57,150 bases of DNA from Ruminiclostridium sp. (GTDB lineage: Bacteria > Bacillota > Clostridia > Oscillospirales > Ruminococcaceae), in the NCBI GenBank assembly GCA_024682455.1, contig JAIKZF010000032.1, positions 1-57,150 on the forward strand, given 5' to 3'. Made by a program: the position numbers and the translations under genes. This document shows, piece by piece, positions 1 through 57,150 of this stretch (the first letter of the stretch is position 1; the number at the start of each line of letters is the position of its first letter). The notes beneath the pieces were generated by a model, which was not told where the DNA came from, did not search any database, and saw only the letters and a program-made list of their open reading frames with translations.

Positions 1-576
1 AACAGCGCGAACGCGGCTCGCAAAACGTATCAGACTACCGCGACAACGAAAGCGGCGGCCTATTCGGGAAGCCTGTCGGAAGCGGTATCGGGTATCGCAT
101 CGTCGGTGTCCGATCTCAGCAAAGCTATGTCGGGAAGCGACAGCGAGAAGATGTACGATGCGGCTAAAAGCTTTGTTGACAGCTACAACGATATGTACTC
201 TGCAGTCAGCAATTCACGCAACAGCTTTGTTTCGGGGCGCACGTCGTTCATAACCAATACCGCGAAAGCATATTCGGGAACGCTCGAAAAAGCCGGTGTT
301 ACAGTCGGCAAGGACGGGAAGCTGTCTATCGACAAGGAGAAGTTCATGGAAGCCGATGACAAGGCACTTAGCTCCGCACTGGGCAGGAACTCCACATTCA
401 CAGGCTCTGTGGTATCGCAGGCGGTGAATGTCTCGCGTTACTCGGACAGCTTTTCGTACACGAGCTACGGCGGTTATAACAGCTATGGCGGCTACTCCAA
501 AAACAGCCTGTTCGATTACGCCGGAACAACGCAAAGCGGTGTGCTTGCAGGATATCTGATGAATAAATGGATATAA
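1..576 (+). CDS. FliD-like / cell-surface protein, C-terminal part (5' truncated by window)
   Basis: The reading frame is open from base 1, so this is the end of a longer gene and the GTG at 106 is not its start. The visible 191 codons are rich in Ser, Ala and Thr. They contain a segment (FVDSYNDMYSAVS, then LEKAGVTVGKDGKLSID) that resembles the C-terminal region of flagellar cap proteins (FliD), where a YN motif precedes a 'G+ + + + DGKLS+D' stretch. The tail is Tyr/Gly/Ser-rich (SYGGYNSYGGYS). No flagellar genes follow, so a non-flagellar surface or cap-like protein is equally possible. The function is inferred only from this local resemblance. Confidence 0.55.
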   Translation, partial: NSANAARKTYQTTATTKAAAYSGSLSEAVSGIASSVSDLSKAMSGSDSEKMYDAAKSFVDSYNDMYSAVSNSRNSFVSGRTSFITNTAKAYSGTLEKAGVTVGKDGKLSIDKEKFMEADDKALSSALGRNSTFTGSVVSQAVNVSRYSDSFSYTSYGGYNSYGGYSKNSLFDYAGTTQSGVLAGYLMNKWI

Positions 577-605
577 GACAGCCTTGACAAAACACAGACA
601 CAACA

Positions 606-641
606 ACGCCCGCGGGGATTGTCCTCGCGGGCGTTTGCTTA
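606..641. terminator. Rho-independent terminator between convergent genes
   Basis: A 13-bp GC-rich stem (ACGCCCGCGGGGA paired with TCCTCGCGGGCGT, 606-618 with 622-634) has a 3-nt loop and a short T-rich tail. It follows the FliD-like gene and overlaps the end of the converging toxin gene, so it may serve both strands. Confidence 0.8.
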
Positions 642-947
642 TAGTTGTTCAGTTATATTCTGCCCGCCGTACAGGAATCGGGCAATAAAAACTGACTTTT
701 CCGCTTCGTTTATTTTGTAGAAAATCAGAAAATTTCCGACAACAGCGTAGTGATAACCGCGCGCGGCAATGTTCTCGTCGTGATAGAGCGGATACATAAG
801 CGGGTTTTCGGCAATGCGAGCTACGGTTTCTTCCGAGCGGTCAAGCAGATTTGCAGCGGCTCCGGCATTGAACAGTTCCGTTTCTATATATGTCAGGGCG
901 CTGTCCAAGTCAGCCTCGAAAACATCGGAAATAATGGTTTTATACAT
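639..947 (-). CDS. Type II toxin of the RelE/ParE family
   Basis: The 102-residue protein has the size and layout of RelE/ParE superfamily toxins: an N-terminal helical hairpin (FEADLDSALTYIETEL), a central basic/aromatic strand region (YPLYHDENIAARGYHYAVVGNFLIFYKI) and a final strand with Arg (VFIARFLYGGQN). Family members are ribosome-dependent mRNA interferases (RelE) or gyrase poisons (ParE); sequence alone does not decide which. The gene overlaps the antitoxin gene by 8 bp and is translated after it, the usual antitoxin-first order. It ends in a shared terminator. Confidence 0.85.
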   Translation of the reverse strand: MYKTIISDVFEADLDSALTYIETELFNAGAAANLLDRSEETVARIAENPLMYPLYHDENIAARGYHYAVVGNFLIFYKINEAEKSVFIARFLYGGQNITEQL

Positions 948-1239
948 TATGTCTGCTCCTTAATCTTCCAAAGGCTTCCTTCGCGTCCGAGACCTTGCCT
1001 GCATTAAGATCGGCTTCGGCTTCATCGAGTTTGTTTATAAGATCGGTCTTTGAGCGAACCATAATGCGCTCTGGCGCGGGAAGCTTCACAGCAAAAGGCA
1101 GTCCACCGGTCAGGTTGACCTGACAGAGAAACATATTGACAGCTTCGGAGATCGAAATACCGAGCATATCAAGCGTTTCCTCGGCATTCGCCTTGACCTG
1201 TTCATTAACGCGGATATGGAGAGTTTCGGTCTTTGCCAT
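940..1239 (-). CDS. Antitoxin of the RelB/DinJ family
   Basis: The 99-residue protein begins MAKTETLHIRVNEQVKANAEETL and continues with LGISISEAVNMFLCQV, the ribbon-helix-helix pattern of RelB/DinJ antitoxins. The N-terminal part binds DNA and the C-terminal tail (LNAGKVSDAKEAFGRLR) would wrap the toxin. I chose the ATG at 1239 because an AGAAAGGA ribosome binding site lies just upstream; an in-frame ATG at 1281 falls on the promoter -10 region and is unlikely. The pair presumably autoregulates through the palindrome over its promoter. Confidence 0.88.
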   Translation of the reverse strand: MAKTETLHIRVNEQVKANAEETLDMLGISISEAVNMFLCQVNLTGGLPFAVKLPAPERIMVRSKTDLINKLDEAEADLNAGKVSDAKEAFGRLRSRHNV

Positions 1240-1267
1240 AGTATCAGTCCTTTCTGTACTTTTCTGT

Positions 1268-1300
1268 ATACATTGTATCACGTTTTAAACACAATGTCAA
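1268..1300 (-). promoter_or_regulatory. Promoter and operator of the toxin-antitoxin pair
   Basis: On the minus strand TTGACA (1295-1300), a 17-bp spacer and TACAAT (1272-1277) form a near-consensus sigma-A promoter. The perfect inverted repeat ATACA-A-TGTAT (1268-1278) covers the -10 box, a good place for autorepression by the ribbon-helix-helix antitoxin. The promoter is seen directly; the operator role is inference. Confidence 0.85.
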
Positions 1301-1587
1301 CTATATTTTGAAAAGCGCCTGAAATCATTTGCAATAATGGTATAGAGTAGGTATGATTACCCCGCGTCTTTTGAGCGCACAGAAGCGCAAAAATCAGCTT
1401 TTTTCGCCCCGGATTTGTCTGTTACGGTAAGAGGCAGCTGTTGCTTTTCGGTATCATTTTACCCGTTAAGCCGCCCTGTTAACAGGCTCATTTCAGAGGA
1501 AAGAATAATTCCTTGAAAAATATACCGCCGGACGGATAGAACTTTTCTATCCCCCAGTTAACAGGATATCTTGTATTTTGACGTGAA
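1301..1587. other. Intergenic region, no gene seen
   Basis: No supported reading frame is present. The only structure noticed is the perfect 12-bp palindrome CCTGTTAACAGG (1475-1486), with a related half-copy (GTTAACAGG, about 1557-1565) downstream. The left boundary of the mobile module may lie in this stretch, but no repeated end sequence was identified. Confidence 0.4.
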
Positions 1588-1651
1588 GTGTCCCATATAT
1601 GGAACACTCGGCTCCAGCCCTATTGACATCGTGATTTTTTCCTGATATAAT
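1588..1651 (+). promoter_or_regulatory. Strong promoter with upstream 20-bp palindrome, driving the large ncRNA
   Basis: TTGACA (1623-1628) and TATAAT (1646-1651) are perfect consensus boxes 17 bp apart. Upstream, at 1588-1607, lies a 20-bp palindrome with a single mismatched pair, centred on CCATATATGG; it could be a regulator site. Transcription should start near 1658, in front of a region with no convincing ORF but dense RNA secondary structure. Confidence 0.85.
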
Positions 1652-1657
1652 GTACTC

Positions 1658-2397
1658 ACGCGAACGAAAAATCATACAAGGTGAGCATTTAGCGGGCAGT
1701 ATTTTTTACGATCCCAACGCTCTATGGGAGTAACGAAAAATGACTCCCTTACAAGAGCCCAAGGGGTGGCAAATTGCCATGTCCCCTCTCACGGCTGATT
1801 ACTAAACTATCGGAACTCCGAACGAATCGTTCCCTCAGCTTCAAACCACCACCTCGAAATAAGGTACTGGTCTTACCGCTGAACAGAGTACCTCAAGGTA
1901 CGATATATATAACAGAATAACAGCGATCAGGTTACATTCCTCTCACCGCCGAAAGGCAAGCGACAGAAGATCGCGCGACGACTCCGGCAACGGACGAGCG
2001 GTTTTATTCTTCATTACAGCAGGTTGCTCCTGCTGCGCGATGACGGGTGATAGGTATAATGATACTTCCGCTTGAATGGAAACATTGGCGGCTATTCCAT
2101 AAGAATGGACAGAGGGCGACAACCCTATGAGGCAGCTTTAGCGAGCTCCGGCCTGAATCGTTCCCCGCGTCAGGGAAGTTGAGGACAAATATGACAGCTT
2201 AATGCAAGGTCACGGAAATTCCGTGCCGAACATAAAAATCCTTGCATTGCAGAAAAGATCTGCTGATTTTGACGGGAGAACTATGCCCGTTTGAAATCGA
2301 GCAGATGCCCGAAACGGGAATCTGCTCATTACCCAAAGCTGTTTATATTTTCACAATTGAATACATAGATAGCGTTCCAATTTCGGAGCGCTTTTTC
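1658..2397 (+). ncRNA. Large structured non-coding RNA (ornate-RNA type; ROOL/GOLLD-like by character)
   Basis: A perfect promoter precedes and tandem terminators follow about 740 nt without a convincing ORF. Visible stems include GGGAGT/ACTCCC (1725-1746), a GGGGTGGCA-AAT-TGCCA hairpin near 1763-1789, GGTACT/AGTACC (1863-1892), GCGATC/GATCGC (1924-1974), AGCAGG/CCTGCT (2018-2034) and GAGCAGAT/ATCTGCTC (2299-2327). Three hairpins carry GNRA tetraloops: GAAA near 1951, TCCG-GCAA-CGGA at 1983-1994 and AATG-GAAA-CATT at 2075-2086. A long-range helix pairs CCTCAGCTT near 1832 with AAGTTGAGG near 2177. Near 2202-2256 a 9-bp stem (AATGCAAGG/CCTTGCATT) encloses a second hairpin. Large ornate RNAs such as ROOL and GOLLD share this size, architecture and mobile-element setting, but I cannot confirm family membership. 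No group II intron domain V or reverse transcriptase is seen. Confidence 0.7.
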
Positions 2398-2435
2398 TAT
2401 TTTCAGCACGGTCAACATCGTGCTATTTTTATTTT
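2371..2435 (+). terminator. Tandem rho-independent terminators ending the ncRNA
   Basis: The first hairpin pairs AGCGTTCC (2371-2378) with GGAGCGCT (2385-2392) and is followed by TTTTT. The second pairs AGCACG (2405-2410) with CGTGCT (2419-2424) and is followed by ATTTTTATTTT. Two in a row suggest tight insulation of the RNA from the mob genes downstream. Confidence 0.85.
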
Positions 2436-2453
2436 AGAAATGGAGGAACTACC

Positions 2454-2726
2454 GTGCAAAAAAGTACTACCCAAAACAGATACCCCTCTGAAAAATCCAA
2501 GGCGTTATCACAATATTGTGATAGCAAAAAAGGCGTCCATACCGTGGACACCCTGCGCGAAAAAATTGCATACCCCCAAAATGCTGCTTTCTTGAAAACG
2601 GGGTCAAAGGCTGACCAGCAAGCATATGATTGTGGTACCACAATCAGCGTTTTCGCGATTTTTCTGAGAAAAAAATCAGCTGCACTTTCGCTTGTTGGGG
2701 CATATCCCCAAACCCCTCTGTCTTGA
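2454..2726 (+). CDS. Possible 90-aa ORF with a ribosome binding site; may be non-coding
   Basis: A GGAGGA motif lies six bases before a GTG at 2454, giving a 90-codon frame (starts MQKSTTQNRYPSEKSKAL). The frame runs across two long perfect palindromes and shows no recognisable domain, so it may only be an accident of the oriT-like region. It has no obvious coupling to mobC, which begins 37 bp after its stop. I record it because the ribosome binding site is good. Confidence 0.25.
   Translation: MQKSTTQNRYPSEKSKALSQYCDSKKGVHTVDTLREKIAYPQNAAFLKTGSKADQQAYDCGTTISVFAIFLRKKSAALSLVGAYPQTPLS
2506..2646. other. Candidate origin of transfer (palindrome cluster upstream of mobC)
   Basis: The stretch contains an 18-bp perfect palindrome (TATCACAATATTGTGATA, 2506-2523), a GTCCA/TGGAC hairpin (2535-2549) and a 20-bp perfect palindrome (TGATTGTGGTACCACAATCA, 2627-2646). 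The two large palindromes share the half-site ATTGTG. Imperfect direct repeats of about 30 bp (2568-2598 and 2700-2729, both starting GCATA then CCCCAAA and ending TTGAAAA) lie within and after it. Placement directly before a MobC-family gene is typical of oriT. No relaxase gene is present, so nicking would have to come from elsewhere. Confidence 0.45.
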
Positions 2727-2763
2727 AAAAAACACTCACGAAAAAACATTGAAAGGATTGATC

Positions 2764-3099
2764 ATGATGAAACAAAATCTTTCGCGCTCGATACAGATCA
2801 AGTTTCGGGTAAACGAACACGAACGCGATGTTATTCGCCACCGTATGCAGAAGATGAAAATTGATAATCTCGGATTGTATATGCGTAAGGTCGCGCTCGG
2901 AACCCCGCTGTATGTTGTTGACCTCTCGGACATTAATGAAATGTGTCATGACATCACCGGCATATCCCGGAATATCAATCAGATTTCCAGGCGTATAAAC
3001 GCTGATGACATCGTGTATGCCGAAGATGTCCGGCAGATAAAACGGCAACAGGATGAAATATGGAAAATTCTGAAAAAGATCCTGACCAAGCTGCCGTAA
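2764..3099 (+). CDS. mobC: MobC-like relaxosome accessory protein
   Basis: The 111-residue protein begins MMKQNLSRSIQIKFRVNEHERDVI and has the layout of MobC-family mobilisation proteins. An N-terminal ribbon-helix-helix-like segment (IKFRVNEHERDVIRHRMQKMKIDNLGLYMRKVAL) is followed by the family-typical 'ITGISRNINQISRRIN' helix and a basic C-terminal helix. MobC proteins bind oriT and help the relaxase open the strand. I chose ATG 2764 because GAAAGGA stands seven bases before it; a longer frame from 2692 lacks a ribosome binding site. It is the first clear gene after the palindrome cluster, consistent with autoregulation at oriT. A GGGAGCCC/GGGCTCCC hairpin follows at 3126-3148. Confidence 0.85.
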   Translation: MMKQNLSRSIQIKFRVNEHERDVIRHRMQKMKIDNLGLYMRKVALGTPLYVVDLSDINEMCHDITGISRNINQISRRINADDIVYAEDVRQIKRQQDEIWKILKKILTKLP

Positions 3100-3125
3100 G
3101 CTGCTTACATTAATCATAGAGGAAT

Positions 3126-3148
3126 GGGAGCCCGGAAACAGGGCTCCC
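3126..3148. other. Hairpin between mobC and tnpW
   Basis: A perfect 8-bp stem (GGGAGCCC paired with GGGCTCCC) with a 7-nt loop sits 26 bp after the mobC stop. No T-tract follows, so it is a weak terminator or an RNA-processing/stability element rather than a clear end of transcription. Confidence 0.5.
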
Positions 3149-3196
3149 GTAACCGAAAAATCTCGATACATCACATTCAGAAAGGGGATTTTTCAA

Positions 3197-3382
3197 ATGA
3201 AAAATGACATCAAAGAAGAAACAATGACCATACCTGACAGAGTGTCTGTTTACGAGATAAACGGCACGACCTACAAGGTACGGACACACTTCAATCTCGA
3301 CTGTAAGGAAACGCTGTCGGACATTGTCGGCAGGCTGATACTTCAGGAGATTGATGAAATGGAATGTGATCAGGTTTCGTGA
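3197..3382 (+). CDS. tnpW: TnpW family transposon-encoded protein
   Basis: This 61-residue protein matches the small TnpW family carried by Clostridia elements with large serine recombinases (Tn4451 type). The core is VSVYEINGTTYKVRTHFN then CKETLSDIVGRLILQE: a 'Y.I.GTTY.V..HF' strand pair followed by a helix. Its role in the element is not established. AGAAAGGGG upstream is a strong ribosome binding site. The gene lies between mobC and the recombinase, supporting one mobile module. Confidence 0.8.
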   Translation: MKNDIKEETMTIPDRVSVYEINGTTYKVRTHFNLDCKETLSDIVGRLILQEIDEMECDQVS

Positions 3383-3407
3383 AGCCTAACCGCATTTATT
3401 CCACGGT

Positions 3408-3519
3408 CATATTGACAACGAGGCTCGATGCGCGCGGTAGTCAGGCAGCACGGGCAGGCACCCCCAAGGGGCTGCTGCCCGGCTCCCAGCCTACCACACG
3501 CAAACTCATTGTCAATATG
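3408..3519. repeat. Long imperfect inverted repeat between tnpW and the recombinase
   Basis: The arm CATATTGACAACGAG (3408-3422) pairs with CTCATTGTCAATATG (3505-3519) in 14 of 15 positions. Inside are further nested stems: GGTAG/CTACC, and CGGGCAG/CTGCCCG around CCCCAAGGGG. The whole 112-bp segment can fold into one long hairpin or cruciform. It covers a 64-codon frame (3379-3573) that I regard as spurious. It could be a recombination or transfer site, or a structured leader upstream of the recombinase promoter. Confidence 0.75.
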
Positions 3520-3594
3520 CTTTCGCGGCATAAACGCTGTTCTCTGCGTTTTTTGTTACGACATCAGCGGTGATTTATCCAATTGAAACTTTAA

Positions 3595-5385
<1,791 letters not shown>

Positions 5386-5392
<7 letters not shown>

Positions 5393-5587
5393 GCAAAGCC
5401 AAAAACTCCACCTCCCCGCTAACGGGGAGACCACCTTTTAAAAAAGGCTGGGCCCTAAAACAAACCGCTTCGCCTTGCAGCGGGGAGAGGTAGTACGACT
5501 TTTGATAGTAAAAATAAAAGAAACAGAAATAACCAGAAACTGCACTTTTTACAGACTGAAAGCCCGGGAGAGCTCCCGGGCTTTTTG
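5386..5587 (-). repeat. Terminator-associated repeat family A, divergent copy 3 (composite)
   Basis: Read on the minus strand, 5558 down to about 5440 matches the copies at 46.4 and 56.8 kb: it starts CAGTCTGT right after a terminator hairpin (CCCGGGAG/CTCCCGGG, 5559-5587) and contains the block CCGCTGCAAGGCGAAGCGG. Beyond about 5440 it diverges into other palindromes, CTCCCCG/CGGGGAG (5412-5429) and GTTTTTGGC/GCCAAAAAC (5386-5406). It fills the gap between the recombinase and the anti-sigma gene and contains no gene. Confidence 0.75.
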
Positions 5588-6778
5588 TTATTCAGGTATG
5601 GTCTGCGGCGGTGAAGCAGGTGAAGTCGTGATCTGCGTGTACATCACGACTACATCCTCCTGCCGCGTCTCCTCGCCGTACTCATCGACGCGGGAAGTCT
5701 GCGGCGCAAATTCGTAGGTCACGACAAACGGCTCCTGCTCCCATACTCCGAGCGCTTCGGCGAGCTGCTGTATGCGGGCGCTGCCGACCTCGAACCTATC
5801 CGCGTGCTCCATGATGTTCGTTATCATCATTCCCGTGTCCGTGAACCATATCGCCTTGTACGGTAATCCGGCAGACTCGCTGCTCACGGAGATCGTGAAC
5901 AGTGTGCGGTACTCCGGAAAGCTGTCCTCGGTGTGATCGGGCAGGTCTCTGCAATCGTCGAGGAACTTCTTTATTATCTCCGTCTTTTCGGCGTCGATCT
6001 GTATCGGGTCATATTGCAGCAATGTGTTCCCGCTGAACTGCGGCGAGGGCTGTATCATATCGAAGATGCCGCTGTTCATGAGGTCGAGCGCGTCCACGAG
6101 CGTGCCGAGATCCTTCGCCCAATAATCGCAGTTCCGGAATGAGCAGTATTCGTCTGTACCCTCGTATTTCACGGCGACCGCTGCCTCCGGAAGCACGTCC
6201 TTTATCGCGTACACTTCGGCGTTGATATAGAAATCCTCCTCCGAAAACGGTTCACGGGTGCTCATCGTTACATCGTACAGCTTCTCGCCCACGGAGCTCT
6301 CCGGGATAATCCCGACACCGCCCTCCAATCTGGATCCACGATATACCCCGTCGCCGTACGTGAACTCGCGGAATTTGACGTAGGCGGGCATCTCCTCCCA
6401 GCCGACCTGATAGCCCGTGTCCGGGTCGAGCACTATGCAGTACGTCTCGGGTATCGCTGTCGCGGCGACCGTTTCTCCGTAACTCTCATCTGTAATAAAA
6501 CCGGCAGTCTCCTGTGTTACATGATCGCGGCTCACTAAGTCGCCGGTGGTGTTCGGGACACCGTTTGCGGGGCTGCCTGCGCCGGGAGCGTTCCTGCCGA
6601 GAAGCACCGCCGCTGTTATGGCTCCTCCCGCCGCGACGCATACCGCCGCAGCTATCCCCAACGGCTTCAAGATATACGCCGGGGACTTCTTAAAGCTGTA
6701 ATCCGCCGCCTTCTCTGCTATGTCGTCGCGTATCTCCGACACCGCGGCGTACATTTTCAATCCTCTTGCGTTCATCAT
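5588..6778 (-). CDS. Membrane protein paired with ECF sigma factor (anti-sigma candidate)
   Basis: The 396-residue protein has a short cytoplasmic N-terminus (about 1-33), one membrane segment (about 34-61, AYILKPLGIAAAVCVAAGG) and a large extracellular part of unknown fold. Its ATG overlaps the TGA of the sigma gene (ATGA at 6775-6778), so the two are translationally coupled. That architecture and position fit an anti-sigma factor that holds the sigma at the membrane, but no zinc anti-sigma motif is visible and the outer domain is not recognised. ATGs at residues 2 and 9 are alternative starts. A hairpin follows the stop at 5559-5587. Confidence 0.7.
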   Translation of the reverse strand: MMNARGLKMYAAVSEIRDDIAEKAADYSFKKSPAYILKPLGIAAAVCVAAGGAITAAVLLGRNAPGAGSPANGVPNTTGDLVSRDHVTQETAGFITDESYGETVAATAIPETYCIVLDPDTGYQVGWEEMPAYVKFREFTYGDGVYRGSRLEGGVGIIPESSVGEKLYDVTMSTREPFSEEDFYINAEVYAIKDVLPEAAVAVKYEGTDEYCSFRNCDYWAKDLGTLVDALDLMNSGIFDMIQPSPQFSGNTLLQYDPIQIDAEKTEIIKKFLDDCRDLPDHTEDSFPEYRTLFTISVSSESAGLPYKAIWFTDTGMMITNIMEHADRFEVGSARIQQLAEALGVWEQEPFVVTYEFAPQTSRVDEYGEETRQEDVVVMYTQITTSPASPPQTIPE

Positions 6779-7329
6779 AACAATCCCCTTTCCGTGAGAG
6801 CTTCACGCAGTCTGTCCCGCAGTCCGGCGAGCTTTCGCGACACGCCCGCTTCGGAGAAGCCCATTTTCCGCGCGAGCTCCTTCGCCGTGTCTCCGAACCA
6901 GTAGCGGCGCACAAATAACATACGGTCGCTTTCCCCGAGCCTGTCGAGCCATTCGTTCAGGCTGTCGGCAAGCATCTTCGCGTCGAAAGCCCGCTCCACG
7001 TTCTCGTCCGAGGGCAGGCACTCCGCAAGCTCGTCGAGGGCTGCCTCGATGCCGCCGAAACGCTTCTTCGCGTGCAGCTTTCTGTACCTTTCCACGGCTA
7101 TATTGCGCGTTATACGTCCCAGAAACGCCCGCAGACACTCCGGGATATGCGGGGGTATGCGCTCCCAGACAGAGAGGTAGGTGTCGTTCACGCATTCCTG
7201 CGCGTCCTCGCGCGAGTTAAGCATATTAAGGGCTATCGCTGTGCAGTATGCGCCGTATTTTTTATCGGTCTCCTTTATCGCGGCTTCGTCGCGCGCAAAA
7301 TACAATTCTATTATCCCCGCGTCCTCCAT
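6775..7329 (-). CDS. ECF-type RNA polymerase sigma factor
   Basis: A 184-residue sigma-70 family protein with region 2 (about 10-85; CVNDTYLSVWERIPPHIP and FLGRITRNIAVERYRK are typical of sigma-2.2 to 2.4) and region 4 (about 125-180; RYWFGDTAKELARKMGFS...VSRKLAGLRDRL, a helix-turn-helix). It directs polymerase to its own regulon, released by an outside signal. AAAGGAGG precedes the ATG. It resembles the sigma factor at 50416-50976 in length and motifs (CVNDTY, RRYWF), so the two are paralogues with separate membrane partners. It is probably co-transcribed with the small gene upstream. Confidence 0.93.
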   Translation of the reverse strand: MEDAGIIELYFARDEAAIKETDKKYGAYCTAIALNMLNSREDAQECVNDTYLSVWERIPPHIPECLRAFLGRITRNIAVERYRKLHAKKRFGGIEAALDELAECLPSDENVERAFDAKMLADSLNEWLDRLGESDRMLFVRRYWFGDTAKELARKMGFSEAGVSRKLAGLRDRLREALTERGLL

Positions 7330-7340
7330 AGGCGCCTCCT

Positions 7341-7601
7341 TTATTCTTCGCTGACCGTCCTGCTGTCGTTATAGACCTCACTGCCGAAGATGTAAACTAC
7401 CGTTCCGACCGTGTACACGCCCTCTTCATCGGTCATTCTGTGCAGGCAGTCAACGGCGTAGATATGCGATATCGCTTCATAGCGCACCGTGCCTCCGTCG
7501 TTTACGATGTTCTTTACCGGGAACAGCAGCACGGCGCAGACAACGAACGCGACAAACTGCAATATCAGGCACATAGCGGCTATAAGACCTGTTTTTTTCA
7601 T
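7341..7601 (-). CDS. Small single-pass membrane or exported protein
   Basis: An 86-residue protein of unknown function: a lysine-start N-terminus, one long hydrophobic segment (GLIAAMCLILQFVAFVVCAVL, about 5-26) and an outer part rich in Tyr, Val and Asp (VRYEAISHIYAVDCLHRMTDE). It has an AGAGGT ribosome binding site and ends 11 bp before the sigma start, so it probably belongs to the same operon. It could be a signal-sensing partner of the sigma system; that is inference from position. Confidence 0.65.
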   Translation of the reverse strand: MKKTGLIAAMCLILQFVAFVVCAVLLFPVKNIVNDGGTVRYEAISHIYAVDCLHRMTDEEGVYTVGTVVYIFGSEVYNDSRTVSEE

Positions 7602-7658
7602 CTGTTTTTACCTCTCATCTATAAAGTCGCGGAACAATGCGGAAAATTTCAGGATTTC

Positions 7659-7701
7659 CGAAAAAAATATAAAAATCCCGTACTGCGCGTCGGTACGGGA
7701 T
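7659..7701 (-). terminator. Rho-independent terminator after the glycosyltransferase
   Basis: Read leftward, the stem ATCCCGTAC (7693-7701) pairs with GTACGGGAT (7675-7683) and is followed by TTTTATATTTTTTT. It closes the glycosyltransferase/membrane protein operon. Confidence 0.9.
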
Positions 7702-7702
7702 A

Positions 7703-8395
7703 TCATGCCCGGAAAATATATCTCAGGTGAGCGAGCCCGTCTGAGACCGCGCGGAGCTTCGAGCGTCTGGGAAACCCGCACCTGCGCAGGACCGTGGGCG
7801 TCTGACCTATGCGTAGTCCCTTGCGGACACATTCGGCTATCATCTCGGTGGCAAACACCATGCCGTCTGTCTCAAACACGCACTTGTCTGCCGCGGCATG
7901 CGTCACGGAGCGAAGTCCGCAGTGAAAATCCCTGACATCGGTGCGGAACTTCCTGCGGCCGCACGCCGACAGGAACCTTACCCCTACCCTGTGCGAGAGC
8001 GGCATTGCGCCCTTTTCTATCGAGTCCAGCCTGTCGCCGATCATCACATCGTACTCCCCGTTCACCAGTGGGTAATAGAAGCGCTCCAGATGCAGCAGGT
8101 CGTAGGTCGTGTCGCAGTCGGCAAACACTATGACCCTGCCGCGCGCACGCTCTATCCCCGTGCGTATGGCGCGTCCGTAACCGCGGCGGGGCTCGGGTAT
8201 GACTGCCGCGCCGTGACTGCGCGCCGCCTCAGCGGAGCCGTCCTCGCTGCCGTTGTCGACCACTATGATCTCTGCCCGCAGCCCGTGGGTGTCCGCGAAG
8301 CGCTTCGCCTCGTCTATGCTCGCGCCGACGGCTGCTTCCTCGTTCAGACAGGGCAGCACGACCGAAATATCAGGTATGCTTTCGTTTTCGGGCAT
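7703..8395 (-). CDS. Family 2 glycosyltransferase (polyprenyl-phosphate sugar transferase type)
   Basis: A 230-residue GT-A fold enzyme. The N-terminal part has the nucleotide-sugar motifs ISVVLPCLNEEAAV, IIVVDNGSEDGS, the RRGYGRAIRTGI helix and the acidic DCDTTYD metal-binding (DXD) motif; FHCGLRSV is the later acceptor-side motif. This set is typical of DPM/DPG synthase-like enzymes that charge a polyprenyl phosphate. No C-terminal membrane anchor is visible. Start ATG 8395 is chosen because GGAGGTGAG precedes it. The gene overlaps the upstream membrane protein by 26 bp. The pair could make and use a lipid-linked sugar, as GT2/GT-C partners do. Confidence 0.88.
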   Translation of the reverse strand: MPENESIPDISVVLPCLNEEAAVGASIDEAKRFADTHGLRAEIIVVDNGSEDGSAEAARSHGAAVIPEPRRGYGRAIRTGIERARGRVIVFADCDTTYDLLHLERFYYPLVNGEYDVMIGDRLDSIEKGAMPLSHRVGVRFLSACGRRKFRTDVRDFHCGLRSVTHAAADKCVFETDGMVFATEMIAECVRKGLRIGQTPTVLRRCGFPRRSKLRAVSDGLAHLRYIFRA

Positions 8396-9665
8396 GAGCC
8401 TCACCTCCGACAACTTCACCGACGATAAGGCATATCGCAAGGACTCCGGCTGCCTGCGCGCGGAATGTGAAGAAATAGTGCAGATATGAGTGGTTGCACA
8501 GCACTATATATCTGATATACGGCAGAGCCGCGACCGCCGCGTATATGAGCACGGCGGGGATATCGGCATTTCCCCTGCGGTAGACGAAGCATACGTAAAG
8601 AACTCCCAGCAATATCACTATCGCGGCGATTATCCCCGCTCCGCCCAGCCCGAACGGGAGAAGGACCGTCAGATTGCGCCACACCGAGCCCGCCATATAG
8701 CCTATGGTGTACATCTCGTCGGCGCTGCCGAGGCGTTTGGCGATGTGGTCGGCGATATACGGAGTCACGTCCTCGCCGAGCACGACGGCTGCCGTTATCC
8801 ACTTGCAGACCCACATTCCCGCGTAGCCGACTCCCCAGAGAGCGCAGTGCTTCACGCCGAAGAGCAGGTCGTTTTTCCGGGGCTGATAAGCCTTGCCGCG
8901 CTTTCTGATACACAGCGCCGCAAGCAGCGGTATCGTCAGCGAAAGAGTCTCCGTCGTGAGAAAATCGAGATATGAGGTCAGCATACCGCATACCATGAAC
9001 GCCGCGGCCAGGATACCCCAGTGCCGGCCTTCGGCAAGCTTCACGGTCACGGCTGCCATAGCGGGAGTTATGATGAACAGCCACGAATATTCCAGCGAGA
9101 ACGGCACGAACCATATACCCACGGCAATCAGCCCGCAGACTATTCCCGCCGCGCAGGCATAAAGCCTGCGCCTGATGAGCATGAACAGCAGCAGCACGTT
9201 CAGCGCGGCTATGACCGCGGCGCTTATCACGTACATACCTCCGATATCGGTAAAGGTGTGAGCAGCGCGCACGACAGCCGCCGAGCCGTGCCAGTAGCGC
9301 ATATACTGCACAGTGGGCTCATAGCCCCCGGTCAGCATATCACGCAGATTTTCGTTTTCGTTCTGCATATCGGTATAATAATATCCCGCTCTCATAACCG
9401 AGCGCAGCGGGTCGCCGCTGTCGAAGCAGTACGCTATGGAAAGTAGTATCGAGTCGGCGTAGCGGTCTATGCGGCTCGCCTGAACGTCGTCCCATAAATA
9501 GAAGAATACCTTGTTTTCGCAGAGCGTTTCCGCCGACGAGAGCATATTGCCGCGGACAGCTCCGCGCGGTATGAACGCGCTCGATACCAGCAGCCCCGCC
9601 AGCAGAGCGAGTGTCACGGCAAATACAGCCGCAAGCTTTGCCGCGCTCTTTATATATCCGCTCAT
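8370..9665 (-). CDS. Polytopic membrane protein, unknown (possible GT-C partner)
   Basis: The 431-residue protein has about ten hydrophobic segments, with the first at about 9-32 and a large extracellular loop (about 33-140, containing SILLSIAYCFDSGDP and YMRYWHG). Acidic residues in the first outer loop and many membrane spans resemble GT-C glycosyltransferases, which use lipid-linked sugars made by the adjacent GT2 enzyme, but I do not see a conclusive motif. GGGAGGG stands before the ATG. The gene is first in a two-gene leftward operon. Confidence 0.6.
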   Translation of the reverse strand: MSGYIKSAAKLAAVFAVTLALLAGLLVSSAFIPRGAVRGNMLSSAETLCENKVFFYLWDDVQASRIDRYADSILLSIAYCFDSGDPLRSVMRAGYYYTDMQNENENLRDMLTGGYEPTVQYMRYWHGSAAVVRAAHTFTDIGGMYVISAAVIAALNVLLLFMLIRRRLYACAAGIVCGLIAVGIWFVPFSLEYSWLFIITPAMAAVTVKLAEGRHWGILAAAFMVCGMLTSYLDFLTTETLSLTIPLLAALCIRKRGKAYQPRKNDLLFGVKHCALWGVGYAGMWVCKWITAAVVLGEDVTPYIADHIAKRLGSADEMYTIGYMAGSVWRNLTVLLPFGLGGAGIIAAIVILLGVLYVCFVYRRGNADIPAVLIYAAVAALPYIRYIVLCNHSYLHYFFTFRAQAAGVLAICLIVGEVVGGEAHARKRKHT

Positions 9666-9759
9666 TTGCCGTCCCTCCCGTCAGTTAACTATATAAAAGA
9701 ATAACACATTATCCTATCAAAGTCAACATCACATTCCGAAAAAAATTTTAAAAAACCTA

Positions 9760-9803
9760 TTGACAATTGAGAGTGTATATGTTATACTGTGCATAGTGTA
9801 TAT
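9760..9803 (+). promoter_or_regulatory. Promoter and candidate GntR operator of the ABC-2 operon
   Basis: TTGACA (9760-9765) and TATACT (9783-9788) are spaced by 17 bp. The 9-bp direct repeat AGTGTATAT occurs at 9772-9780 and 9795-9803, just inside the spacer and just past the -10 box. The next gene is a YtrA-like GntR regulator, so these are good candidates for its autoregulatory sites. Confidence 0.75.
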
Positions 9804-9825
9804 ATACAATTTTCTCGGAGGACCT

Positions 9826-10212
9826 ATGGATATTTTATTGTTGAACTCGTCCGACGAGCCTATCTATCAGCAGATAGTCTCACAAGTCAAGGCGCAGATA
9901 ATAGCCGGAGAGCTCAAGGCGGGGGACGCCCTGCCTTCGATGCGCACCCTCGCCGCACAGCTGCGTATCAGCGTCATAACCACGAAACGCGCCTACGAGG
10001 AGCTGGAGCGCGACGGCTATATCGAGAACTTCGCCGGAAAGGGCTGCTTCGTAAAATCGCAGAACACCGACTTCCTGCGCGAGGAGACCGTGCGCCAGAC
10101 CGAGGAGCTTCTCGCGAAGGCTTGCGAAAAGGCACGGCTCTGCAGCCTTAGCTTGGACGAACTCAAGGAAATGATAGAATTGATGTATTCGGAGGAAACA
10201 GACAATGACTGA
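9826..10212 (+). CDS. GntR family regulator, YtrA subfamily
   Basis: A 128-residue protein with an N-terminal winged helix (about 10-75; EPIYQQIVSQVKAQIIAGELKAGDALPSMRTLA, then ITTKRAYEELERDGYI and FAGKGCFV) and a short C-terminal helical dimerisation tail, as in YtrA-type repressors of ABC exporter operons. Start ATG 9826 has CGGAGGAC just upstream; a longer frame from 9760 begins inside the promoter. The stop overlaps the start of the ABC ATPase by 8 bp. It probably represses the whole operon and responds to a cell-envelope or antibiotic signal. Confidence 0.92.
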   Translation: MDILLLNSSDEPIYQQIVSQVKAQIIAGELKAGDALPSMRTLAAQLRISVITTKRAYEELERDGYIENFAGKGCFVKSQNTDFLREETVRQTEELLAKACEKARLCSLSLDELKEMIELMYSEETDND

Positions 10213-11083
10213 TCATGAAAACGCTATCGAAATAACGGGACTTACCAAGAAATACGACGGCTTCACGCTCGACAATGTGAGCTTCAGCGTACCGAACGGC
10301 TCGATAATGGGCTTCATCGGGCAGAACGGCGCCGGCAAGACCACGACTATCCGCTCCCTGCTCAACATCATAAAGATCGACAGCGGCGAGATAAAGCTGC
10401 TCGGGCTCGACCACCTCAAAGACGAGTACGAAGTCAAGGAGCGCATAGCCGTCGTGTTCGACGAGCTGCCCTTCCACGACAGCTTCACCGGTACCGCCCT
10501 CTCGAAAATGTTCGCGGGACTGTACGGCGCGTGGGACGAGAAACGCTTCTTCGAGCTCTGCGACAGGTTCGGGCTCCCCACAAAGAAGAAACTCGCGAAG
10601 TTCTCAAAGGGCATGAAAATGAAGATGCAGATAGCCACCGCCCTCTCGCATAACGCCGAGCTGCTCATAATGGACGAGGCTACCACGGGTCTCGACCCCG
10701 TCGTAAGAAACGAGATACTCGATATGTTCCGCGAGTACCTCATGGACGAGAACAGGTCGATACTGATGTCCTCGCATATCACCAGCGACCTCGAAAAGAT
10801 CGCCGACAGCGTGACCTTCATCGACCGCGGAAAGATACTTCTCACGGGCTACAAGGACGACGTGCTCGACACACACGCCCTGATGAAATGTACCAAGGCG
10901 GAATACGCCGACATCGACCCCGCCGACTTCATCAGCGCGCGCGTCAGCGACTTCGGCGCGGAGCTGATGATACCGGACAGAGCCTCCGCATTGAAGAAAT
11001 ATTCCGGCGCGGCTATCGAAAAGACGACACTTGAAGAAATAATGCTGTTCTACGTCAACCGCGAAAAGAAGGAATGGCAATAA
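10205..11083 (+). CDS. ABC transporter ATP-binding protein
   Basis: A 292-residue ATPase for an ABC-2 type exporter. Walker A (GQNGAGKTTTIRSL, about residue 38), a signature-like FSKGMKMKMQIATALS, Walker B (LLIMDEATTGLDPV) and the switch His (SSHITSDLEKIADS) are all present. The C-terminal part after about 220 is the extension common to drug and lantibiotic exporters (CcmA/YtrB type). Translation is coupled to the GntR gene by overlap. Two permease genes follow, after an unusual palindromic insert. Confidence 0.93.
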   Translation: MTDHENAIEITGLTKKYDGFTLDNVSFSVPNGSIMGFIGQNGAGKTTTIRSLLNIIKIDSGEIKLLGLDHLKDEYEVKERIAVVFDELPFHDSFTGTALSKMFAGLYGAWDEKRFFELCDRFGLPTKKKLAKFSKGMKMKMQIATALSHNAELLIMDEATTGLDPVVRNEILDMFREYLMDENRSILMSSHITSDLEKIADSVTFIDRGKILLTGYKDDVLDTHALMKCTKAEYADIDPADFISARVSDFGAELMIPDRASALKKYSGAAIEKTTLEEIMLFYVNREKKEWQ

Positions 11084-11192
11084 AGGAGAGGTCATAAGTA
11101 TGAAGATCAAAGATCTTCATACTTATAACTTCAATGCTCACGTTCGGAGCGAACGTGTTTTGCTGCGCAAAAACGCATTAAAGCTAAAGGAG
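11081..11192 (+). repeat. Palindromic insert between ABC ATPase and permease, bounded by TAAAGGAG
   Basis: The gap holds a perfect 15-bp stem with AAA loop (11094-11108 with 11112-11126), a CACGTTCG/CGAACGTG hairpin (11140-11158) and a TTTTGC/GCAAAA hairpin (about 11157-11171). The segment is bounded by two identical 8-bp copies of TAAAGGAG (11081-11088 and 11185-11192); the second is the ribosome binding site of the permease. This looks like a small palindromic insertion with target duplication, or a differential-expression element within the operon. Confidence 0.65.
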
Positions 11193-11195
11193 TGA
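11100..11195 (+). CDS. Possible 31-codon ORF within the palindromic insert
   Basis: An ATG at 11100 preceded by AAAGGAGAGG opens a 31-codon frame (MKIKDLHTYNFNAHVR...) that ends in TGA at 11193-11195, within the ribosome binding site of the permease gene. Such overlap would couple translation. However, its codons are largely made of the hairpin sequences, so it may be coincidental. No family is recognised. Confidence 0.3.
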   Translation: MKIKDLHTYNFNAHVRSERVLLRKNALKLKE

Positions 11196-11200
11196 TTATA

Positions 11201-11980
11201 ATGAAGAAAGGCTCTTTTTCGGGACTTCTTTACCGCGAGTTCTATCTTTCAAGAAAGTCATACATCACGGGACTGATAATGTTCGCCGCGACCGCCGTTT
11301 TCGGCTGGCTCATACTTATGAGCTTTCATTACGGAAACCTCGCGAAAATGATCGACGTTGTCGCGGGTGAAAATGCCGATCCCTCGGCGTTCGACTTTGA
11401 CGGTATAAAGCAGAAGATGACCGACACCGTATATCTTTTGATGAAGGGTATGCCGGGACTCATGGCTATGACGTTCCTGTTTTCCGGCACCGATATCGCG
11501 GGCAAGGACGAGGTGTCGATATGGCAGAGATTCGCGAAATGCACGCCCGTCACGCCCGCTCTGCGCGCCTTTGTCAAGATGCTGATGACGCTGATCGCGT
11601 CGTCGCTGTCCGTCGGTCTCGCGGTCGGGTATATTCTCTTTATCGACCTGCTCGCGGGCACCCCGCTCACTTATACCGAGCTTGCCTGTGTCGTAACGGC
11701 TGCGGCTGCCGTAACTGTGCTCTCCGTCGTCGCGCAGATATACATCCGTGCTTTTCGCGGGATGGACAAGGGAATGTTAGCTCTGATAGTTACCGTTATA
11801 GTGACAGAGGTGACCATAATGGTCATCAACAGTCCGTCGAAAAAAACAAACGATCAGGCGGAGCTCGATCTTGCCGCGCTCTGCGAGCAGGTGTTCCCGT
11901 TCACTCCGCTGATATTCGCGGGAGCGTTCGCGGCGGGATTTGCCGTGCTGTATATCATGTACAGAAGGAGGGAGAAATAA
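11201..11980 (+). CDS. ABC-2 type permease
   Basis: A 259-residue membrane protein with six apparent spans (ITGLIMFAATAVFGWLILMS near the start; VGLAVGYILFIDLL; VVTAAAAVTVLSVVAQIYI; LIVTVIVTEVTIMVI; FAGAFAAGFAVLYIMY at the end) and an internal large loop containing AGKDEVSIWQRFAKCTPVTP, which fits ABC-2 export permeases. The start is ATG 11201 with AAAGGAG eight bases upstream; three extra codons upstream are unlikely. It should pair with the next gene as a heterodimer around the ATPase. Confidence 0.85.
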   Translation: MKKGSFSGLLYREFYLSRKSYITGLIMFAATAVFGWLILMSFHYGNLAKMIDVVAGENADPSAFDFDGIKQKMTDTVYLLMKGMPGLMAMTFLFSGTDIAGKDEVSIWQRFAKCTPVTPALRAFVKMLMTLIASSLSVGLAVGYILFIDLLAGTPLTYTELACVVTAAAAVTVLSVVAQIYIRAFRGMDKGMLALIVTVIVTEVTIMVINSPSKKTNDQAELDLAALCEQVFPFTPLIFAGAFAAGFAVLYIMYRRREK

Positions 11981-11983
11981 GCC

Positions 11984-12724
11984 ATGTCGGGACTGCTTTA
12001 CAAAAACTTCTGCATCAACAGATCGTCGATGATATTTACGCTCGTGACCGCGATACTCTGCTGCCTTACGCTTATTTTCGCGGCGCTGTTCGGCTTTACG
12101 CTTCGAGGCGTGACTCCCTCGCCGGAGGAAGTCCCTTCACTTCTGACCGCTTGTTCCGCCTGCTATTTTCTCGCTTTCTGGCTGCCGTCCATGGCGAGCT
12201 CCACGCTGTTCCAGGCCGACGAGAACAAGACCTGCTGCGCGTTCGCTATGTCCCTGCCGCAGGGCGCAAAGGGTCACGTCGAAGCTAAATACTATTATAT
12301 TCTCATACAGGCTCTCGGCATTCTGTTCATAACGTTCATCAACGACACCATACTGACCGCTATGCTCGGAGGAACGGTAAGCACCACCGCGGTACTGCCG
12401 TTCCTGTTCAGCCTGCATCTCTTCCTCGCGGCTGTGGAGATACCGTTCATGATACGCTTCGGCGCGGACCGCGGCCTTCAGATAAAGGGCGGCGTGGTAC
12501 TTGCCGTATTTGCCATGGCCGCGCTGTATTTCCTGTTCGGCGATATTTCATGGTTTATTGAAAACGAAGATGACCCGTTGGGCGCATTCATGGCATGGCT
12601 CGGGAGCGGGGACATTATTTTCTGGCTCTCGCTGTTCCCGTACATCTCGATAGCGGCGTACTACATCTCCTGCAAGATATCGGTGAAGATATACAGAAAG
12701 GGGGCGGAGAGCTATGAGCAGTGA
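11984..12724 (+). CDS. ABC-2 type permease, second subunit
   Basis: A 246-residue protein, six predicted spans, starting MSGLLYKNFCINRSSMIFTL, which mirrors the N-terminus of the preceding permease (SGLLYREFYLSRKSY). The two are therefore paralogous half-channels. A glycine- and acid-rich loop precedes the last spans. AGGAGGGAG provides the ribosome binding site only 3 bp after the first permease. The stop overlaps the CPBP protease start by 11 bp, so all five genes form one transcript. Confidence 0.83.
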   Translation: MSGLLYKNFCINRSSMIFTLVTAILCCLTLIFAALFGFTLRGVTPSPEEVPSLLTACSACYFLAFWLPSMASSTLFQADENKTCCAFAMSLPQGAKGHVEAKYYYILIQALGILFITFINDTILTAMLGGTVSTTAVLPFLFSLHLFLAAVEIPFMIRFGADRGLQIKGGVVLAVFAMAALYFLFGDISWFIENEDDPLGAFMAWLGSGDIIFWLSLFPYISIAAYYISCKISVKIYRKGAESYEQ

Positions 12725-13598
12725 TAAGAAGCTTACGGTAAAAAGGCTTGTGATTTTCCTTGTTCTCGCGTTCCTTCCGTTTTGCATCATCGTTCCCGTG
12801 ATGTGGTCGTATTTCGGCGAGCCGATATACGCGTCGGAGAACCCCGACACGGCGGTCGCGAACTACTGTGTAAGCGTGTTCGGAATGATGGTACCGTCGA
12901 TAGCGCACCTGCTCACCCGCCTTATCACGAAGGAGGGCTTCAAGAACACCTACCTCGGGCTGAATACAAAAGGAAAAATGGGATATTACGCGGCTTCCGT
13001 GATCGTTCCGCTCGCGTATTCGTCGTTATCCGCGGTGCTGGTATGGGCGATCTTCATGAGCGGCAGCGGCTTCGGCGATACATTCAACAACTTCAATATG
13101 CAGAGCATAGGACTGTTTCTGTTACAGTTCGCGTACTCGCTGATCGTGTTCTTCCCCGCTTTCGGCGAGGAATGGGGCTGGCGCGGCTACATGATGCCCA
13201 AGCTCATGGAGCTCATGCCGAAGCCCGCCGCTGTGATCGTCGGCGGAATTATCTGGGGTCTCTGGCACGCGCCGCTCACCGTTGCGGGACACAATTTCGG
13301 CGTTGTTTACCCGGGCTATCCGTTCGTCGGCATCGGTTTGATGTGCCTTTTGTGTACGGCTATGAACGCGTTTATGACGCTTCTTACCGAGAAAACGAAG
13401 TCGATATATCCGGCGGCGTTCGTTCACGCGATAAACAACAACCTCAGCATGGGCGTGATGTTCACTTTCTTCTCAAACGAGGAATCGATGATGAAGCTCG
13501 GCGGGCTGTCCGCAGTTGAAATGTTTTTCCCGTATATCGGCGTGCTTGCCGTTATCTTCATCGGCAGCATGATACTGTTGATGAAGAAAGAGGCGTGA
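12714..13598 (+). CDS. CPBP family intramembrane glutamic protease
   Basis: A 294-residue polytopic protein with the CPBP/Abi motif set: EEWGWRGYMMPKL (motif 1, catalytic Glu pair and Arg), GGIIWGLWHAPL (motif 2, His) and FVHAINNN (motif 3, His/Asn). These proteases process CAAX-like or other membrane proteins, and in Gram-positive bacteria often give immunity to peptide antibiotics. Being last in a GntR-regulated ABC-2 operon fits a defence or immunity role, which is inference. GGGGCGGAG precedes the ATG. A terminator follows directly. Confidence 0.92.
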   Translation: MSSDKKLTVKRLVIFLVLAFLPFCIIVPVMWSYFGEPIYASENPDTAVANYCVSVFGMMVPSIAHLLTRLITKEGFKNTYLGLNTKGKMGYYAASVIVPLAYSSLSAVLVWAIFMSGSGFGDTFNNFNMQSIGLFLLQFAYSLIVFFPAFGEEWGWRGYMMPKLMELMPKPAAVIVGGIIWGLWHAPLTVAGHNFGVVYPGYPFVGIGLMCLLCTAMNAFMTLLTEKTKSIYPAAFVHAINNNLSMGVMFTFFSNEESMMKLGGLSAVEMFFPYIGVLAVIFIGSMILLMKKEA

Positions 13599-13604
13599 AG
13601 CCAT

Positions 13605-13645
13605 AAATACCCGTGCTTACGGAGCTCTCCGGGCACGGGTATTTT
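13605..13645 (+). terminator. Rho-independent terminator of the ABC-2/CPBP operon
   Basis: AAATACCCGTGC (13605-13616) pairs with GCACGGGTATTT and is followed by T residues (to 13645). The symmetrical A/T flanks could work in both directions. Confidence 0.9.
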
Positions 13646-13672
13646 CATCTTTACGGATATGAAAAATAGGTC

Positions 13673-13701
13673 TTGATTTTATTAATGTTTCGTGATATAA
13701 T
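13673..13701 (+). promoter_or_regulatory. Promoter of the GGDEF/EAL gene
   Basis: TTGATT (13673-13678), a 17-bp spacer and TATAAT (13696-13701) precede the gene, leaving an approximately 80-nt leader with no evident riboswitch. Confidence 0.75.
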
Positions 13702-13787
13702 AAAAGTGTCTAATTTTTTTACGATAGAGTGTAAAAATACCAATATACCTTTTCACCATTGAAAATATCAACATACAGGGTGGTAAT

Positions 13788-16067
13788 ATGAGAGAACTGT
13801 TCACCATTATATTCCTGCTGCTGATACTGGGTCTTATGATCTGCGTGAACAACGCGACAAGATCACGAAAAAAGATCAGCAGACCTGTGGGGTTTCTTCT
13901 TGCGTCGCTTATCCCGCCTATAACGGGCAACCTGATAATAATATGCTCGACCGACCGGCTCTGCTCCGATATAGGACGATACATATACTTTATAGGAATG
14001 GATCTCGTGATGTTCGCGCTGATACGATTCAGCGGAGCATACTGCAATATTCCCGGAAAGCGCGTCGGTCTGCGGCACATCAGCTATCTGCTGCTCATCA
14101 TTGATTCCATACAGCTTTTCTGCAATATCTTCTTCGGACACGCGTTCGGCTCCGAGCAGGTGGAGGTGGAGGGCGCTCCCTACTACACCCTTGTGCCCTA
14201 CGCCGGACAGACATTCCACAGGATCGTTGATTACAGCATACTCGCCGTTATCATCATCATATTCATCATCAAGATGATAACCTCACCGCGCATTTATCTC
14301 GAACGCTATGCGGTCATTCTCATAACTATGGTGATATGCGCCGCGTGGCAGACGCTGTATATATTCTCCCGCTCCCCTATCGACAGATCCATGATAGGCT
14401 TCGGCGTTTTCGGTCTGCTTATATTCTACTTTTCACTTTATTACCGCCCGCTGCGGCTGCTCGACCGTATGCTCGCGAATGTGGCTTCGGAGATGAACGA
14501 GGCTCTGTTCTTCTTCGACGCCAATGAAAAGTGTATCTGGGCGAACGCACCCGCTCTCGCCTTCGCAGAGCTCACCGAGGAGGAGCTCGATAAGGTCCCC
14601 GATTTCGTCGAATGGCGCTTTGAGGACATTAAGGAGATCCACAGCGAGGAATGGTCGGCGCCGTATGAGATCGGAAAGGGCGAGCAGAAAAAATACTACA
14701 AGCTGGACAAGCATACCCAGAGAGACGACCGCGGCCGCGTGACAGGCTCATTCCTGCGCATACGCGACAACACCGAGGAGCAGAAGAAGCTCCAGCGTGA
14801 GCTCTACTACGCATCGCACGATATCCTGACCGGTCTGTACACGCGCGAGTTCCTGTACGAACATATACACCAGGCTCTTGTGGATAATCCCGACACCGAT
14901 TATTACATCGTCTATGTGGACGTCAAGAATTTCAAGATCGTCAACGATATTTTCAGCACCGCTTTCAGCGACCATGCCCTGCGGCGCATATCGAAAAGGA
15001 TACGCGAGTATTCTACGAAAAACTGGATATACGGATGCCTCGGCGATGCTGCGTTCGGCGTCTGTCTGCCGACCAATGAGTTTCAGGACGAGCGGCTTGA
15101 GCGAAACCTGTCGGGCTTTATCGTGAGCGACGGGAACCACGAGTATCACCTGCTCATTCATCTCGGTGTGTATCAGGTGACCGATCACAGCGGAGATGTT
15201 TCGGTAATGTTCGACCGCGCGTACGTGGCTGTCGCGTCGATAAGCGATGAATACGGCAAACATATATCCTATTATGACGAGAATCTGCGCAGTAAGCTGG
15301 TCTGGGAGCAGCATATAAGCACTCAGCTCAGCGACGCTATCGCCAACAGACACATAAATCCTTATCTGCAGCCTATCGTTGACGGCTCCGGAAAGCCCGT
15401 CGGCGCGGAGGCTCTGGTCCGCTGGATACACCCCGAGGACGGGTTCCTTTCCCCCGGTTCGTTCATACCCGTGTTTGAGAAGAACGGTATGATCGTCGAG
15501 GTAGACCGCTATATGTGGCGGTGCGCCTGTGAGATACTCTCACGCTGGAAGGGCGAGCTCGCTGACCTGTTCATCTCCGTCAACATCTCGCCGAAGGACT
15601 TCTACTTTATGGACGTCGTTTCGGAGATCACGGGGCTGACCGAGGAGTACGGCATCGAGCCTGCGCGGCTTCGCATAGAGATCACCGAGACCGCCATGAT
15701 GAACGAGGGCGAGGATCGCATGAAGATACTCAACGAGTTCAGGAAGCTTGGCTTCATCGTGGAAATGGACGACTTCGGCAGCGGCTATTCCTCGCTGAAT
15801 ATGCTTAAGGATATGCCGGTCGATGTGCTGAAAATAGATATGAAATTCCTCAGCAGCTCCGACAACAATGACAGAGCGAAGAAGATAGTACAGAGCATAA
15901 TAGGGCTTTCCGGCGAGCTCGGCATAGAATCGCTCACCGAGGGCGTTGAGACCGATATACAGTATAAGTCTCTCTACGAAATGGGCTGCAAGCTGTATCA
16001 GGGCTATCTCTTTTCAAAACCCGTACCTGTCGAGGATTTTGAAAAATACTGTTTACAGAAAAAATAA
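13788..16067 (+). CDS. c-di-GMP phosphodiesterase: 7TM-PAS-degenerate GGDEF-EAL protein
   Basis: A 759-residue membrane signalling protein. Residues 1-225 hold seven hydrophobic spans like the histidine kinase 7TM sensor domain, 230-330 a PAS-like domain (MNEALFFFDANEKCIW), 345-500 a GGDEF domain and 515-755 an EAL domain. The cyclase signature is lost: GDAAF stands where GGDEF should be. The EAL domain keeps EALVRW, SVNIS, the TE of ITETAMM, EMDDFGSGYSSL, LKIDMKFL and LTEGVET, so hydrolysis of c-di-GMP should be intact. The degenerate GGDEF may bind GTP and regulate the EAL domain, as known in other composite proteins. It is a single-gene transcript with its own promoter and terminator. Confidence 0.94.
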   Translation: MRELFTIIFLLLILGLMICVNNATRSRKKISRPVGFLLASLIPPITGNLIIICSTDRLCSDIGRYIYFIGMDLVMFALIRFSGAYCNIPGKRVGLRHISYLLLIIDSIQLFCNIFFGHAFGSEQVEVEGAPYYTLVPYAGQTFHRIVDYSILAVIIIIFIIKMITSPRIYLERYAVILITMVICAAWQTLYIFSRSPIDRSMIGFGVFGLLIFYFSLYYRPLRLLDRMLANVASEMNEALFFFDANEKCIWANAPALAFAELTEEELDKVPDFVEWRFEDIKEIHSEEWSAPYEIGKGEQKKYYKLDKHTQRDDRGRVTGSFLRIRDNTEEQKKLQRELYYASHDILTGLYTREFLYEHIHQALVDNPDTDYYIVYVDVKNFKIVNDIFSTAFSDHALRRISKRIREYSTKNWIYGCLGDAAFGVCLPTNEFQDERLERNLSGFIVSDGNHEYHLLIHLGVYQVTDHSGDVSVMFDRAYVAVASISDEYGKHISYYDENLRSKLVWEQHISTQLSDAIANRHINPYLQPIVDGSGKPVGAEALVRWIHPEDGFLSPGSFIPVFEKNGMIVEVDRYMWRCACEILSRWKGELADLFISVNISPKDFYFMDVVSEITGLTEEYGIEPARLRIEITETAMMNEGEDRMKILNEFRKLGFIVEMDDFGSGYSSLNMLKDMPVDVLKIDMKFLSSSDNNDRAKKIVQSIIGLSGELGIESLTEGVETDIQYKSLYEMGCKLYQGYLFSKPVPVEDFEKYCLQKK

Positions 16068-16068
16068 A

Positions 16069-16104
16069 AAAACTGCGCCTTTTGCTTTAAAAGGCGCAGT
16101 TTTG
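16069..16104. terminator. Bidirectional rho-independent terminator
   Basis: AAAACTGCGCC...GGCGCAGTTTT forms a strong stem with A/T runs on both sides, between the rightward EAL gene and the leftward FGGY kinase. A fragment of repeat family A begins at its right edge. Confidence 0.9.
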
Positions 16105-16154
16105 AGAGTGCCAAAGAAGCCGCTCACGCTCGAGTGGCCGCCGGAGGCACTCTT
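16105..16154 (-). repeat. Terminator-associated repeat family A, fragment (copy 4)
   Basis: Read on the minus strand this 50-bp segment ends in CTCGAGCG, GAGCGGCTTCTTTGGCACTC and then directly in the terminator stem, just as the right ends of the copies at 46.5 and 56.9 kb do. Upstream of CTCGAGCG the 15-bp block GTGCCTCCGGCGGCC is the reverse complement of the corresponding block in the full copies, so this piece appears inverted. The left two-thirds of the repeat are missing. Confidence 0.75.
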
Positions 16155-16174
16155 TATTCTTATTCCCGTTCTCT

Positions 16175-17770
16175 TTAAAACGCTGTTACTGCCTTTTCGG
16201 CGTCGAGGCCTGCGCGGTATAGCTTCATATATGCGGCGATACCGTCGATATCCTTCTGCTCCGGGAAGACTGTGCTGCCTCTGATACCCGCGAACACCTT
16301 ATCGTTCAGGAACGCGGCGAGGGACTCGGCTCTGTCGGTGCGCGCCATATATGCCGCGAGAAGCGCTATGCCCCATGCTCCGCCCTCACCTGCCGAGCTC
16401 ATGAGCGTGATATTCGCTCCGAGAGCCGCGGCAAGAACACTCTGACTCGGCACGGGAGTCTTGAACAGACCTCCGTGAGCGTAGATATGTTCGAGAGCAA
16501 CGTGCTCCTCCCCGGTGAGTATATCCATACCAATTTTCAGCGTCGCTACCGTGGAATAAACGAGACTGCGCATAAGATTCTCTATCGTGAATCTGCTGTC
16601 GGCGCTGCGGAATACCAGCGGTTTTCCGCTCTGCGTACCGGTAACGGGCTCGCCCGCGTAATAGTTGTACGAGATCACGCCTCCGCAGTCGGGATCGCCG
16701 TTCGCGGCAAGGCTGTACAGCAGATCATAGAGCTTGCCCTTCGGCAGCTCGCTGCCTGCCGCTTTAAGCAGACCTCCGAACATATTTACCCATGCGTCGA
16801 GATCGGTGGTGCAGCTGTTGCAGTGCACCATTGCCACGGGAGCTCCGTCGGGAGTCGTTACCACGTCTATCTCACGGTGTACGGACGACAGATTCTTTTC
16901 GAGAACTATCATCGAAAATATCGACGTGCCCGCCGAGACATTTCCTGTCTTCGGAGCAATGCTGTTCGTTGCGGCCATGCCGGTCTGTGCGTCGCCCTCG
17001 GGCGGGCAGAACGGCACTCCCGCTCCGAACGTACCCGTCGGGTCGAGAAGCTTTGCGCCCTCGGCGGTGAGCTTTCCGGCGCACTCGCCAACGGGAACTA
17101 TCGCGGGAAGGATATCCGCGAGCTTCGCGGTGAAAGCAGTACCCGCGGTAAGCTCGTCGAAGCGCTTTAACATTGCCGCGTCATAGCTCTTTGTTCCGGG
17201 GTCGATCGGGAACATTCCCGACGCGTCGCCCACCCCGATGACCTTCTCACCGGTGAGCAGCCAATGCACATATCCCGCGAGAGTGGTGAAGAACGCCACA
17301 CTGCCGATATGAGGCTCATTTTTCAGTATCGCCTGATACAGGTGCGCGATGCTCCAGCGCTGGGGGATATTGAAGCCGAAAGCTTCGGTCAGCTTATCCG
17401 CAGCCTCCTCGGTCATGGTATTGCGCCATGTGCGGAACGGCACGAGCAGCTCTCCGTCCTTGCCGAACGCGAGATAGCCGTGCATCATCGCCGAGATGCC
17501 GAAGCCCGCTGCCGTCGTGAGCTTCACGCCGTACTGCTTCTCGACATTGCTCATCAGATCGGCAAAGCAGGTGCGCAGGCCTTCCTTCACCTTATCGAGC
17601 GAGTATGTCCATACGCCGTCCGCAAGCTCGTTCTGCCAGTCGAAAACGCCGGAGGCGAGCGGAGCATTGTCGCTTCCGACAAGCACCGCCTTTATACGTG
17701 TAGAACCGAATTCTATGCCTATGACGGCCTTTCCGTCACGAATATCGTTTATTTCGTATGTTCCGCTCAT
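16175..17770 (-). CDS. FGGY family carbohydrate kinase
   Basis: A 531-residue sugar kinase with two actin-like domains. The N-terminal phosphate loop IGIEFGSTRIKAVLV (about 16-30), the GISAMMHGYLAF substrate-side segment, PPEGDAQTGMAATN with the probable catalytic Asp, and the C-terminal IYAHGGLFKTPV and SSAGEGGAWGIALLA adenine-binding motifs are visible. The family phosphorylates ketopentoses and related sugars; this one is not a standard AraB by motif, so the substrate (ribulose, xylulose or another) is open. Its ATG overlaps the permease TGA (17767-17770). It is the last gene of the transporter operon, suggesting it phosphorylates the imported or isomerised sugar. Confidence 0.9.
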   Translation of the reverse strand: MSGTYEINDIRDGKAVIGIEFGSTRIKAVLVGSDNAPLASGVFDWQNELADGVWTYSLDKVKEGLRTCFADLMSNVEKQYGVKLTTAAGFGISAMMHGYLAFGKDGELLVPFRTWRNTMTEEAADKLTEAFGFNIPQRWSIAHLYQAILKNEPHIGSVAFFTTLAGYVHWLLTGEKVIGVGDASGMFPIDPGTKSYDAAMLKRFDELTAGTAFTAKLADILPAIVPVGECAGKLTAEGAKLLDPTGTFGAGVPFCPPEGDAQTGMAATNSIAPKTGNVSAGTSIFSMIVLEKNLSSVHREIDVVTTPDGAPVAMVHCNSCTTDLDAWVNMFGGLLKAAGSELPKGKLYDLLYSLAANGDPDCGGVISYNYYAGEPVTGTQSGKPLVFRSADSRFTIENLMRSLVYSTVATLKIGMDILTGEEHVALEHIYAHGGLFKTPVPSQSVLAAALGANITLMSSAGEGGAWGIALLAAYMARTDRAESLAAFLNDKVFAGIRGSTVFPEQKDIDGIAAYMKLYRAGLDAEKAVTAF

Positions 17771-18867
17771 TCAGATCCTTCTTTCTTCTTCGTTTCCTGC
17801 TCGGGCACAGCCTGAGCGCTGGCGTTGTTCTTCTTCTTGCGGCTGGAGATAATGACGCTCTGTACCACAAGGAAGATGCAAAGCATAGCCGCTATGGTTA
17901 TACCTGTCCACCATGCCTGATCCAGACCTACCGAGGAAACGATGTTCTGTATCGTCGCCAGAGACATAGCACCGAAGAGAGTACCGATTATGTTTCCGAC
18001 ACCTCCGGTCAGCATGGTGCCGCCGATGATCGACGAGGCTATCGCGTTCATCTCCGCGCCCATAGCGTGCGACGGAGCTCCGGAGCCTACGTGCAGGAAG
18101 TACACGAACCCGCCTACGCCCGCGAGAAGCCCGCAGATAACGTATGAGAGGAATGTGGTCTTCTTGACGTTGATACCGAGCATGAGCGCGCTCTGCTTGT
18201 TGCCTCCCACCGCGTAGAAGTTGCGGCCGGTCTTAGTCCATTTCAGGATAACGAACAGAGCCGCGACTACGAGCAGCGCCACCACAACGCCGATCTCGAC
18301 ATAGGCGTCAACGTAGTTGCCCTTCTTGTTGACGGAGCCGAGGAGCGGTATGATAAGTCTTGTTTCCTTCAGAGCCACGAAGCCCTCGTTCACAACGTTG
18401 AACGGGTTCGTATGCACTATCGTCGTCATGCCGCGCGCGAAGAACATTCCCGCGAGCGTAACTATGAACGGCTGGATATCGAGATAAGCGATAAGGAAGC
18501 CCTGAACAAGTCCGAACGCGAGACCTATGCCGAGCGCGAGAAGTATAGCAACAAATACGTTTCCGCCCGCCTCATCGAGGTAGACCGCGCAGCTCATGCA
18601 TACCAGAGCGGTCACGCCGCCGACGGAGATGTCGATACCGCCGGTTATCATTACGAGAGTCATGCCGCACGAGAGGATTATCAGAGCGGCGTTGGCGTTC
18701 ATAAGGTTGAACAGCGTCTGGGGTTTCAGGAAGCCCTCCTGAAGGAATACGATCGCGCAGATGTACATTACGACGAATACGCATACAGTGATCGTTGTAA
18801 GGAGGTTGGTATCGGTCATGCCGCCGAGCAGACCCTTGCGGGAGCCCGTTGTTTTAAGCTGTGTCAT
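17767..18867 (-). CDS. CUT2 sugar ABC transporter permease (YjfF-like)
   Basis: A 366-residue RbsC/AraH-type permease with about nine to ten spans. ILSCGMTLVMITGGIDISVGGVTAL is the characteristic CUT2 'GIDLSVG' region, and MNAIASSIIGGTMLTGGVGNIIGTLFGA is the conserved cytoplasmic loop that contacts the ATPase. The C-terminus is basic and Lys-rich. It forms a heterodimeric channel with the next permease, as in the galactofuranose YtfT-YjfF system. It is translated in an operon, 15 bp after that gene and overlapping the kinase by 4 bp. Confidence 0.93.
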   Translation of the reverse strand: MTQLKTTGSRKGLLGGMTDTNLLTTITVCVFVVMYICAIVFLQEGFLKPQTLFNLMNANAALIILSCGMTLVMITGGIDISVGGVTALVCMSCAVYLDEAGGNVFVAILLALGIGLAFGLVQGFLIAYLDIQPFIVTLAGMFFARGMTTIVHTNPFNVVNEGFVALKETRLIIPLLGSVNKKGNYVDAYVEIGVVVALLVVAALFVILKWTKTGRNFYAVGGNKQSALMLGINVKKTTFLSYVICGLLAGVGGFVYFLHVGSGAPSHAMGAEMNAIASSIIGGTMLTGGVGNIIGTLFGAMSLATIQNIVSSVGLDQAWWTGITIAAMLCIFLVVQSVIISSRKKKNNASAQAVPEQETKKKEGSE

Positions 18868-18882
18868 TTCTGTTCCCCCTCC

Positions 18883-19983
18883 TTACGCACTTTCAGCCGC
18901 CGCGTGATTTGAAGAGCGGAGCTTCTTCATCAGACGGGAAAATTTCTCTCTTACCACAGGAGCGCTCAGAACAACGAGAGCTATAACGACTACCGCCTTA
19001 TATGCCGGCAGAGCCGTCGCCTGCACATCGAACTTATAGAGCGTTGTGGTCAGGAACTGGATAACGTACGCGCCGACTATCGAGGCAGCCATGTTGAACT
19101 TGCCTCCGCTCAGGGAGTTTCCGCCGAGCGCCACAGCAAGGATAGCGTCCATTTCGATATCCTTCGCTATTACCGAGTAGTTTATCGTGGACAGACGGCT
19201 GACCTTGATGAGACCAGTCACAGCAATGCAGAGACCGAGTATTATGTAGGTCGTGAGCTTGATGAGCTCGGGGTTGAGGCCGTTAAGACGGGAGGTCTTT
19301 TCGTTGATACCCACAGACTGCGAATAAAGCCCTATGTTCGTGAACTTGAGCATCAGCCAAGTCAGTATGAAGCAGAGTATAGCGATAAGGAACGGCGTCG
19401 GAAGCGGGATCCCGGGTATATAGCCTCCGAAATAGGTGAATTCCTCGCCGGGAACTATCGGGAGCTCGTTGTTGTTGATCCACGCCGCGATAGAACGTCC
19501 CGCAGTAAACAGTATAAGCGTCGCGACCATGGGCTGGATACGGAAGTAGGCTACAAGCACGCCGTTGAAAGCGCCGAACAGCATGGAAACCACAGCAGCC
19601 GCGAGGAAGCCGACGAATATCGGAGCCTGTATGGTCTCGGGACGGGTGTTGTCGCCGCAGAGCACGCGGAGCAGCACGCTTCCGGATATCGCTATGGCAG
19701 CGCCGACGCTTATATCCTGTCCCTTTGACGAAGCGGTCACGAGGGTCATGCCGATAGCGAGTATAGCAAGCTCGGAGCCGTTGTCGATTATCGAGATGAG
19801 GTTACCGGAAAGTATGTAGGAGCCTGCGCTGTTCTGTTTGAGAGCAAGCGCGAAGAATGTCGGGTCGGCGATCAGATTGAACAGCGCGAGAAGTATCAGC
19901 GCTGCGAACGGGATAAATATCTGATTGCGAAGAAGCCCCGACAGCACCGAGCCCTTTCCTTTCGGATCGAGTTTTTCAGACAT
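18883..19983 (-). CDS. CUT2 sugar ABC transporter permease (YtfT-like)
   Basis: A 366-residue permease, partner of the preceding one. Conserved features are IGMTLVTASSKGQDISVGAAIAISG (the CUT2 'GxDxSVG' motif) and MDAILAVALGGNSLSGGKFNMAASIVGA (ATPase-contacting loop). I chose ATG 19983 because GGGAGGTG stands eight bases before it; the longer frame begins deep inside the ATPase gene. It overlaps the ATPase stop by 8 bp, so translation is coupled. Confidence 0.92.
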   Translation of the reverse strand: MSEKLDPKGKGSVLSGLLRNQIFIPFAALILLALFNLIADPTFFALALKQNSAGSYILSGNLISIIDNGSELAILAIGMTLVTASSKGQDISVGAAIAISGSVLLRVLCGDNTRPETIQAPIFVGFLAAAVVSMLFGAFNGVLVAYFRIQPMVATLILFTAGRSIAAWINNNELPIVPGEEFTYFGGYIPGIPLPTPFLIAILCFILTWLMLKFTNIGLYSQSVGINEKTSRLNGLNPELIKLTTYIILGLCIAVTGLIKVSRLSTINYSVIAKDIEMDAILAVALGGNSLSGGKFNMAASIVGAYVIQFLTTTLYKFDVQATALPAYKAVVVIALVVLSAPVVREKFSRLMKKLRSSNHAAAESA

Positions 19984-21493
19984 TCTTTTCACCTCCCGCG
20001 ATAGTCGCCATGATTGTATTCTGTGTGAGCTGGTCGCCCGTAAGCTCGCCGACAAGCTTTCTGTCGCGCATAACGAGCAGTCTGGAGCACGTTCTCAGCA
20101 TTTCATCCGTTTCGGAGCTTATGAACGTTATGCTCATACCCTCGGACGCGAGCTTTAGCACGAGCTTCTGTATATCGACCTTTGTTCCGACGTCGATACC
20201 TCTGGTCGGCTCGTCAAGTATGAGGTACTTCGGGTGCGTGAGCAGCCAGCGCGCGAGTATGACCTTCTGCTGGTTGCCTCCGGACAGCGATTTTATCGGC
20301 GTGTTGACCGACGCTGTCTTGATGTCGAGCAGCTTTATGTATTCCTCGGCGAACTCGGTAGCCTTAGCCTTCGAGAACGGTCTGAAGAAGCCGGTCTTGA
20401 CCTGGAGCGCAAGTATGATGTTCTCGCGGACTGACAGATCTCCGACAATGCCGTCGCGCTTTCTGTCCTCGGGCAGATAGGCGATGCCGTTCTTCATGGC
20501 GTTCTTGGGCTTTGTGATCTTAACGGGCTTGCCCTCCATTTTTACAGTACCGCTCGTTACGGTATCCGCGCCGTAGATAGCGCGCACGCACTCGCTTCTT
20601 CCGGAGCCCAGAAGTCCGGTAAATCCGTTAACCTCACCGCGGCGGATATTGAAGTTGAAGGGCTTTATGCCCTCGGTGCTGCAAAGCTGCTCGGCTTCGT
20701 ATACCGGAGCCTCGCCGTCCTCCTTGAATACAGGGATATCGTTCTTGATGTCCGCCATATCGTCAAGCTCCTTGCCGAGCATCTTCGACACGAGCTGTAC
20801 ACGCGGAAGGTTCTCTATCTCGTACTCGCCGACGAGCTGGCCGTCGCGCAGTACTGTTATCCTGTCACAGACCTCATAGACCTGATCGAGGAAGTGCGTT
20901 ACGAAGATTATGCCTACGCCGCGTCCCTTAAGCTGGCGCATGAGCCCGAAGAGCTTGGCTACCTCAGACTCGTCGAGGGACGAGGTCGGCTCGTCGAGTA
21001 TCAGCACGCTGCACTCCATATCCACGGCTCTCGCTATCGCTATCATCTGCTGAACGGCGATAGAGCAGCTCGCGAGCTGCTGGGTGGGCTTTACCGCGAT
21101 GCCGAGCGAATCGAGAAGCTGGCCTGCCTTTTTGTTCATTTCGCGCCAGTTCACTCCGGCTCCGCTGCCGCGTCCGATGAATATATTCTCCGCCACGGAA
21201 AGGTTCGGGCAGAGCGTGATCTCCTGATACACGGTGCTTATCCCGACACGCTGAGCCTCCTGAGGCGAGCGTATCTGCACCGCGCCGTCATGTCCCTTGA
21301 TGAAGATTTCGCCCTCATCCTTGACATGGACGCCCGTAAGGACCTTGATCAGTGTGGATTTGCCCGCGCCGTTCTCCCCCATGAGAGCGTGTATCTCGCC
21401 CTCCCGCAGGGTGAAATCGACATTCTGCAGCGCCTTTACGCCCGGAAATGATTTATATATCCCGCGCATTTCGAGCAATGATCCCTGCTGCAT
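19976..21493 (-). CDS. CUT2 sugar ABC transporter ATP-binding protein (YtfR/AraG-like)
   Basis: A 505-residue protein with two ABC domains. The N-terminal domain has GENGAGKSTLIKVLTG (about 38-53), Walker B LILDEPTSSLDE and a weak signature (LASCSIAVQQMIAIARA). The C-terminal domain has a degenerate first loop (GLLGSGRSE), signature LSGGNQQKVILARWL and LDEPTRGIDVG. This tandem arrangement with one degenerate site is normal for monosaccharide importers. It powers uptake through the two permeases. It is separated from the binding-protein gene by a hairpin, which would lower its expression relative to that gene. Confidence 0.94.
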   Translation of the reverse strand: MQQGSLLEMRGIYKSFPGVKALQNVDFTLREGEIHALMGENGAGKSTLIKVLTGVHVKDEGEIFIKGHDGAVQIRSPQEAQRVGISTVYQEITLCPNLSVAENIFIGRGSGAGVNWREMNKKAGQLLDSLGIAVKPTQQLASCSIAVQQMIAIARAVDMECSVLILDEPTSSLDESEVAKLFGLMRQLKGRGVGIIFVTHFLDQVYEVCDRITVLRDGQLVGEYEIENLPRVQLVSKMLGKELDDMADIKNDIPVFKEDGEAPVYEAEQLCSTEGIKPFNFNIRRGEVNGFTGLLGSGRSECVRAIYGADTVTSGTVKMEGKPVKITKPKNAMKNGIAYLPEDRKRDGIVGDLSVRENIILALQVKTGFFRPFSKAKATEFAEEYIKLLDIKTASVNTPIKSLSGGNQQKVILARWLLTHPKYLILDEPTRGIDVGTKVDIQKLVLKLASEGMSITFISSETDEMLRTCSRLLVMRDRKLVGELTGDQLTQNTIMATIAGGEKNV

Positions 21494-21519
21494 TTCGTTT
21501 CCTCCTTTTTATAAAGCAA

Positions 21520-21555
21520 GTGCGGGGAGATGATATTTTGTACTCCTCCCCGCAC
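21520..21555 (-). terminator. Intra-operon hairpin between binding protein and ATPase genes
   Basis: GTGCGGGGA (21520-21528) pairs with TCCCCGCAC (21547-21555). Reading leftward it is followed by a weak T-rich run (TTGCTTTATAAAA). It is best read as a partial terminator or 3'-stabilising stem that allows more binding protein than transporter, as in many sugar ABC operons. Confidence 0.75.
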
Positions 21556-21593
21556 CTGACTCAGTTATTGGTTATTCAGAACTATGATCGATT

Positions 21594-22613
21594 TTAGATA
21601 CCGTAGTTGTCAACGTCTTCCTGAGTGATCGTAGAAGCGTCAAAGCCCTTTTCGTTCATGATTATGGTCTTCTGAGCGATCGTCTCGCCTGCTTCGAGCT
21701 TGTCGATGATGTCCTTGATATAAGAGGACTGGAAGGGGTTGCACTGGCCGTCGTAGTTCCAGTTCTGCTTGAGAAGCTCTTCAAGAGCCCACTTGTTGCA
21801 GTCAAAGCCCATTACTATAACGTCCTTGCCTACGCCGTGAGAGATATTTGCCTTATCAAGAGCAGCAACTGCGCCCTTTGCCATATCGTCGTTCTCAGCG
21901 TAGATTACGTTGAAGGACTTGTTGGAGTCGATAGCTGCCTGAACGATCTGCTGAGCCTTTTCAGCGTTCCATTCAGCTGTCTGCTGTGTAACTATTGTCC
22001 ATCCGAGTTCCTTGGCTGTTGCGTCGAGAGCGCCGGAACGGCCCTTCTGAGCAGCGGAGCCCATAACGCCCTGCAGATGGATAACTTCATACTTGGAAAG
22101 GTTCTGGCTCTTGAGCCACTCAACCGCTGTCTCGCCTTCCTTAGCCATATCGGAAACTATAGATGCTTCATAGAGGCTCGGATCGGCGTCTATTGTACGG
22201 TCGAACAGGATAACCTTAACGCCCTGTGCCTGTGCGTCCTTCAGAACGCTGTCCCAGCCGGCTGTATCGGCAGCGGAAAGAAGCAGGTAATCTACCTCAT
22301 CCTGAATGAACTTCTGAGCCGCTGTGATCTGCTCGTCGTTCTTAAGGCTGTAGGCAAACTTTGCGTCGAAGCCGTTAGCCTCGCAGAAGGTAGCCTGAAG
22401 GTCCTTATCGTTAGCTGTACGGTAGCCGGATTCGTTCGGGTCGTTGTTGATGATGCCGACCTTGATGAGCTTACCGGACGAAGCAGCCTGTGTGCCTGCC
22501 GGAGCAGCCGTTGTGGTCGAGGCGGTGCCGCCGCCGTTGTTGCCGCAGCCCGCGAACACAGATGTGCAGAGCGCAGCGGTCACGATAAGGGATAACATCT
22601 TCTTGAGCTTCAT
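21594..22613 (-). CDS. Sugar-binding lipoprotein of CUT2 transporter (YtfQ-like)
   Basis: A 339-residue extracellular solute-binding lipoprotein. The signal peptide MKLKKMLSLIVTAALC ends in lipobox FAGC (Cys23), followed by a Thr/Ala-rich linker (about 24-50) and a periplasmic-binding fold of the RbsB/YtfQ class (VGIINNDPNESGYRTANDKDLQATFC, LLLSAADTAGWDSVLKDAQAQGVKVILFDR, YAENDDMAKGAV). The 'DTAGWD' pattern is close to YtfQ-type galactofuranose binders. ATG 22613 has GGAGGT seven bases upstream. It is first in the transporter operon, directly behind the AraR-like operators. Confidence 0.93.
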   Translation of the reverse strand: MKLKKMLSLIVTAALCTSVFAGCGNNGGGTASTTTAAPAGTQAASSGKLIKVGIINNDPNESGYRTANDKDLQATFCEANGFDAKFAYSLKNDEQITAAQKFIQDEVDYLLLSAADTAGWDSVLKDAQAQGVKVILFDRTIDADPSLYEASIVSDMAKEGETAVEWLKSQNLSKYEVIHLQGVMGSAAQKGRSGALDATAKELGWTIVTQQTAEWNAEKAQQIVQAAIDSNKSFNVIYAENDDMAKGAVAALDKANISHGVGKDVIVMGFDCNKWALEELLKQNWNYDGQCNPFQSSYIKDIIDKLEAGETIAQKTIIMNEKGFDASTITQEDVDNYGI

Positions 22614-22647
22614 AAAAAATACCTCCATTTTCATTCACTATTATTCA

Positions 22648-22703
22648 TTAACGAAATGATCGTTAACTTGTACTTACATTATATCCAAATTGTACATACA
22701 TTT
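22648..22703 (-). promoter_or_regulatory. Promoter of the sugar transporter with AraR-like operators
   Basis: On the minus strand the -10 box is TATAAT (22678-22683), with no good -35 box. Two TTGTAC-WTACA motifs flank it: AAATTGTACATACATTT (22687-22703) and AACTTGTACTTACATT (22665-22680). They match the AraR operator pattern and the sites in front of the AraR-like gene itself. Downstream a TTAACGA/TCGTTAA inverted repeat (22648-22666) lies in the leader and may bind a second regulator such as the adjacent AraC protein. Confidence 0.75.
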
Positions 22704-22745
22704 ATACTAAAAATGATATTATTAATGTTTAATATTTTACGATTT

Positions 22746-23450
22746 TCAGCTTATCTCTTTTTCGGGGAAGATATTCATACTATACTGGAACTGCCTGGGG
22801 GTCATTCCGGTGGTCTTCTTGAATATCTGGCTGAAATAGCGGTAATCGCTGAAACCCACGTCATAAGCGACTTCGTAGACCATTTTGTTCGTGCAGCACA
22901 GCAACTCCTTTGCCCTGTTTATACGAACACGGGTCAGGTGATCGGAGAAGTTCCTGCCGGTCTCCTTCTTGAACAGCATACTCAGGTACGAGGGGCTGAG
23001 TCCCACCTCGTCGGCGACCGCTCCCAGCGAGAGCTCGCAGTTCATATAGCTTTTGTCTATGTAGCCGAGGGCGGTGCGCATCGCGCTGCTGCCGCCGACG
23101 CGTGCCGTATCTCCGCGCCATTCTATGCACTGCATCAGTATCTCATACAGGAACGCGATCATATCCTCCGGGGTGCGCAGGCGGGGCTCGATGTCCTCCA
23201 CCGTCCCGAAGCGCTCGGCGAACCGCTCATCGGATATCCCGATCTCCTTTGAGAAGCTTTTCGCGGCTATATATATGTCCATGCAGGCGTAAAGCCTGAG
23301 CATAAGGGACTTCATCTCCCGGAACCTCATACCGTCCAGCACGCTGTCGAGGACTTTCCTGCACCCGGCGGGGCTGCCGCTTCTCAGCAGCTCGCTTATC
23401 CGTTCGGTATCCGGTCTCAATATGTCCGTACAGTTATCCGAAGTTGTCAT
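22746..23450 (-). CDS. AraC family transcriptional regulator
   Basis: A 234-residue regulator. The last 100 residues form a typical double helix-turn-helix: SLGAVADEVGLSPSYLSMLFKKETGRNFSDHLTRVRINRAKELLCCT, then VYEVAYDVGFSDYRYFSQIFKKTTGMTPRQFQ. The N-terminal part (about 1-130) is helical and resembles the linker of YesN-type response regulators but carries no receiver domain. GGGAGGTG precedes the ATG at ten bases. It starts 22 bp after the AraR-like gene and lies directly upstream of the transporter genes, so it probably activates them, consistent with their poor -35 box. Confidence 0.9.
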   Translation of the reverse strand: MTTSDNCTDILRPDTERISELLRSGSPAGCRKVLDSVLDGMRFREMKSLMLRLYACMDIYIAAKSFSKEIGISDERFAERFGTVEDIEPRLRTPEDMIAFLYEILMQCIEWRGDTARVGGSSAMRTALGYIDKSYMNCELSLGAVADEVGLSPSYLSMLFKKETGRNFSDHLTRVRINRAKELLCCTNKMVYEVAYDVGFSDYRYFSQIFKKTTGMTPRQFQYSMNIFPEKEIS

Positions 23451-23472
23451 AACAGGCTGTCACCTCCCGCAT

Positions 23473-24582
23473 CTATGCCATTTTCTTCGCCGACTCCGCC
23501 GCGTCGGAAATTATACGTACAGAATCGCGCACAACGAGCTCCGGCTCGAATATCATATCCGGGTGCTCGCCGGCGTTCGGTCTCATCAGCTCCAGCAGGA
23601 GCTCCGCGGCAGCCTCGCCAAGCCTGCGGTGCGGATGCTTTACCGTAGTAAGCGGCACGTCGCAGATGCGGGCGTAATTCGAGTCGTCTATGCCGGTGAC
23701 GGAAATATCGTCCGGCACGCTTATGCCGTTCTCGCGGCAGAATTTCATCAACCTCACGGCTATCATATCGTTATAGCATACTACCGCGCTGACTCTTCCG
23801 AGAAGCTCGGATATCTTCTCTCTCAGGCTTTCGAAAAGCTCGTCCTTTTCGGCGGAGGAATACCATACAACATTTTTCTCGGAAGACTGGGCTCCGTGCT
23901 CCATACAGCTGTTGATGAAGCCGCTGTAGCGCTTATGCCCCTGCATATCGTCCATGAGGAAGATGCCGCCGATATCCTTGTGTCCGCACTTGAAAAGGTA
24001 ATCGGTCACCATTTTTCCCGCAGCCTCGTCGTCCAGCGCAACGCACGGCATATCAGCCCACGGGTATTTCGCGTTGAAGAACACGACGGGGATATTGCTG
24101 CGCCTGATCTCGCGGTAAAGCTCGATGTTGGGGTTTGGCAGAGCGCTCTTTGAAGGCTCGACGATAAGCCCCCTCACGCCGTTTGACATCATGCTCGTGA
24201 GAGCCTGCGTCTCCTCGGCGACGCGGTTGTGCGTCGTGGCGAGCGTCATCGGGCACGAGGCGTCGTTCAGCACGCTCTCGATACCTGTCACTATATGCGG
24301 AAAGATGTAATCGCTGAAATATGTTGATATCACGCCGACATTCCTGCTGACGGCATTAGGCGCGGAGATCACGCTTTTTACGAAGGTGCCGCTCCCGCGC
24401 ACGCGGCACAGGATATTTTCGCGTTCAAGCTGCATGAGCGCCTGCCTCACCGTCTGCCTGCTGACCCCGTGAACGGAGCACAGCTCCTTCTCGGTAAGAA
24501 AGCGGTCGTTTGGTTTGAGACCGTGCGTGAGTATGTAATTTTTCACCCATTCGACTATCGTCAGGTATTTATAATCTTCCAT
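23473..24582 (-). CDS. GntR-LacI hybrid repressor, AraR-like
   Basis: A 369-residue regulator with a GntR winged helix at the N-terminus (about 1-72; VEWVKNYILTHGLKPNDRFLTEKELCSVHGVSRQTVRQAL, then CRVRGSGTFV) fused to a LacI/periplasmic-binding type effector domain (about 85-365; NVGVISTYFSDYIFP, VRGLIVEPSKSALPNP, AVVCYNDMIAVRLMKFCRENGISVPDDISVTGIDD). This architecture is that of AraR, the L-arabinose repressor. ATG 24582 fits a GGAG site ten bases upstream; the longer frame lacks one. Its own upstream region and the transporter promoter share TTGTAC/TACA palindromes. Confidence 0.92.
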   Translation of the reverse strand: MEDYKYLTIVEWVKNYILTHGLKPNDRFLTEKELCSVHGVSRQTVRQALMQLERENILCRVRGSGTFVKSVISAPNAVSRNVGVISTYFSDYIFPHIVTGIESVLNDASCPMTLATTHNRVAEETQALTSMMSNGVRGLIVEPSKSALPNPNIELYREIRRSNIPVVFFNAKYPWADMPCVALDDEAAGKMVTDYLFKCGHKDIGGIFLMDDMQGHKRYSGFINSCMEHGAQSSEKNVVWYSSAEKDELFESLREKISELLGRVSAVVCYNDMIAVRLMKFCRENGISVPDDISVTGIDDSNYARICDVPLTTVKHPHRRLGEAAAELLLELMRPNAGEHPDMIFEPELVVRDSVRIISDAAESAKKMA

Positions 24583-24695
24583 AAAGAACACACTCCATAT
24601 CCGTTCCCAGTCCGTGCGGTCACAAGATACAGCTCCGACCGCCGTTTCCGGCACGTTGTCCGTACTTGTATTTTTATCATATCACAATTTGTCCG

Positions 24696-24748
24696 ATTTG
24701 TAAATACAAATTCCACAGCCTATAACAAATTTGTACATACGGTACAAA
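24696..24748 (-). promoter_or_regulatory. AraR-like operators upstream of the regulator gene
   Basis: ATTTGTAAATACAAAT (24696-24711) is a palindrome with perfect 7-bp arms. TTGTAC-ATACG-GTACAA (24731-24747) is a second inverted repeat. Both resemble the AraR operator and the two sites at the transporter promoter, pointing to autoregulation. A clear -35/-10 pair was not assigned here. Confidence 0.7.
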
Positions 24749-24778
24749 CATTTCCAAGTTTATTGTGCAAATTTACTA

Positions 24779-24821
24779 CTGACAAATAAACTGCCGCGGA
24801 ATGCGAGAGACATTCCGCGGC
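24779..24821 (-). terminator. Terminator downstream of the nicotinate phosphoribosyltransferase gene
   Basis: GCCGCGGAATG (24793-24803) pairs with CATTCCGCGGC (24811-24821). Read leftward it is followed by AGTTTATTTGTC. It lies about 105 bp after the pncB stop and also insulates the regulator region. Confidence 0.75.
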
Positions 24822-24895
24822 GTCCGATATTTATTCTAATGTCTGTTCGCCCGAATAGCGAAATGAGCTTGACAGCAAGGAATGCGTCCGCCGAG

Positions 24896-24929
24896 AACAG
24901 GATTTGCGGCAGCTGTTGAGGACACATTA
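24896..24929 (-). repeat. Dispersed repeat family B, copy 1
   Basis: On the minus strand, TAATGTGTCC...CTGCCG (24929 to 24907) matches the copies at 46332-46354 and 57075-57097 with one change. Its TAA is the stop codon of the nicotinate phosphoribosyltransferase gene. The following CAAATCCTGTT (24906-24896) also occurs in the copy at 57.1 kb, where 17 extra bases separate the two parts. Confidence 0.8.
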
Positions 24930-26156
24930 TTTTACATTCGCGTAATTCATGCGCCAGTCGATGCATCTTTGCAGATAATCGACATAATCGGGGTTTTGGC
25001 ACATTCCCTTGCCGGGAGTGTCCGATATCTTCGCGACGTCCATGCCGTTGCACGCCGTCGTCTTCATCACTATATTCAGCGGCGGGACGCAGGTGTCGTT
25101 GGAAAGATACGTTCCTATGCCGAAGGCGACCTTTGTTCTGTCGCCGATCTTTCTGAACAGCTTGTCGGCTCTCTCAAAATCGAGGCTGTCGCTGAACAGC
25201 AGAGTCTTTGTCTTTGGGTCGATGCCCAGGCTCTCGTAATGGCGTATCATCTTCTCGCCCCACTCGAACGGGTCTCCGCTGTCGTGACGGACTCCGCTGA
25301 ACAGAGTGGAGTAAGTAAGCCGGAAATCCTTAAGGAAGCAGTCAGTCGTTATCGCGTCGGTCAGAGCCGTGCCGTTCAGCACTCCGTATTCCTTGACCCA
25401 CGCGTCGAGCGCGTACCAGTTGGAATACGCGGGATTGTGCTTGTGATTGCCCTGCCCCACGCACATTATCCACTCATGAGCCATTGTTCCCACGGGCATA
25501 AGGCCGTATTTCTTCGCAAGGTACACGTTTGATGTGCCGACAAATTTTCCCGCGTATATCCTGGCCTTGGACAGCTCGTTCACCGCAAGCTCCTGAGCCT
25601 CCGCGGACAGGCGGCGGCGAAGTCCGAACTCGCTGAAAGCCGACGGGTAATACTTTCCCGTGCACAGCCAGCCGATCTTCTCGTCAAGCTTCTCTCTGAA
25701 GCTCTTTATAAGCTCGCCGTAGTCGTACCTCATGCGGAAGTAGACCTCGTTCACTATCGCCAGAGTGGGTATCTCGTACATACTTGTGTTCAGCCATGTC
25801 CCGCGCGTCACTATCGACAGACCGCACTCTGCGTCGGCCGTTATCTCGAAATCCTCATAGCGCGGCTGCCACAGACGCAGGAAATCCACATACGAGCCCT
25901 TTATCCAGCGTATCTCATTCAGATACGCAAGCTCGTCCTCCGTAAAGCGCAGCCCGCAGTACAGCTTTACCTGCGCCTTTATCTCCTCCACCATTTCCGG
26001 TGTGAACTTCACGCCCTCGTTGCGGCATCTGAATGTCCATGTTGTCTTATAGTCGCTGAACTGGTGATAGATAGCCTGCCCCATGCTGAATTTGTACATA
26101 TCCGTCTCCAGCAGGCTCACGATTATCTGCGGCAGTACATTATTCTCTTTTTCCAT
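24927..26156 (-). CDS. pncB: Nicotinate phosphoribosyltransferase
   Basis: A 409-residue enzyme that converts nicotinate and PRPP to nicotinate mononucleotide in the NAD salvage (Preiss-Handler) pathway. Recognisable segments are LLETDMYKFSMGQAIYHQF at the N-terminus, FRCRNEG, GTWLNTSMYEIPTLAIVNE, MAHEWIMCVGQGNHKHNPAYSNW, the phosphohistidine-region motif SGVRHDSGDPFEWGEK and FSDSLDF. Length is normal for the PncB family. AAGGACGG precedes the ATG. A terminator of the upstream gene lies just before it, so transcription is separate or by read-through. The stop codon is the first triplet of repeat B. Confidence 0.96.
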   Translation of the reverse strand: MEKENNVLPQIIVSLLETDMYKFSMGQAIYHQFSDYKTTWTFRCRNEGVKFTPEMVEEIKAQVKLYCGLRFTEDELAYLNEIRWIKGSYVDFLRLWQPRYEDFEITADAECGLSIVTRGTWLNTSMYEIPTLAIVNEVYFRMRYDYGELIKSFREKLDEKIGWLCTGKYYPSAFSEFGLRRRLSAEAQELAVNELSKARIYAGKFVGTSNVYLAKKYGLMPVGTMAHEWIMCVGQGNHKHNPAYSNWYALDAWVKEYGVLNGTALTDAITTDCFLKDFRLTYSTLFSGVRHDSGDPFEWGEKMIRHYESLGIDPKTKTLLFSDSLDFERADKLFRKIGDRTKVAFGIGTYLSNDTCVPPLNIVMKTTACNGMDVAKISDTPGKGMCQNPDYVDYLQRCIDWRMNYANVK

Positions 26157-26177
26157 GTTGAACCGTCCTTATTACAG

Positions 26178-26209
26178 TATAAAAGAAGGGGGAGAACCGT
26201 CTCTCCCCC
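26178..26209 (-). terminator. Terminator of the O-acetylhomoserine sulfhydrylase gene
   Basis: GGGGGAGA paired with TCTCCCCC (26200-26209 with 26188-26196) is followed leftward by TTCTTTTATA, eight bases after the stop codon. Confidence 0.88.
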
Positions 26210-26216
26210 GGGATCG

Positions 26217-27485
26217 TCATACCGCGGCGAATGCCTGCTCAAGATCGGCAAGTATATCGTCTATGTTTTCAAGGCCGACAGAGAACCTTATCATGCCTCC
26301 GTCTATGCCCGCCGCAGCTAGCTGCTCCTCGGTGAGCTGGCGGTGGGTCGCGGAAGCCGGATGCAGTACACAGGTACGGATATCGGCAACGTGTACCTCG
26401 TTGGAAGCGAGCTTAAGGCTGTCCATAAACTTCACGGCGTTCGGTCTGCCGCCCTTTATCGAGAACGAAATAACTCCCGACGCACCGAGAGGCAGGTACT
26501 TCTGCACCAGAGGATAATACTTGTTTCCTTCAAGCCCCGGATAGAATACCGAAGCTACCTTGTCGTTCTCCGAGAGATACTTCGCGACTACCTTCGCATT
26601 CTCGACGTACTGCTTCATTCTGACGGCGAGAGTTTCAAGTCCGAGGTTCAGCAGGAAAGAGGAATTTGCAGCCGGATAGCAGCCGAAGTCTCTCATGAGC
26701 TGCATTCTCGCCTTGATGATGTACGGCGCGAAGGCGTATTTCTCGGTGTACACGATGCCGTGATAGCTTTCGTCGGGCTCTGTCATGCACGGGAACTTTC
26801 CGCTCGCCGTCCAGTCGAATTTGCCGGAATCGACGATAACGCCTCCGACCTGCACAGCGTGGCCGTCCATGTACTTCGAGGTGGAGTGAACGACGATATC
26901 CGCGCCCCATTCTATCGGGCGGCAGAGTATCGGCGTGGCGAAGGTATTGTCAACGATCAGCGGAACTCCGTGAGCGTGTGCAGCCTTCGCGAACTTCTCG
27001 ATATCGAGCACCGTGAGGGCGGGGTTGGCTATGGTCTCGCCGAAAACGAGCTTTGTGTTGTCCTTGAACGCAGCGTTCAGCTCCTCGGGCGTGCAGTCCG
27101 GGTCAACGAATATGCACTCGATGCCCAGCTTTTTCAGCGTGGTGCCGAACAGATTGATCGTGCCGCCGTATATCGCGGTGGAGGATATGAAGCTGTCGCC
27201 CGCCTCGCAGATATTGAGTACGCTCAGCAGCGAAGCCGCCTGGCCGGACGATGTGCACATGGCAGCCGCACCGCCTTCAAGAGCCGCTATCTTCTTCTCG
27301 ACCGCGTCCGTGGTGGGATTGGCGAAACGGGAATATATGAGGCTCTTTGTCGGGTCGTCGAATACCGCGGCGACCTCGTCGGTGGACTTGTACAGATATG
27401 TGGTGCTCTGTACTATCGGGACTACTCTCGGCTCGGAGTTCTTGGGGGTATAGCCTTCATGAAGGCACTGGGTCTCTATTTTCAT
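26217..27485 (-). CDS. metY: O-acetylhomoserine sulfhydrylase (PLP-dependent)
   Basis: A 422-residue Cys/Met-metabolism PLP enzyme. It should form homocysteine from O-acetylhomoserine and sulfide in methionine synthesis. Visible family marks are TQCLHEGYTP, PIVQSTTYLYKS, YSRFANPTTDAVEKKIAALEGG, SSGQAASLLSVLN, the PLP-binding IVDNTFATPILCRP and the Schiff-base Lys in VVHSTSKYMDGH, then FSVGLENIDDILADL at the end. Length fits MetY rather than the shorter cystathionine synthases/lyases. AAAGGAAG lies before the ATG. A consensus promoter stands about 37 bp upstream, and no S-box or T-box fold was noticed in the short leader. Confidence 0.93.
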   Translation of the reverse strand: MKIETQCLHEGYTPKNSEPRVVPIVQSTTYLYKSTDEVAAVFDDPTKSLIYSRFANPTTDAVEKKIAALEGGAAAMCTSSGQAASLLSVLNICEAGDSFISSTAIYGGTINLFGTTLKKLGIECIFVDPDCTPEELNAAFKDNTKLVFGETIANPALTVLDIEKFAKAAHAHGVPLIVDNTFATPILCRPIEWGADIVVHSTSKYMDGHAVQVGGVIVDSGKFDWTASGKFPCMTEPDESYHGIVYTEKYAFAPYIIKARMQLMRDFGCYPAANSSFLLNLGLETLAVRMKQYVENAKVVAKYLSENDKVASVFYPGLEGNKYYPLVQKYLPLGASGVISFSIKGGRPNAVKFMDSLKLASNEVHVADIRTCVLHPASATHRQLTEEQLAAAGIDGGMIRFSVGLENIDDILADLEQAFAAV

Positions 27486-27521
27486 GACGGTTTCTTCCTT
27501 TCAATAAAAAATACTATACCG

Positions 27522-27550
27522 ATTATAGCACTTTTTTCATCTCATGTCAA
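27522..27550 (-). promoter_or_regulatory. Promoter of the O-acetylhomoserine sulfhydrylase gene
   Basis: On the minus strand TTGACA (27545-27550), 17 bp and TATAAT (27522-27527): a perfect sigma-A promoter, so the leader is only about 30 nt. Confidence 0.9.
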
Positions 27551-27568
27551 CCGCGGAGAAGCAAAAAG

Positions 27569-27610
27569 AAAGCGCTGAACATTCGTCAGGCGTACCTCCC
27601 GCAGCGCTTT
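27569..27610. other. Hairpin in the divergent metY-gpx promoter region
   Basis: AAAGCGCTG (27569-27577) pairs with CAGCGCTTT (27602-27610) across a 24-nt loop, with A/T runs on both sides. It looks like a terminator but no gene ends here. It may be the relic of a lost gene or an insulator between divergent promoters. Confidence 0.55.
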
Positions 27611-27666
27611 TCTCCGCGCCGGAGGAGCGAAACCGATAAAATTTTCAGAAAATTTGCGGAAACCTA

Positions 27667-27695
27667 TTGACAAGTTCAATTTAATTTGATATAAT
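27667..27695 (+). promoter_or_regulatory. Promoter of the redox operon with possible MarR site
   Basis: TTGACA (27667-27672), 17 bp and TATAAT (27690-27695). The spacer contains TCAATTTAATTTGA, a weak inverted repeat that a MarR-family protein could bind; the operon's second gene encodes such a protein. Confidence 0.85.
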
Positions 27696-27753
27696 TAGTT
27701 TGTAAGCAAAGGATTATACGCCTTAACAATAAAAACAACAGGAGGAAAGAAAA

Positions 27754-28293
27754 ATGGGCTTCTATGATAATAAGGTAAAAACAAGAGCAGGCGGCGAGTT
27801 CGACCTCGCGGAGCTTAAGGGCAAGGTAGTGCTGATCGTGAACACGGCGACGGGCTGCGGCTTCACACCGCAGTATGAGGGCATAGAGAAGCTCTACGAG
27901 AAGTACTCCGAAAAGGGCTTTGAGGTGCTCGACTTCCCCTGCAACCAGTTCGGACATCAGGCTCCCGGCACCGACGAAGAGATACATGAGTTCTGTACCG
28001 GCAGATATCAGACAAAGTTCGATCAGATGGCCAAGATCGACGTGAACGGCGAGAACGAGCACCCGCTGTACACCTTCCTCAAATCGCAGCAGCCCGACGA
28101 GGCGATAGTCGGACTTAAAAACAAGGCTGCGATGAATATGATAAAGCCCCTCAGCACCACGTGCAAAAAGCCCGGAGATATCAAATGGAACTTCACGAAA
28201 TTCCTCGTTGACCGCGAGGGCAGAGTCGTCAAGCGCCACGACCCTACCTTTGACCCCAAGGATATGGACGCCGAGATCGCGGAGCTGATATGA
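27754..28293 (+). CDS. Glutathione peroxidase family thiol peroxidase
   Basis: A 179-residue GPx-fold peroxidase that reduces hydroperoxides. The peroxidatic Cys35 lies in NTATGCGFTPQYEGIE; FPCNQFGHQ holds the conserved Gln and a second Cys, and WNFTKFLVDREG the Trp/Asn of the active site. It uses Cys rather than selenocysteine. In bacteria lacking glutathione these enzymes take electrons from thioredoxin, which fits the trxA-trxB genes in the same operon. GGAGG precedes the ATG. Its stop overlaps the marR start (28290-28293). Confidence 0.94.
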   Translation: MGFYDNKVKTRAGGEFDLAELKGKVVLIVNTATGCGFTPQYEGIEKLYEKYSEKGFEVLDFPCNQFGHQAPGTDEEIHEFCTGRYQTKFDQMAKIDVNGENEHPLYTFLKSQQPDEAIVGLKNKAAMNMIKPLSTTCKKPGDIKWNFTKFLVDREGRVVKRHDPTFDPKDMDAEIAELI

Positions 28294-28742
28294 CCGTGAT
28301 CAGCTGCGATCCGATGTCGCTGAAAAACCAGCTCTGCTTTCCGCTCTATATCTGCTCAAAGGAGCTGACCCGCAGATACGGCGCTCTGCTGAATGATATC
28401 GGACTTACCTACACACAATATGTGGTGATGATGTATTTCTGGGAAATGGGCACCGCGAACGTCAAGGAGCTCGGCGAGGCCCTGATGCTCGACCCGAGCA
28501 CCCTGACGCCCATACTCAAAAAGCTCGAAGGCAAGGGACTGCTCCGCCGTACGCGCTCGGCGGAGGACGAGCGCGTGCTGAACGTCACGCCGACGGAGTC
28601 CGGCATGGCGCTGCGTGAAAAGGCTCTTCCCTTCCCCGAAGAGATACGGCGGATATGCGGCCTCACAGCCGACGAAAGCGAACAGCTATGCCGCCTGACA
28701 AGCAAACTGATAAACAATATCACTAAGGAGGAAACAAAATGA
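28290..28742 (+). CDS. MarR family transcriptional regulator
   Basis: A 150-residue winged-helix protein: LTYTQYVVMMYFWEMGTANVKELGEALMLDPSTLTPILKKLEGKGLLRRTRSAEDERVLNVTPTESG is the full DNA-binding domain with the wing (DERV). MCSxxL-type peroxide sensors (OhrR) carry a Cys near the N-terminus: here LKNQLCFPLYICSKEL holds two Cys, and LC-F-PLY is the OhrR pattern. So it is probably an organic-hydroperoxide sensor controlling this operon. It overlaps gpx and trxA by ATGA on each side. Confidence 0.92.
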   Translation: MTVISCDPMSLKNQLCFPLYICSKELTRRYGALLNDIGLTYTQYVVMMYFWEMGTANVKELGEALMLDPSTLTPILKKLEGKGLLRRTRSAEDERVLNVTPTESGMALREKALPFPEEIRRICGLTADESEQLCRLTSKLINNITKEETK

Positions 28743-29047
28743 TAAAGGAAGTAACAACAGCAACATTCGAAGAAGAGGTATTAAGCTCCGACAAGCCCGT
28801 GCTGGTCGATTTCAACGCGGACTGGTGCGGCCCCTGCCAGATGCTGAAGCCCACGCTGGACAAGCTCGCAGACGAGCTCGACAATGTGAAGGTAGTGTCC
28901 GTCAACATCGACAGAGAGGACGATCTCGCGTACAAGTACAGTGTGTCCTCCATTCCCTGCCTCGTGATGTTCGAGGGCGGGAATGAGACAAGACGCAGCA
29001 TCGGTCTTAAGCCGAGACCGGAGCTCATAAAGTTCATCAACGGCTGA
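28739..29047 (+). CDS. trxA: Thioredoxin
   Basis: A 102-residue thioredoxin with redox site WCGPCQ (Cys30, Cys33) preceded by LVDFNADW, the cis-Pro loop SSIPCLVMF and normal length. One extra Cys sits after the cis-Pro (IPCLV), where most thioredoxins have T. It donates electrons to the peroxidase and ribonucleotide reductase. Translation is coupled to marR by a 4-bp overlap, and trxB follows 16 bp later. Confidence 0.96.
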   Translation: MIKEVTTATFEEEVLSSDKPVLVDFNADWCGPCQMLKPTLDKLADELDNVKVVSVNIDREDDLAYKYSVSSIPCLVMFEGGNETRRSIGLKPRPELIKFING

Positions 29048-29063
29048 AAAAGGAACATTCACG

Positions 29064-29975
29064 ATGTATGACATTATCATAATAGGCGCGGGACCGGCGG
29101 GTCTCACCGCCGCGATATACGCAAGACGCGCCTCGAAGTCTGTGCTGGTGCTCGAAGCTCTCACCTACGGCGGACAGATAATCAATACGCCGAGTATCGC
29201 GAATTATCCGGCGGCTCCGGATATATCGGGATTCGAGTTCGCGACAAAGGTCTATGAACAGGCCGAGGCTCTGGGCGCGGAGTTCGTCTATGAGAAAGCA
29301 GCGGATATTCAGCGCTCTGAAAACGGCGCGTCATTTTTCGTAAAAACGGACGAGAACGAATACGAGGGAAAAGCCGTCATAATCGCCGCAGGCTCCGTTA
29401 ACCGCAAGCTCGGTCTGCCGAACGAGGAGGAGCTCGTCGGCAGAGGCGTATCCTACTGCGCGACCTGCGACGGCGCGTTTTACCGCGGAAAACGCACAGC
29501 CGTCGCGGGAGGAGGCAATACGGCTCTCGAAGACGCGCTCTATCTCGCCGACCTCGCGGAGAAGGTGTATATCGTGCACCGCCGCGACGCCTTCCGCGGC
29601 GAGGAGACCACCGTAAACGCACTTAAACAGCGCCCGAACGTGGAATTCGTGCTAAACAGCAGCGTAACGAAGCTGTGCGCGGATAAGAAGCTCACAGGTA
29701 TAGAGGTCACGGACAAAAATACGGGCGAGACCCGCGAGCTCGCCGTGGACGGGCTGTTCGTAGCCATAGGAAGAGTACCCTCGGATATCGGCTTCAATGT
29801 CGGCACGCGCGACAGCGGCTACATCGACGCCGGTGAGGACTGCCGCACAAATGTGCCGGGCATCTTTGCAGCCGGCGACTGCCGCGAAAAGGAAGTACGC
29901 CAGCTCGTCACCGCCGCTGCGGACGGAGCTGTCGCAGCCACCGAAGCTGTAAGATATATCGCCTCACTGCGGTAA
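29064..29975 (+). CDS. trxB: Thioredoxin reductase (NADPH)
   Basis: A 303-residue flavoenzyme: FAD-binding GAGPAGLTAAIYARRA at the N-terminus, redox pair CATC (about 132-135) in SYCATCDGAFY, the NADPH-binding GGGNTALEDALYL and the C-terminal FAD motif GIFAAGDCREKEVRQLVTAAADGAVAA. Length is normal. It re-reduces the thioredoxin made by the previous gene, completing an NADPH-TrxB-TrxA-peroxidase chain in one operon. AAAAAGGA precedes the ATG. Confidence 0.97.
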   Translation: MYDIIIIGAGPAGLTAAIYARRASKSVLVLEALTYGGQIINTPSIANYPAAPDISGFEFATKVYEQAEALGAEFVYEKAADIQRSENGASFFVKTDENEYEGKAVIIAAGSVNRKLGLPNEEELVGRGVSYCATCDGAFYRGKRTAVAGGGNTALEDALYLADLAEKVYIVHRRDAFRGEETTVNALKQRPNVEFVLNSSVTKLCADKKLTGIEVTDKNTGETRELAVDGLFVAIGRVPSDIGFNVGTRDSGYIDAGEDCRTNVPGIFAAGDCREKEVRQLVTAAADGAVAATEAVRYIASLR

Positions 29976-30044
29976 AGCAGTATGAGGCTCATAACAGGCA
30001 CAGAGCTGAAAATGCCAATTACCGCATGCAGCAACTTTCACACC

Positions 30045-30367
30045 TCACTTTAAGTCGCGCTTTTTGACAGAATGTTCACCGCAAGGAAAACATATATCGC
30101 GGTTATCGCAAGTCAGTAAAGTACGTTGAGCAGGAACTGCGTCAGCAGGTATTCCGCCGTATTCAGTATCGCCGCTCCGAGCGGCAGCCCTATCGCGAAA
30201 ACGGAGGCGTAGCCTGTCAGCAGTATTATCATCACAGCCGAAAAGCAAACGATGTGATCCGCGAAATATATCGCCGCGCGGGCATGACCGACCGCAAGCT
30301 TGTTCCGTATCGTCCCGGAGCTGTGATCCGCGCCGATGAAACTGCCGATGACGACTGCCGCGATCAT
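30045..30367 (-). pseudogene. Remnant of an ABC-2 permease
   Basis: The frame from 30367 reads ...FIGADHSSGTIRNKLAVGHARAAIYFADHIV, a segment common in ABC-2 permeases ('GTIRNKL..GH.R..IY'), followed by more membrane-like sequence. It meets a TGA at about 30113 but continues in the same frame as LAITAIYVFLAVNIL, and the expected basic tail KKRDLK appears one frame over, ending at 30045. So one nonsense codon and one frameshift separate parts of an original C-terminus. There is no start codon with a ribosome binding site, and the first two-thirds are absent. This is a decayed gene end. Confidence 0.75.
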
Positions 30368-30382
30368 AAGGCTCTGTGATAC

Positions 30383-30421
30383 AAAAACCGCTCCTTTATC
30401 GTACCCGAAGGAGCGGTTTTT
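30383..30421. terminator. Rho-independent terminator after the CotH-like gene
   Basis: AAAAACCGCTCCTT (30383-30396) pairs with AAGGAGCGGTTTTT (30408-30421), two bases after the CotH-like stop codon. It is symmetrical enough to act in both directions. Confidence 0.93.
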
Positions 30422-30423
30422 CG

Positions 30424-32814
30424 TTATTCGAGATAAATGCCCTCCGTGGGCGAGCTTTCATAGTACAGACCGTCTACGCCTATCGCGAGCGACCTTCCGG
30501 GAGCCTGCTCCGGCACAGGTACGGCGGAGACTATGTTCAGATACGGGTCGGTGAAGTAAAGAGTCTCGCCGATCTTCAGGCTGAAATTCACCTGGTGCTT
30601 CATCAGCGCCGAGGTCTCGGAATTATTCTTTGTCACTATCGTAACGACCCCGCCCGCGGGTATCTCGATACCCGGCAGCGTGTATCTGTCGAGCATATTA
30701 ATGTTGTCGGACAGGTGCCAGCCCTTAAGGTTCACTGTCTCCGAAGTTGGATTGTATATCTCAATCCAGTCGCCCTCGTCCGCGGTGTACAGCTCGCTGA
30801 CGCACACTCCGCCTGTTCTTTCCGTGCGTTCGAGATAAAGCGTTATCACAACCTTCCCGGACGCGTCGGCGAGAGAACGGTCTATGTGCAGCTTCTGCTC
30901 TGTAAAGCTGACTCCGTTTATCTCCCAACGGTCGAACACAAAGCCGTCGTAGGGCAGAGCCTCTATGTCCGTGCCTGTCTCGATAAAATAATCCACCGAG
31001 ACGCTATCCGCGCCGGTGAGAGTCCGCGAGCCCATGACAGTCTTCGCTCCGACGGGATTGCGGAAGGAAACATTGTATGTCTCTCCCGAATACCCGAACT
31101 GAGACATTATATTCTTTCTGATTATAACGGGGCGGTACTTCGCGAAATCGCGTATCTGCTGCCTGCTGTCCGCGAATGTCCATTCGTTTGCCCATGCCGA
31201 CGTATATCCGTTTTTCAGCGCGTACATCTGCTCGGGGTCGCTCTCCGCGAGAAGGGCGTCGAGCGTTTCGAGGACATGGTCGGGCGAGAAAGCCCCGCAG
31301 TACAGCTCGCATACTGTCGCGGCGAACTTCTGTCTCATATCCTCGCGGTTAAGAAGCCCGCGCAGTATGTGCGATGCTCCCTGCATATGCTTGCCGGTGA
31401 GGACGTCTTTGAGTGTGTTGTCGTTATAGCCGGCTCCGTACAGTCCCCATGCGAACTCGGCGTCGAAGAGCAGGAAGTGCCATTTCCCGTCGAGATACGG
31501 GCTTGTGACCTCTTCGCCGGGTGCCGGGTAATAGCGCCATACCTTGAAGTTGTTGCCCGGCCAGTCCTTGTTGTCTATGTAGACCTGTACCGCGTAGTAC
31601 AGCATCAGCTCGTCGATGTCAACAAGCTTGCAGAATTCCGAAAAATAAAGATCGAAAGTCAGATCCTTCTCCGAGAGAGAGATCAGCTTGTTCCAGTCGG
31701 CAAGAGCCTGAGCGTCTTCGGGGTCGTCGCTCTCTATCTCAAGCTCCTTGGTGCCGAGTATGCGGTAGTTTTCCTTGCTGCCGCCGTACATCATTTCGAG
31801 GAAATCGTCGGTGAACGCCTCGTGCAGCCACGAATAGCCGTAGTATTTACCGTTCAGGAACACAGCCGCGGGACGCACGCTCTGCACGTCCGTGAGACCC
31901 GCGTCCGCAGAGAGAGTCATAGTCAGCTCGTCGCGCACCCCGGCGAATTCGCGGTCATTGGCTCCGTCACGCAGGGTCAAGCAGTCATAGCGCGTCAGTA
32001 TATTCCCGTAGGCGTCACGGTCTATGCCGAAGAACGGGTACTTGAACTTGCCGTTGTCCGGGTCGTAGACGCTGCGGGCGAACAGACGGAAGGATTTCTG
32101 GTCGTTGGCGCGTGAATAGCCGCCGACGACACGGGCTCCCGCAAGCTGTGATATGAGCTGCTCGCCCTTGCTGTTGTAGACCTCGACATACATCTCACGC
32201 TCGCTCTTGCGGCCTCCGATGTTGTAGTTCGCGGGGGCGGTGGGATTGATCTCCCCGCCGGTGTACTCCTCGCGCAGCCACCTGTCACGCTCGTAGCCCT
32301 CGACGGCTATGCCGTTGTAGTAGTCGTAGAGGTTGTATTCGTCCGTTGACAGGATAAACACCAGCGTATCCTCCGTAAAGCGCTCGTTTATATCCCTGCC
32401 GACGATATAGCTTTTCAGGGCTGTCGCCGACTTGTTCTCGCCGCTGACGGCTATCGCCTTTATCGTTGTGGCGGCAGACTCAAGCTTCGCTGAAAGAGTT
32501 ATTGGCTTCGTATACCTTCTGGAGCTCTCGTCGGGGTCGTTGCCGTCGGTGGTGTAGTAGATCACCGCGTCGGAAACGGGACACGACAGCTCCACATCAA
32601 TGCTGTGGTCATAGAAGGTCTTCTTCTGCGAAAAAGACACGGAAAGCTCAGCGGGCTTCGTCTCGGCGGGAACATATTTCTTGTCCGAGCCGTCGTCCGC
32701 CTTTTCGTAGGTCTGCGGCAGCGCCACCTGAAGATCCGCGTGGTTCTCCAGCATATATATGCTCGCGGCACCCGCCGCAAGCAGGATAATAAGAAAAATA
32801 AGAAGTCTTTTCAT
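30424..32814 (-). CDS. CotH kinase family protein with lamin-tail domain
   Basis: A 796-residue exported protein. It has a signal/anchor segment (LLIFLIILLAAGAASIYML, about 3-22), a chitobiase-like beta domain (about 50-130; AVIYYTTDGNDPDESS), a CotH-type kinase core (about 140-500; GARVVGGYSRANDQKSFRLFAR, VFLNGKYYGYSWLHEAFTDDF, DNKDWPGNNFKVWRYY, WHFLLFDAEFAWGL with the metal-binding DxE-type motif) and a lamin-tail domain (about 675-770; VCVSELYTADEGDWIEIYNP). CotH homologues phosphorylate spore-coat or surface proteins; in gut Clostridia similar proteins occur on the cell surface. The start is ATG 32814 or GTG 32820; no strong ribosome binding site decides. It follows ligA by a few bases. 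Confidence 0.88.
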   Translation of the reverse strand: MKRLLIFLIILLAAGAASIYMLENHADLQVALPQTYEKADDGSDKKYVPAETKPAELSVSFSQKKTFYDHSIDVELSCPVSDAVIYYTTDGNDPDESSRRYTKPITLSAKLESAATTIKAIAVSGENKSATALKSYIVGRDINERFTEDTLVFILSTDEYNLYDYYNGIAVEGYERDRWLREEYTGGEINPTAPANYNIGGRKSEREMYVEVYNSKGEQLISQLAGARVVGGYSRANDQKSFRLFARSVYDPDNGKFKYPFFGIDRDAYGNILTRYDCLTLRDGANDREFAGVRDELTMTLSADAGLTDVQSVRPAAVFLNGKYYGYSWLHEAFTDDFLEMMYGGSKENYRILGTKELEIESDDPEDAQALADWNKLISLSEKDLTFDLYFSEFCKLVDIDELMLYYAVQVYIDNKDWPGNNFKVWRYYPAPGEEVTSPYLDGKWHFLLFDAEFAWGLYGAGYNDNTLKDVLTGKHMQGASHILRGLLNREDMRQKFAATVCELYCGAFSPDHVLETLDALLAESDPEQMYALKNGYTSAWANEWTFADSRQQIRDFAKYRPVIIRKNIMSQFGYSGETYNVSFRNPVGAKTVMGSRTLTGADSVSVDYFIETGTDIEALPYDGFVFDRWEINGVSFTEQKLHIDRSLADASGKVVITLYLERTERTGGVCVSELYTADEGDWIEIYNPTSETVNLKGWHLSDNINMLDRYTLPGIEIPAGGVVTIVTKNNSETSALMKHQVNFSLKIGETLYFTDPYLNIVSAVPVPEQAPGRSLAIGVDGLYYESSPTEGIYLE

Positions 32815-32826
32815 AAGCACCGGATA

Positions 32827-34806
<1,980 letters not shown>

Positions 34807-34811
34807 TCACC

Positions 34812-35492
34812 TCATATATCTATATTGGCGAGCTCGCTCATATTTTCGCTGTCGAGCACGATGTATGAATAATTCTCGGGAACCCTGCCGACTATCACCG
34901 ACTCGGCGAGCAGCAGGTCATAGGAGATATCCACAGTCTCGGAGAAGCCGGGCATCATAGGTGACAGCTCGGCGTTTATCTCCAGCGTTATGCTGTGGAC
35001 GGTCTGGTTTATCCCGGCGCTGCGAAAGCCGCTTATCAGGCGGGTCTCCGAGCTGCCCTTGGGCTCGATGCGAAAGTCCAGCGCCGCGCCCATTCCGTAC
35101 AGCAGACTTATGCCCGTCAGCGTACCGGCGCTTATGCTGACATATTCGCCTCCGAGACGGTCTATGCCGTCGTTGACCGCGTCGCTGAGCAGCGAGCGCA
35201 GGCTGTTTATCCCGCGCTGATCGGTCGTGAGCGCGGCGACGTTCCCGTTCGGGTCGTATTTCAGCGTTACGAGCGAGCAGAGGTCTTCCCTGCCGTTCAG
35301 GCGCTCGAATACGGCGTCGCTTATGACGCGCTCCGCGGCTGTGCGGCATTTGTAGTCCAGCAGCATTTTCAGCGTAGGCCGTATAAACAGCTCTATCCCG
35401 GTCAGTATCAGCGCCGTCAGCACTCCCGCCGCTATCAGTAACGTTCCGATGACGCGGGCGGCGCAGCGTTTCCTCGGCTTTGCGCAGATCAT
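34812..35492 (-). CDS. yunB: Sporulation protein YunB
   Basis: A 226-residue protein with one N-terminal membrane span (RVIGTLLIAAGVLTALILTGIELFI, about 15-38) and an outer domain. The pattern LYGMGAALDFRIEPKGSSETRLISGFRSAGINQTVHSITLEINAELSPMMPGF is the core of the YunB family (needed for normal spore formation in Bacillus subtilis, expressed in the mother cell). I chose ATG 35492 because GGGGGAAG stands four bases before it; upstream in-frame ATGs run into a 7-bp tandem repeat. Its presence supports a spore former. Confidence 0.9.
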   Translation of the reverse strand: MICAKPRKRCAARVIGTLLIAAGVLTALILTGIELFIRPTLKMLLDYKCRTAAERVISDAVFERLNGREDLCSLVTLKYDPNGNVAALTTDQRGINSLRSLLSDAVNDGIDRLGGEYVSISAGTLTGISLLYGMGAALDFRIEPKGSSETRLISGFRSAGINQTVHSITLEINAELSPMMPGFSETVDISYDLLLAESVIVGRVPENYSYIVLDSENMSELANIDI

Positions 35493-35552
35493 ATTTCTTC
35501 CCCCATTGAACATTCCGGACATATCGCGCGGCGATCCCGGAGCTTGTGATCC

Positions 35553-35580
35553 TGCATTCCGCATTCTGCATTCTGCATTA
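35553..35580. repeat. 7-bp tandem repeat, four units
   Basis: The sequence (T/C)GCATTC occurs four times in a row (35553-35559, 35560-35566, 35567-35573, 35574-35580; the last ends in A). It lies between the yunB start and the aminopeptidase stop. It may vary in copy number by slippage. Confidence 0.85.
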
Positions 35581-35617
35581 TTATATGTTTATGGGGGAGT
35601 TTATGATATTAGGACAG

Positions 35618-37036
35618 TCAGCCCTTGAAGAACGCCTTGAAAGCCTTGTAAGCCATATAAATGTCGTTCTTCGCGGTAAGCTCAAACGGCGCGTGCATGG
35701 AGAGCACCGGAACACCGAGGTCAACGGTGTCTACGTCGAGGTTCGCGATATACATGGCTACCGTACCTCCGCCGCCGTGATCGACCTTGCCGAGCTCGCC
35801 GGTCTGCCAGATGACACCCGCGGCGTCGAATACGCGGCGCACCTCGCTGACATACTCGGCCGAGGCATCGTTCGTGCCTGATTTGCCGCGCGCTCCGGTG
35901 TACTTCGTGAGGACCACGCCTCTGCCGCAGTAGGAAGCGTTCAGCTTCTCGAACGGCTCGGAGAACGTGGGGTCATAGCCCGCGTTTACGTCCGCGGACA
36001 GGCACTTCGAGCGCGAGAGCACGTCTCTGCCGTTCACGCCGAAGCATTCGCCCAGATCGTATATGAAGTATTTGAGATAAGCGGAGCACAGACCCGTGCA
36101 GCCCTCGCTGCCGATCTCCTCCTTGTCTGTGAGTACGGTCACGGCAGTCCTGTCCGGAGCTCCCTTTATGCCGAGTATCGCGGAGAGCGCCGTGTAAGCG
36201 CACACTCTGTCGTCCTGACCGTAGGCTCCCACCATGCTCCTGTCGAAGCCGACGTCCTTAGCCTTGTAGGCGGGAACGCACTCCAGCTCAGCGGAGATGA
36301 AGTCGCTCTCGGTGATGCCGTACTTCTCGTTGAGTATGCACATGATGTTGAGCTTCACAGCCTCGCTCGCATTGTCGTCGCGGAACGGGCGCGAGCCTAT
36401 GAGGATATTGAGCTCCTCGCCCTGTATGAGCTTGGGCGCAGGACGCTTGTACTGCTCGTCGGCAAGGTGCGGCAGGATATCGGTGATGACGAAAACGGGG
36501 TCTTCCGCGTCCTCGCCTATCTTCACGTCAACGCGCTCACCGTCCGCCTTGTATATCACGCCGTGCAGAGCGAGCGGGATAACGGGCCATTGATATTTCT
36601 TTATGCCGCCGTAATAATGGGTCTTGAAGAACGCGAGACCCTCGTTTTCGTAGAGCGGATTCTGCTTTAAGTCGAGACGCGGCGAGTCGATATGCGCCGC
36701 CGCGAGCCTTACGCCGTCTGCGGCAGGCTCCTTGCCTATCACGGCGAGTATTATCGCCTTTCCGCGGTTGCAGACATAGACCTTATCGCCCGCCTTGTAG
36801 GACGCGGTCTTGTCGAAGGGCACGAAGCCCGCCTTCTCCGCGAGCCTTACCGCCTCGGCGCATGCCTCGCGCTCGGTCTTGCCGGTGTCGAGGAAAGACT
36901 TGTAGCCCTCGCAGAATTTGTCCGCTTTGGCAGTTTCGCTCTCCGTCATTTCGAGACCCGTGTTCTTACGCTTCATGAAGAGCTTTTCCTTAAGCTCGTT
37001 CGCCTCGCTCTTCTTCTCTTTTTCCCTTTTTGCCAT
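35618..37036 (-). CDS. M18 family aminopeptidase
   Basis: A 472-residue zinc metallopeptidase of the aspartyl/leucyl aminopeptidase M18 family. The metal-binding AAHIDSPRLDLKQNPLYENE, HYYGGIKKYQW, DDRVCAYTAL, TDKEEIGSEGCTG (catalytic Glu pair) and the late LSMHAPFEL His are visible. Length fits the bacterial ApeA-type enzymes. It trims N-terminal residues from peptides in the cytoplasm. The basic, charged N-terminus (MAKREKEKKSEANELKEK) has no signal. The start overlaps the transglycosylase stop (TAATG), so the two are co-translated. Confidence 0.94.
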   Translation of the reverse strand: MAKREKEKKSEANELKEKLFMKRKNTGLEMTESETAKADKFCEGYKSFLDTGKTEREACAEAVRLAEKAGFVPFDKTASYKAGDKVYVCNRGKAIILAVIGKEPAADGVRLAAAHIDSPRLDLKQNPLYENEGLAFFKTHYYGGIKKYQWPVIPLALHGVIYKADGERVDVKIGEDAEDPVFVITDILPHLADEQYKRPAPKLIQGEELNILIGSRPFRDDNASEAVKLNIMCILNEKYGITESDFISAELECVPAYKAKDVGFDRSMVGAYGQDDRVCAYTALSAILGIKGAPDRTAVTVLTDKEEIGSEGCTGLCSAYLKYFIYDLGECFGVNGRDVLSRSKCLSADVNAGYDPTFSEPFEKLNASYCGRGVVLTKYTGARGKSGTNDASAEYVSEVRRVFDAAGVIWQTGELGKVDHGGGGTVAMYIANLDVDTVDLGVPVLSMHAPFELTAKNDIYMAYKAFKAFFKG

Positions 37037-37635
37037 TATCTTTCATTCCTTTCCTGCGCATAGAGCCGTTTATACGTGCTGTATGCATCATTTATCTTGT
37101 TTACGTAATGCGCGGCGTTGCGGCTCGGTATCTTGTCGAGATGCACGCCGTCGGAGGAATACTCGCTGTTCTCCAGCCAGCCTCCGACCTCGCCCGCTCC
37201 GGAGAAGTACGCTGCCGCCGCTGTATCCGTGTCTCCGAATTTATCAACGAGATAATCCACCAGATAAGCTCCGTAGCGGATATTCGTCTCCGGGTCGAAC
37301 ATATCGTCGTAGGTGATATCGTCGCCGTCATCGAGCCGGAACTTCACCCAATCGAAGGTCACCTCCATGAGCTGCATCAGTCCGCGGGCTCCGGTGTCGG
37401 AGACCGCTTCCCGGTCGAAGCCGCTCTCCGTCTTGATGAACGCGTAGATCAGATACTTGTCTACGCCGTATTCGGAGGCGTAACGCTCGACATATTCGCG
37501 ATACTTTATCGGGTGCTCGGCGGCGACGTAGCTCTCGTACGCCTTTTTCGCCGCGATATACCCGCCAACGGCGAGCGCCGCTGCTATCAGGATCACGGCT
37601 GCTGTTACCGGCACCGTTTTATTTCGTTTCTTCAA
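37036..37635 (-). CDS. Lytic transglycosylase (SLT domain)
   Basis: A 199-residue exported murein hydrolase: an N-terminal anchor (VPVTAAVILIAAALAVGGYIAA, about 8-29) and an SLT domain (about 45-190). Catalytic Glu lies in IKTESGFDREAVSDTGARGLMQLM, followed by PETNIRYGAYLVDYL and AAAYFSGAGEVGGWL. It cuts the glycan strand, forming anhydromuropeptides. The likely start is TTG at 37635, eight bases after AGGAG, giving MKKRNKTV; no ATG fits. It overlaps the end of coaE by 17 bp. Confidence 0.9.
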   Translation of the reverse strand: MKKRNKTVPVTAAVILIAAALAVGGYIAAKKAYESYVAAEHPIKYREYVERYASEYGVDKYLIYAFIKTESGFDREAVSDTGARGLMQLMEVTFDWVKFRLDDGDDITYDDMFDPETNIRYGAYLVDYLVDKFGDTDTAAAAYFSGAGEVGGWLENSEYSSDGVHLDKIPSRNAAHYVNKINDAYSTYKRLYAQERNER

Positions 37636-38263
37636 ATCCTTCTCCTGTACGCCCCGCAACAATACGGGCGATCTCCGACACCCTCGCGGCAAGCTCCGCC
37701 TCGGCGCCGTTGTTTTCTATGCAGAACTCCGAACGCTCACGATAGAAGTCCTCCCCGTGCTGCGAGGAAAGGCGCTGCTCCGCCTGCTCACGGGTAAGTC
37801 CGTCACGCTTCATTATGCGTTCCCCACAGTAAGCCGTGTCCCCGACGACGCTCATCACCGTATCGCAGAGCCTGTCGGCTCCGCTCTCGAACAAGGTCGG
37901 CGCGTCGAGAACGATCAGCCTTGCGCCATGCTCCGCGAGCGCGCGGATTTCGAGTATTATCTCATAGGTTATATACGGATATATCAGGGTATTCAGCTTA
38001 TCCAGTCTTTCCCGGTCGGTAAAAACTATGCCTCCGAGTTTTTTTCTGTCAAGCTCTCCCCCGTGAGTGAGTACGTTCTCCGAAAATTCCGCGGCTATGT
38101 CACGCAGCGCGGGTCTGCCCTTTTCAACGACAGTCCGCGCGACGCGGTCGCAGTCGATCACCGCAATGCCTTCCGCGGCGAAAACCCGCGCGGCTGTGGA
38201 CTTACCCGCGCCGGACATACCCGTGAGACCGACTATGTATACATTGTCGTTAAAGTACAGCAT
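37619..38263 (-). CDS. coaE: Dephospho-CoA kinase
   Basis: A 214-residue P-loop kinase for the last step of coenzyme A synthesis. YIVGLTGMSGAGKSTAARVFAAEGIAVIDCDRVAR holds the Walker A loop and the DxD region; LIVLDAPTLFESGADRLCD and RDGLTREQAEQRLSSQ are the other family motifs. GGAGG precedes the ATG. It overlaps the threonylcarbamoyl synthase upstream by 14 bp and the transglycosylase downstream, so it belongs to a compact leftward operon. Confidence 0.95.
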   Translation of the reverse strand: MLYFNDNVYIVGLTGMSGAGKSTAARVFAAEGIAVIDCDRVARTVVEKGRPALRDIAAEFSENVLTHGGELDRKKLGGIVFTDRERLDKLNTLIYPYITYEIILEIRALAEHGARLIVLDAPTLFESGADRLCDTVMSVVGDTAYCGERIMKRDGLTREQAEQRLSSQHGEDFYRERSEFCIENNGAEAELAARVSEIARIVAGRTGEGFEETK

Positions 38264-39284
38264 CGGAGCCTCCGTCCGTGTCTATCGTCCTGAAAGCCGC
38301 CGCTCTCAGGAGCCTGTTATATACCGCGAGCCCCAGTCCCGACGTTTCGGGCATTCTCACATATACGACCGCGCAGCCGGCGGCGTCCGCTGCGCGAAGG
38401 CTCGCGAACAGGTTCTCCGCCTGCTCCCCGGCTGTGCTCCCGTAAGGAAATACCGTCACATCGTCCGGGATATCCTCGTCACCGAAGCCGAGAAATGCCG
38501 TTTTGTTCATACGTTCGTTTTTCAGGAAACGCGATACCGAGCCCGTGTCCCCTTTCAATATATATACTTCCGCGTTGGGCGAATAATGCTTGTATTTCAT
38601 GCCGGGCGACAGCACTCTCGCGCCGGGGTCGATCTTTTCGAGAACTCCGCTGTCCACCGCGACGTGAGCGTATTCGCGCAGCATCTCCGGCGTAACAGCG
38701 CCCGGACGCAGTATTCTCACCGCGTCATCGCCCTCAAAGCAGATAACGGTGCTCTCCACGCCAAATCTGCATTCTCCGCCGTCGATTATCAGCGGTATCT
38801 TTCCGTTCATATCCGCCATGACATGGGCGGCGCTCGTCGGGCTCGGGAGCCCGGAGGTATTCGCCGAGGGAGCCGCCACCGGGAACCCGCAGCGCTCTAT
38901 GAGCTTCAGCGTGAAGGCGTTGTTCGGCATACGCACCGCAGCCGTGCCGAGCCCTCCGCAGGTCTCCGCGGGAACGTGAGGCTTCCGAGGGAATATCATC
39001 GTGAGCGGTCCCGGCCAGAAGCTCTCCGCGAGCCGGAGAGCCAGCGGGCTCACGCTCTCCGCGATGTCATACAGCATCTCCGTTGAGCCGATGTGCAGTA
39101 TGAGCGGATTGTCCTGCGGTCTGCCCTTCGCCCGGAATACCGAGCGCACGGCTTCGACATCGTAGGCGTTCGCCGCCAGCCCGTAGACCGTCTCGGTCGG
39201 TATAGCGGCTATACCGCCTCTTTTCAGTATATTCGCCGCCTCGTCGAGCACGCTGTCCGCGGCTTTTACAAGTTTTGTTTCCAT
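38250..39284 (-). CDS. L-threonylcarbamoyladenylate synthase (Sua5/TsaC)
   Basis: A 344-residue enzyme that forms threonylcarbamoyl-AMP for the t6A modification of tRNAs. GGIAAIPTETVYGLAANAYD, the KGRPQDNPLILHI loop, WPGPLTMIFPRK, PSANTSGLPSPTSA and ESTVICFEGDDAVRILRPGAV belong to the YrdC domain (about 1-205). The 'SPGMKYKHYSPNA' linker and following Sua5 domain (to 344) show it is the long Sua5 form. Position next to prfA is common in Firmicutes. AGGAACA stands before the ATG. Confidence 0.96.
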   Translation of the reverse strand: METKLVKAADSVLDEAANILKRGGIAAIPTETVYGLAANAYDVEAVRSVFRAKGRPQDNPLILHIGSTEMLYDIAESVSPLALRLAESFWPGPLTMIFPRKPHVPAETCGGLGTAAVRMPNNAFTLKLIERCGFPVAAPSANTSGLPSPTSAAHVMADMNGKIPLIIDGGECRFGVESTVICFEGDDAVRILRPGAVTPEMLREYAHVAVDSGVLEKIDPGARVLSPGMKYKHYSPNAEVYILKGDTGSVSRFLKNERMNKTAFLGFGDEDIPDDVTVFPYGSTAGEQAENLFASLRAADAAGCAVVYVRMPETSGLGLAVYNRLLRAAAFRTIDTDGGSDAVL

Positions 39285-39322
39285 TTACTGTTGTTCCTGT
39301 TAGCTGTATAAAATGAACGTGT

Positions 39323-40396
39323 TCACTCGCCGCTGCCCGCAAGCTTCGCGGCTGTGTCGGCTATTGCGAGAGCGTCGAATATCTCGTCGCAGGCGCCGTT
39401 CATGAACTGCTCCAGCTTGTAGAGGGTAAGGTTTATGCGATGATCGGTGACCCGGCTCTGCGGGAAATTGTACGTCCTTATGCGCTCGGAGCGGTCACCG
39501 GTACCTACCTGGGTCTTACGCTCCGCGGCAATGCGGCTGTTCTGCTCGTTCAGCTTCGCTTCGTAGAGCTTGGAATAGAGCATCTTCATCGCCTTGTCCT
39601 TGTTCTTGTACTGGCTGCGCTCCTCCTGACACTCTACTATCGTACCCGTAGGCTTGTGGATTATGCGGATAGCGGACTCGGTCTTGTTGATATGCTGACC
39701 GCCCGCGCCGCTTGATCGGTATGTCTGGTACTCAAGGTCGGCGGGATTTATCTCCACATCGACCTCCTCCATTTCCGGAAGCACCGCCACCGTTACCGCC
39801 GAGGTCTGTATCCTGCCCTGTGACTCGGTCTCGGGGACGCGCTGGACGCGGTGGGCTCCGCTCTCATATTTGAGCTTCGCATACGCACCCTCGCCCTCTA
39901 TCGAGAAGCTTATCTCCTTGTAGCCGCCAAGCTCCGTGGGGTTCGAGCCTATGACCTCGATCTTCCAGCCCTTGGATTGTGCATACATCGTGTACATCCT
40001 GAACAGGGAATTTGCAAACAGAGCCGCCTCCTCGCCGCCTGTACCCGCGCGTATCTCCATTATAACGTTCTTGTCGTCGTTCGGGTCCTTCGGCAGGAGC
40101 ATGACTTTCAGCTCCTCGGTGTATTTATCTATGAGCTCACGGCTCTCGTCGTACTGGAGCTGAGCCATTTCCCGCAGCTCCCTGTCCGCGCCGCTCTCGT
40201 CGAGCATGGACTTCGCCTCGGCAAGATCGCGCTCCGCTTTCTTATAATCGCGGAACTTCTCCACCAGCGGCGTCAGGCTCTTGTACTCCTTCATCAGCTT
40301 CTTATACTGCTCCTGATCGCTTATCACCGCGGTATCGGAAAGCTTTTCCGATATTTCCTCGTAACGCTTTTCCGCCTCGCTGAGCTTTTCGGTCAT
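39323..40396 (-). CDS. prfA: Peptide chain release factor 1
   Basis: A 357-residue class I release factor reading UAA/UAG. The N-terminal helical domain (1-100) is followed by the GTGGEEAALFA segment and the GGQ catalytic loop (about 229-231) in SSGAGGQHINKTESAIRI. SGAHRVQRVPETESQGR is the typical RF1 motif. Length is normal. Its ATG overlaps the TGA of a 29-codon ORF (40393-40396), and GGGAGGAAAAG is the ribosome binding site, so translational coupling is likely. Confidence 0.97.
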   Translation of the reverse strand: MTEKLSEAEKRYEEISEKLSDTAVISDQEQYKKLMKEYKSLTPLVEKFRDYKKAERDLAEAKSMLDESGADRELREMAQLQYDESRELIDKYTEELKVMLLPKDPNDDKNVIMEIRAGTGGEEAALFANSLFRMYTMYAQSKGWKIEVIGSNPTELGGYKEISFSIEGEGAYAKLKYESGAHRVQRVPETESQGRIQTSAVTVAVLPEMEEVDVEINPADLEYQTYRSSGAGGQHINKTESAIRIIHKPTGTIVECQEERSQYKNKDKAMKMLYSKLYEAKLNEQNSRIAAERKTQVGTGDRSERIRTYNFPQSRVTDHRINLTLYKLEQFMNGACDEIFDALAIADTAAKLAGSGE

Positions 40397-40482
40397 AACT
40401 TTTCCTCCCAGTGTACCTGTCTTTCCTCTGTCTGATCGGCTGCGGGCTCTCTGCCGGCACTAAACCGCTTCTTTTCCGTCAT
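40393..40482 (-). CDS. 29-codon ORF translationally coupled to prfA
   Basis: An ATG at 40482 is preceded by GAGGAGG at four bases, a stronger ribosome binding site than most here. The frame encodes 29 charged residues (begins MTEKKRFSAGREPAA, ends HWEEKL) and its TGA overlaps the prfA ATG. It fills the gap between the membrane protein gene and prfA. It could be a real small protein or a leader ORF adjusting RF1 synthesis. No family is recognised. Confidence 0.55.
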   Translation of the reverse strand: MTEKKRFSAGREPAADQTEERQVHWEEKL

Positions 40483-40491
40483 ACTGCCTCC

Positions 40492-41799
40492 TCAGACAGT
40501 GATAGCCCCGTATAAAAACGACATGCCCTTTTCAAGCAAGCTCTGTATAATGACGAAGAAGGTGTCAAGATACAGTATCACTATCGCGGCTACGCTCACG
40601 ACAGGTATTGCCGTATCAATGAGCGGCATCTTATGAGAGCGGGTGTAGGAGAACAGCAGCACTATCGGGATCAGATCCATAAGCTGCGCGGTGCCGCCGA
40701 AACCCCATTTGGAAACGTGCCTGAACGACTCGCTTATCGCTTCCGGCGATACATCGACATTATTAAAACCGATAAATGCGACGTAATGCAGAGCTGTGAA
40801 AAATAGCATTAAAATCAGATCCAGCAGCGAATAAATAATGATTATCAGCACCAGATGCTTCGAGAAATCCCACGAATTCCTGTTCGTTTTCAGATAAGCC
40901 TTATACTGCTCCTTTGTTCTGCCTGTGGCGAAAAACCGCTTCTCCCGCAGCTTTATGTAACGCACTATTGATAAGAACATCAGCATGCTTACCGGAGGCT
41001 TGGTTGTAAGGAAAGGCGATATCCACATAGGAAGCGATATGAGCTTGTCGGTAGCCATGACCTTGAGGATTATGCACACGACCTCATAAGTCAGCGGCAG
41101 AACGACGAGAGCCCGGAGAATAGCCAGCTTCTTCCCGACAAAGAATTTTTTCGGCTCATAATCGAGGAAGAACATCACAAGCGTGCACAGAAACACATCA
41201 ATGAAGATGTTGAACGGTATAAAACCGTTGTACTCGCCCGTAGAATACAGCAGCGCGTCCAGTCTCGCGGCAAGATCGGCACGATCACCTCCGAGCACGG
41301 TATTCGCTATCCCGAGTATGTAGCGTTCATATATAAGCACAAACAGACCCGTGATACCGAAAACCAGCGCTCCGTATATTATCAGGGCGTTTTTGTAGTT
41401 GCCGCGCTTTTTGAGAAGAAACGCAAAAAGGGATATGAGCAGCAGAGGCAGAGCCGAGGACGAAAAGAAGCCCATTACCCCCGGGTCGCTCAGACCCGAA
41501 TCCCCCGCTCCGGTGACCTTCATCATAAGGCTCTCGGCCGCGCCGGCCTGCCAAAGCACGATACACAGCCAGCCCAGCATTTTTAAATGTCTGTAAGACA
41601 GCGGTCCGCGGTACCGGATATCCTTCTCGAAATTAAATATATCCTTTTTGGGACGCCTGTGCTTTCCCGCCTTCTTATCTTCCGAGGAGAGATCCTCCGG
41701 AGCGGCTTCTTCCGGGGAAGTTTCAGGCGCTTCGGGTTCCGCGGTCTCAGCTTCTTCCACGACGGAATCGGCTTCTGTATCATTTATATTCTCGCTCAT
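40492..41799 (-). CDS. Polytopic membrane protein, unknown function
   Basis: A 435-residue protein with a very acidic N-terminal stretch (about 1-45; EAETAEPEAPETSPEEAAPED), a basic patch (KKAGKHRRPKKD) and then about eight hydrophobic segments to the C-terminus. The segment FEKDIRYRGPLSYRHLKMLGWLCIVL resembles a conserved beginning seen in uncharacterised Clostridia membrane proteins, but no catalytic motif is visible. It has its own promoter about 60 bp upstream and leads the transcript into the 29-codon ORF and prfA. Confidence 0.65.
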   Translation of the reverse strand: MSENINDTEADSVVEEAETAEPEAPETSPEEAAPEDLSSEDKKAGKHRRPKKDIFNFEKDIRYRGPLSYRHLKMLGWLCIVLWQAGAAESLMMKVTGAGDSGLSDPGVMGFFSSSALPLLLISLFAFLLKKRGNYKNALIIYGALVFGITGLFVLIYERYILGIANTVLGGDRADLAARLDALLYSTGEYNGFIPFNIFIDVFLCTLVMFFLDYEPKKFFVGKKLAILRALVVLPLTYEVVCIILKVMATDKLISLPMWISPFLTTKPPVSMLMFLSIVRYIKLREKRFFATGRTKEQYKAYLKTNRNSWDFSKHLVLIIIIYSLLDLILMLFFTALHYVAFIGFNNVDVSPEAISESFRHVSKWGFGGTAQLMDLIPIVLLFSYTRSHKMPLIDTAIPVVSVAAIVILYLDTFFVIIQSLLEKGMSFLYGAITV

Positions 41800-41855
41800 A
41801 CGTCCACCCTCCTGTCGAGATCAAAGCAAGGCAATAATCGCTGCCGTATTATTTT

Positions 41856-41884
41856 ATTATAACATACAATCCGTGTTTTTGCAA
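41856..41884 (-). promoter_or_regulatory. Promoter of the membrane protein-prfA operon
   Basis: On the minus strand TTGCAA (41879-41884), 17 bp and TATAAT (41856-41861). Confidence 0.75.
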
Positions 41885-41902
41885 CAGCTTTTTCCGCTGT
41901 TT

Positions 41903-42754
41903 TCAGATCTCCCCGATACGCTCCGCCGTCGCCGCGAACACGGACAGCGGTTCGGCTGCCTCGGCATCGCCCAGCGCGTAGATCTGCGAGAGCAGGAGCC
42001 GCTTGAGCTTGACGGGGATATCCTTCTGCTCGCTTATCTTGCGCGGGAACATATCCTTTACTATATCTATCTCCCACATAGCGTCCTGAACGTCGTAGGC
42101 CTCGATACTGTCCTCGGAGGTGATGTCCCAGCCGCAGGCGAGCATGGCGTTTTCGATCTCATGCGGGTAGAAGAGAGTCTTTATATTGAAATGATCGGAA
42201 ATATGGTACGCCTCGCAGACCGCCTGGATATTGGCGGACATGAAGTGCCTGTACTGCCCGATCGAGGTCACGCGCGGATCCCATTCCGCTATACATAAGC
42301 GCGTAGCCCATTTGCGCACCTTGAACAGTATGTCGCGGAGCTCCTCCTGCGAGGACAGGTACCAGAGGCAGTGAGAGAGGACGATAAACCCGAACGAATT
42401 GGGCTCAAAGTCAAAAGAAGGGTTGAGTATATTCACACCGAGCTCGATATTGATGCGGTCTCCCAGATGTGAGAACATCAGTCTTTCGCGCGCGGTGCCG
42501 AGGTTTTCCGGAGAGCCGTAATTCTCGTTTGCGAGGTCTATCGCATATACGAAGCCGTTCTCGCCGGCGGTATAGGCAAGCGCTGCCGTTGTCTCGCCCT
42601 GTCCGCAGCCTATCTCCAGTATCCTGCAGCCGTAGAATATCTTCCAGAAGTCTGTCAGCCGAAGCCTGTGCTCTATCCGCGACTGCATGATATCGCCGGT
42701 AAAGCCCGACAGGTGCATGACCTCCTTCGCGCGCTCGTCTATCGTCTTTTTCAT
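41903..42754 (-). CDS. Class I SAM-dependent methyltransferase
   Basis: A 283-residue protein with the Rossmann-type methyltransferase motifs: ILEIGCGQGETTAALAYT (motif I, SAM glycine loop, about 44-61), VYAIDLAN (acidic residue for the ribose) and FGFIVLSHCLWYL (motif IV). The region after about 150 (LCIAEWDPRVTSIGQYRHFMSANIQAV) is not specific. The substrate is unknown; a small molecule is plausible. GGAGAAGGTG precedes the ATG. The rpmB terminator separates it from the upstream ribosomal protein gene. Confidence 0.85.
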   Translation of the reverse strand: MKKTIDERAKEVMHLSGFTGDIMQSRIEHRLRLTDFWKIFYGCRILEIGCGQGETTAALAYTAGENGFVYAIDLANENYGSPENLGTARERLMFSHLGDRINIELGVNILNPSFDFEPNSFGFIVLSHCLWYLSSQEELRDILFKVRKWATRLCIAEWDPRVTSIGQYRHFMSANIQAVCEAYHISDHFNIKTLFYPHEIENAMLACGWDITSEDSIEAYDVQDAMWEIDIVKDMFPRKISEQKDIPVKLKRLLLSQIYALGDAEAAEPLSVFAATAERIGEI

Positions 42755-42769
42755 TCACTCACCTTCTCC

Positions 42770-42802
42770 ACAAAAACAAACTGCCCTCTGTGACCAGAGG
42801 GC
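42770..42802 (-). terminator. Terminator of rpmB
   Basis: GCCCTCTG paired with CAGAGGGC (42795-42802 with 42783-42790) is followed leftward by AGTTTGTTTTTG. Confidence 0.9.
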
Positions 42803-42852
42803 TTATGCTGTTTCTTTAGAATGTGTCTTCGATCACGGGGTATGAGCGCCGA

Positions 42853-43041
42853 TTACTGAGCGCGCTGTACCTTACCCGAACGCAGGCATCTTGTGCATAC
42901 GTTAACTCTGCACGGTGTTCCGTTCACGAGCGCCTTTACCTTCTGTACATTGGGCCTAAAGGGTCTGTTTGTGCGTCTGTGAGAATGGGAAACCGCAATA
43001 CCGAAAGTGACACCCTTGCCGCAGATCTCGCATTTTGCCAT
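42853..43041 (-). CDS. rpmB: 50S ribosomal protein L28
   Basis: A 62-residue basic protein starting [26 protein letters not shown], with the L28 core [24 protein letters not shown]. It keeps two Cys pairs (CEIC and CTRC) typical of the zinc-binding form. It is a single-gene unit with a consensus promoter (43117-43145) and a terminator, the common arrangement for rpmB in Firmicutes. Confidence 0.97.
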
Positions 43042-43116
43042 GGGTCAGCACCTCCCTTTGATTTGCGTTTTGATGTTCTTTTATTACAATTATCTGTAAT
43101 ACATTGATACTATGAT

Positions 43117-43145
43117 ATTTTAGCAGATATTACCGCGTTTGTCAA
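43117..43145 (-). promoter_or_regulatory. Promoter of rpmB
   Basis: On the minus strand TTGACA (43140-43145), 17 bp and TAAAAT (43117-43122). Confidence 0.88.
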
Positions 43146-43191
43146 GTGTTTTTGAAAATTTTTTCATTAATTTTTATGTGCGGAATCAGTA

Positions 43192-43220
43192 TTGACTTTT
43201 TGCCTTACAAATGGTATACT
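43192..43220 (+). promoter_or_regulatory. Promoter of the SGNH lipoprotein gene
   Basis: TTGACT (43192-43197), 17 bp and TATACT (43215-43220), divergent from the rpmB promoter. Confidence 0.85.
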
Positions 43221-43258
43221 GTTTTGATAGAAAAATAACTGCCGAAAGGATATTTATT

Positions 43259-44617
43259 ATGAAAAATAAACTGACTCTCATACTTCTCACGGCTGCGCTG
43301 CTGATCTCGGCAGCCTCCTGCGGAGGGAACACTTCACCCTCGGCAACTACAGTCTCCGATACGACGACAGCGGCGGCTCCCGCCGCATCGGACAGCTCCG
43401 CGGACACCGCCCCGGCAGCTCCCGAGACCACGGCTCCCACGGAAACCGCCGCACCCGCGGAGAGCGTAAAAACAATACCCGAGGACAGCGAATACGTCAT
43501 AGAAAACGGTATCACAGAAAGAATGAAGGCTCTGTCCGTTCTCAACGAGGGCAACCGCGCGAGACTCGCCAAAGCCATGAAAAAGGCGCTGAACGGCGAA
43601 CCGCTCACAGTCGCTTACTTCGGAGGCTCCATCACACAGGGCTCGTCGGCGGGAAACGATCTCTGCTACGCGAGGCTTACGACTGACTGGTTCGAGAAGA
43701 CCTTTCCAAACTCGAAGATAACCTACGTCAACGCCGGCATCGGAGCTACCGGCTCCTACATAGGCGTTTACCGCGCCGACCGCGACGTGACCTGCAAAAA
43801 TCCCGACATAGTGTTCGTCGATTTCTCCGTCAATGACACGACCGAGCATACTCAGCGCAACATCGCCTCCTATGACGGCGTCATGCGCAAGCTCTGGTTC
43901 TCGGAGTCCTCCCCCGCTATCGTCACCATAGCCATGACTATGGAGAACGGCACAAGCTTCCAGCAATACCACAGCGAGATCGCCGAGGCGTACGATATCC
44001 CCATGATCTCCTACCATGACGCTATCCTTGACGTTATCGCGAACGGTCATATCGTGTGGGACGACATCTCGGACGACGATATACACCCCAATATCCCCGG
44101 ACACGCGGTGCTGACAGAGATGATAACCTCGTATCTTCAGGGCGTGCTCGATGATCTGGACAGCATCGACACCGAGGCCGAGAGCGACCTCTCCGTGCCG
44201 TTCAACAGCGACAAATACTCCACGGCGACCCTCGTCGTTCCCGGAAGCCCCGAGAATACCGTCTGCAAAGGCTGGGATATCAAGCAGGAGAACTTCGGCA
44301 ATTTCGGCGACTGCTGGCGCATAATGTCAAAGGACGGCAATTTTGACGGCATAGAGCCCCTCACCTTCGAGGTCGAGGCGAAGTCCATAGGCGTGTTCTA
44401 CGGCAAAATGACCGCAAAGGGCGGGACCTTCGATGTTGTTGTGGACGGAAATATCGAAAAGACGATAAACTCCGATTTTAAGGGAGGCTGGGGCAGCTAC
44501 GTCGAGGCGGAGGAGATCATCGACTTCGACGAGTGCGGCAGGCACACCGTCGAGATAGTGCCTCATACCGGCGAAAAAAGCGTATTCACCATATCCGCTC
44601 TCGCCCTTACGAAGTGA
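43259..44617 (+). CDS. SGNH/GDSL hydrolase lipoprotein
   Basis: A 452-residue surface lipoprotein. A signal peptide with lipobox SAASC (Cys21) is followed by a long Thr/Ala/Pro linker (about 22-75). The SGNH hydrolase domain (about 100-320) has block I AYFGGSITQGSSAG (nucleophile Ser), block III DFSVNDTTEH (Asn) and block V DDIHPNIPGH (Asp-His). A C-terminal beta-sandwich (about 330-452; FEVEAKSIGVFYGKMTAKGGTFDVVVDG) probably binds carbohydrate. Such enzymes deacetylate plant polysaccharides or glycans, fitting the sugar-uptake genes in the window. Start ATG 43259 has GAAAGGA upstream. Confidence 0.92.
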   Translation: MKNKLTLILLTAALLISAASCGGNTSPSATTVSDTTTAAAPAASDSSADTAPAAPETTAPTETAAPAESVKTIPEDSEYVIENGITERMKALSVLNEGNRARLAKAMKKALNGEPLTVAYFGGSITQGSSAGNDLCYARLTTDWFEKTFPNSKITYVNAGIGATGSYIGVYRADRDVTCKNPDIVFVDFSVNDTTEHTQRNIASYDGVMRKLWFSESSPAIVTIAMTMENGTSFQQYHSEIAEAYDIPMISYHDAILDVIANGHIVWDDISDDDIHPNIPGHAVLTEMITSYLQGVLDDLDSIDTEAESDLSVPFNSDKYSTATLVVPGSPENTVCKGWDIKQENFGNFGDCWRIMSKDGNFDGIEPLTFEVEAKSIGVFYGKMTAKGGTFDVVVDGNIEKTINSDFKGGWGSYVEAEEIIDFDECGRHTVEIVPHTGEKSVFTISALALTK

Positions 44618-44624
44618 TCCGGCG

Positions 44625-44654
44625 GGGGAGACGGGGCGTGCGCCGCGTCTCCCC
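44625..44654 (+). terminator. Hairpin after the SGNH hydrolase gene
   Basis: GGGGAGACG (44625-44633) pairs with CGTCTCCCC (44646-44654). The T-tract is missing, so termination here is uncertain. Confidence 0.55.
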
Positions 44655-44719
44655 TGCTGCCTTGTGCCGCGGTATACGGTCAGTTTGCGGGTATGCAGCA
44701 AAAAATTCTCAAAAAGGTA

Positions 44720-44748
44720 TTGACAAACTCTGATTTGTGTAGTATAAT
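44720..44748 (+). promoter_or_regulatory. Promoter of tRNA-Pro
   Basis: TTGACA (44720-44725), 17 bp and TATAAT (44743-44748) match the consensus exactly. Confidence 0.92.
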
Positions 44749-44777
44749 ATTAGAGCAGTCAGGAAAACGGCTGTTGT

Positions 44778-44853
44778 CTGGGTGTGGCGCAGTTGGTAGC
44801 GCGCTACCTTGGGGTGGTAGAGGCCGTGGGTTCAAGTCCCGTCACTCAGACCA
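44778..44853 (+). tRNA. tRNA-Pro, anticodon GGG
   Basis: A full 76-nt cloverleaf can be written: acceptor CTGGGTG with CACTCAG, D-stem GCGC/GCGC with AGTTGGTA loop, anticodon stem CTACC/GGTAG with loop TTGGGGT (anticodon GGG, 34-36), T-arm GTGGG-TTCAAGT-CCCGT (two G-U pairs) and A-CCA end encoded in the DNA. It reads CCC/CCU codons. It is a single-gene transcript followed by a strong terminator. Confidence 0.96.
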
Positions 44854-44874
44854 GCGGGCATCAGTCCGCACCAG

Positions 44875-44909
44875 ACCCGTTCCGGGCGTTCAGCCCGGGA
44901 CGGGTTTTC
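44875..44909 (+). terminator. Terminator of tRNA-Pro
   Basis: ACCCGTTCCGGGC pairs with GCCCGGGACGGGT and is followed by TTTTCT. Confidence 0.9.
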
Positions 44910-44956
44910 TGCGTCGCGGTTCGGAGTCTGACAGAATAACATAACGTTCGACAGAT

Positions 44957-44997
44957 CCCCGAAAATCTCTTATAAGCTTTTCGGGGTAATTTTTTTC
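44957..44997 (+). terminator. Second terminator before the membrane protein/PrsW operon
   Basis: CCCCGAAAA (44957-44965) pairs with TTTTCGGGG (44978-44986), followed by TAATTTTTTT. It stands only about 40 bp before the next gene, so it could also act as an attenuator in that gene's leader. Confidence 0.85.
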
Positions 44998-45036
44998 ATT
45001 TTCCCGAAAGATCAAAACGAAAAAAGAGGAGGTATC

Positions 45037-45699
45037 ATGGAACATATCCTATTGCTGTACGCCGCGATGACGCTGTCCTCGGCAGGAAGCTTTGCTTACG
45101 GAGCCGTAAAATACCTGAAACCGCACAAGCCCTTATACGCTTCTATGATCGTGCTCGGTATCGGCTGTATCATGATAGGAAGAGCATACAGCTTTCTGAG
45201 GATACTTACCGGACTTCCGGTCACAGGCATATTCCACGTTGGCATACTCGGCATCGTAGGCGCGTTCGCCTTTTTCTTCTCCGCGAACTTCGGTCAGATA
45301 GATTCACTCGTGGACGGAGGCGAAAAAGATCTGTCAAAATACCGTATAGCGGGTCTGGCGGGTGTCATAGTTACCCTTGTACTGTATATGTTTATAATAC
45401 TCAGCCCCGCCTCCACAGCGGAAAAGATAACCGACAGTCTCGCGGCTGCTGCCGTGGCGGGAGCTTCATATTTCCACGTGAAGCACGTGCTTATCCCGGA
45501 CGTTGATTACGGAGTCGTGAAATGTCAGCGCGGATATAACATCGTCGCCCTGATCTACGGCATACTGTGTATGCTGGAGCTGGTCTTCACCGCAAACGGC
45601 GCCGAAACGCCGGTATTTGTGATATGCGTTCTCGAATGTATCGTCTCTGCAGCGCTGATACCTGTCATGCATAAGGGGGTGGTGAATTGGAGCAGATAA
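45037..45699 (+). CDS. Seven-TM membrane protein, unknown function
   Basis: A 220-residue protein made almost entirely of seven hydrophobic segments (the first at about 3-22; later LGIGCIMIGRAYSFLRIL, GIVGAFAFFFSANFGQID and VICVLECIVSAALIPVM). The only charged loops are GGEKDLSKYR and HVKHVLIPDVDYGVVKCQRG. I recognise no family. AAGAGGAGG precedes the ATG. It overlaps the PrsW-like gene by 13 bp, so they may act together at the membrane. Confidence 0.7.
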   Translation: MEHILLLYAAMTLSSAGSFAYGAVKYLKPHKPLYASMIVLGIGCIMIGRAYSFLRILTGLPVTGIFHVGILGIVGAFAFFFSANFGQIDSLVDGGEKDLSKYRIAGLAGVIVTLVLYMFIILSPASTAEKITDSLAAAAVAGASYFHVKHVLIPDVDYGVVKCQRGYNIVALIYGILCMLELVFTANGAETPVFVICVLECIVSAALIPVMHKGVVNWSR

Positions 45700-46334
45700 G
45701 TGCGATACTCTTCATAAGTATCACCATGCCTATGATACCTATGCTGTTCATTCTGAACGACAAACGCTCAAGACTGTTTCTTGGATATATGATGATCGGC
45801 TCTCTGATCTGCCTTATCGCGGGCGAGCTGAACCTGTTTATGCTGAGCCTGTTCAACAATGATATGCTTTATGTCACCACAACGATAACCCCGATCACCG
45901 AGGAGATACTTAAAGCCATTCCGGTGCTTTATCTCGCGATCTTCTTCACCGACAACAGAGAAACTCTTCTTTCCGTTTCATTTGCGCTGGGCGTAGGCTT
46001 CGCGATCCTTGAGGACGCAGTCATTCTTGCGCAGAACATAAATTCCGTATCTATCGGCTGGGCTCTGGCAAGAGTAATCGGTGCCGCGCTTATGCACGGT
46101 GCCTGCACCTCGATGATAGGTATGGGCATCAGCTATATCAACAAGCGCAAAAAGCTGTTCTTCTGCGGCACATTCGCTCTTCTTGCGGCGGCTATACTGA
46201 CTCACGCGACGTTCAACGTCCTCGTTCAGTCCGACTACCGCATAGCGGCATTCATATTCCCCGCCTCCGTATATATCCCGACTCTCGTAAAGGAGCTCAC
46301 CTCGCGCAAGGCTAAGGCGAAATCCGATAAATAA
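45687..46334 (+). CDS. PrsW-like intramembrane protease
   Basis: A 215-residue polytopic protein with the PrsW motif series: TPITEEILKAIPVL (Glu-Glu), GVGFAILEDAVI (Glu), MHGACTSMIGMG (His) and LTHATFNVL (His, Asn). PrsW proteases cleave anti-sigma factors, as in release of sigma-W in Bacillus. With two ECF/membrane pairs in the window, a role in sigma activation is possible but untested. The start is TTG 45687 with AGGGGGTGG upstream; the frame has no better ATG before the first membrane span. The TAA stop is the first triplet of repeat B. Confidence 0.87.
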   Translation: MEQISAILFISITMPMIPMLFILNDKRSRLFLGYMMIGSLICLIAGELNLFMLSLFNNDMLYVTTTITPITEEILKAIPVLYLAIFFTDNRETLLSVSFALGVGFAILEDAVILAQNINSVSIGWALARVIGAALMHGACTSMIGMGISYINKRKKLFFCGTFALLAAAILTHATFNVLVQSDYRIAAFIFPASVYIPTLVKELTSRKAKAKSDK

Positions 46335-46354
46335 TGTGTCCTCAACAACTGCCG
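46332..46354 (+). repeat. Dispersed repeat family B, copy 2
   Basis: TAATGTGTCC...CTGCCG, 23 bp, identical to the copy at 57075-57097 and one base different from that at 24907-24929. Its TAA is the stop codon of the PrsW-like gene. Repeat family A begins four bases later. Confidence 0.85.
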
Positions 46355-46357
46355 GAC

Positions 46358-46597
46358 GGCACACAAAACGGGCTGTACATTTTGTACAGCCCGTTTCAGT
46401 TTATCAAAAAAGTGCAGTTTTTGGTTATTTATGTTTCTTTTAATATCAAAAGGCGCACTACCTACCCCCGCTGCAAGGCGAAGCGGTTTGTTTTAGGGTC
46501 CAGCCCTTTTTTCAAAAGCGCTGGCCGCCGGAGGCACTCGAGCGTAAGCGGCTTCTTTGGCACACAAAACGGGCTGTACAAAATGTACAGCCCGCTT
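46358..46597 (+). repeat. Terminator-associated repeat family A, full copy 1, with duplicated terminator
   Basis: A terminator (CGGGCTGTACA/TGTACAGCCCG, 46367-46395) is followed by a 169-bp core (46397-46565) and then by a second copy of the same terminator (46566-46597). The flanking duplicate starts GGCACACAAAACGGGC at 46358 and again at 46559, 201 bp apart. The core contains the hairpin-forming CCGCT...AGCGG block and the CCAGC...GCTGG stem. It separates convergent genes: PrsW-like on the left, surface protein on the right. Each terminator can serve one of them. Confidence 0.9.
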
Positions 46598-46632
46598 TTG
46601 TTATTCGTCGGATATGAGCGCTTTCGCTCTTA

Positions 46633-49600
46633 TCAGTCCTTCTTCTTCTTGCCTACTGCCATGCCTGCCGCGAAGCCGCCGCCAAGTGCAACCACGCCTG
46701 CCGCTATCGCTGCTACGAGTCCGCCGCCGCTGAATGTCGACGCTGTGTCGTAGGAAGGAACTTCCATGTAGAAGGCTCTCAGCGTTGTGTCGCTTGTGAT
46801 CGGTTCGTAGTTGTACATCAGACCGGTTCTTTCGTTGTACCAGCCGGAGAACTGGCAGCCGTCGATCGTGGGAGCGGACGGGAACCATGTTACAACTTTT
46901 CCGCCGGGCACAGTGTCTGTCGTGATAACATTGCCGTTAGCGTCGGTAAATGTTATCGTGAAGAGCTGGATATCCTCTTCCCACAGTGCGTAGAGCTTGA
47001 TGTTCTCGAATATCGAGGACTTTTCGTCAAACTTGTATCTGAAGTATTCGTCAAGATACCAGCCCTTGAATACATAACCCTGTCTGTTTATCTCGGGCAT
47101 CTTCTGGATAACCTCGCCGGGGATAAGGGTCATAGACTTGATAGTTTCTTCGCAGTTCGTTATGAAATCTACCGTTACGGTGCCGAGTATCTTTACGGAG
47201 CTTCCTGTGTATGCCGCGTAAAGTGTGGTGTTGGAGTAGAGAGCTTCGCCCTTGTATGCCTTGCTGCCGGAAGCGTCATAGTACCAGCCTACGAATGTAA
47301 AGCCGTCGTTTACGGGGTCGGAGGGATATACGCTGTAAGCCATCTCACCGGAGTGGATCTTACCCTCGAAAACGGAGCCGCCATTGCCGAATCTGCCGCC
47401 GTTTGCGTTGAAGCTTACCGTTACAGTTTCTGTGGACCACTTTGCGAAAAGGGTGAGGTCGGAGTTGATCGCGGAATTCGCGTTGAATCTGTAAGTGAAG
47501 CTGCTGTCCGTGAACCAGCCGTCGAATGTGTAACCGGACTTTTCAACATAAGGCATAATGTCTATCACGCTGCCTGCCGCTACTGTCTTGGGACCGATGT
47601 AGCCTGCGCCGTTGGACTCGAACTGTACCGTGTATGTTCTGCTCGCCGATGTCCACTTTGCGTAAAGAGTGAGGTTGCTGTTTATCTTGCTGTTTGCGTT
47701 GAACCTTGTTCTGAAATTGCTGTCTGTGTACCAGCCGTCGAAGATGTAATCGCTCTTCTCAACGTAAGGAACCATATCCAGTACCGAGCCTGCCGCTACG
47801 GTCTTGGGAGCTATGTAGCCTGCGCCGTTGGTCTCGAACTGTACCGTGTAGGTAGTAACGTATGCCGATGTCCACTTTGCGTAAAGAACGAGGTTGGACG
47901 TTACCGGCTTGTCGGCGTTGAACCAGTTCCTGAAGTTTTTGTCCGTGTACCAGCCGTCGAATACATAGCCTTCTCTCTCAACATAAGGCATAATAGCGAT
48001 CGTCTGACCCGACTGTACTGTCTTGGGAGCTATGTAGCCCGCGCCGTTGGACTCGAACTGTACCGTGTAGGTCTGTGTTCCCGCGACCCACTTCGCGTAG
48101 AGTGTCAGGTTGGAGTTTACTACGTTGTTGGTGCTGAATCTGTTTCTGAAATTCTTGTCTGTGTACCAGCCGTCAAAAATGTAGCCGGCTCTTGCAACTG
48201 TCGGCAGAGCGCCGATGACCTGACCTGCTTGAACGGTCTTGGGAGCTACATAGCCTGCGCCGTTGGACTCGAACTGTACCGTGTAGGTCCTCGATACCCA
48301 CTTCGCGTAAAGCGTCATGTTAGCGTTGATAGCCGATCTTTCATTGAATCTGTTGTTCAGGTAGCTGTCCGTGTACCAGCCCTCAAGGATGTAGCCTGCT
48401 CTGTAAACCTCAGGCATAGCCGAGATAGCCTGGCCTGCGGGAACGATCTTGGGAGCCACATAGCCTGCGCCGTTGGACTCGAAGGATACCGTGTAGCCGC
48501 TAACCTTGGACGAGAGAGTTCTGCCGTCGATATTGGAGGCGTTTGCCAACTGTCCGTCGTCGGTGTACATTGTGCTTGTGAATCTTACCGAGCCGCTGTA
48601 AGAGGACGCTGTGATCTTATCGCCCGCGTTTGTGTATCCGAGAGTGATGTCGGATCTGGAGGAGTTGTAGCCGCTTCCGATACCGGCCGCTCTTGTGCCG
48701 CCGACTGCGTTCACGATACCGCCGCTGATCCTTATGTCTGCACCGTTGTCGGCATAGCCGCTTCCGATACCTGCACCGTAGCTGCCGCCGTTTGCGGTCA
48801 CCTTGCCGCCTCTGATCTCGATCTCGGCGTTGCTTCCGCCGATACCTGCCGCGTAGTTGCCGCCGTTTGCGGTAACGTTACCGTTGTAGATAACGATCTT
48901 GCCGCACTTGTCGCCGTTCTCCGAGCCGATACCCGCCGCGTAGTCGTCCGCGAGGAAGGTCGTGCCGTTTCTTGTGCCGGCGAAAAGTCTGCCCTCGCCG
49001 TAGATGCTGAGTGTATTCTTATTTGCTACCGTAATGCCCTCATCTGCTGTAAGCGAGCCGCCGTTCGCAAGATAGAGGTCAACGTTTCCGCTAACGGTCA
49101 TTCTGTCGTTTGCTCTTATGCTGTCAAATACAACGTAATTGCCGTTGTCCAGTCTCTGCGTGGTGGAGGTAACGACTCTTGCCGCGCTGAGTGTAACGCC
49201 GTTTATCGAGCCGGCGGAGATCTGGACGTTGTCGTAAGCGATATTCTTAGTTACGTTTACGAAAGCGCTGAGGATCTGCACCTTGGAGCTGTAGGACGAA
49301 GCGTATATGCTGTCGGTCGGATTGGTCCAGTAAAGGTGGATATCGCTGCCCTGTATGCCGTAGGAGCCCGAGCCGCCTCTTGCGTAGACGTTACCGCCCA
49401 CGATGTTGACCTTCGCTCCGCTGCCGCCTATGCCGCAGTAGCCGGAATCAGCAGTCACGTTGCTTCCCGTGGTCGTACCGGCATAAAGCTCGGCTGTGCT
49501 GTCGGACTGTGTGTAAACATTGAACTTGACGCCCGAGCTTACGCCTATACCGCCCTTGACTATGAGCTTTGCCCCGTCGGTAAGTATAATGTAGGAGTCG

Positions 49601-49878
49601 TCCGTTACCCTGAGGCGTCCGTCGATCGTGACCTTGCCGCTTACCGTGTACCAGCCGCCTGTGAGCTTTGTGGTAGACGACTTTATCGCGGTATACGATG
49701 TCACGGTCTTGGCCTGACCCTGTGCGTTTATGTAATCCACACCGGTAGCGGCGCTCGCCGAGGTGCCGAGCCCCGGCAGAAAGCCGAGCGTGCTCTGACC
49801 CATTGTCGTTGTACCAACGCAAAGTACCGTTGCAGCCGCAACGATCACGCCGGTAATCTTTCTCTTCATGTTTTTCAT
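46633..49878 (-). CDS. Giant surface protein with InlB/Listeria-Bacteroides (Flg_new) repeats
   Basis: A 1081-residue exported protein. A signal peptide (about 1-44, ending TSASAA) leads into a beta-helix-like region (about 60-440) made of 'GGxVTANGG..AAGIGS' type repeats, like right-handed beta-helix carbohydrate-binding domains. From about 470 there are eight repeats of 65-75 residues of the InlB B-repeat/Flg_new type (YTVQFESNGAGYIAPKTV...GWYTD...LYAKW), five of them nearly identical. A C-terminal membrane segment with KKKKD tail (about 1053-1081) anchors it. It is probably an adhesin. AGAAAGGAT stands before the ATG. No LPXTG motif is visible; anchoring is by the membrane helix. Confidence 0.9.
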   Translation of the reverse strand: MKNMKRKITGVIVAAATVLCVGTTTMGQSTLGFLPGLGTSASAATGVDYINAQGQAKTVTSYTAIKSSTTKLTGGWYTVSGKVTIDGRLRVTDDSYIILTDGAKLIVKGGIGVSSGVKFNVYTQSDSTAELYAGTTTGSNVTADSGYCGIGGSGAKVNIVGGNVYARGGSGSYGIQGSDIHLYWTNPTDSIYASSYSSKVQILSAFVNVTKNIAYDNVQISAGSINGVTLSAARVVTSTTQRLDNGNYVVFDSIRANDRMTVSGNVDLYLANGGSLTADEGITVANKNTLSIYGEGRLFAGTRNGTTFLADDYAAGIGSENGDKCGKIVIYNGNVTANGGNYAAGIGGSNAEIEIRGGKVTANGGSYGAGIGSGYADNGADIRISGGIVNAVGGTRAAGIGSGYNSSRSDITLGYTNAGDKITASSYSGSVRFTSTMYTDDGQLANASNIDGRTLSSKVSGYTVSFESNGAGYVAPKIVPAGQAISAMPEVYRAGYILEGWYTDSYLNNRFNERSAINANMTLYAKWVSRTYTVQFESNGAGYVAPKTVQAGQVIGALPTVARAGYIFDGWYTDKNFRNRFSTNNVVNSNLTLYAKWVAGTQTYTVQFESNGAGYIAPKTVQSGQTIAIMPYVEREGYVFDGWYTDKNFRNWFNADKPVTSNLVLYAKWTSAYVTTYTVQFETNGAGYIAPKTVAAGSVLDMVPYVEKSDYIFDGWYTDSNFRTRFNANSKINSNLTLYAKWTSASRTYTVQFESNGAGYIGPKTVAAGSVIDIMPYVEKSGYTFDGWFTDSSFTYRFNANSAINSDLTLFAKWSTETVTVSFNANGGRFGNGGSVFEGKIHSGEMAYSVYPSDPVNDGFTFVGWYYDASGSKAYKGEALYSNTTLYAAYTGSSVKILGTVTVDFITNCEETIKSMTLIPGEVIQKMPEINRQGYVFKGWYLDEYFRYKFDEKSSIFENIKLYALWEEDIQLFTITFTDANGNVITTDTVPGGKVVTWFPSAPTIDGCQFSGWYNERTGLMYNYEPITSDTTLRAFYMEVPSYDTASTFSGGGLVAAIAAGVVALGGGFAAGMAVGKKKKD

Positions 49879-50000
49879 TGCTTTTTATCCTTTCTTTAAC
49901 AGTTACCGATTATTAAAAGGCTTTCCTGCCCGTTCACCTATATAAGCAGATTATCTTCCGCCCGCGTTGCGCTTTTTTCAAAATTTTTCCGGATTTTTTT

Positions 50001-50318
50001 TTATTTCCTTTTATCCTTTATTATAAGCGCCACCACCGCTAAAGTCGCGAGTATCGATGCCGCAAACAGCAGCACCATGACTCCGTCGGCCGAGAACAGG
50101 CTTGCCGTGTCTCCGGGAGATACTTTCACCGCCGCTCCCTCATTCGGTGATATAATCACCATTATGCCCGAGAATACGGTAAGAGCGATGCACGCGGCAA
50201 GCGCTGTCCATTGCATCCACCGTATGGGCTTTTTCTTTTTTCGGGGGATCTTATCGGCAGCTTCGATGTATTCCGGATCAATCAGCTCCATTTTCCTGAG
50301 CAGTTCTTTTCCGTTCAC
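50001..50318 (-). CDS. Membrane protein downstream of ECF sigma (anti-sigma candidate)
   Basis: A 105-residue protein with an N-terminal cytoplasmic part (ELLRKMELIDPEYIEAADKIPRKKKKPIRW) and two membrane spans (WTALAACIALTVFSGIMVII; GVMVLLFAASILATLAVVALII). The 'DPEYIEAAD..PRKKK' segment is a common start of small anti-sigma-like proteins encoded after ECF sigma genes in Clostridia. The start is GTG at 50318, eight bases after GGAGG; the longer frame to 50384 lacks a ribosome binding site. It follows the sigma gene by 97 bp on the same strand. Confidence 0.7.
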   Translation of the reverse strand: MNGKELLRKMELIDPEYIEAADKIPRKKKKPIRWMQWTALAACIALTVFSGIMVIISPNEGAAVKVSPGDTASLFSADGVMVLLFAASILATLAVVALIIKDKRK

Positions 50319-50415
50319 ATTGTATTCCTCCGATCCTGTTTCGCGTATTTTTACGCCTTCATATATATAAGCAGGAACAGGCATATCCGCGTTGCGTTTT
50401 CGTCCGAAAGATTAT

Positions 50416-50976
50416 TCAGACTCCTATGCCGTCCTTTTCGAGCTGCTCGCGGAGCTTTCCGCGAAGCCGCATCAGAAGTGACTTTATCTTGCTTTCCGAA
50501 TAACCGAACCTCTCGCTGAGGACGGATATCTCATCAAAAAACCAGTATCTTCTTATAAATATGTTCCTCTTCTCTTCGTCGAGCGAGGAAAGGAAGGTGT
50601 TGAGCGAAGCCTTCAGCGTGATATCGTCCACTACGCTCTCCGTATTGTCGGGAGCGGCGATGCACTGCTCAAGCTCTTCGCCGAGATCGACGAAATTTCC
50701 GTTTCTTTTCTTCGCCCGCTCTTTTTCACAGCGGTTCAGAGAAATGTGCCGTGTTATGCGCGCAAGGTACGGGTACAGGTATGTTCTGGGCTCGTTGGGC
50801 GGGATAGTGTTCCAAGCCTCCATATAAGTATCGTTCACACATTCCTCCGCCATAAATTCGTCGGCGGTCACGCGGTTTGCCAGCATGGTCAGCCTTTTCC
50901 CGTATTTCTCGGACGTGGCGGAAAGCGCGGCTTCGTCACGTTTAAGATAAAGCTCAACTATACTCTCATCTTCCAT
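50416..50976 (-). CDS. ECF-type RNA polymerase sigma factor
   Basis: A 186-residue sigma-70 family protein. Region 2 contains CVNDTYMEAWNTIPPNEP and YLARITRHISLNRCEKERAKKR; region 4 contains RYWFFDEISVLSERFGYSESKIKSLLMRLRGKLREQL, the helix-turn-helix for the -35 box. It is a paralogue of the sigma factor at 6775-7329. A promoter lies about 100 bp upstream; the leader contains an AACG-TATG/CATA-CGTT inverted repeat near 51041-51062. The ribosome binding site is weak (GGAG at long distance). Confidence 0.93.
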   Translation of the reverse strand: MEDESIVELYLKRDEAALSATSEKYGKRLTMLANRVTADEFMAEECVNDTYMEAWNTIPPNEPRTYLYPYLARITRHISLNRCEKERAKKRNGNFVDLGEELEQCIAAPDNTESVVDDITLKASLNTFLSSLDEEKRNIFIRRYWFFDEISVLSERFGYSESKIKSLLMRLRGKLREQLEKDGIGV

Positions 50977-51074
50977 AAACAGTTATCCGCGCTCCTTTTC
51001 CCCGCTGCTTATCCGAAACGCCGGCGGGGCTCAATATAACGTATGAACACATACCGTTACACACTATATGATGT

Positions 51075-51104
51075 ATTATAACATATAGTATAGTTTACAT
51101 TCAA
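51075..51104 (-). promoter_or_regulatory. Promoter of the second ECF sigma operon
   Basis: On the minus strand TTGAAT (51099-51104), 18 bp and TATAAT (51075-51080) in a very AT-rich stretch. Confidence 0.65.
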
Positions 51105-51320
51105 TAATTTTTTTATTATATCGGCGTTTTTATGTAAATTTTCTACGTTATAGGCAATTATCGACAAATTTTCAAGAGCGCGCTTATGCATTTTCACAAC
51201 GCCCGGATATCCCTCGCTCTCAGTATGACTCCCACAGCCGCAGACGACCGAATTTGCAGGCATACCGCGCCGCCGTTGATATCCGGGTAACTTTGCGCAA
51301 ATTTTAGTTTTCTTCTCCTA
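51105..51320. other. AT-rich divergent intergenic region
   Basis: No supported gene. A 68-codon leftward frame (51057-51263) covers the sigma promoter, lacks a ribosome binding site and is regarded as chance. Nothing else recognised. Confidence 0.4.
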
Positions 51321-51349
51321 TTGCCTTTTTTATATTTATATGATATAAT
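51321..51349 (+). promoter_or_regulatory. Promoter of the hybrid histidine kinase gene
   Basis: TTGCCT (51321-51326), 17 bp and TATAAT (51344-51349). Confidence 0.75.
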
Positions 51350-51434
51350 ATCTTTGTATTTTTTTGATTTTTATTGTCCGGCTATGACCGGAGCCGTGAT
51401 CATACTGTGTTATATTCGATAAGGAGTAGCATAT

Positions 51435-53645
51435 ATGTGGAAGAAAATAACCAATAAGATGTTCCGCGAAGAGCTGGATATCCAGCACAGACTGCTGAAT
51501 CTTATACTTAGCGCCGCGTTCGTGGGCGGGATCTTCTCCCTGATATCCACGATAGTGATAGGCGGTCTTGCAAGCGCCGCAGCAACTGGCGTCGTGCTCG
51601 TGATCGTACTTATCTCCCTGTATCTGTCGGTGGTGCGCAACCGCACGACTGCCGCGGCGATACTTATAACCGGAATGGCGAACCTGCTGATATTCCCGCT
51701 GATGTATTTCTCCTCCGGCGGAATGAACAGCGGTATGCCCATATGGTTCGTGCTCGGTCTCATATTCACATGGCTCACCCTTAAGGGGCGTATCTGCTAT
51801 ATCCTTTATACCATAGACCTTGTCGCTCATATAGGCTGTATAATGCTCGGAAGCTACCACCCCGAATGGTTCACACCCGTCCCCGACGACTTTATGCAGA
51901 GCGATATCATACAGTCGATAGTGTGCGTCTCCGCGATAATAGGCATAATCTTCAAGTACCAGACATACGTGTATGAAAAGCAGAAGCGGAAGATAATGAA
52001 GAAGGACGAGGAGCTTCATATAGCAAATGACGCGAAAAGCCAGTTCCTCGCGAATATGTCCCACGAGATAAGGACCCCGATAAACGGCATAATCGGTATG
52101 AACACCATGCTGCTCGACGAGCTTGACGACGGGAACATCGAGGACGTAAGAGAATACGCTCTCAATATAAACAGCGCCAGCCAGACCCTTCTCTCGATAA
52201 TAAACGATATCCTCGACATATCCAAGATCGAGTCCGGCAAAATGGAGCTCATACAGGTCGAATACGGTATCTTCTCCGTGCTGAACGACTGCTATAATAT
52301 GACGATATCGAGAGCGGCGGAAAAGGGTCTTGTATTCGAGGTAAACATAGACAGCAATATCCCCTCGGTGCTCTTCGGAGACGAGATACATATCAGGCAG
52401 ATAATCAACAATCTCCTCTCCAACGCCGTAAAATATACCCCCTCCGGAAAGATAGCCCTCAATATCGGGGAGAAAAGCAGAAACGACGGTATCGTCTGTC
52501 TCACCTTCGATGTGTCGGACACGGGTATCGGTATAAAGGAAGAGGATATAGACAAGCTCTTCTCCAACTTCACCAGACTCGATGAAAAGAAAAACCGCAA
52601 TATCGAAGGTACGGGACTGGGTCTGGCGCTGACCGAAAGCCTCGTGAAGCTCATGGGCGGCGAGATCAGGGTCAGGAGCGAGTACGGCAAGGGCTCGGTG
52701 TTTACCGTGGAGCTTTCGCAGAAGATCGTCAACGAAGAGCCTGTGGGCAATTTCTACGATAAACATACCGAGTTCATAAATCAGCGGAAAGAAAACGCGG
52801 CTCGCATTGATATACCCGACGCGAAGATACTTGTCGTCGACGATGTAGAGATGAACGTGCAGGTAGTCAAGGGAATGCTCAAACGCACACACGCCGAGCT
52901 CGACACGGCATACAGCGGCAGGGACTGCATCGAGATGACGGGTAAGAAGCGCTACGATATCATTCTTCTCGACCACATGATGCCGGAAATGGACGGCATA
53001 GAGACATTTGAACAGATGAAAGCCCGGAAGAACAGCCCCAATGACGGCACGCCCGTCATCGTGCTGACAGCCAACGCTGTCGTGGGAGCAAAGGAAATGT
53101 ATCTGGAAAAGGGCTTCACGGATTATCTCTCCAAGCCTATCAGGCGCGACGACCTGATAGAGATGCTTCACAGATATCTCCCGAAGTCCCTCGTGAAGGA
53201 ATATTCGAGCGGAGGCTCGGATAACGCTCAGCGTTCCGGCGAAAGCGCTTCGGCGGCGCCTCCGGACAAGTCTGAGAGCGCAGAAAAAACCGGGCTCACG
53301 GAGAGATTCCCTTTCCTGAACACGCAGGTCGGGCTAAGCTACTGTATGGACGATGAGGATTTCTATACCGAAATGCTCACCGCGTATCTGAACGGCGACA
53401 AAAGGCAGCAGCTGTCAGAGACCTTCGAGACCGGAGACTGGAACAAATACGCTGCCTACGTGCACGCGCTGAAAAGCACATCTCTCAATATAGGAGCCGA
53501 AGCCCTCTCGGAGCACGCAAGGGCTCTTGAGCTCGCCGCGAAGGATTCCGATACCGATTTTATCGCGGAACACCACCGGGCATTGCTCGACGAATATTCG
53601 GAGATGCTGGAAAAACTGGAAAAAGCGCTGGCTCCCCGTTCATAA
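51435..53645 (+). CDS. Hybrid histidine kinase (TM-HisKA-HATPase-REC-Hpt)
   Basis: A 736-residue membrane phosphorelay protein. Six hydrophobic segments (about 20-175) lead into a coiled coil, the HisKA domain with phospho-His in [20 protein letters not shown] (about 207), the ATPase domain (about 310-430; [29 protein letters not shown]), a receiver domain with Asp in [13 protein letters not shown] (about 510) and a C-terminal Hpt domain with His in [13 protein letters not shown] (about 676). All phosphotransfer residues are present, so a full His-Asp-His relay can occur in one chain. The final response regulator is not encoded nearby; a diguanylate cyclase gene converges from the right. Confidence 0.95.
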
Positions 53646-53685
53646 CGAGCACGGAGAAACGGCAGTACCGGACAAACAGGCAAAC

Positions 53686-53739
53686 AAAAAGAGAGCAGAT
53701 ACCTTCTTTACAAAGTCAGGTGGTCTGCCCTCTTTTTTT
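53686..53739. terminator. Terminator between convergent kinase and cyclase genes
   Basis: AAAGAG-GCAGA-ACC on the left pairs imperfectly with GGTGGTCTGCCCTCTTT on the right, followed by a run of seven T. The A-run on the left edge could serve the leftward gene. Confidence 0.85.
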
Positions 53740-53742
53740 GTA

Positions 53743-54807
53743 TTATTCGGCGGGAAGAAAGTCGCCGTCCAGCCGGATAGTCGCTGCCAGGAGCTTTCCG
53801 AGGAAAAACAGAATGGCGTTTTCGTCGTCCTGCCAGATGCGGCGGCTCCGCGGCTCGGCACATATCAGATAACCGTCCGTATCCGTTTTTATCCCGATCT
53901 TCGCGATAAGCAGCGTTTCCATTTTATGCTTCATCAATACTCCGCAGAATACGGGAGATATTTCCGCAATGCTCCCGATCTCGTTTGTGCAGTAGATGTC
54001 GTCCTTCATCAAGTTCCCGATATCGCCGACCTCCTCATTGAAGCTTTTGTTCAGGATCGCGTGCATACGGTTGGTCTTATCGGTATAGTAAAGGTCGGTT
54101 ATCCTGAGTTCTTCCATAATGAGCGGCATGACCGCGTGGAGCTTGTTGTCCCTGCCGGGAACGAGCTCGCATTGTCTCACGAGCGACTGCATGACCGAAC
54201 AAAGTCCGTGTCCCGCAAGCTTCTTTATCTCAATGTTCTTGTGCTTTTCCTCAACATAGATTATGTAGCAGTTCCTGCCCTTGTTCTTTCCGCGGTACAG
54301 GGTCTTGTCGATCATCAGGAACAGCTCATCAAAGTCGGAAGCGTCGTCCGGGAAGGTCGCACAGCCCATGGTACCCGTAACGAAAGGGCTGCAGTCCACA
54401 AGGCTGTAGTTCCTGCGGAGGAGCGTGCTCCCGTTGTAAAGCACGTTAAAGAAGGCTTTCTTGTCCGCGTAAACGATATCCCTGAAATTTATGAAAAGTA
54501 TCTCGTCACCGCCGAAGCGCCCCGCTATGCCGAAGCCGCCGATCTGTTTCACCAGCTCCGCCGATACGTCCGTGAGTATCCCGTCTCCGGCGCGATGACC
54601 GTAGTTGTCGTTGATGAACTTGAAATTATCGAGGTCGAGCATAGCAAATGTGAACGGTATCTTTTCGGCTATGAGCGACTTTGCAAAGCCGAGTATATAT
54701 TCTCTTGAAAGGATCCCCGTAAGAGAATCCGTCATCTGCTCCACGGTCTTCGTTTTAAGCTGCTCCTTGAAATAACTGTATTTCAGGAGCTGTTCTTTTG
54801 TGTACAT
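53743..54807 (-). CDS. Diguanylate cyclase (GGDEF) with C-terminal GAF-like domain
   Basis: A 354-residue soluble protein. The N-terminal GGDEF domain (about 25-180; DSLTGILSREYI, AMLDLDNFKFINDNYGHRAGD) has the signature GGDEI (about 98-102), an accepted active variant, so it should make c-di-GMP. No RxxD inhibitory site stands in front of the motif (GFGIAGRFGGDEI). Residues 190-350 look like a GAF-type sensor domain placed after the catalytic domain, the reverse of the usual order. It could balance the EAL phosphodiesterase at 13788-16067. Confidence 0.92.
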   Translation of the reverse strand: MYTKEQLLKYSYFKEQLKTKTVEQMTDSLTGILSREYILGFAKSLIAEKIPFTFAMLDLDNFKFINDNYGHRAGDGILTDVSAELVKQIGGFGIAGRFGGDEILFINFRDIVYADKKAFFNVLYNGSTLLRRNYSLVDCSPFVTGTMGCATFPDDASDFDELFLMIDKTLYRGKNKGRNCYIIYVEEKHKNIEIKKLAGHGLCSVMQSLVRQCELVPGRDNKLHAVMPLIMEELRITDLYYTDKTNRMHAILNKSFNEEVGDIGNLMKDDIYCTNEIGSIAEISPVFCGVLMKHKMETLLIAKIGIKTDTDGYLICAEPRSRRIWQDDENAILFFLGKLLAATIRLDGDFLPAE

Positions 54808-54843
54808 TCTTTAACCTTTCCTGTTTCAAAAGAGCCAATGTCA

Positions 54844-54904
54844 GTCTGTCCGCATGACAGACGATATTTAAATATATTATAGCACGTTTTGACGCAAATG
54901 TAAA
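54844..54904 (-). promoter_or_regulatory. Promoter and leader hairpin of the diguanylate cyclase gene
   Basis: On the minus strand TTTACA (54899-54904), 17 bp and TATAAT (54876-54881). A perfect GTCTGTC-CGCAT-GACAGAC inverted repeat (54844-54862) lies in the leader or just past the start site and may be an operator or RNA hairpin. Confidence 0.8.
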
Positions 54905-55008
54905 GGTTTTTACGAAAAAAACGAAAAACTGTCCGCGCCCCGGAGCTGCCGGCAGCATAAGCCTCTCGTATCGCCGTGACCTGCTCACGTATCATTACCC
55001 GTTTTCAC

Positions 55009-55037
55009 TTGACAATAAGCGCGATATATGCTATCAT
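55009..55037 (+). promoter_or_regulatory. Promoter of the histidine phosphatase gene
   Basis: TTGACA (55009-55014), 17 bp and TATCAT (55032-55037). Confidence 0.8.
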
Positions 55038-55056
55038 TTCAACGGGGTGAATTATA

Positions 55057-55788
55057 ATGAGATTATTGATAATAAGACACGGAGACCCGGATTACGAGAA
55101 CGATACGCTTACCGCCAAGGGCGAGCGTGAGGCTGAGCTGCTCGCGGACAGGGTCGCGCCGCTCGATGTGAAGGAATACTACTGCTCGCCTCTCGGACGC
55201 GCCCGCAAGACGGCTTCATACACTCTCGAACGCGCAGGACGCGGCGCCGTTATCTGCGACTGGCTCCGCGAGTTCGACACCGTGCCCGTAAAGGACGCCG
55301 AGACGGGTAAACCGCGTCTCGCATGGGATCAGCTCCCCGCGATGTGGACGAACGTACGCGAATTCTACGACAAGGACGAGTGGGTCAGAGTGCCTATGAT
55401 GAGCGCCGGGAATATGGCTGAGGCAGTAAGAAATGTCACGGAGCCGCTGGACGCGGTGCTCTCGGAGCACGGCTACACCAGATACGGGAACTTCTACCTC
55501 GCCGAAAAGCCGAACTCCGATACTCTCGTGTTCTTCTGCCATTTCGGAGTCTCCTGCGTCCTTATCGGGCATCTGCTCGGCATATCCCCCATGGTGCTGT
55601 GGCACGGTGCGATAGCTCTCCCGACCTCGGTGACCACTCTCTGCACCGAGGAACGCCGCGAAGGCATAGCTTCATTCCGCATGAGCGGCTTCGGCGATAT
55701 ATCTCACCTGTACGCGGGAGGCGAGGAGCCGTCGTTCTCCGGGCGCTTCTGCGAGATGTGGACAAATACGCAGGAAAGGCACGACTGA
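55057..55788 (+). CDS. Histidine phosphatase family protein (phosphoglycerate mutase-like)
   Basis: A 243-residue cytoplasmic protein with the catalytic RHG motif in LLIIRHGDPDYEND (about residue 6) and the supporting CSPLGRARKTA segment; the second His lies in FFCHFGVSCVLIGHLLG. The fold is that of cofactor-dependent phosphoglycerate mutase and small-molecule phosphatases; the substrate is unknown. The leader between promoter and ATG is only about 13 nt, and the spacing to GGGGTGA is normal. It is followed by an AraC-type gene on the same strand. Confidence 0.88.
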   Translation: MRLLIIRHGDPDYENDTLTAKGEREAELLADRVAPLDVKEYYCSPLGRARKTASYTLERAGRGAVICDWLREFDTVPVKDAETGKPRLAWDQLPAMWTNVREFYDKDEWVRVPMMSAGNMAEAVRNVTEPLDAVLSEHGYTRYGNFYLAEKPNSDTLVFFCHFGVSCVLIGHLLGISPMVLWHGAIALPTSVTTLCTEERREGIASFRMSGFGDISHLYAGGEEPSFSGRFCEMWTNTQERHD

Positions 55789-55875
55789 CGCTTAACCGAA
55801 AAAGAGTGCACAGAAAGTCGGGCATCGTGCTTTTCAATGTGATATACTGATAACAGAACGGGGGATGTGAACGAT

Positions 55876-56709
55876 ATGAACGGCTGGACCGAGGGCTTTC
55901 AGGAGTCCATAAACTATATCGAGCGCAGTCTGACGGACGAGCTCGACATCAGAGACATCGCGGAAAAGGCGGCTTTGTCGCCGTTCTATTATCAGCGTAT
56001 CTTCGGAGCACTTTGCGGTATGACCGTCGGCGAATATATCCGTGCGCGCAGAATGACGCTGGCGGCGCAGGAGCTTGCGTGTTCCGACATAAAGGTGATC
56101 GACGCCGCGGTAAAGTACGGCTACGACTCGCCGGACAGCTTCGCAAAGGCTTTTCAGAGGTTTCACGGCATAACCCCGTCACAGGCAAGAGAAGCGGGCG
56201 CGGAGCTGCGTTCATTCGCTCCGCTTCACATCAGGATAACACTGGAGGGTGGAAAAATGTTGGATTATAGTATTACAGAGAAAGCGCCGTTCACTATTGT
56301 TGGCTTCAAAAGACGGTTCAATACCGAGACAAGCTATCAGGAGATACCGAAGTTCTGGAATGAATGGATGTCAGATATGAAAGGGCTCAAGGGAATGTTC
56401 GGCGTTTGTCTCGATATGGACGGGAAGGATTTTGATTACTGGATCGCCGACCTTTACACGCCTTGGGAGGATATCCCCGAGGGCTGCGAAACGTATTCAA
56501 TACCGGGAAGCCTCTGGGCGCAGTTCAAATGCAAAGGTCCGCTCCCGGACAGCTTACAGAGCGTGAATACGCAGATATGGTCGGAGTGGCTGCCGTCGCT
56601 TAAGGGCTATGAGCTTGCGGGAAATTACTCTATTGAGATCTATATGCCTCCCGCCGAAGATCCGGCTGATACATTGAGCTATATATGGGTGCCGCTCCGG
56701 AAGATATGA
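55876..56709 (+). CDS. AraC family regulator with GyrI-like effector domain
   Basis: A 277-residue two-domain protein. The N-terminal AraC double helix-turn-helix (about 5-105; DIRDIAEKAALSPFYYQRIFGALCGMTVGEYIRARRMTLAAQELA, VIDAAVKYGYDSPDSFAKAFQRFHGITP) is joined to a C-terminal GyrI/BmrR-like small-molecule binding domain (about 120-277; FTIVGFKRRFNTETSYQEIPKFWNEWM, YSIPGSLWAQFKCKGPLPDSLQ). This is the Rob/TipA-like layout of multidrug sensors. ATG 55876 is chosen over GTG 55867 because GGGGGAT lies at a usable distance only for the ATG. Its target is not obvious from the neighbours. Confidence 0.93.
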   Translation: MNGWTEGFQESINYIERSLTDELDIRDIAEKAALSPFYYQRIFGALCGMTVGEYIRARRMTLAAQELACSDIKVIDAAVKYGYDSPDSFAKAFQRFHGITPSQAREAGAELRSFAPLHIRITLEGGKMLDYSITEKAPFTIVGFKRRFNTETSYQEIPKFWNEWMSDMKGLKGMFGVCLDMDGKDFDYWIADLYTPWEDIPEGCETYSIPGSLWAQFKCKGPLPDSLQSVNTQIWSEWLPSLKGYELAGNYSIEIYMPPAEDPADTLSYIWVPLRKI

Positions 56710-56723
56710 GCTCGGGCACAAGG

Positions 56724-56959
56724 AAAAGCGCAGACCGCTTTACGCGGTCTGCGCTTCAGTCTGTCAAAAAAGTACAGTTTGTGGTTATTTCTGTTTCTTT
56801 TACTATCAAAAGGAGCACTACCTACCCCCGCTGCAAGGCGAAGCGGTTTGTTTTAGGGTCCACCCCTTTTTTAAAAGGGGTGGCCGCCGGAGGCACTCGA
56901 GCGTAAGCGACTTCTTTGACACTCTCAAGCGCAGACCGCTTTACGCGGTCTGCGCTTTA
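56724..56959 (+). repeat. Terminator-associated repeat family A, full copy 2, with duplicated terminator
   Basis: A terminator hairpin (CGCAGACCGC/GCGGTCTGCG, 56726-56756) is followed by the core (56757-56926, about 92% identical by eye to 46397-46565) and then the same 31-bp hairpin again (56927-56957). The duplicated hairpins are exactly 201 bp apart, as at 46.4 kb, though their sequences are unrelated to those. The core includes CCACCCCTTTT-TT-AAAAGGGGTGG, whose stem differs in compensatory fashion from copy 1. It lies after the AraC/GyrI gene. Confidence 0.92.
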
Positions 56960-57150
56960 TTCGTTATGCAAGATATTGCACCCCGAGCGGGAAGCTCACA
57001 TTTTGCTGCGCCTGACCATTTTTTGCTATAAATATATCAAAAACAGCCAATTTTTGTTCTTTTCACCTATAATTAATGTGTCCTCAACAACTGCCGTTTG
57101 GCAGTTGTTGTCCCAAATCCTGTTATACAGGATTTGGGATCGCTGTAAAA
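56960..57150 (+). repeat. Intergenic region with repeat family B, copy 3, and two hairpins
   Basis: No gene is seen. TAATGTGTCC...CTGCCG (57075-57097) is repeat B. It runs into a perfect hairpin CAACAACTGCC/GGCAGTTGTTG (57086-57111) and then a second, CCCAAATCCTG/CAGGATTTGGG (57113-57139). CAAATCCTGTT is shared with copy 1 at 24.9 kb. The window ends within this region, so the repeat may be longer. Confidence 0.75.

Follow-up and report, generated by a model that had tools for sequence, protein, structure and literature searches.

What kind of RNA lies just ahead of the mobilisation and recombination genes of a Ruminiclostridium sp. (Ruminococcaceae) element, and what might it do for that element? 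The stretch of DNA we analysed, referred to here as the window, comprises 57,150 nt of contig JAIKZF010000032.1. A first-pass annotation of its letters had read positions 1588-2435 as one ornate non-coding RNA of about 740 nt in a mobile module, with a perfect promoter and tandem terminators, possibly akin to ROOL or GOLLD. ROOL and GOLLD are large, structured RNAs of mobile elements; the window RNA resembles them in size, structure and mobile-element setting, but has no Rfam match to either. Our analysis places it in the pemK RNA family, an assignment that is well supported by sequence comparison, and makes it probable that this is an antitermination RNA of the type of canT from Tn916, which would read through its own terminators into mobile-element genes. 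The features are collected in Table 1.

Table 1. Features of the RNA locus and of the genes that follow it (window coordinates).
Feature	Position	Strand	Basis
Promoter and first ~85 nt of leader, separate module	1591-1739	+	89% over 149 nt to L142 (G252:C12)
Sigma-70-type promoter, 12/12, extended -10 (TG before -10)	1623-1651	+	Promoter scan
Conserved pemK/canT-type RNA	1820-2198	+	79% over 1820-2198 in L137
Possible long-range helix	1833-1842 with 2175-2184	+	Pair counts in window and four relatives
boxA-like position of relatives, degenerate here (TATATAACAGAATA)	1906-1919	+	Alignment with L035/L036
Kink-turn-like motif, CGC-GAC-GA-helix(GCAA loop)-GA-GCG	1974-2000	+	Letters checked
Hairpin H1 before core, CAGCAGG/CCTGCTG	2017-2035	+	Covariation, alignment A1
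pemK RNA core (RF02913)	2056-2130	+	36.7 bits vs gathering score 34.8
3' H-type pseudoknot, CCC 2163-2165/GGG 2173-2175 and GTCA 2169-2172/TGAC 2192-2195	2163-2195	+	Covariation, alignment A2
Terminator 1	2371-2392	+	Hairpin then T-run, by scan
Terminator 2	2405-2424	+	Hairpin then T-run, by scan
First ORF past terminators, 90 aa	2454-2726	+	No Pfam match
MobC/NikA-like mobilisation protein	2764-3099	+	PF21983 E 1.1e-10, PF05713 E 1.4e-08 on ORF 2692-3099; start codon by eye
TnpW-like protein	3197-3382	+	PF14202 E 2.6e-08
Large serine recombinase	3649-5310	+	Resolvase, Recombinase, DUF4368, Zn_ribbon_recom

The outline drawn by the first-pass annotation held in part. Its promoter is a TTGACA-N17-TATAAT site in which all 12 positions agree with the sigma-70-type consensus, one of two such sites in window 1-5000 (1623-1651 and 3599-3627), and both terminators are hairpins followed by T-runs. 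Among ORFs of at least 80 aa, just two touch 1588-2435 (2242-2595, plus strand, 117 aa; 2429-2749, minus strand, 106 aa), in keeping with the earlier remark that no convincing ORF is present; the plus-strand ORF has no Pfam match. The predicted fold of 1656-2396, at -246.8 kcal/mol, lies far below that of shuffled sequences (mean -198.7, sd 6.3, n=20; z -7.6), as expected of the structured RNA that had been proposed, and the letters of all three GNRA tetraloops are in place (GAAA 1951-1954, GCAA 1987-1990, GAAA 2079-2082; flanking stems read by eye). The possible long-range helix could form 10 of 10 pairs in the window and 7, 7, 8 and 8 of 10 in four genus relatives, where shifted registers reach 7 in three, and its five-pair core changes on one side only among these relatives.

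The segment is not a single unit. We compared window 1300-3660 with 71 genomes of the genus, of which 18, including the window's own, match some part. The 3' portion is conserved as a block: besides the relative given in Table 1, three loci (L138, L139, L140) match at 77-83% over 1820-1889 and 1902-2198, and two more distant relatives retain 2035-2191 at about 71%. Beyond 2198 there are a few short matches, some of them at the terminators. The promoter and early leader match one other genome (G252) alone, where they precede a different sequence that looks transposase-like by eye; the next best match to 1585-1822, the window's own aside, is 34 nt long (E 9.8e-4). Since genus homology covers 1820-2198 while 1591-1739 matches G252 alone, the window joins a promoter-leader module to a conserved RNA of ~380 nt. 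The claim of an ornate RNA thus stands, whereas its reading as one unit of ~740 nt gives way to a composite of promoter-leader and conserved RNA block. The terminators are kept more locally: terminator 1 was found by scan at the equivalent position in six of six close relatives (L158, L160, L162-L165) and was absent from two of two more distant ones (L159, L161), and a second hairpin with T-run stands at the position of terminator 2 in the same six relatives by eye, the scan itself not reporting it. Several short sequences in the segment recur. An exact 11-nt direct repeat, GAATCGTTCCC, occurs inside the RNA at 1824-1834 and 2155-2165; a leader hairpin, GGGAGTAACGAAAAATGACTCCC, lies at 1726-1748, with a like hairpin in L161 near 797; GTAACGAAAAATGAC has one further copy in the genome (G000:C22:557-571); and the hairpin word GTAACGAAA..TGAC, sought as a flexible pattern, is found at two places in the genome.

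Searched at Rfam gathering scores, the whole window yields two matches, one a distant tRNA and the other pemK RNA (RF02913), the sole match above cut-off at this locus (E 7.6e-05 in 911 bases, 0.0048 over the whole window). The conserved start of RF02913, AUAAUGAUACUUCCG, and its three hairpins are present, with four non-standard pair positions in the middle hairpin. Relaxing cmscan of 1550-2460 up to E 5 adds three matches, all below their cut-offs, one of which is dinG RNA. Neither search (window at gathering scores; 1550-2460 to E 5) matched ROOL, GOLLD, raiA or group I or II introns, and blastn of window 1600-2440 against plasmids and phages gave no match. Where the annotation had left the choice between a known and a new class, the answer is a known one, and the proposed kinship with ROOL or GOLLD is not supported. 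The window differs from the family model in having a conserved RNA of ~380 nt against 61 and a core score close to the cut-off. Conservation well past the 61-nt Rfam model was also seen across 23 fetched loci plus the window (12 sequences per alignment). Within the Ruminococcaceae, 70 of 197 genomes carry a match to RF02913, 68 of them over cut-off, and its Rfam type is Cis-reg only. dinG RNA (RF03082) matches the same place in the window, at 25.5 bits, but below its gathering score of 46.9. Among three dinG-like loci displayed (one over cut-off, two below), two carry a boxA-like element upstream; in L126 and L129 it reads TTGAAAACCGAATA and lies 170 and 112 nt upstream, and L129 apparently has a second such unit downstream. 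pemK RNA was probably described in a 2017 study of 224 candidate RNAs. In the available parts of two other papers it appears as a figure-legend example of RNAs near defence genes (PMC11061315) and as a test set (PMC11507696).

Covariation, which the annotation had named as a check on the ornate-RNA reading, is present in the 3' pseudoknot and in hairpins. For H1 we used alignment A1, built by an anchor search over 62 sequences (60 pemK loci, the window and L125, a Tn916-like element) that returned 47, the window's anchor being set by hand; 12 were left out, one as malformed (L050), three as near-duplicates (L055, L056, L094) and the rest for poor anchors by eye (L037, L040, L042, L061, L066, L071, L072, L089), and L125 was added by hand, giving 36. 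Across these, H1 is 74.1% paired with a covariation score of 0.632, against 0.204 in shuffles and equalled by 0 of 500, while a slide by -1 reaches 0.438 and two of five measures are weaker: 374 of 500 shuffles equalled H1 in pairs changed on both sides, and 5 of 500 did so in further pair types. Alignment A2 rests on an anchor found in 28 of 62 sequences, from which L047, L065 and L071 were omitted as spurious by eye, leaving 25 (24 distinct). In it, pairing holds in 91.9% of cells for the pseudoknot together with the preceding hairpin, both sides have changed in 99 cells, and the covariation score is 0.714, against 0.192 in shuffles (0 of 500) and at most 0.14 in slid controls. Because the anchors select motif-keeping loci, the A1 and A2 counts hold for those loci. 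Upstream of H1, the motif at 1974-2000, which we call kink-turn-like from its resemblance to the general consensus, has like anchors, ACGCCANGA and GAGCGANAA, in many relatives.

Many pemK RNAs also carry a boxA-like element. Of 58 loci searched (56 pemK loci, the window, which is a miss, and Tn916; four others were left out because their upstream sequence was too short), 34 have a 14-mer of this kind 90-300 nt ahead of the core: 18 copies are exact, 10 have one mismatch and 6 have two. Control windows gave such a match in ~0.5% of 2137 cases, and reversed segments in 0 of 58. The window has no match within 2 mismatches, and the position is degenerate in the aligned genus relatives as well. 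The exact pattern occurs at 30 sites in 12 genomes (the reversed pattern at 0), with 0 sites in the window's own genome and in one other of the 12. Twelve of the 30 precede a pemK core, and eight, all in two genomes (G013, G132), lie in the 16S-23S spacer ~300 nt before the 23S signature. Ten have no assignment, among them L118, a pemK match that the core pattern failed to pick up. According to the available part of PMC10250234, NusB binds a boxA upstream of 23S in E. coli rRNA operons. Nus factors would presumably take part via boxA in those relatives that carry one.

A possible function for the family comes from Tn916. According to the available text of PMC11658703, canT is a cis-acting, processive antiterminator, most likely an RNA, that acts on heterologous terminators; it is not complemented in trans. 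A cmscan of the Tn916-like element carried by pCTN1046 (L125) gives a pemK match at L125:5933-6033 (55 bits, E 6e-09), between orf8 and xis, which is the place of canT as that text describes it. canT contains a pemK RNA. The inactivating S3 substitution replaces the ATA that starts 283 nt past the orf8 stop (PMC11658703, available text); counted from that stop in L125, the triplet is 5933-5935, reads ATA and forms the first three bases of the pemK match. An inactivating deletion of 162 nt from the same source maps to L125 5879-6040 and takes out the entire match, and the active 452-nt fragment begins, by our mapping, at a boxA-like TTGAAAACTGAATA. The same text reports that S3 barely altered activity, if at all, when placed in a 400-bp fragment, that shorter fragments varied, some being active and some inactive, and that activity could not be deduced from predicted structures, so the triplet mapping is suggestive only. 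The terms Rfam, conserved RNA, pemK, boxA and NusB are absent from the main text of PMC11658703 as available, and the literature matches listed contain no link of pemK RNA to canT or antitermination.

The window RNA shares with canT the pemK core and the proximity of recombination genes. By eye, canT has a boxA-like element and kink-turn-like words upstream, in positions that correspond to the window by alignment, and a sigma-like ORF lies upstream in the window's relatives, likewise by eye. One mark by which we recognise the canT type, a homologous pemK core in a comparable position within a mobile element, is present in the window; a boxA-like 5' element, a mark proposed here rather than established, is lacking. 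The window differs from canT, too, in having no clear boxA and no sigma-like gene, in its 3' pseudoknot, which canT lacks by eye, and in terminators directly downstream, whereas in Tn916 excision has to occur before transcription from the canT promoter meets terminator T1 (PMC11658703, available text). The antiterminator conAn of pLS20 offers a looser parallel: it is an RNA at the start of a conjugation operon but works with a protein, ConAn1, as processivity factor (PMC8955417, available part). As a pemK RNA, conAn2 gave no match at E <=10 in pLS20 1900-4700, its placing there being guessed.

The genes beyond the terminators (Table 1) are those of a mobile element, and the family keeps such company widely. 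In 48 of 61 pemK loci (60 hand-chosen from ~130 matches, plus the window), a co-directional serine or tyrosine recombinase, PemK or ParA gene lies downstream; the classes overlap (serine recombinase 22, tyrosine recombinase 17, PemK 12, ParA 8), seven loci have <1.2 kb of downstream sequence, and each protein cluster is named from one representative. Upstream, 22 of 61 have an ORF of clusters C4, C6 or C20, whose representatives match sigma-70 region 4, and the cluster member in L087 shares 56% identity with the sigma-like protein of Tn916-like elements. In three ParA-type loci, the 20 kb past the RNA hold eight or nine ORFs of 150 aa or more that run the same way as the RNA; L131, one of the three, also has ORFs totalling 1800 aa open on the opposite strand. 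The window's close relatives show the order sigma-like ORF (by eye, four of six), RNA, terminators, small ORF, followed by a recombinase, again by eye, where the sequence extends far enough; L164:2600-3170, read in a presumed frame, had no Pfam match. In the window itself the sigma-like gene of relatives was not seen, and none of the ORFs tested at 2242-5310 proved to be a relaxase, which may mean that the element is decayed. A strong promoter or a terminator beside the RNA is not supported as a family-wide rule: a simple scan finds a promoter of at least 10/12 upstream in just 9 of 61 loci, the window included, and a terminator directly after the RNA in 5 of 51 segments forward against 3 of 51 in reverse, the window's own two terminators lying outside the segment scanned. 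Several pemK RNAs (L050, L062, L061, L063, L071, L082, L084, L092 and others) sit no more than a few hundred bases from a contig end, as if assembly had broken at repeated elements that carry them. The stretch between tnpW and the recombinase, window 3389-3554, has many copies in genus genomes and an inverted self-match of 70% in the window, and is possibly an oriT or repeat element; a ParE/RelB toxin-antitoxin pair sits beside the element on the minus strand (639-1281).

On the antitermination reading, transcription would start at the promoter, and the nascent RNA over 1820-2198 would fold into the kink-turn-like helix, H1, the pemK core and the 3' pseudoknot. Still attached to RNA polymerase, this RNA would turn the enzyme terminator-resistant, letting it pass 2371-2424 into the mobC-tnpW genes and possibly the recombinase, while polymerases from other starts, lacking the RNA, would stop at the terminators, which would insulate the element. 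We infer from the likeness to canT that the window copy antiterminates and contacts RNA polymerase, and the tie of the family to canT makes it probable that this copy governs how its own mobile element is expressed. Against this reading stand the weak pemK match here (36.7 bits) and the recombinase's own perfect promoter, TTGACA-N17-TATAAT (12/12, 3599-3627), directly before the gene. Doubt comes chiefly from the low core score and the degenerate boxA, from the mixed canT S3 result, and from the lack of a sigma-like gene and, among the ORFs tested, of a relaxase.

The same doubts feed an alternative that we consider unlikely, namely that this is a decayed, non-functional pemK RNA in a remnant element: the core score is weak, the boxA is degenerate, no relaxase was found among the ORFs tested and the sigma-like gene was not seen. 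However, the kink-turn-like motif, H1, the pseudoknot and both terminators are intact, the promoter is perfect, and the boxA change is common to genus relatives, some of which retain the upstream ORF and recombinase. A stand-alone trans-acting or structural RNA like ROOL or GOLLD, with terminators that merely end the transcript, would also fit a strongly folded RNA bracketed by promoter and terminators. We rate this as quite improbable given the lack of a ROOL or GOLLD match, the co-directional recombinase, PemK or ParA genes downstream in most loci, and the failure of canT to be complemented in trans (PMC11658703, available text). The large ornate RNA on a mobile module is therefore retained from the first-pass annotation, while its free-standing assembly yields to cis-acting antitermination as the reading that the evidence favours.

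Cis action could equally be local, the RNA sensing a signal and remodelling only the adjacent terminators as an attenuator or riboswitch. Its place upstream of terminators and genes would suit such a device, as would the competing pairings near 1833-1842, 2163-2165 and 2173-2184, but ~170 nt separate the end of the conserved body (2198) from terminator 1, 46 of 51 scanned segments have no terminator between the RNA and the first ORF, and heterologous terminators respond to canT (PMC11658703, available text); the chances of an attenuator seem correspondingly slim. Processive antitermination of the canT type remains our preferred reading.

More broadly, pemK RNA, dinG RNA and canT could form one superfamily of antitermination RNAs of mobile elements that borrows the host ribosomal boxA, thereby recruits the Nus machinery and stands at the head of integration or conjugation operons, with the window representing a sub-lineage that has lost the boxA and would rely on its fold, including the 3' pseudoknot that canT lacks, to hold RNA polymerase; we regard this proposal as evenly balanced. 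As the boxA is shared with rRNA spacers, the involvement of Nus factors is directly testable. Through its tie to canT, the orphan pemK RNA family acquires a function that can be tested, and integrative elements may commonly be controlled by antitermination through RNA.
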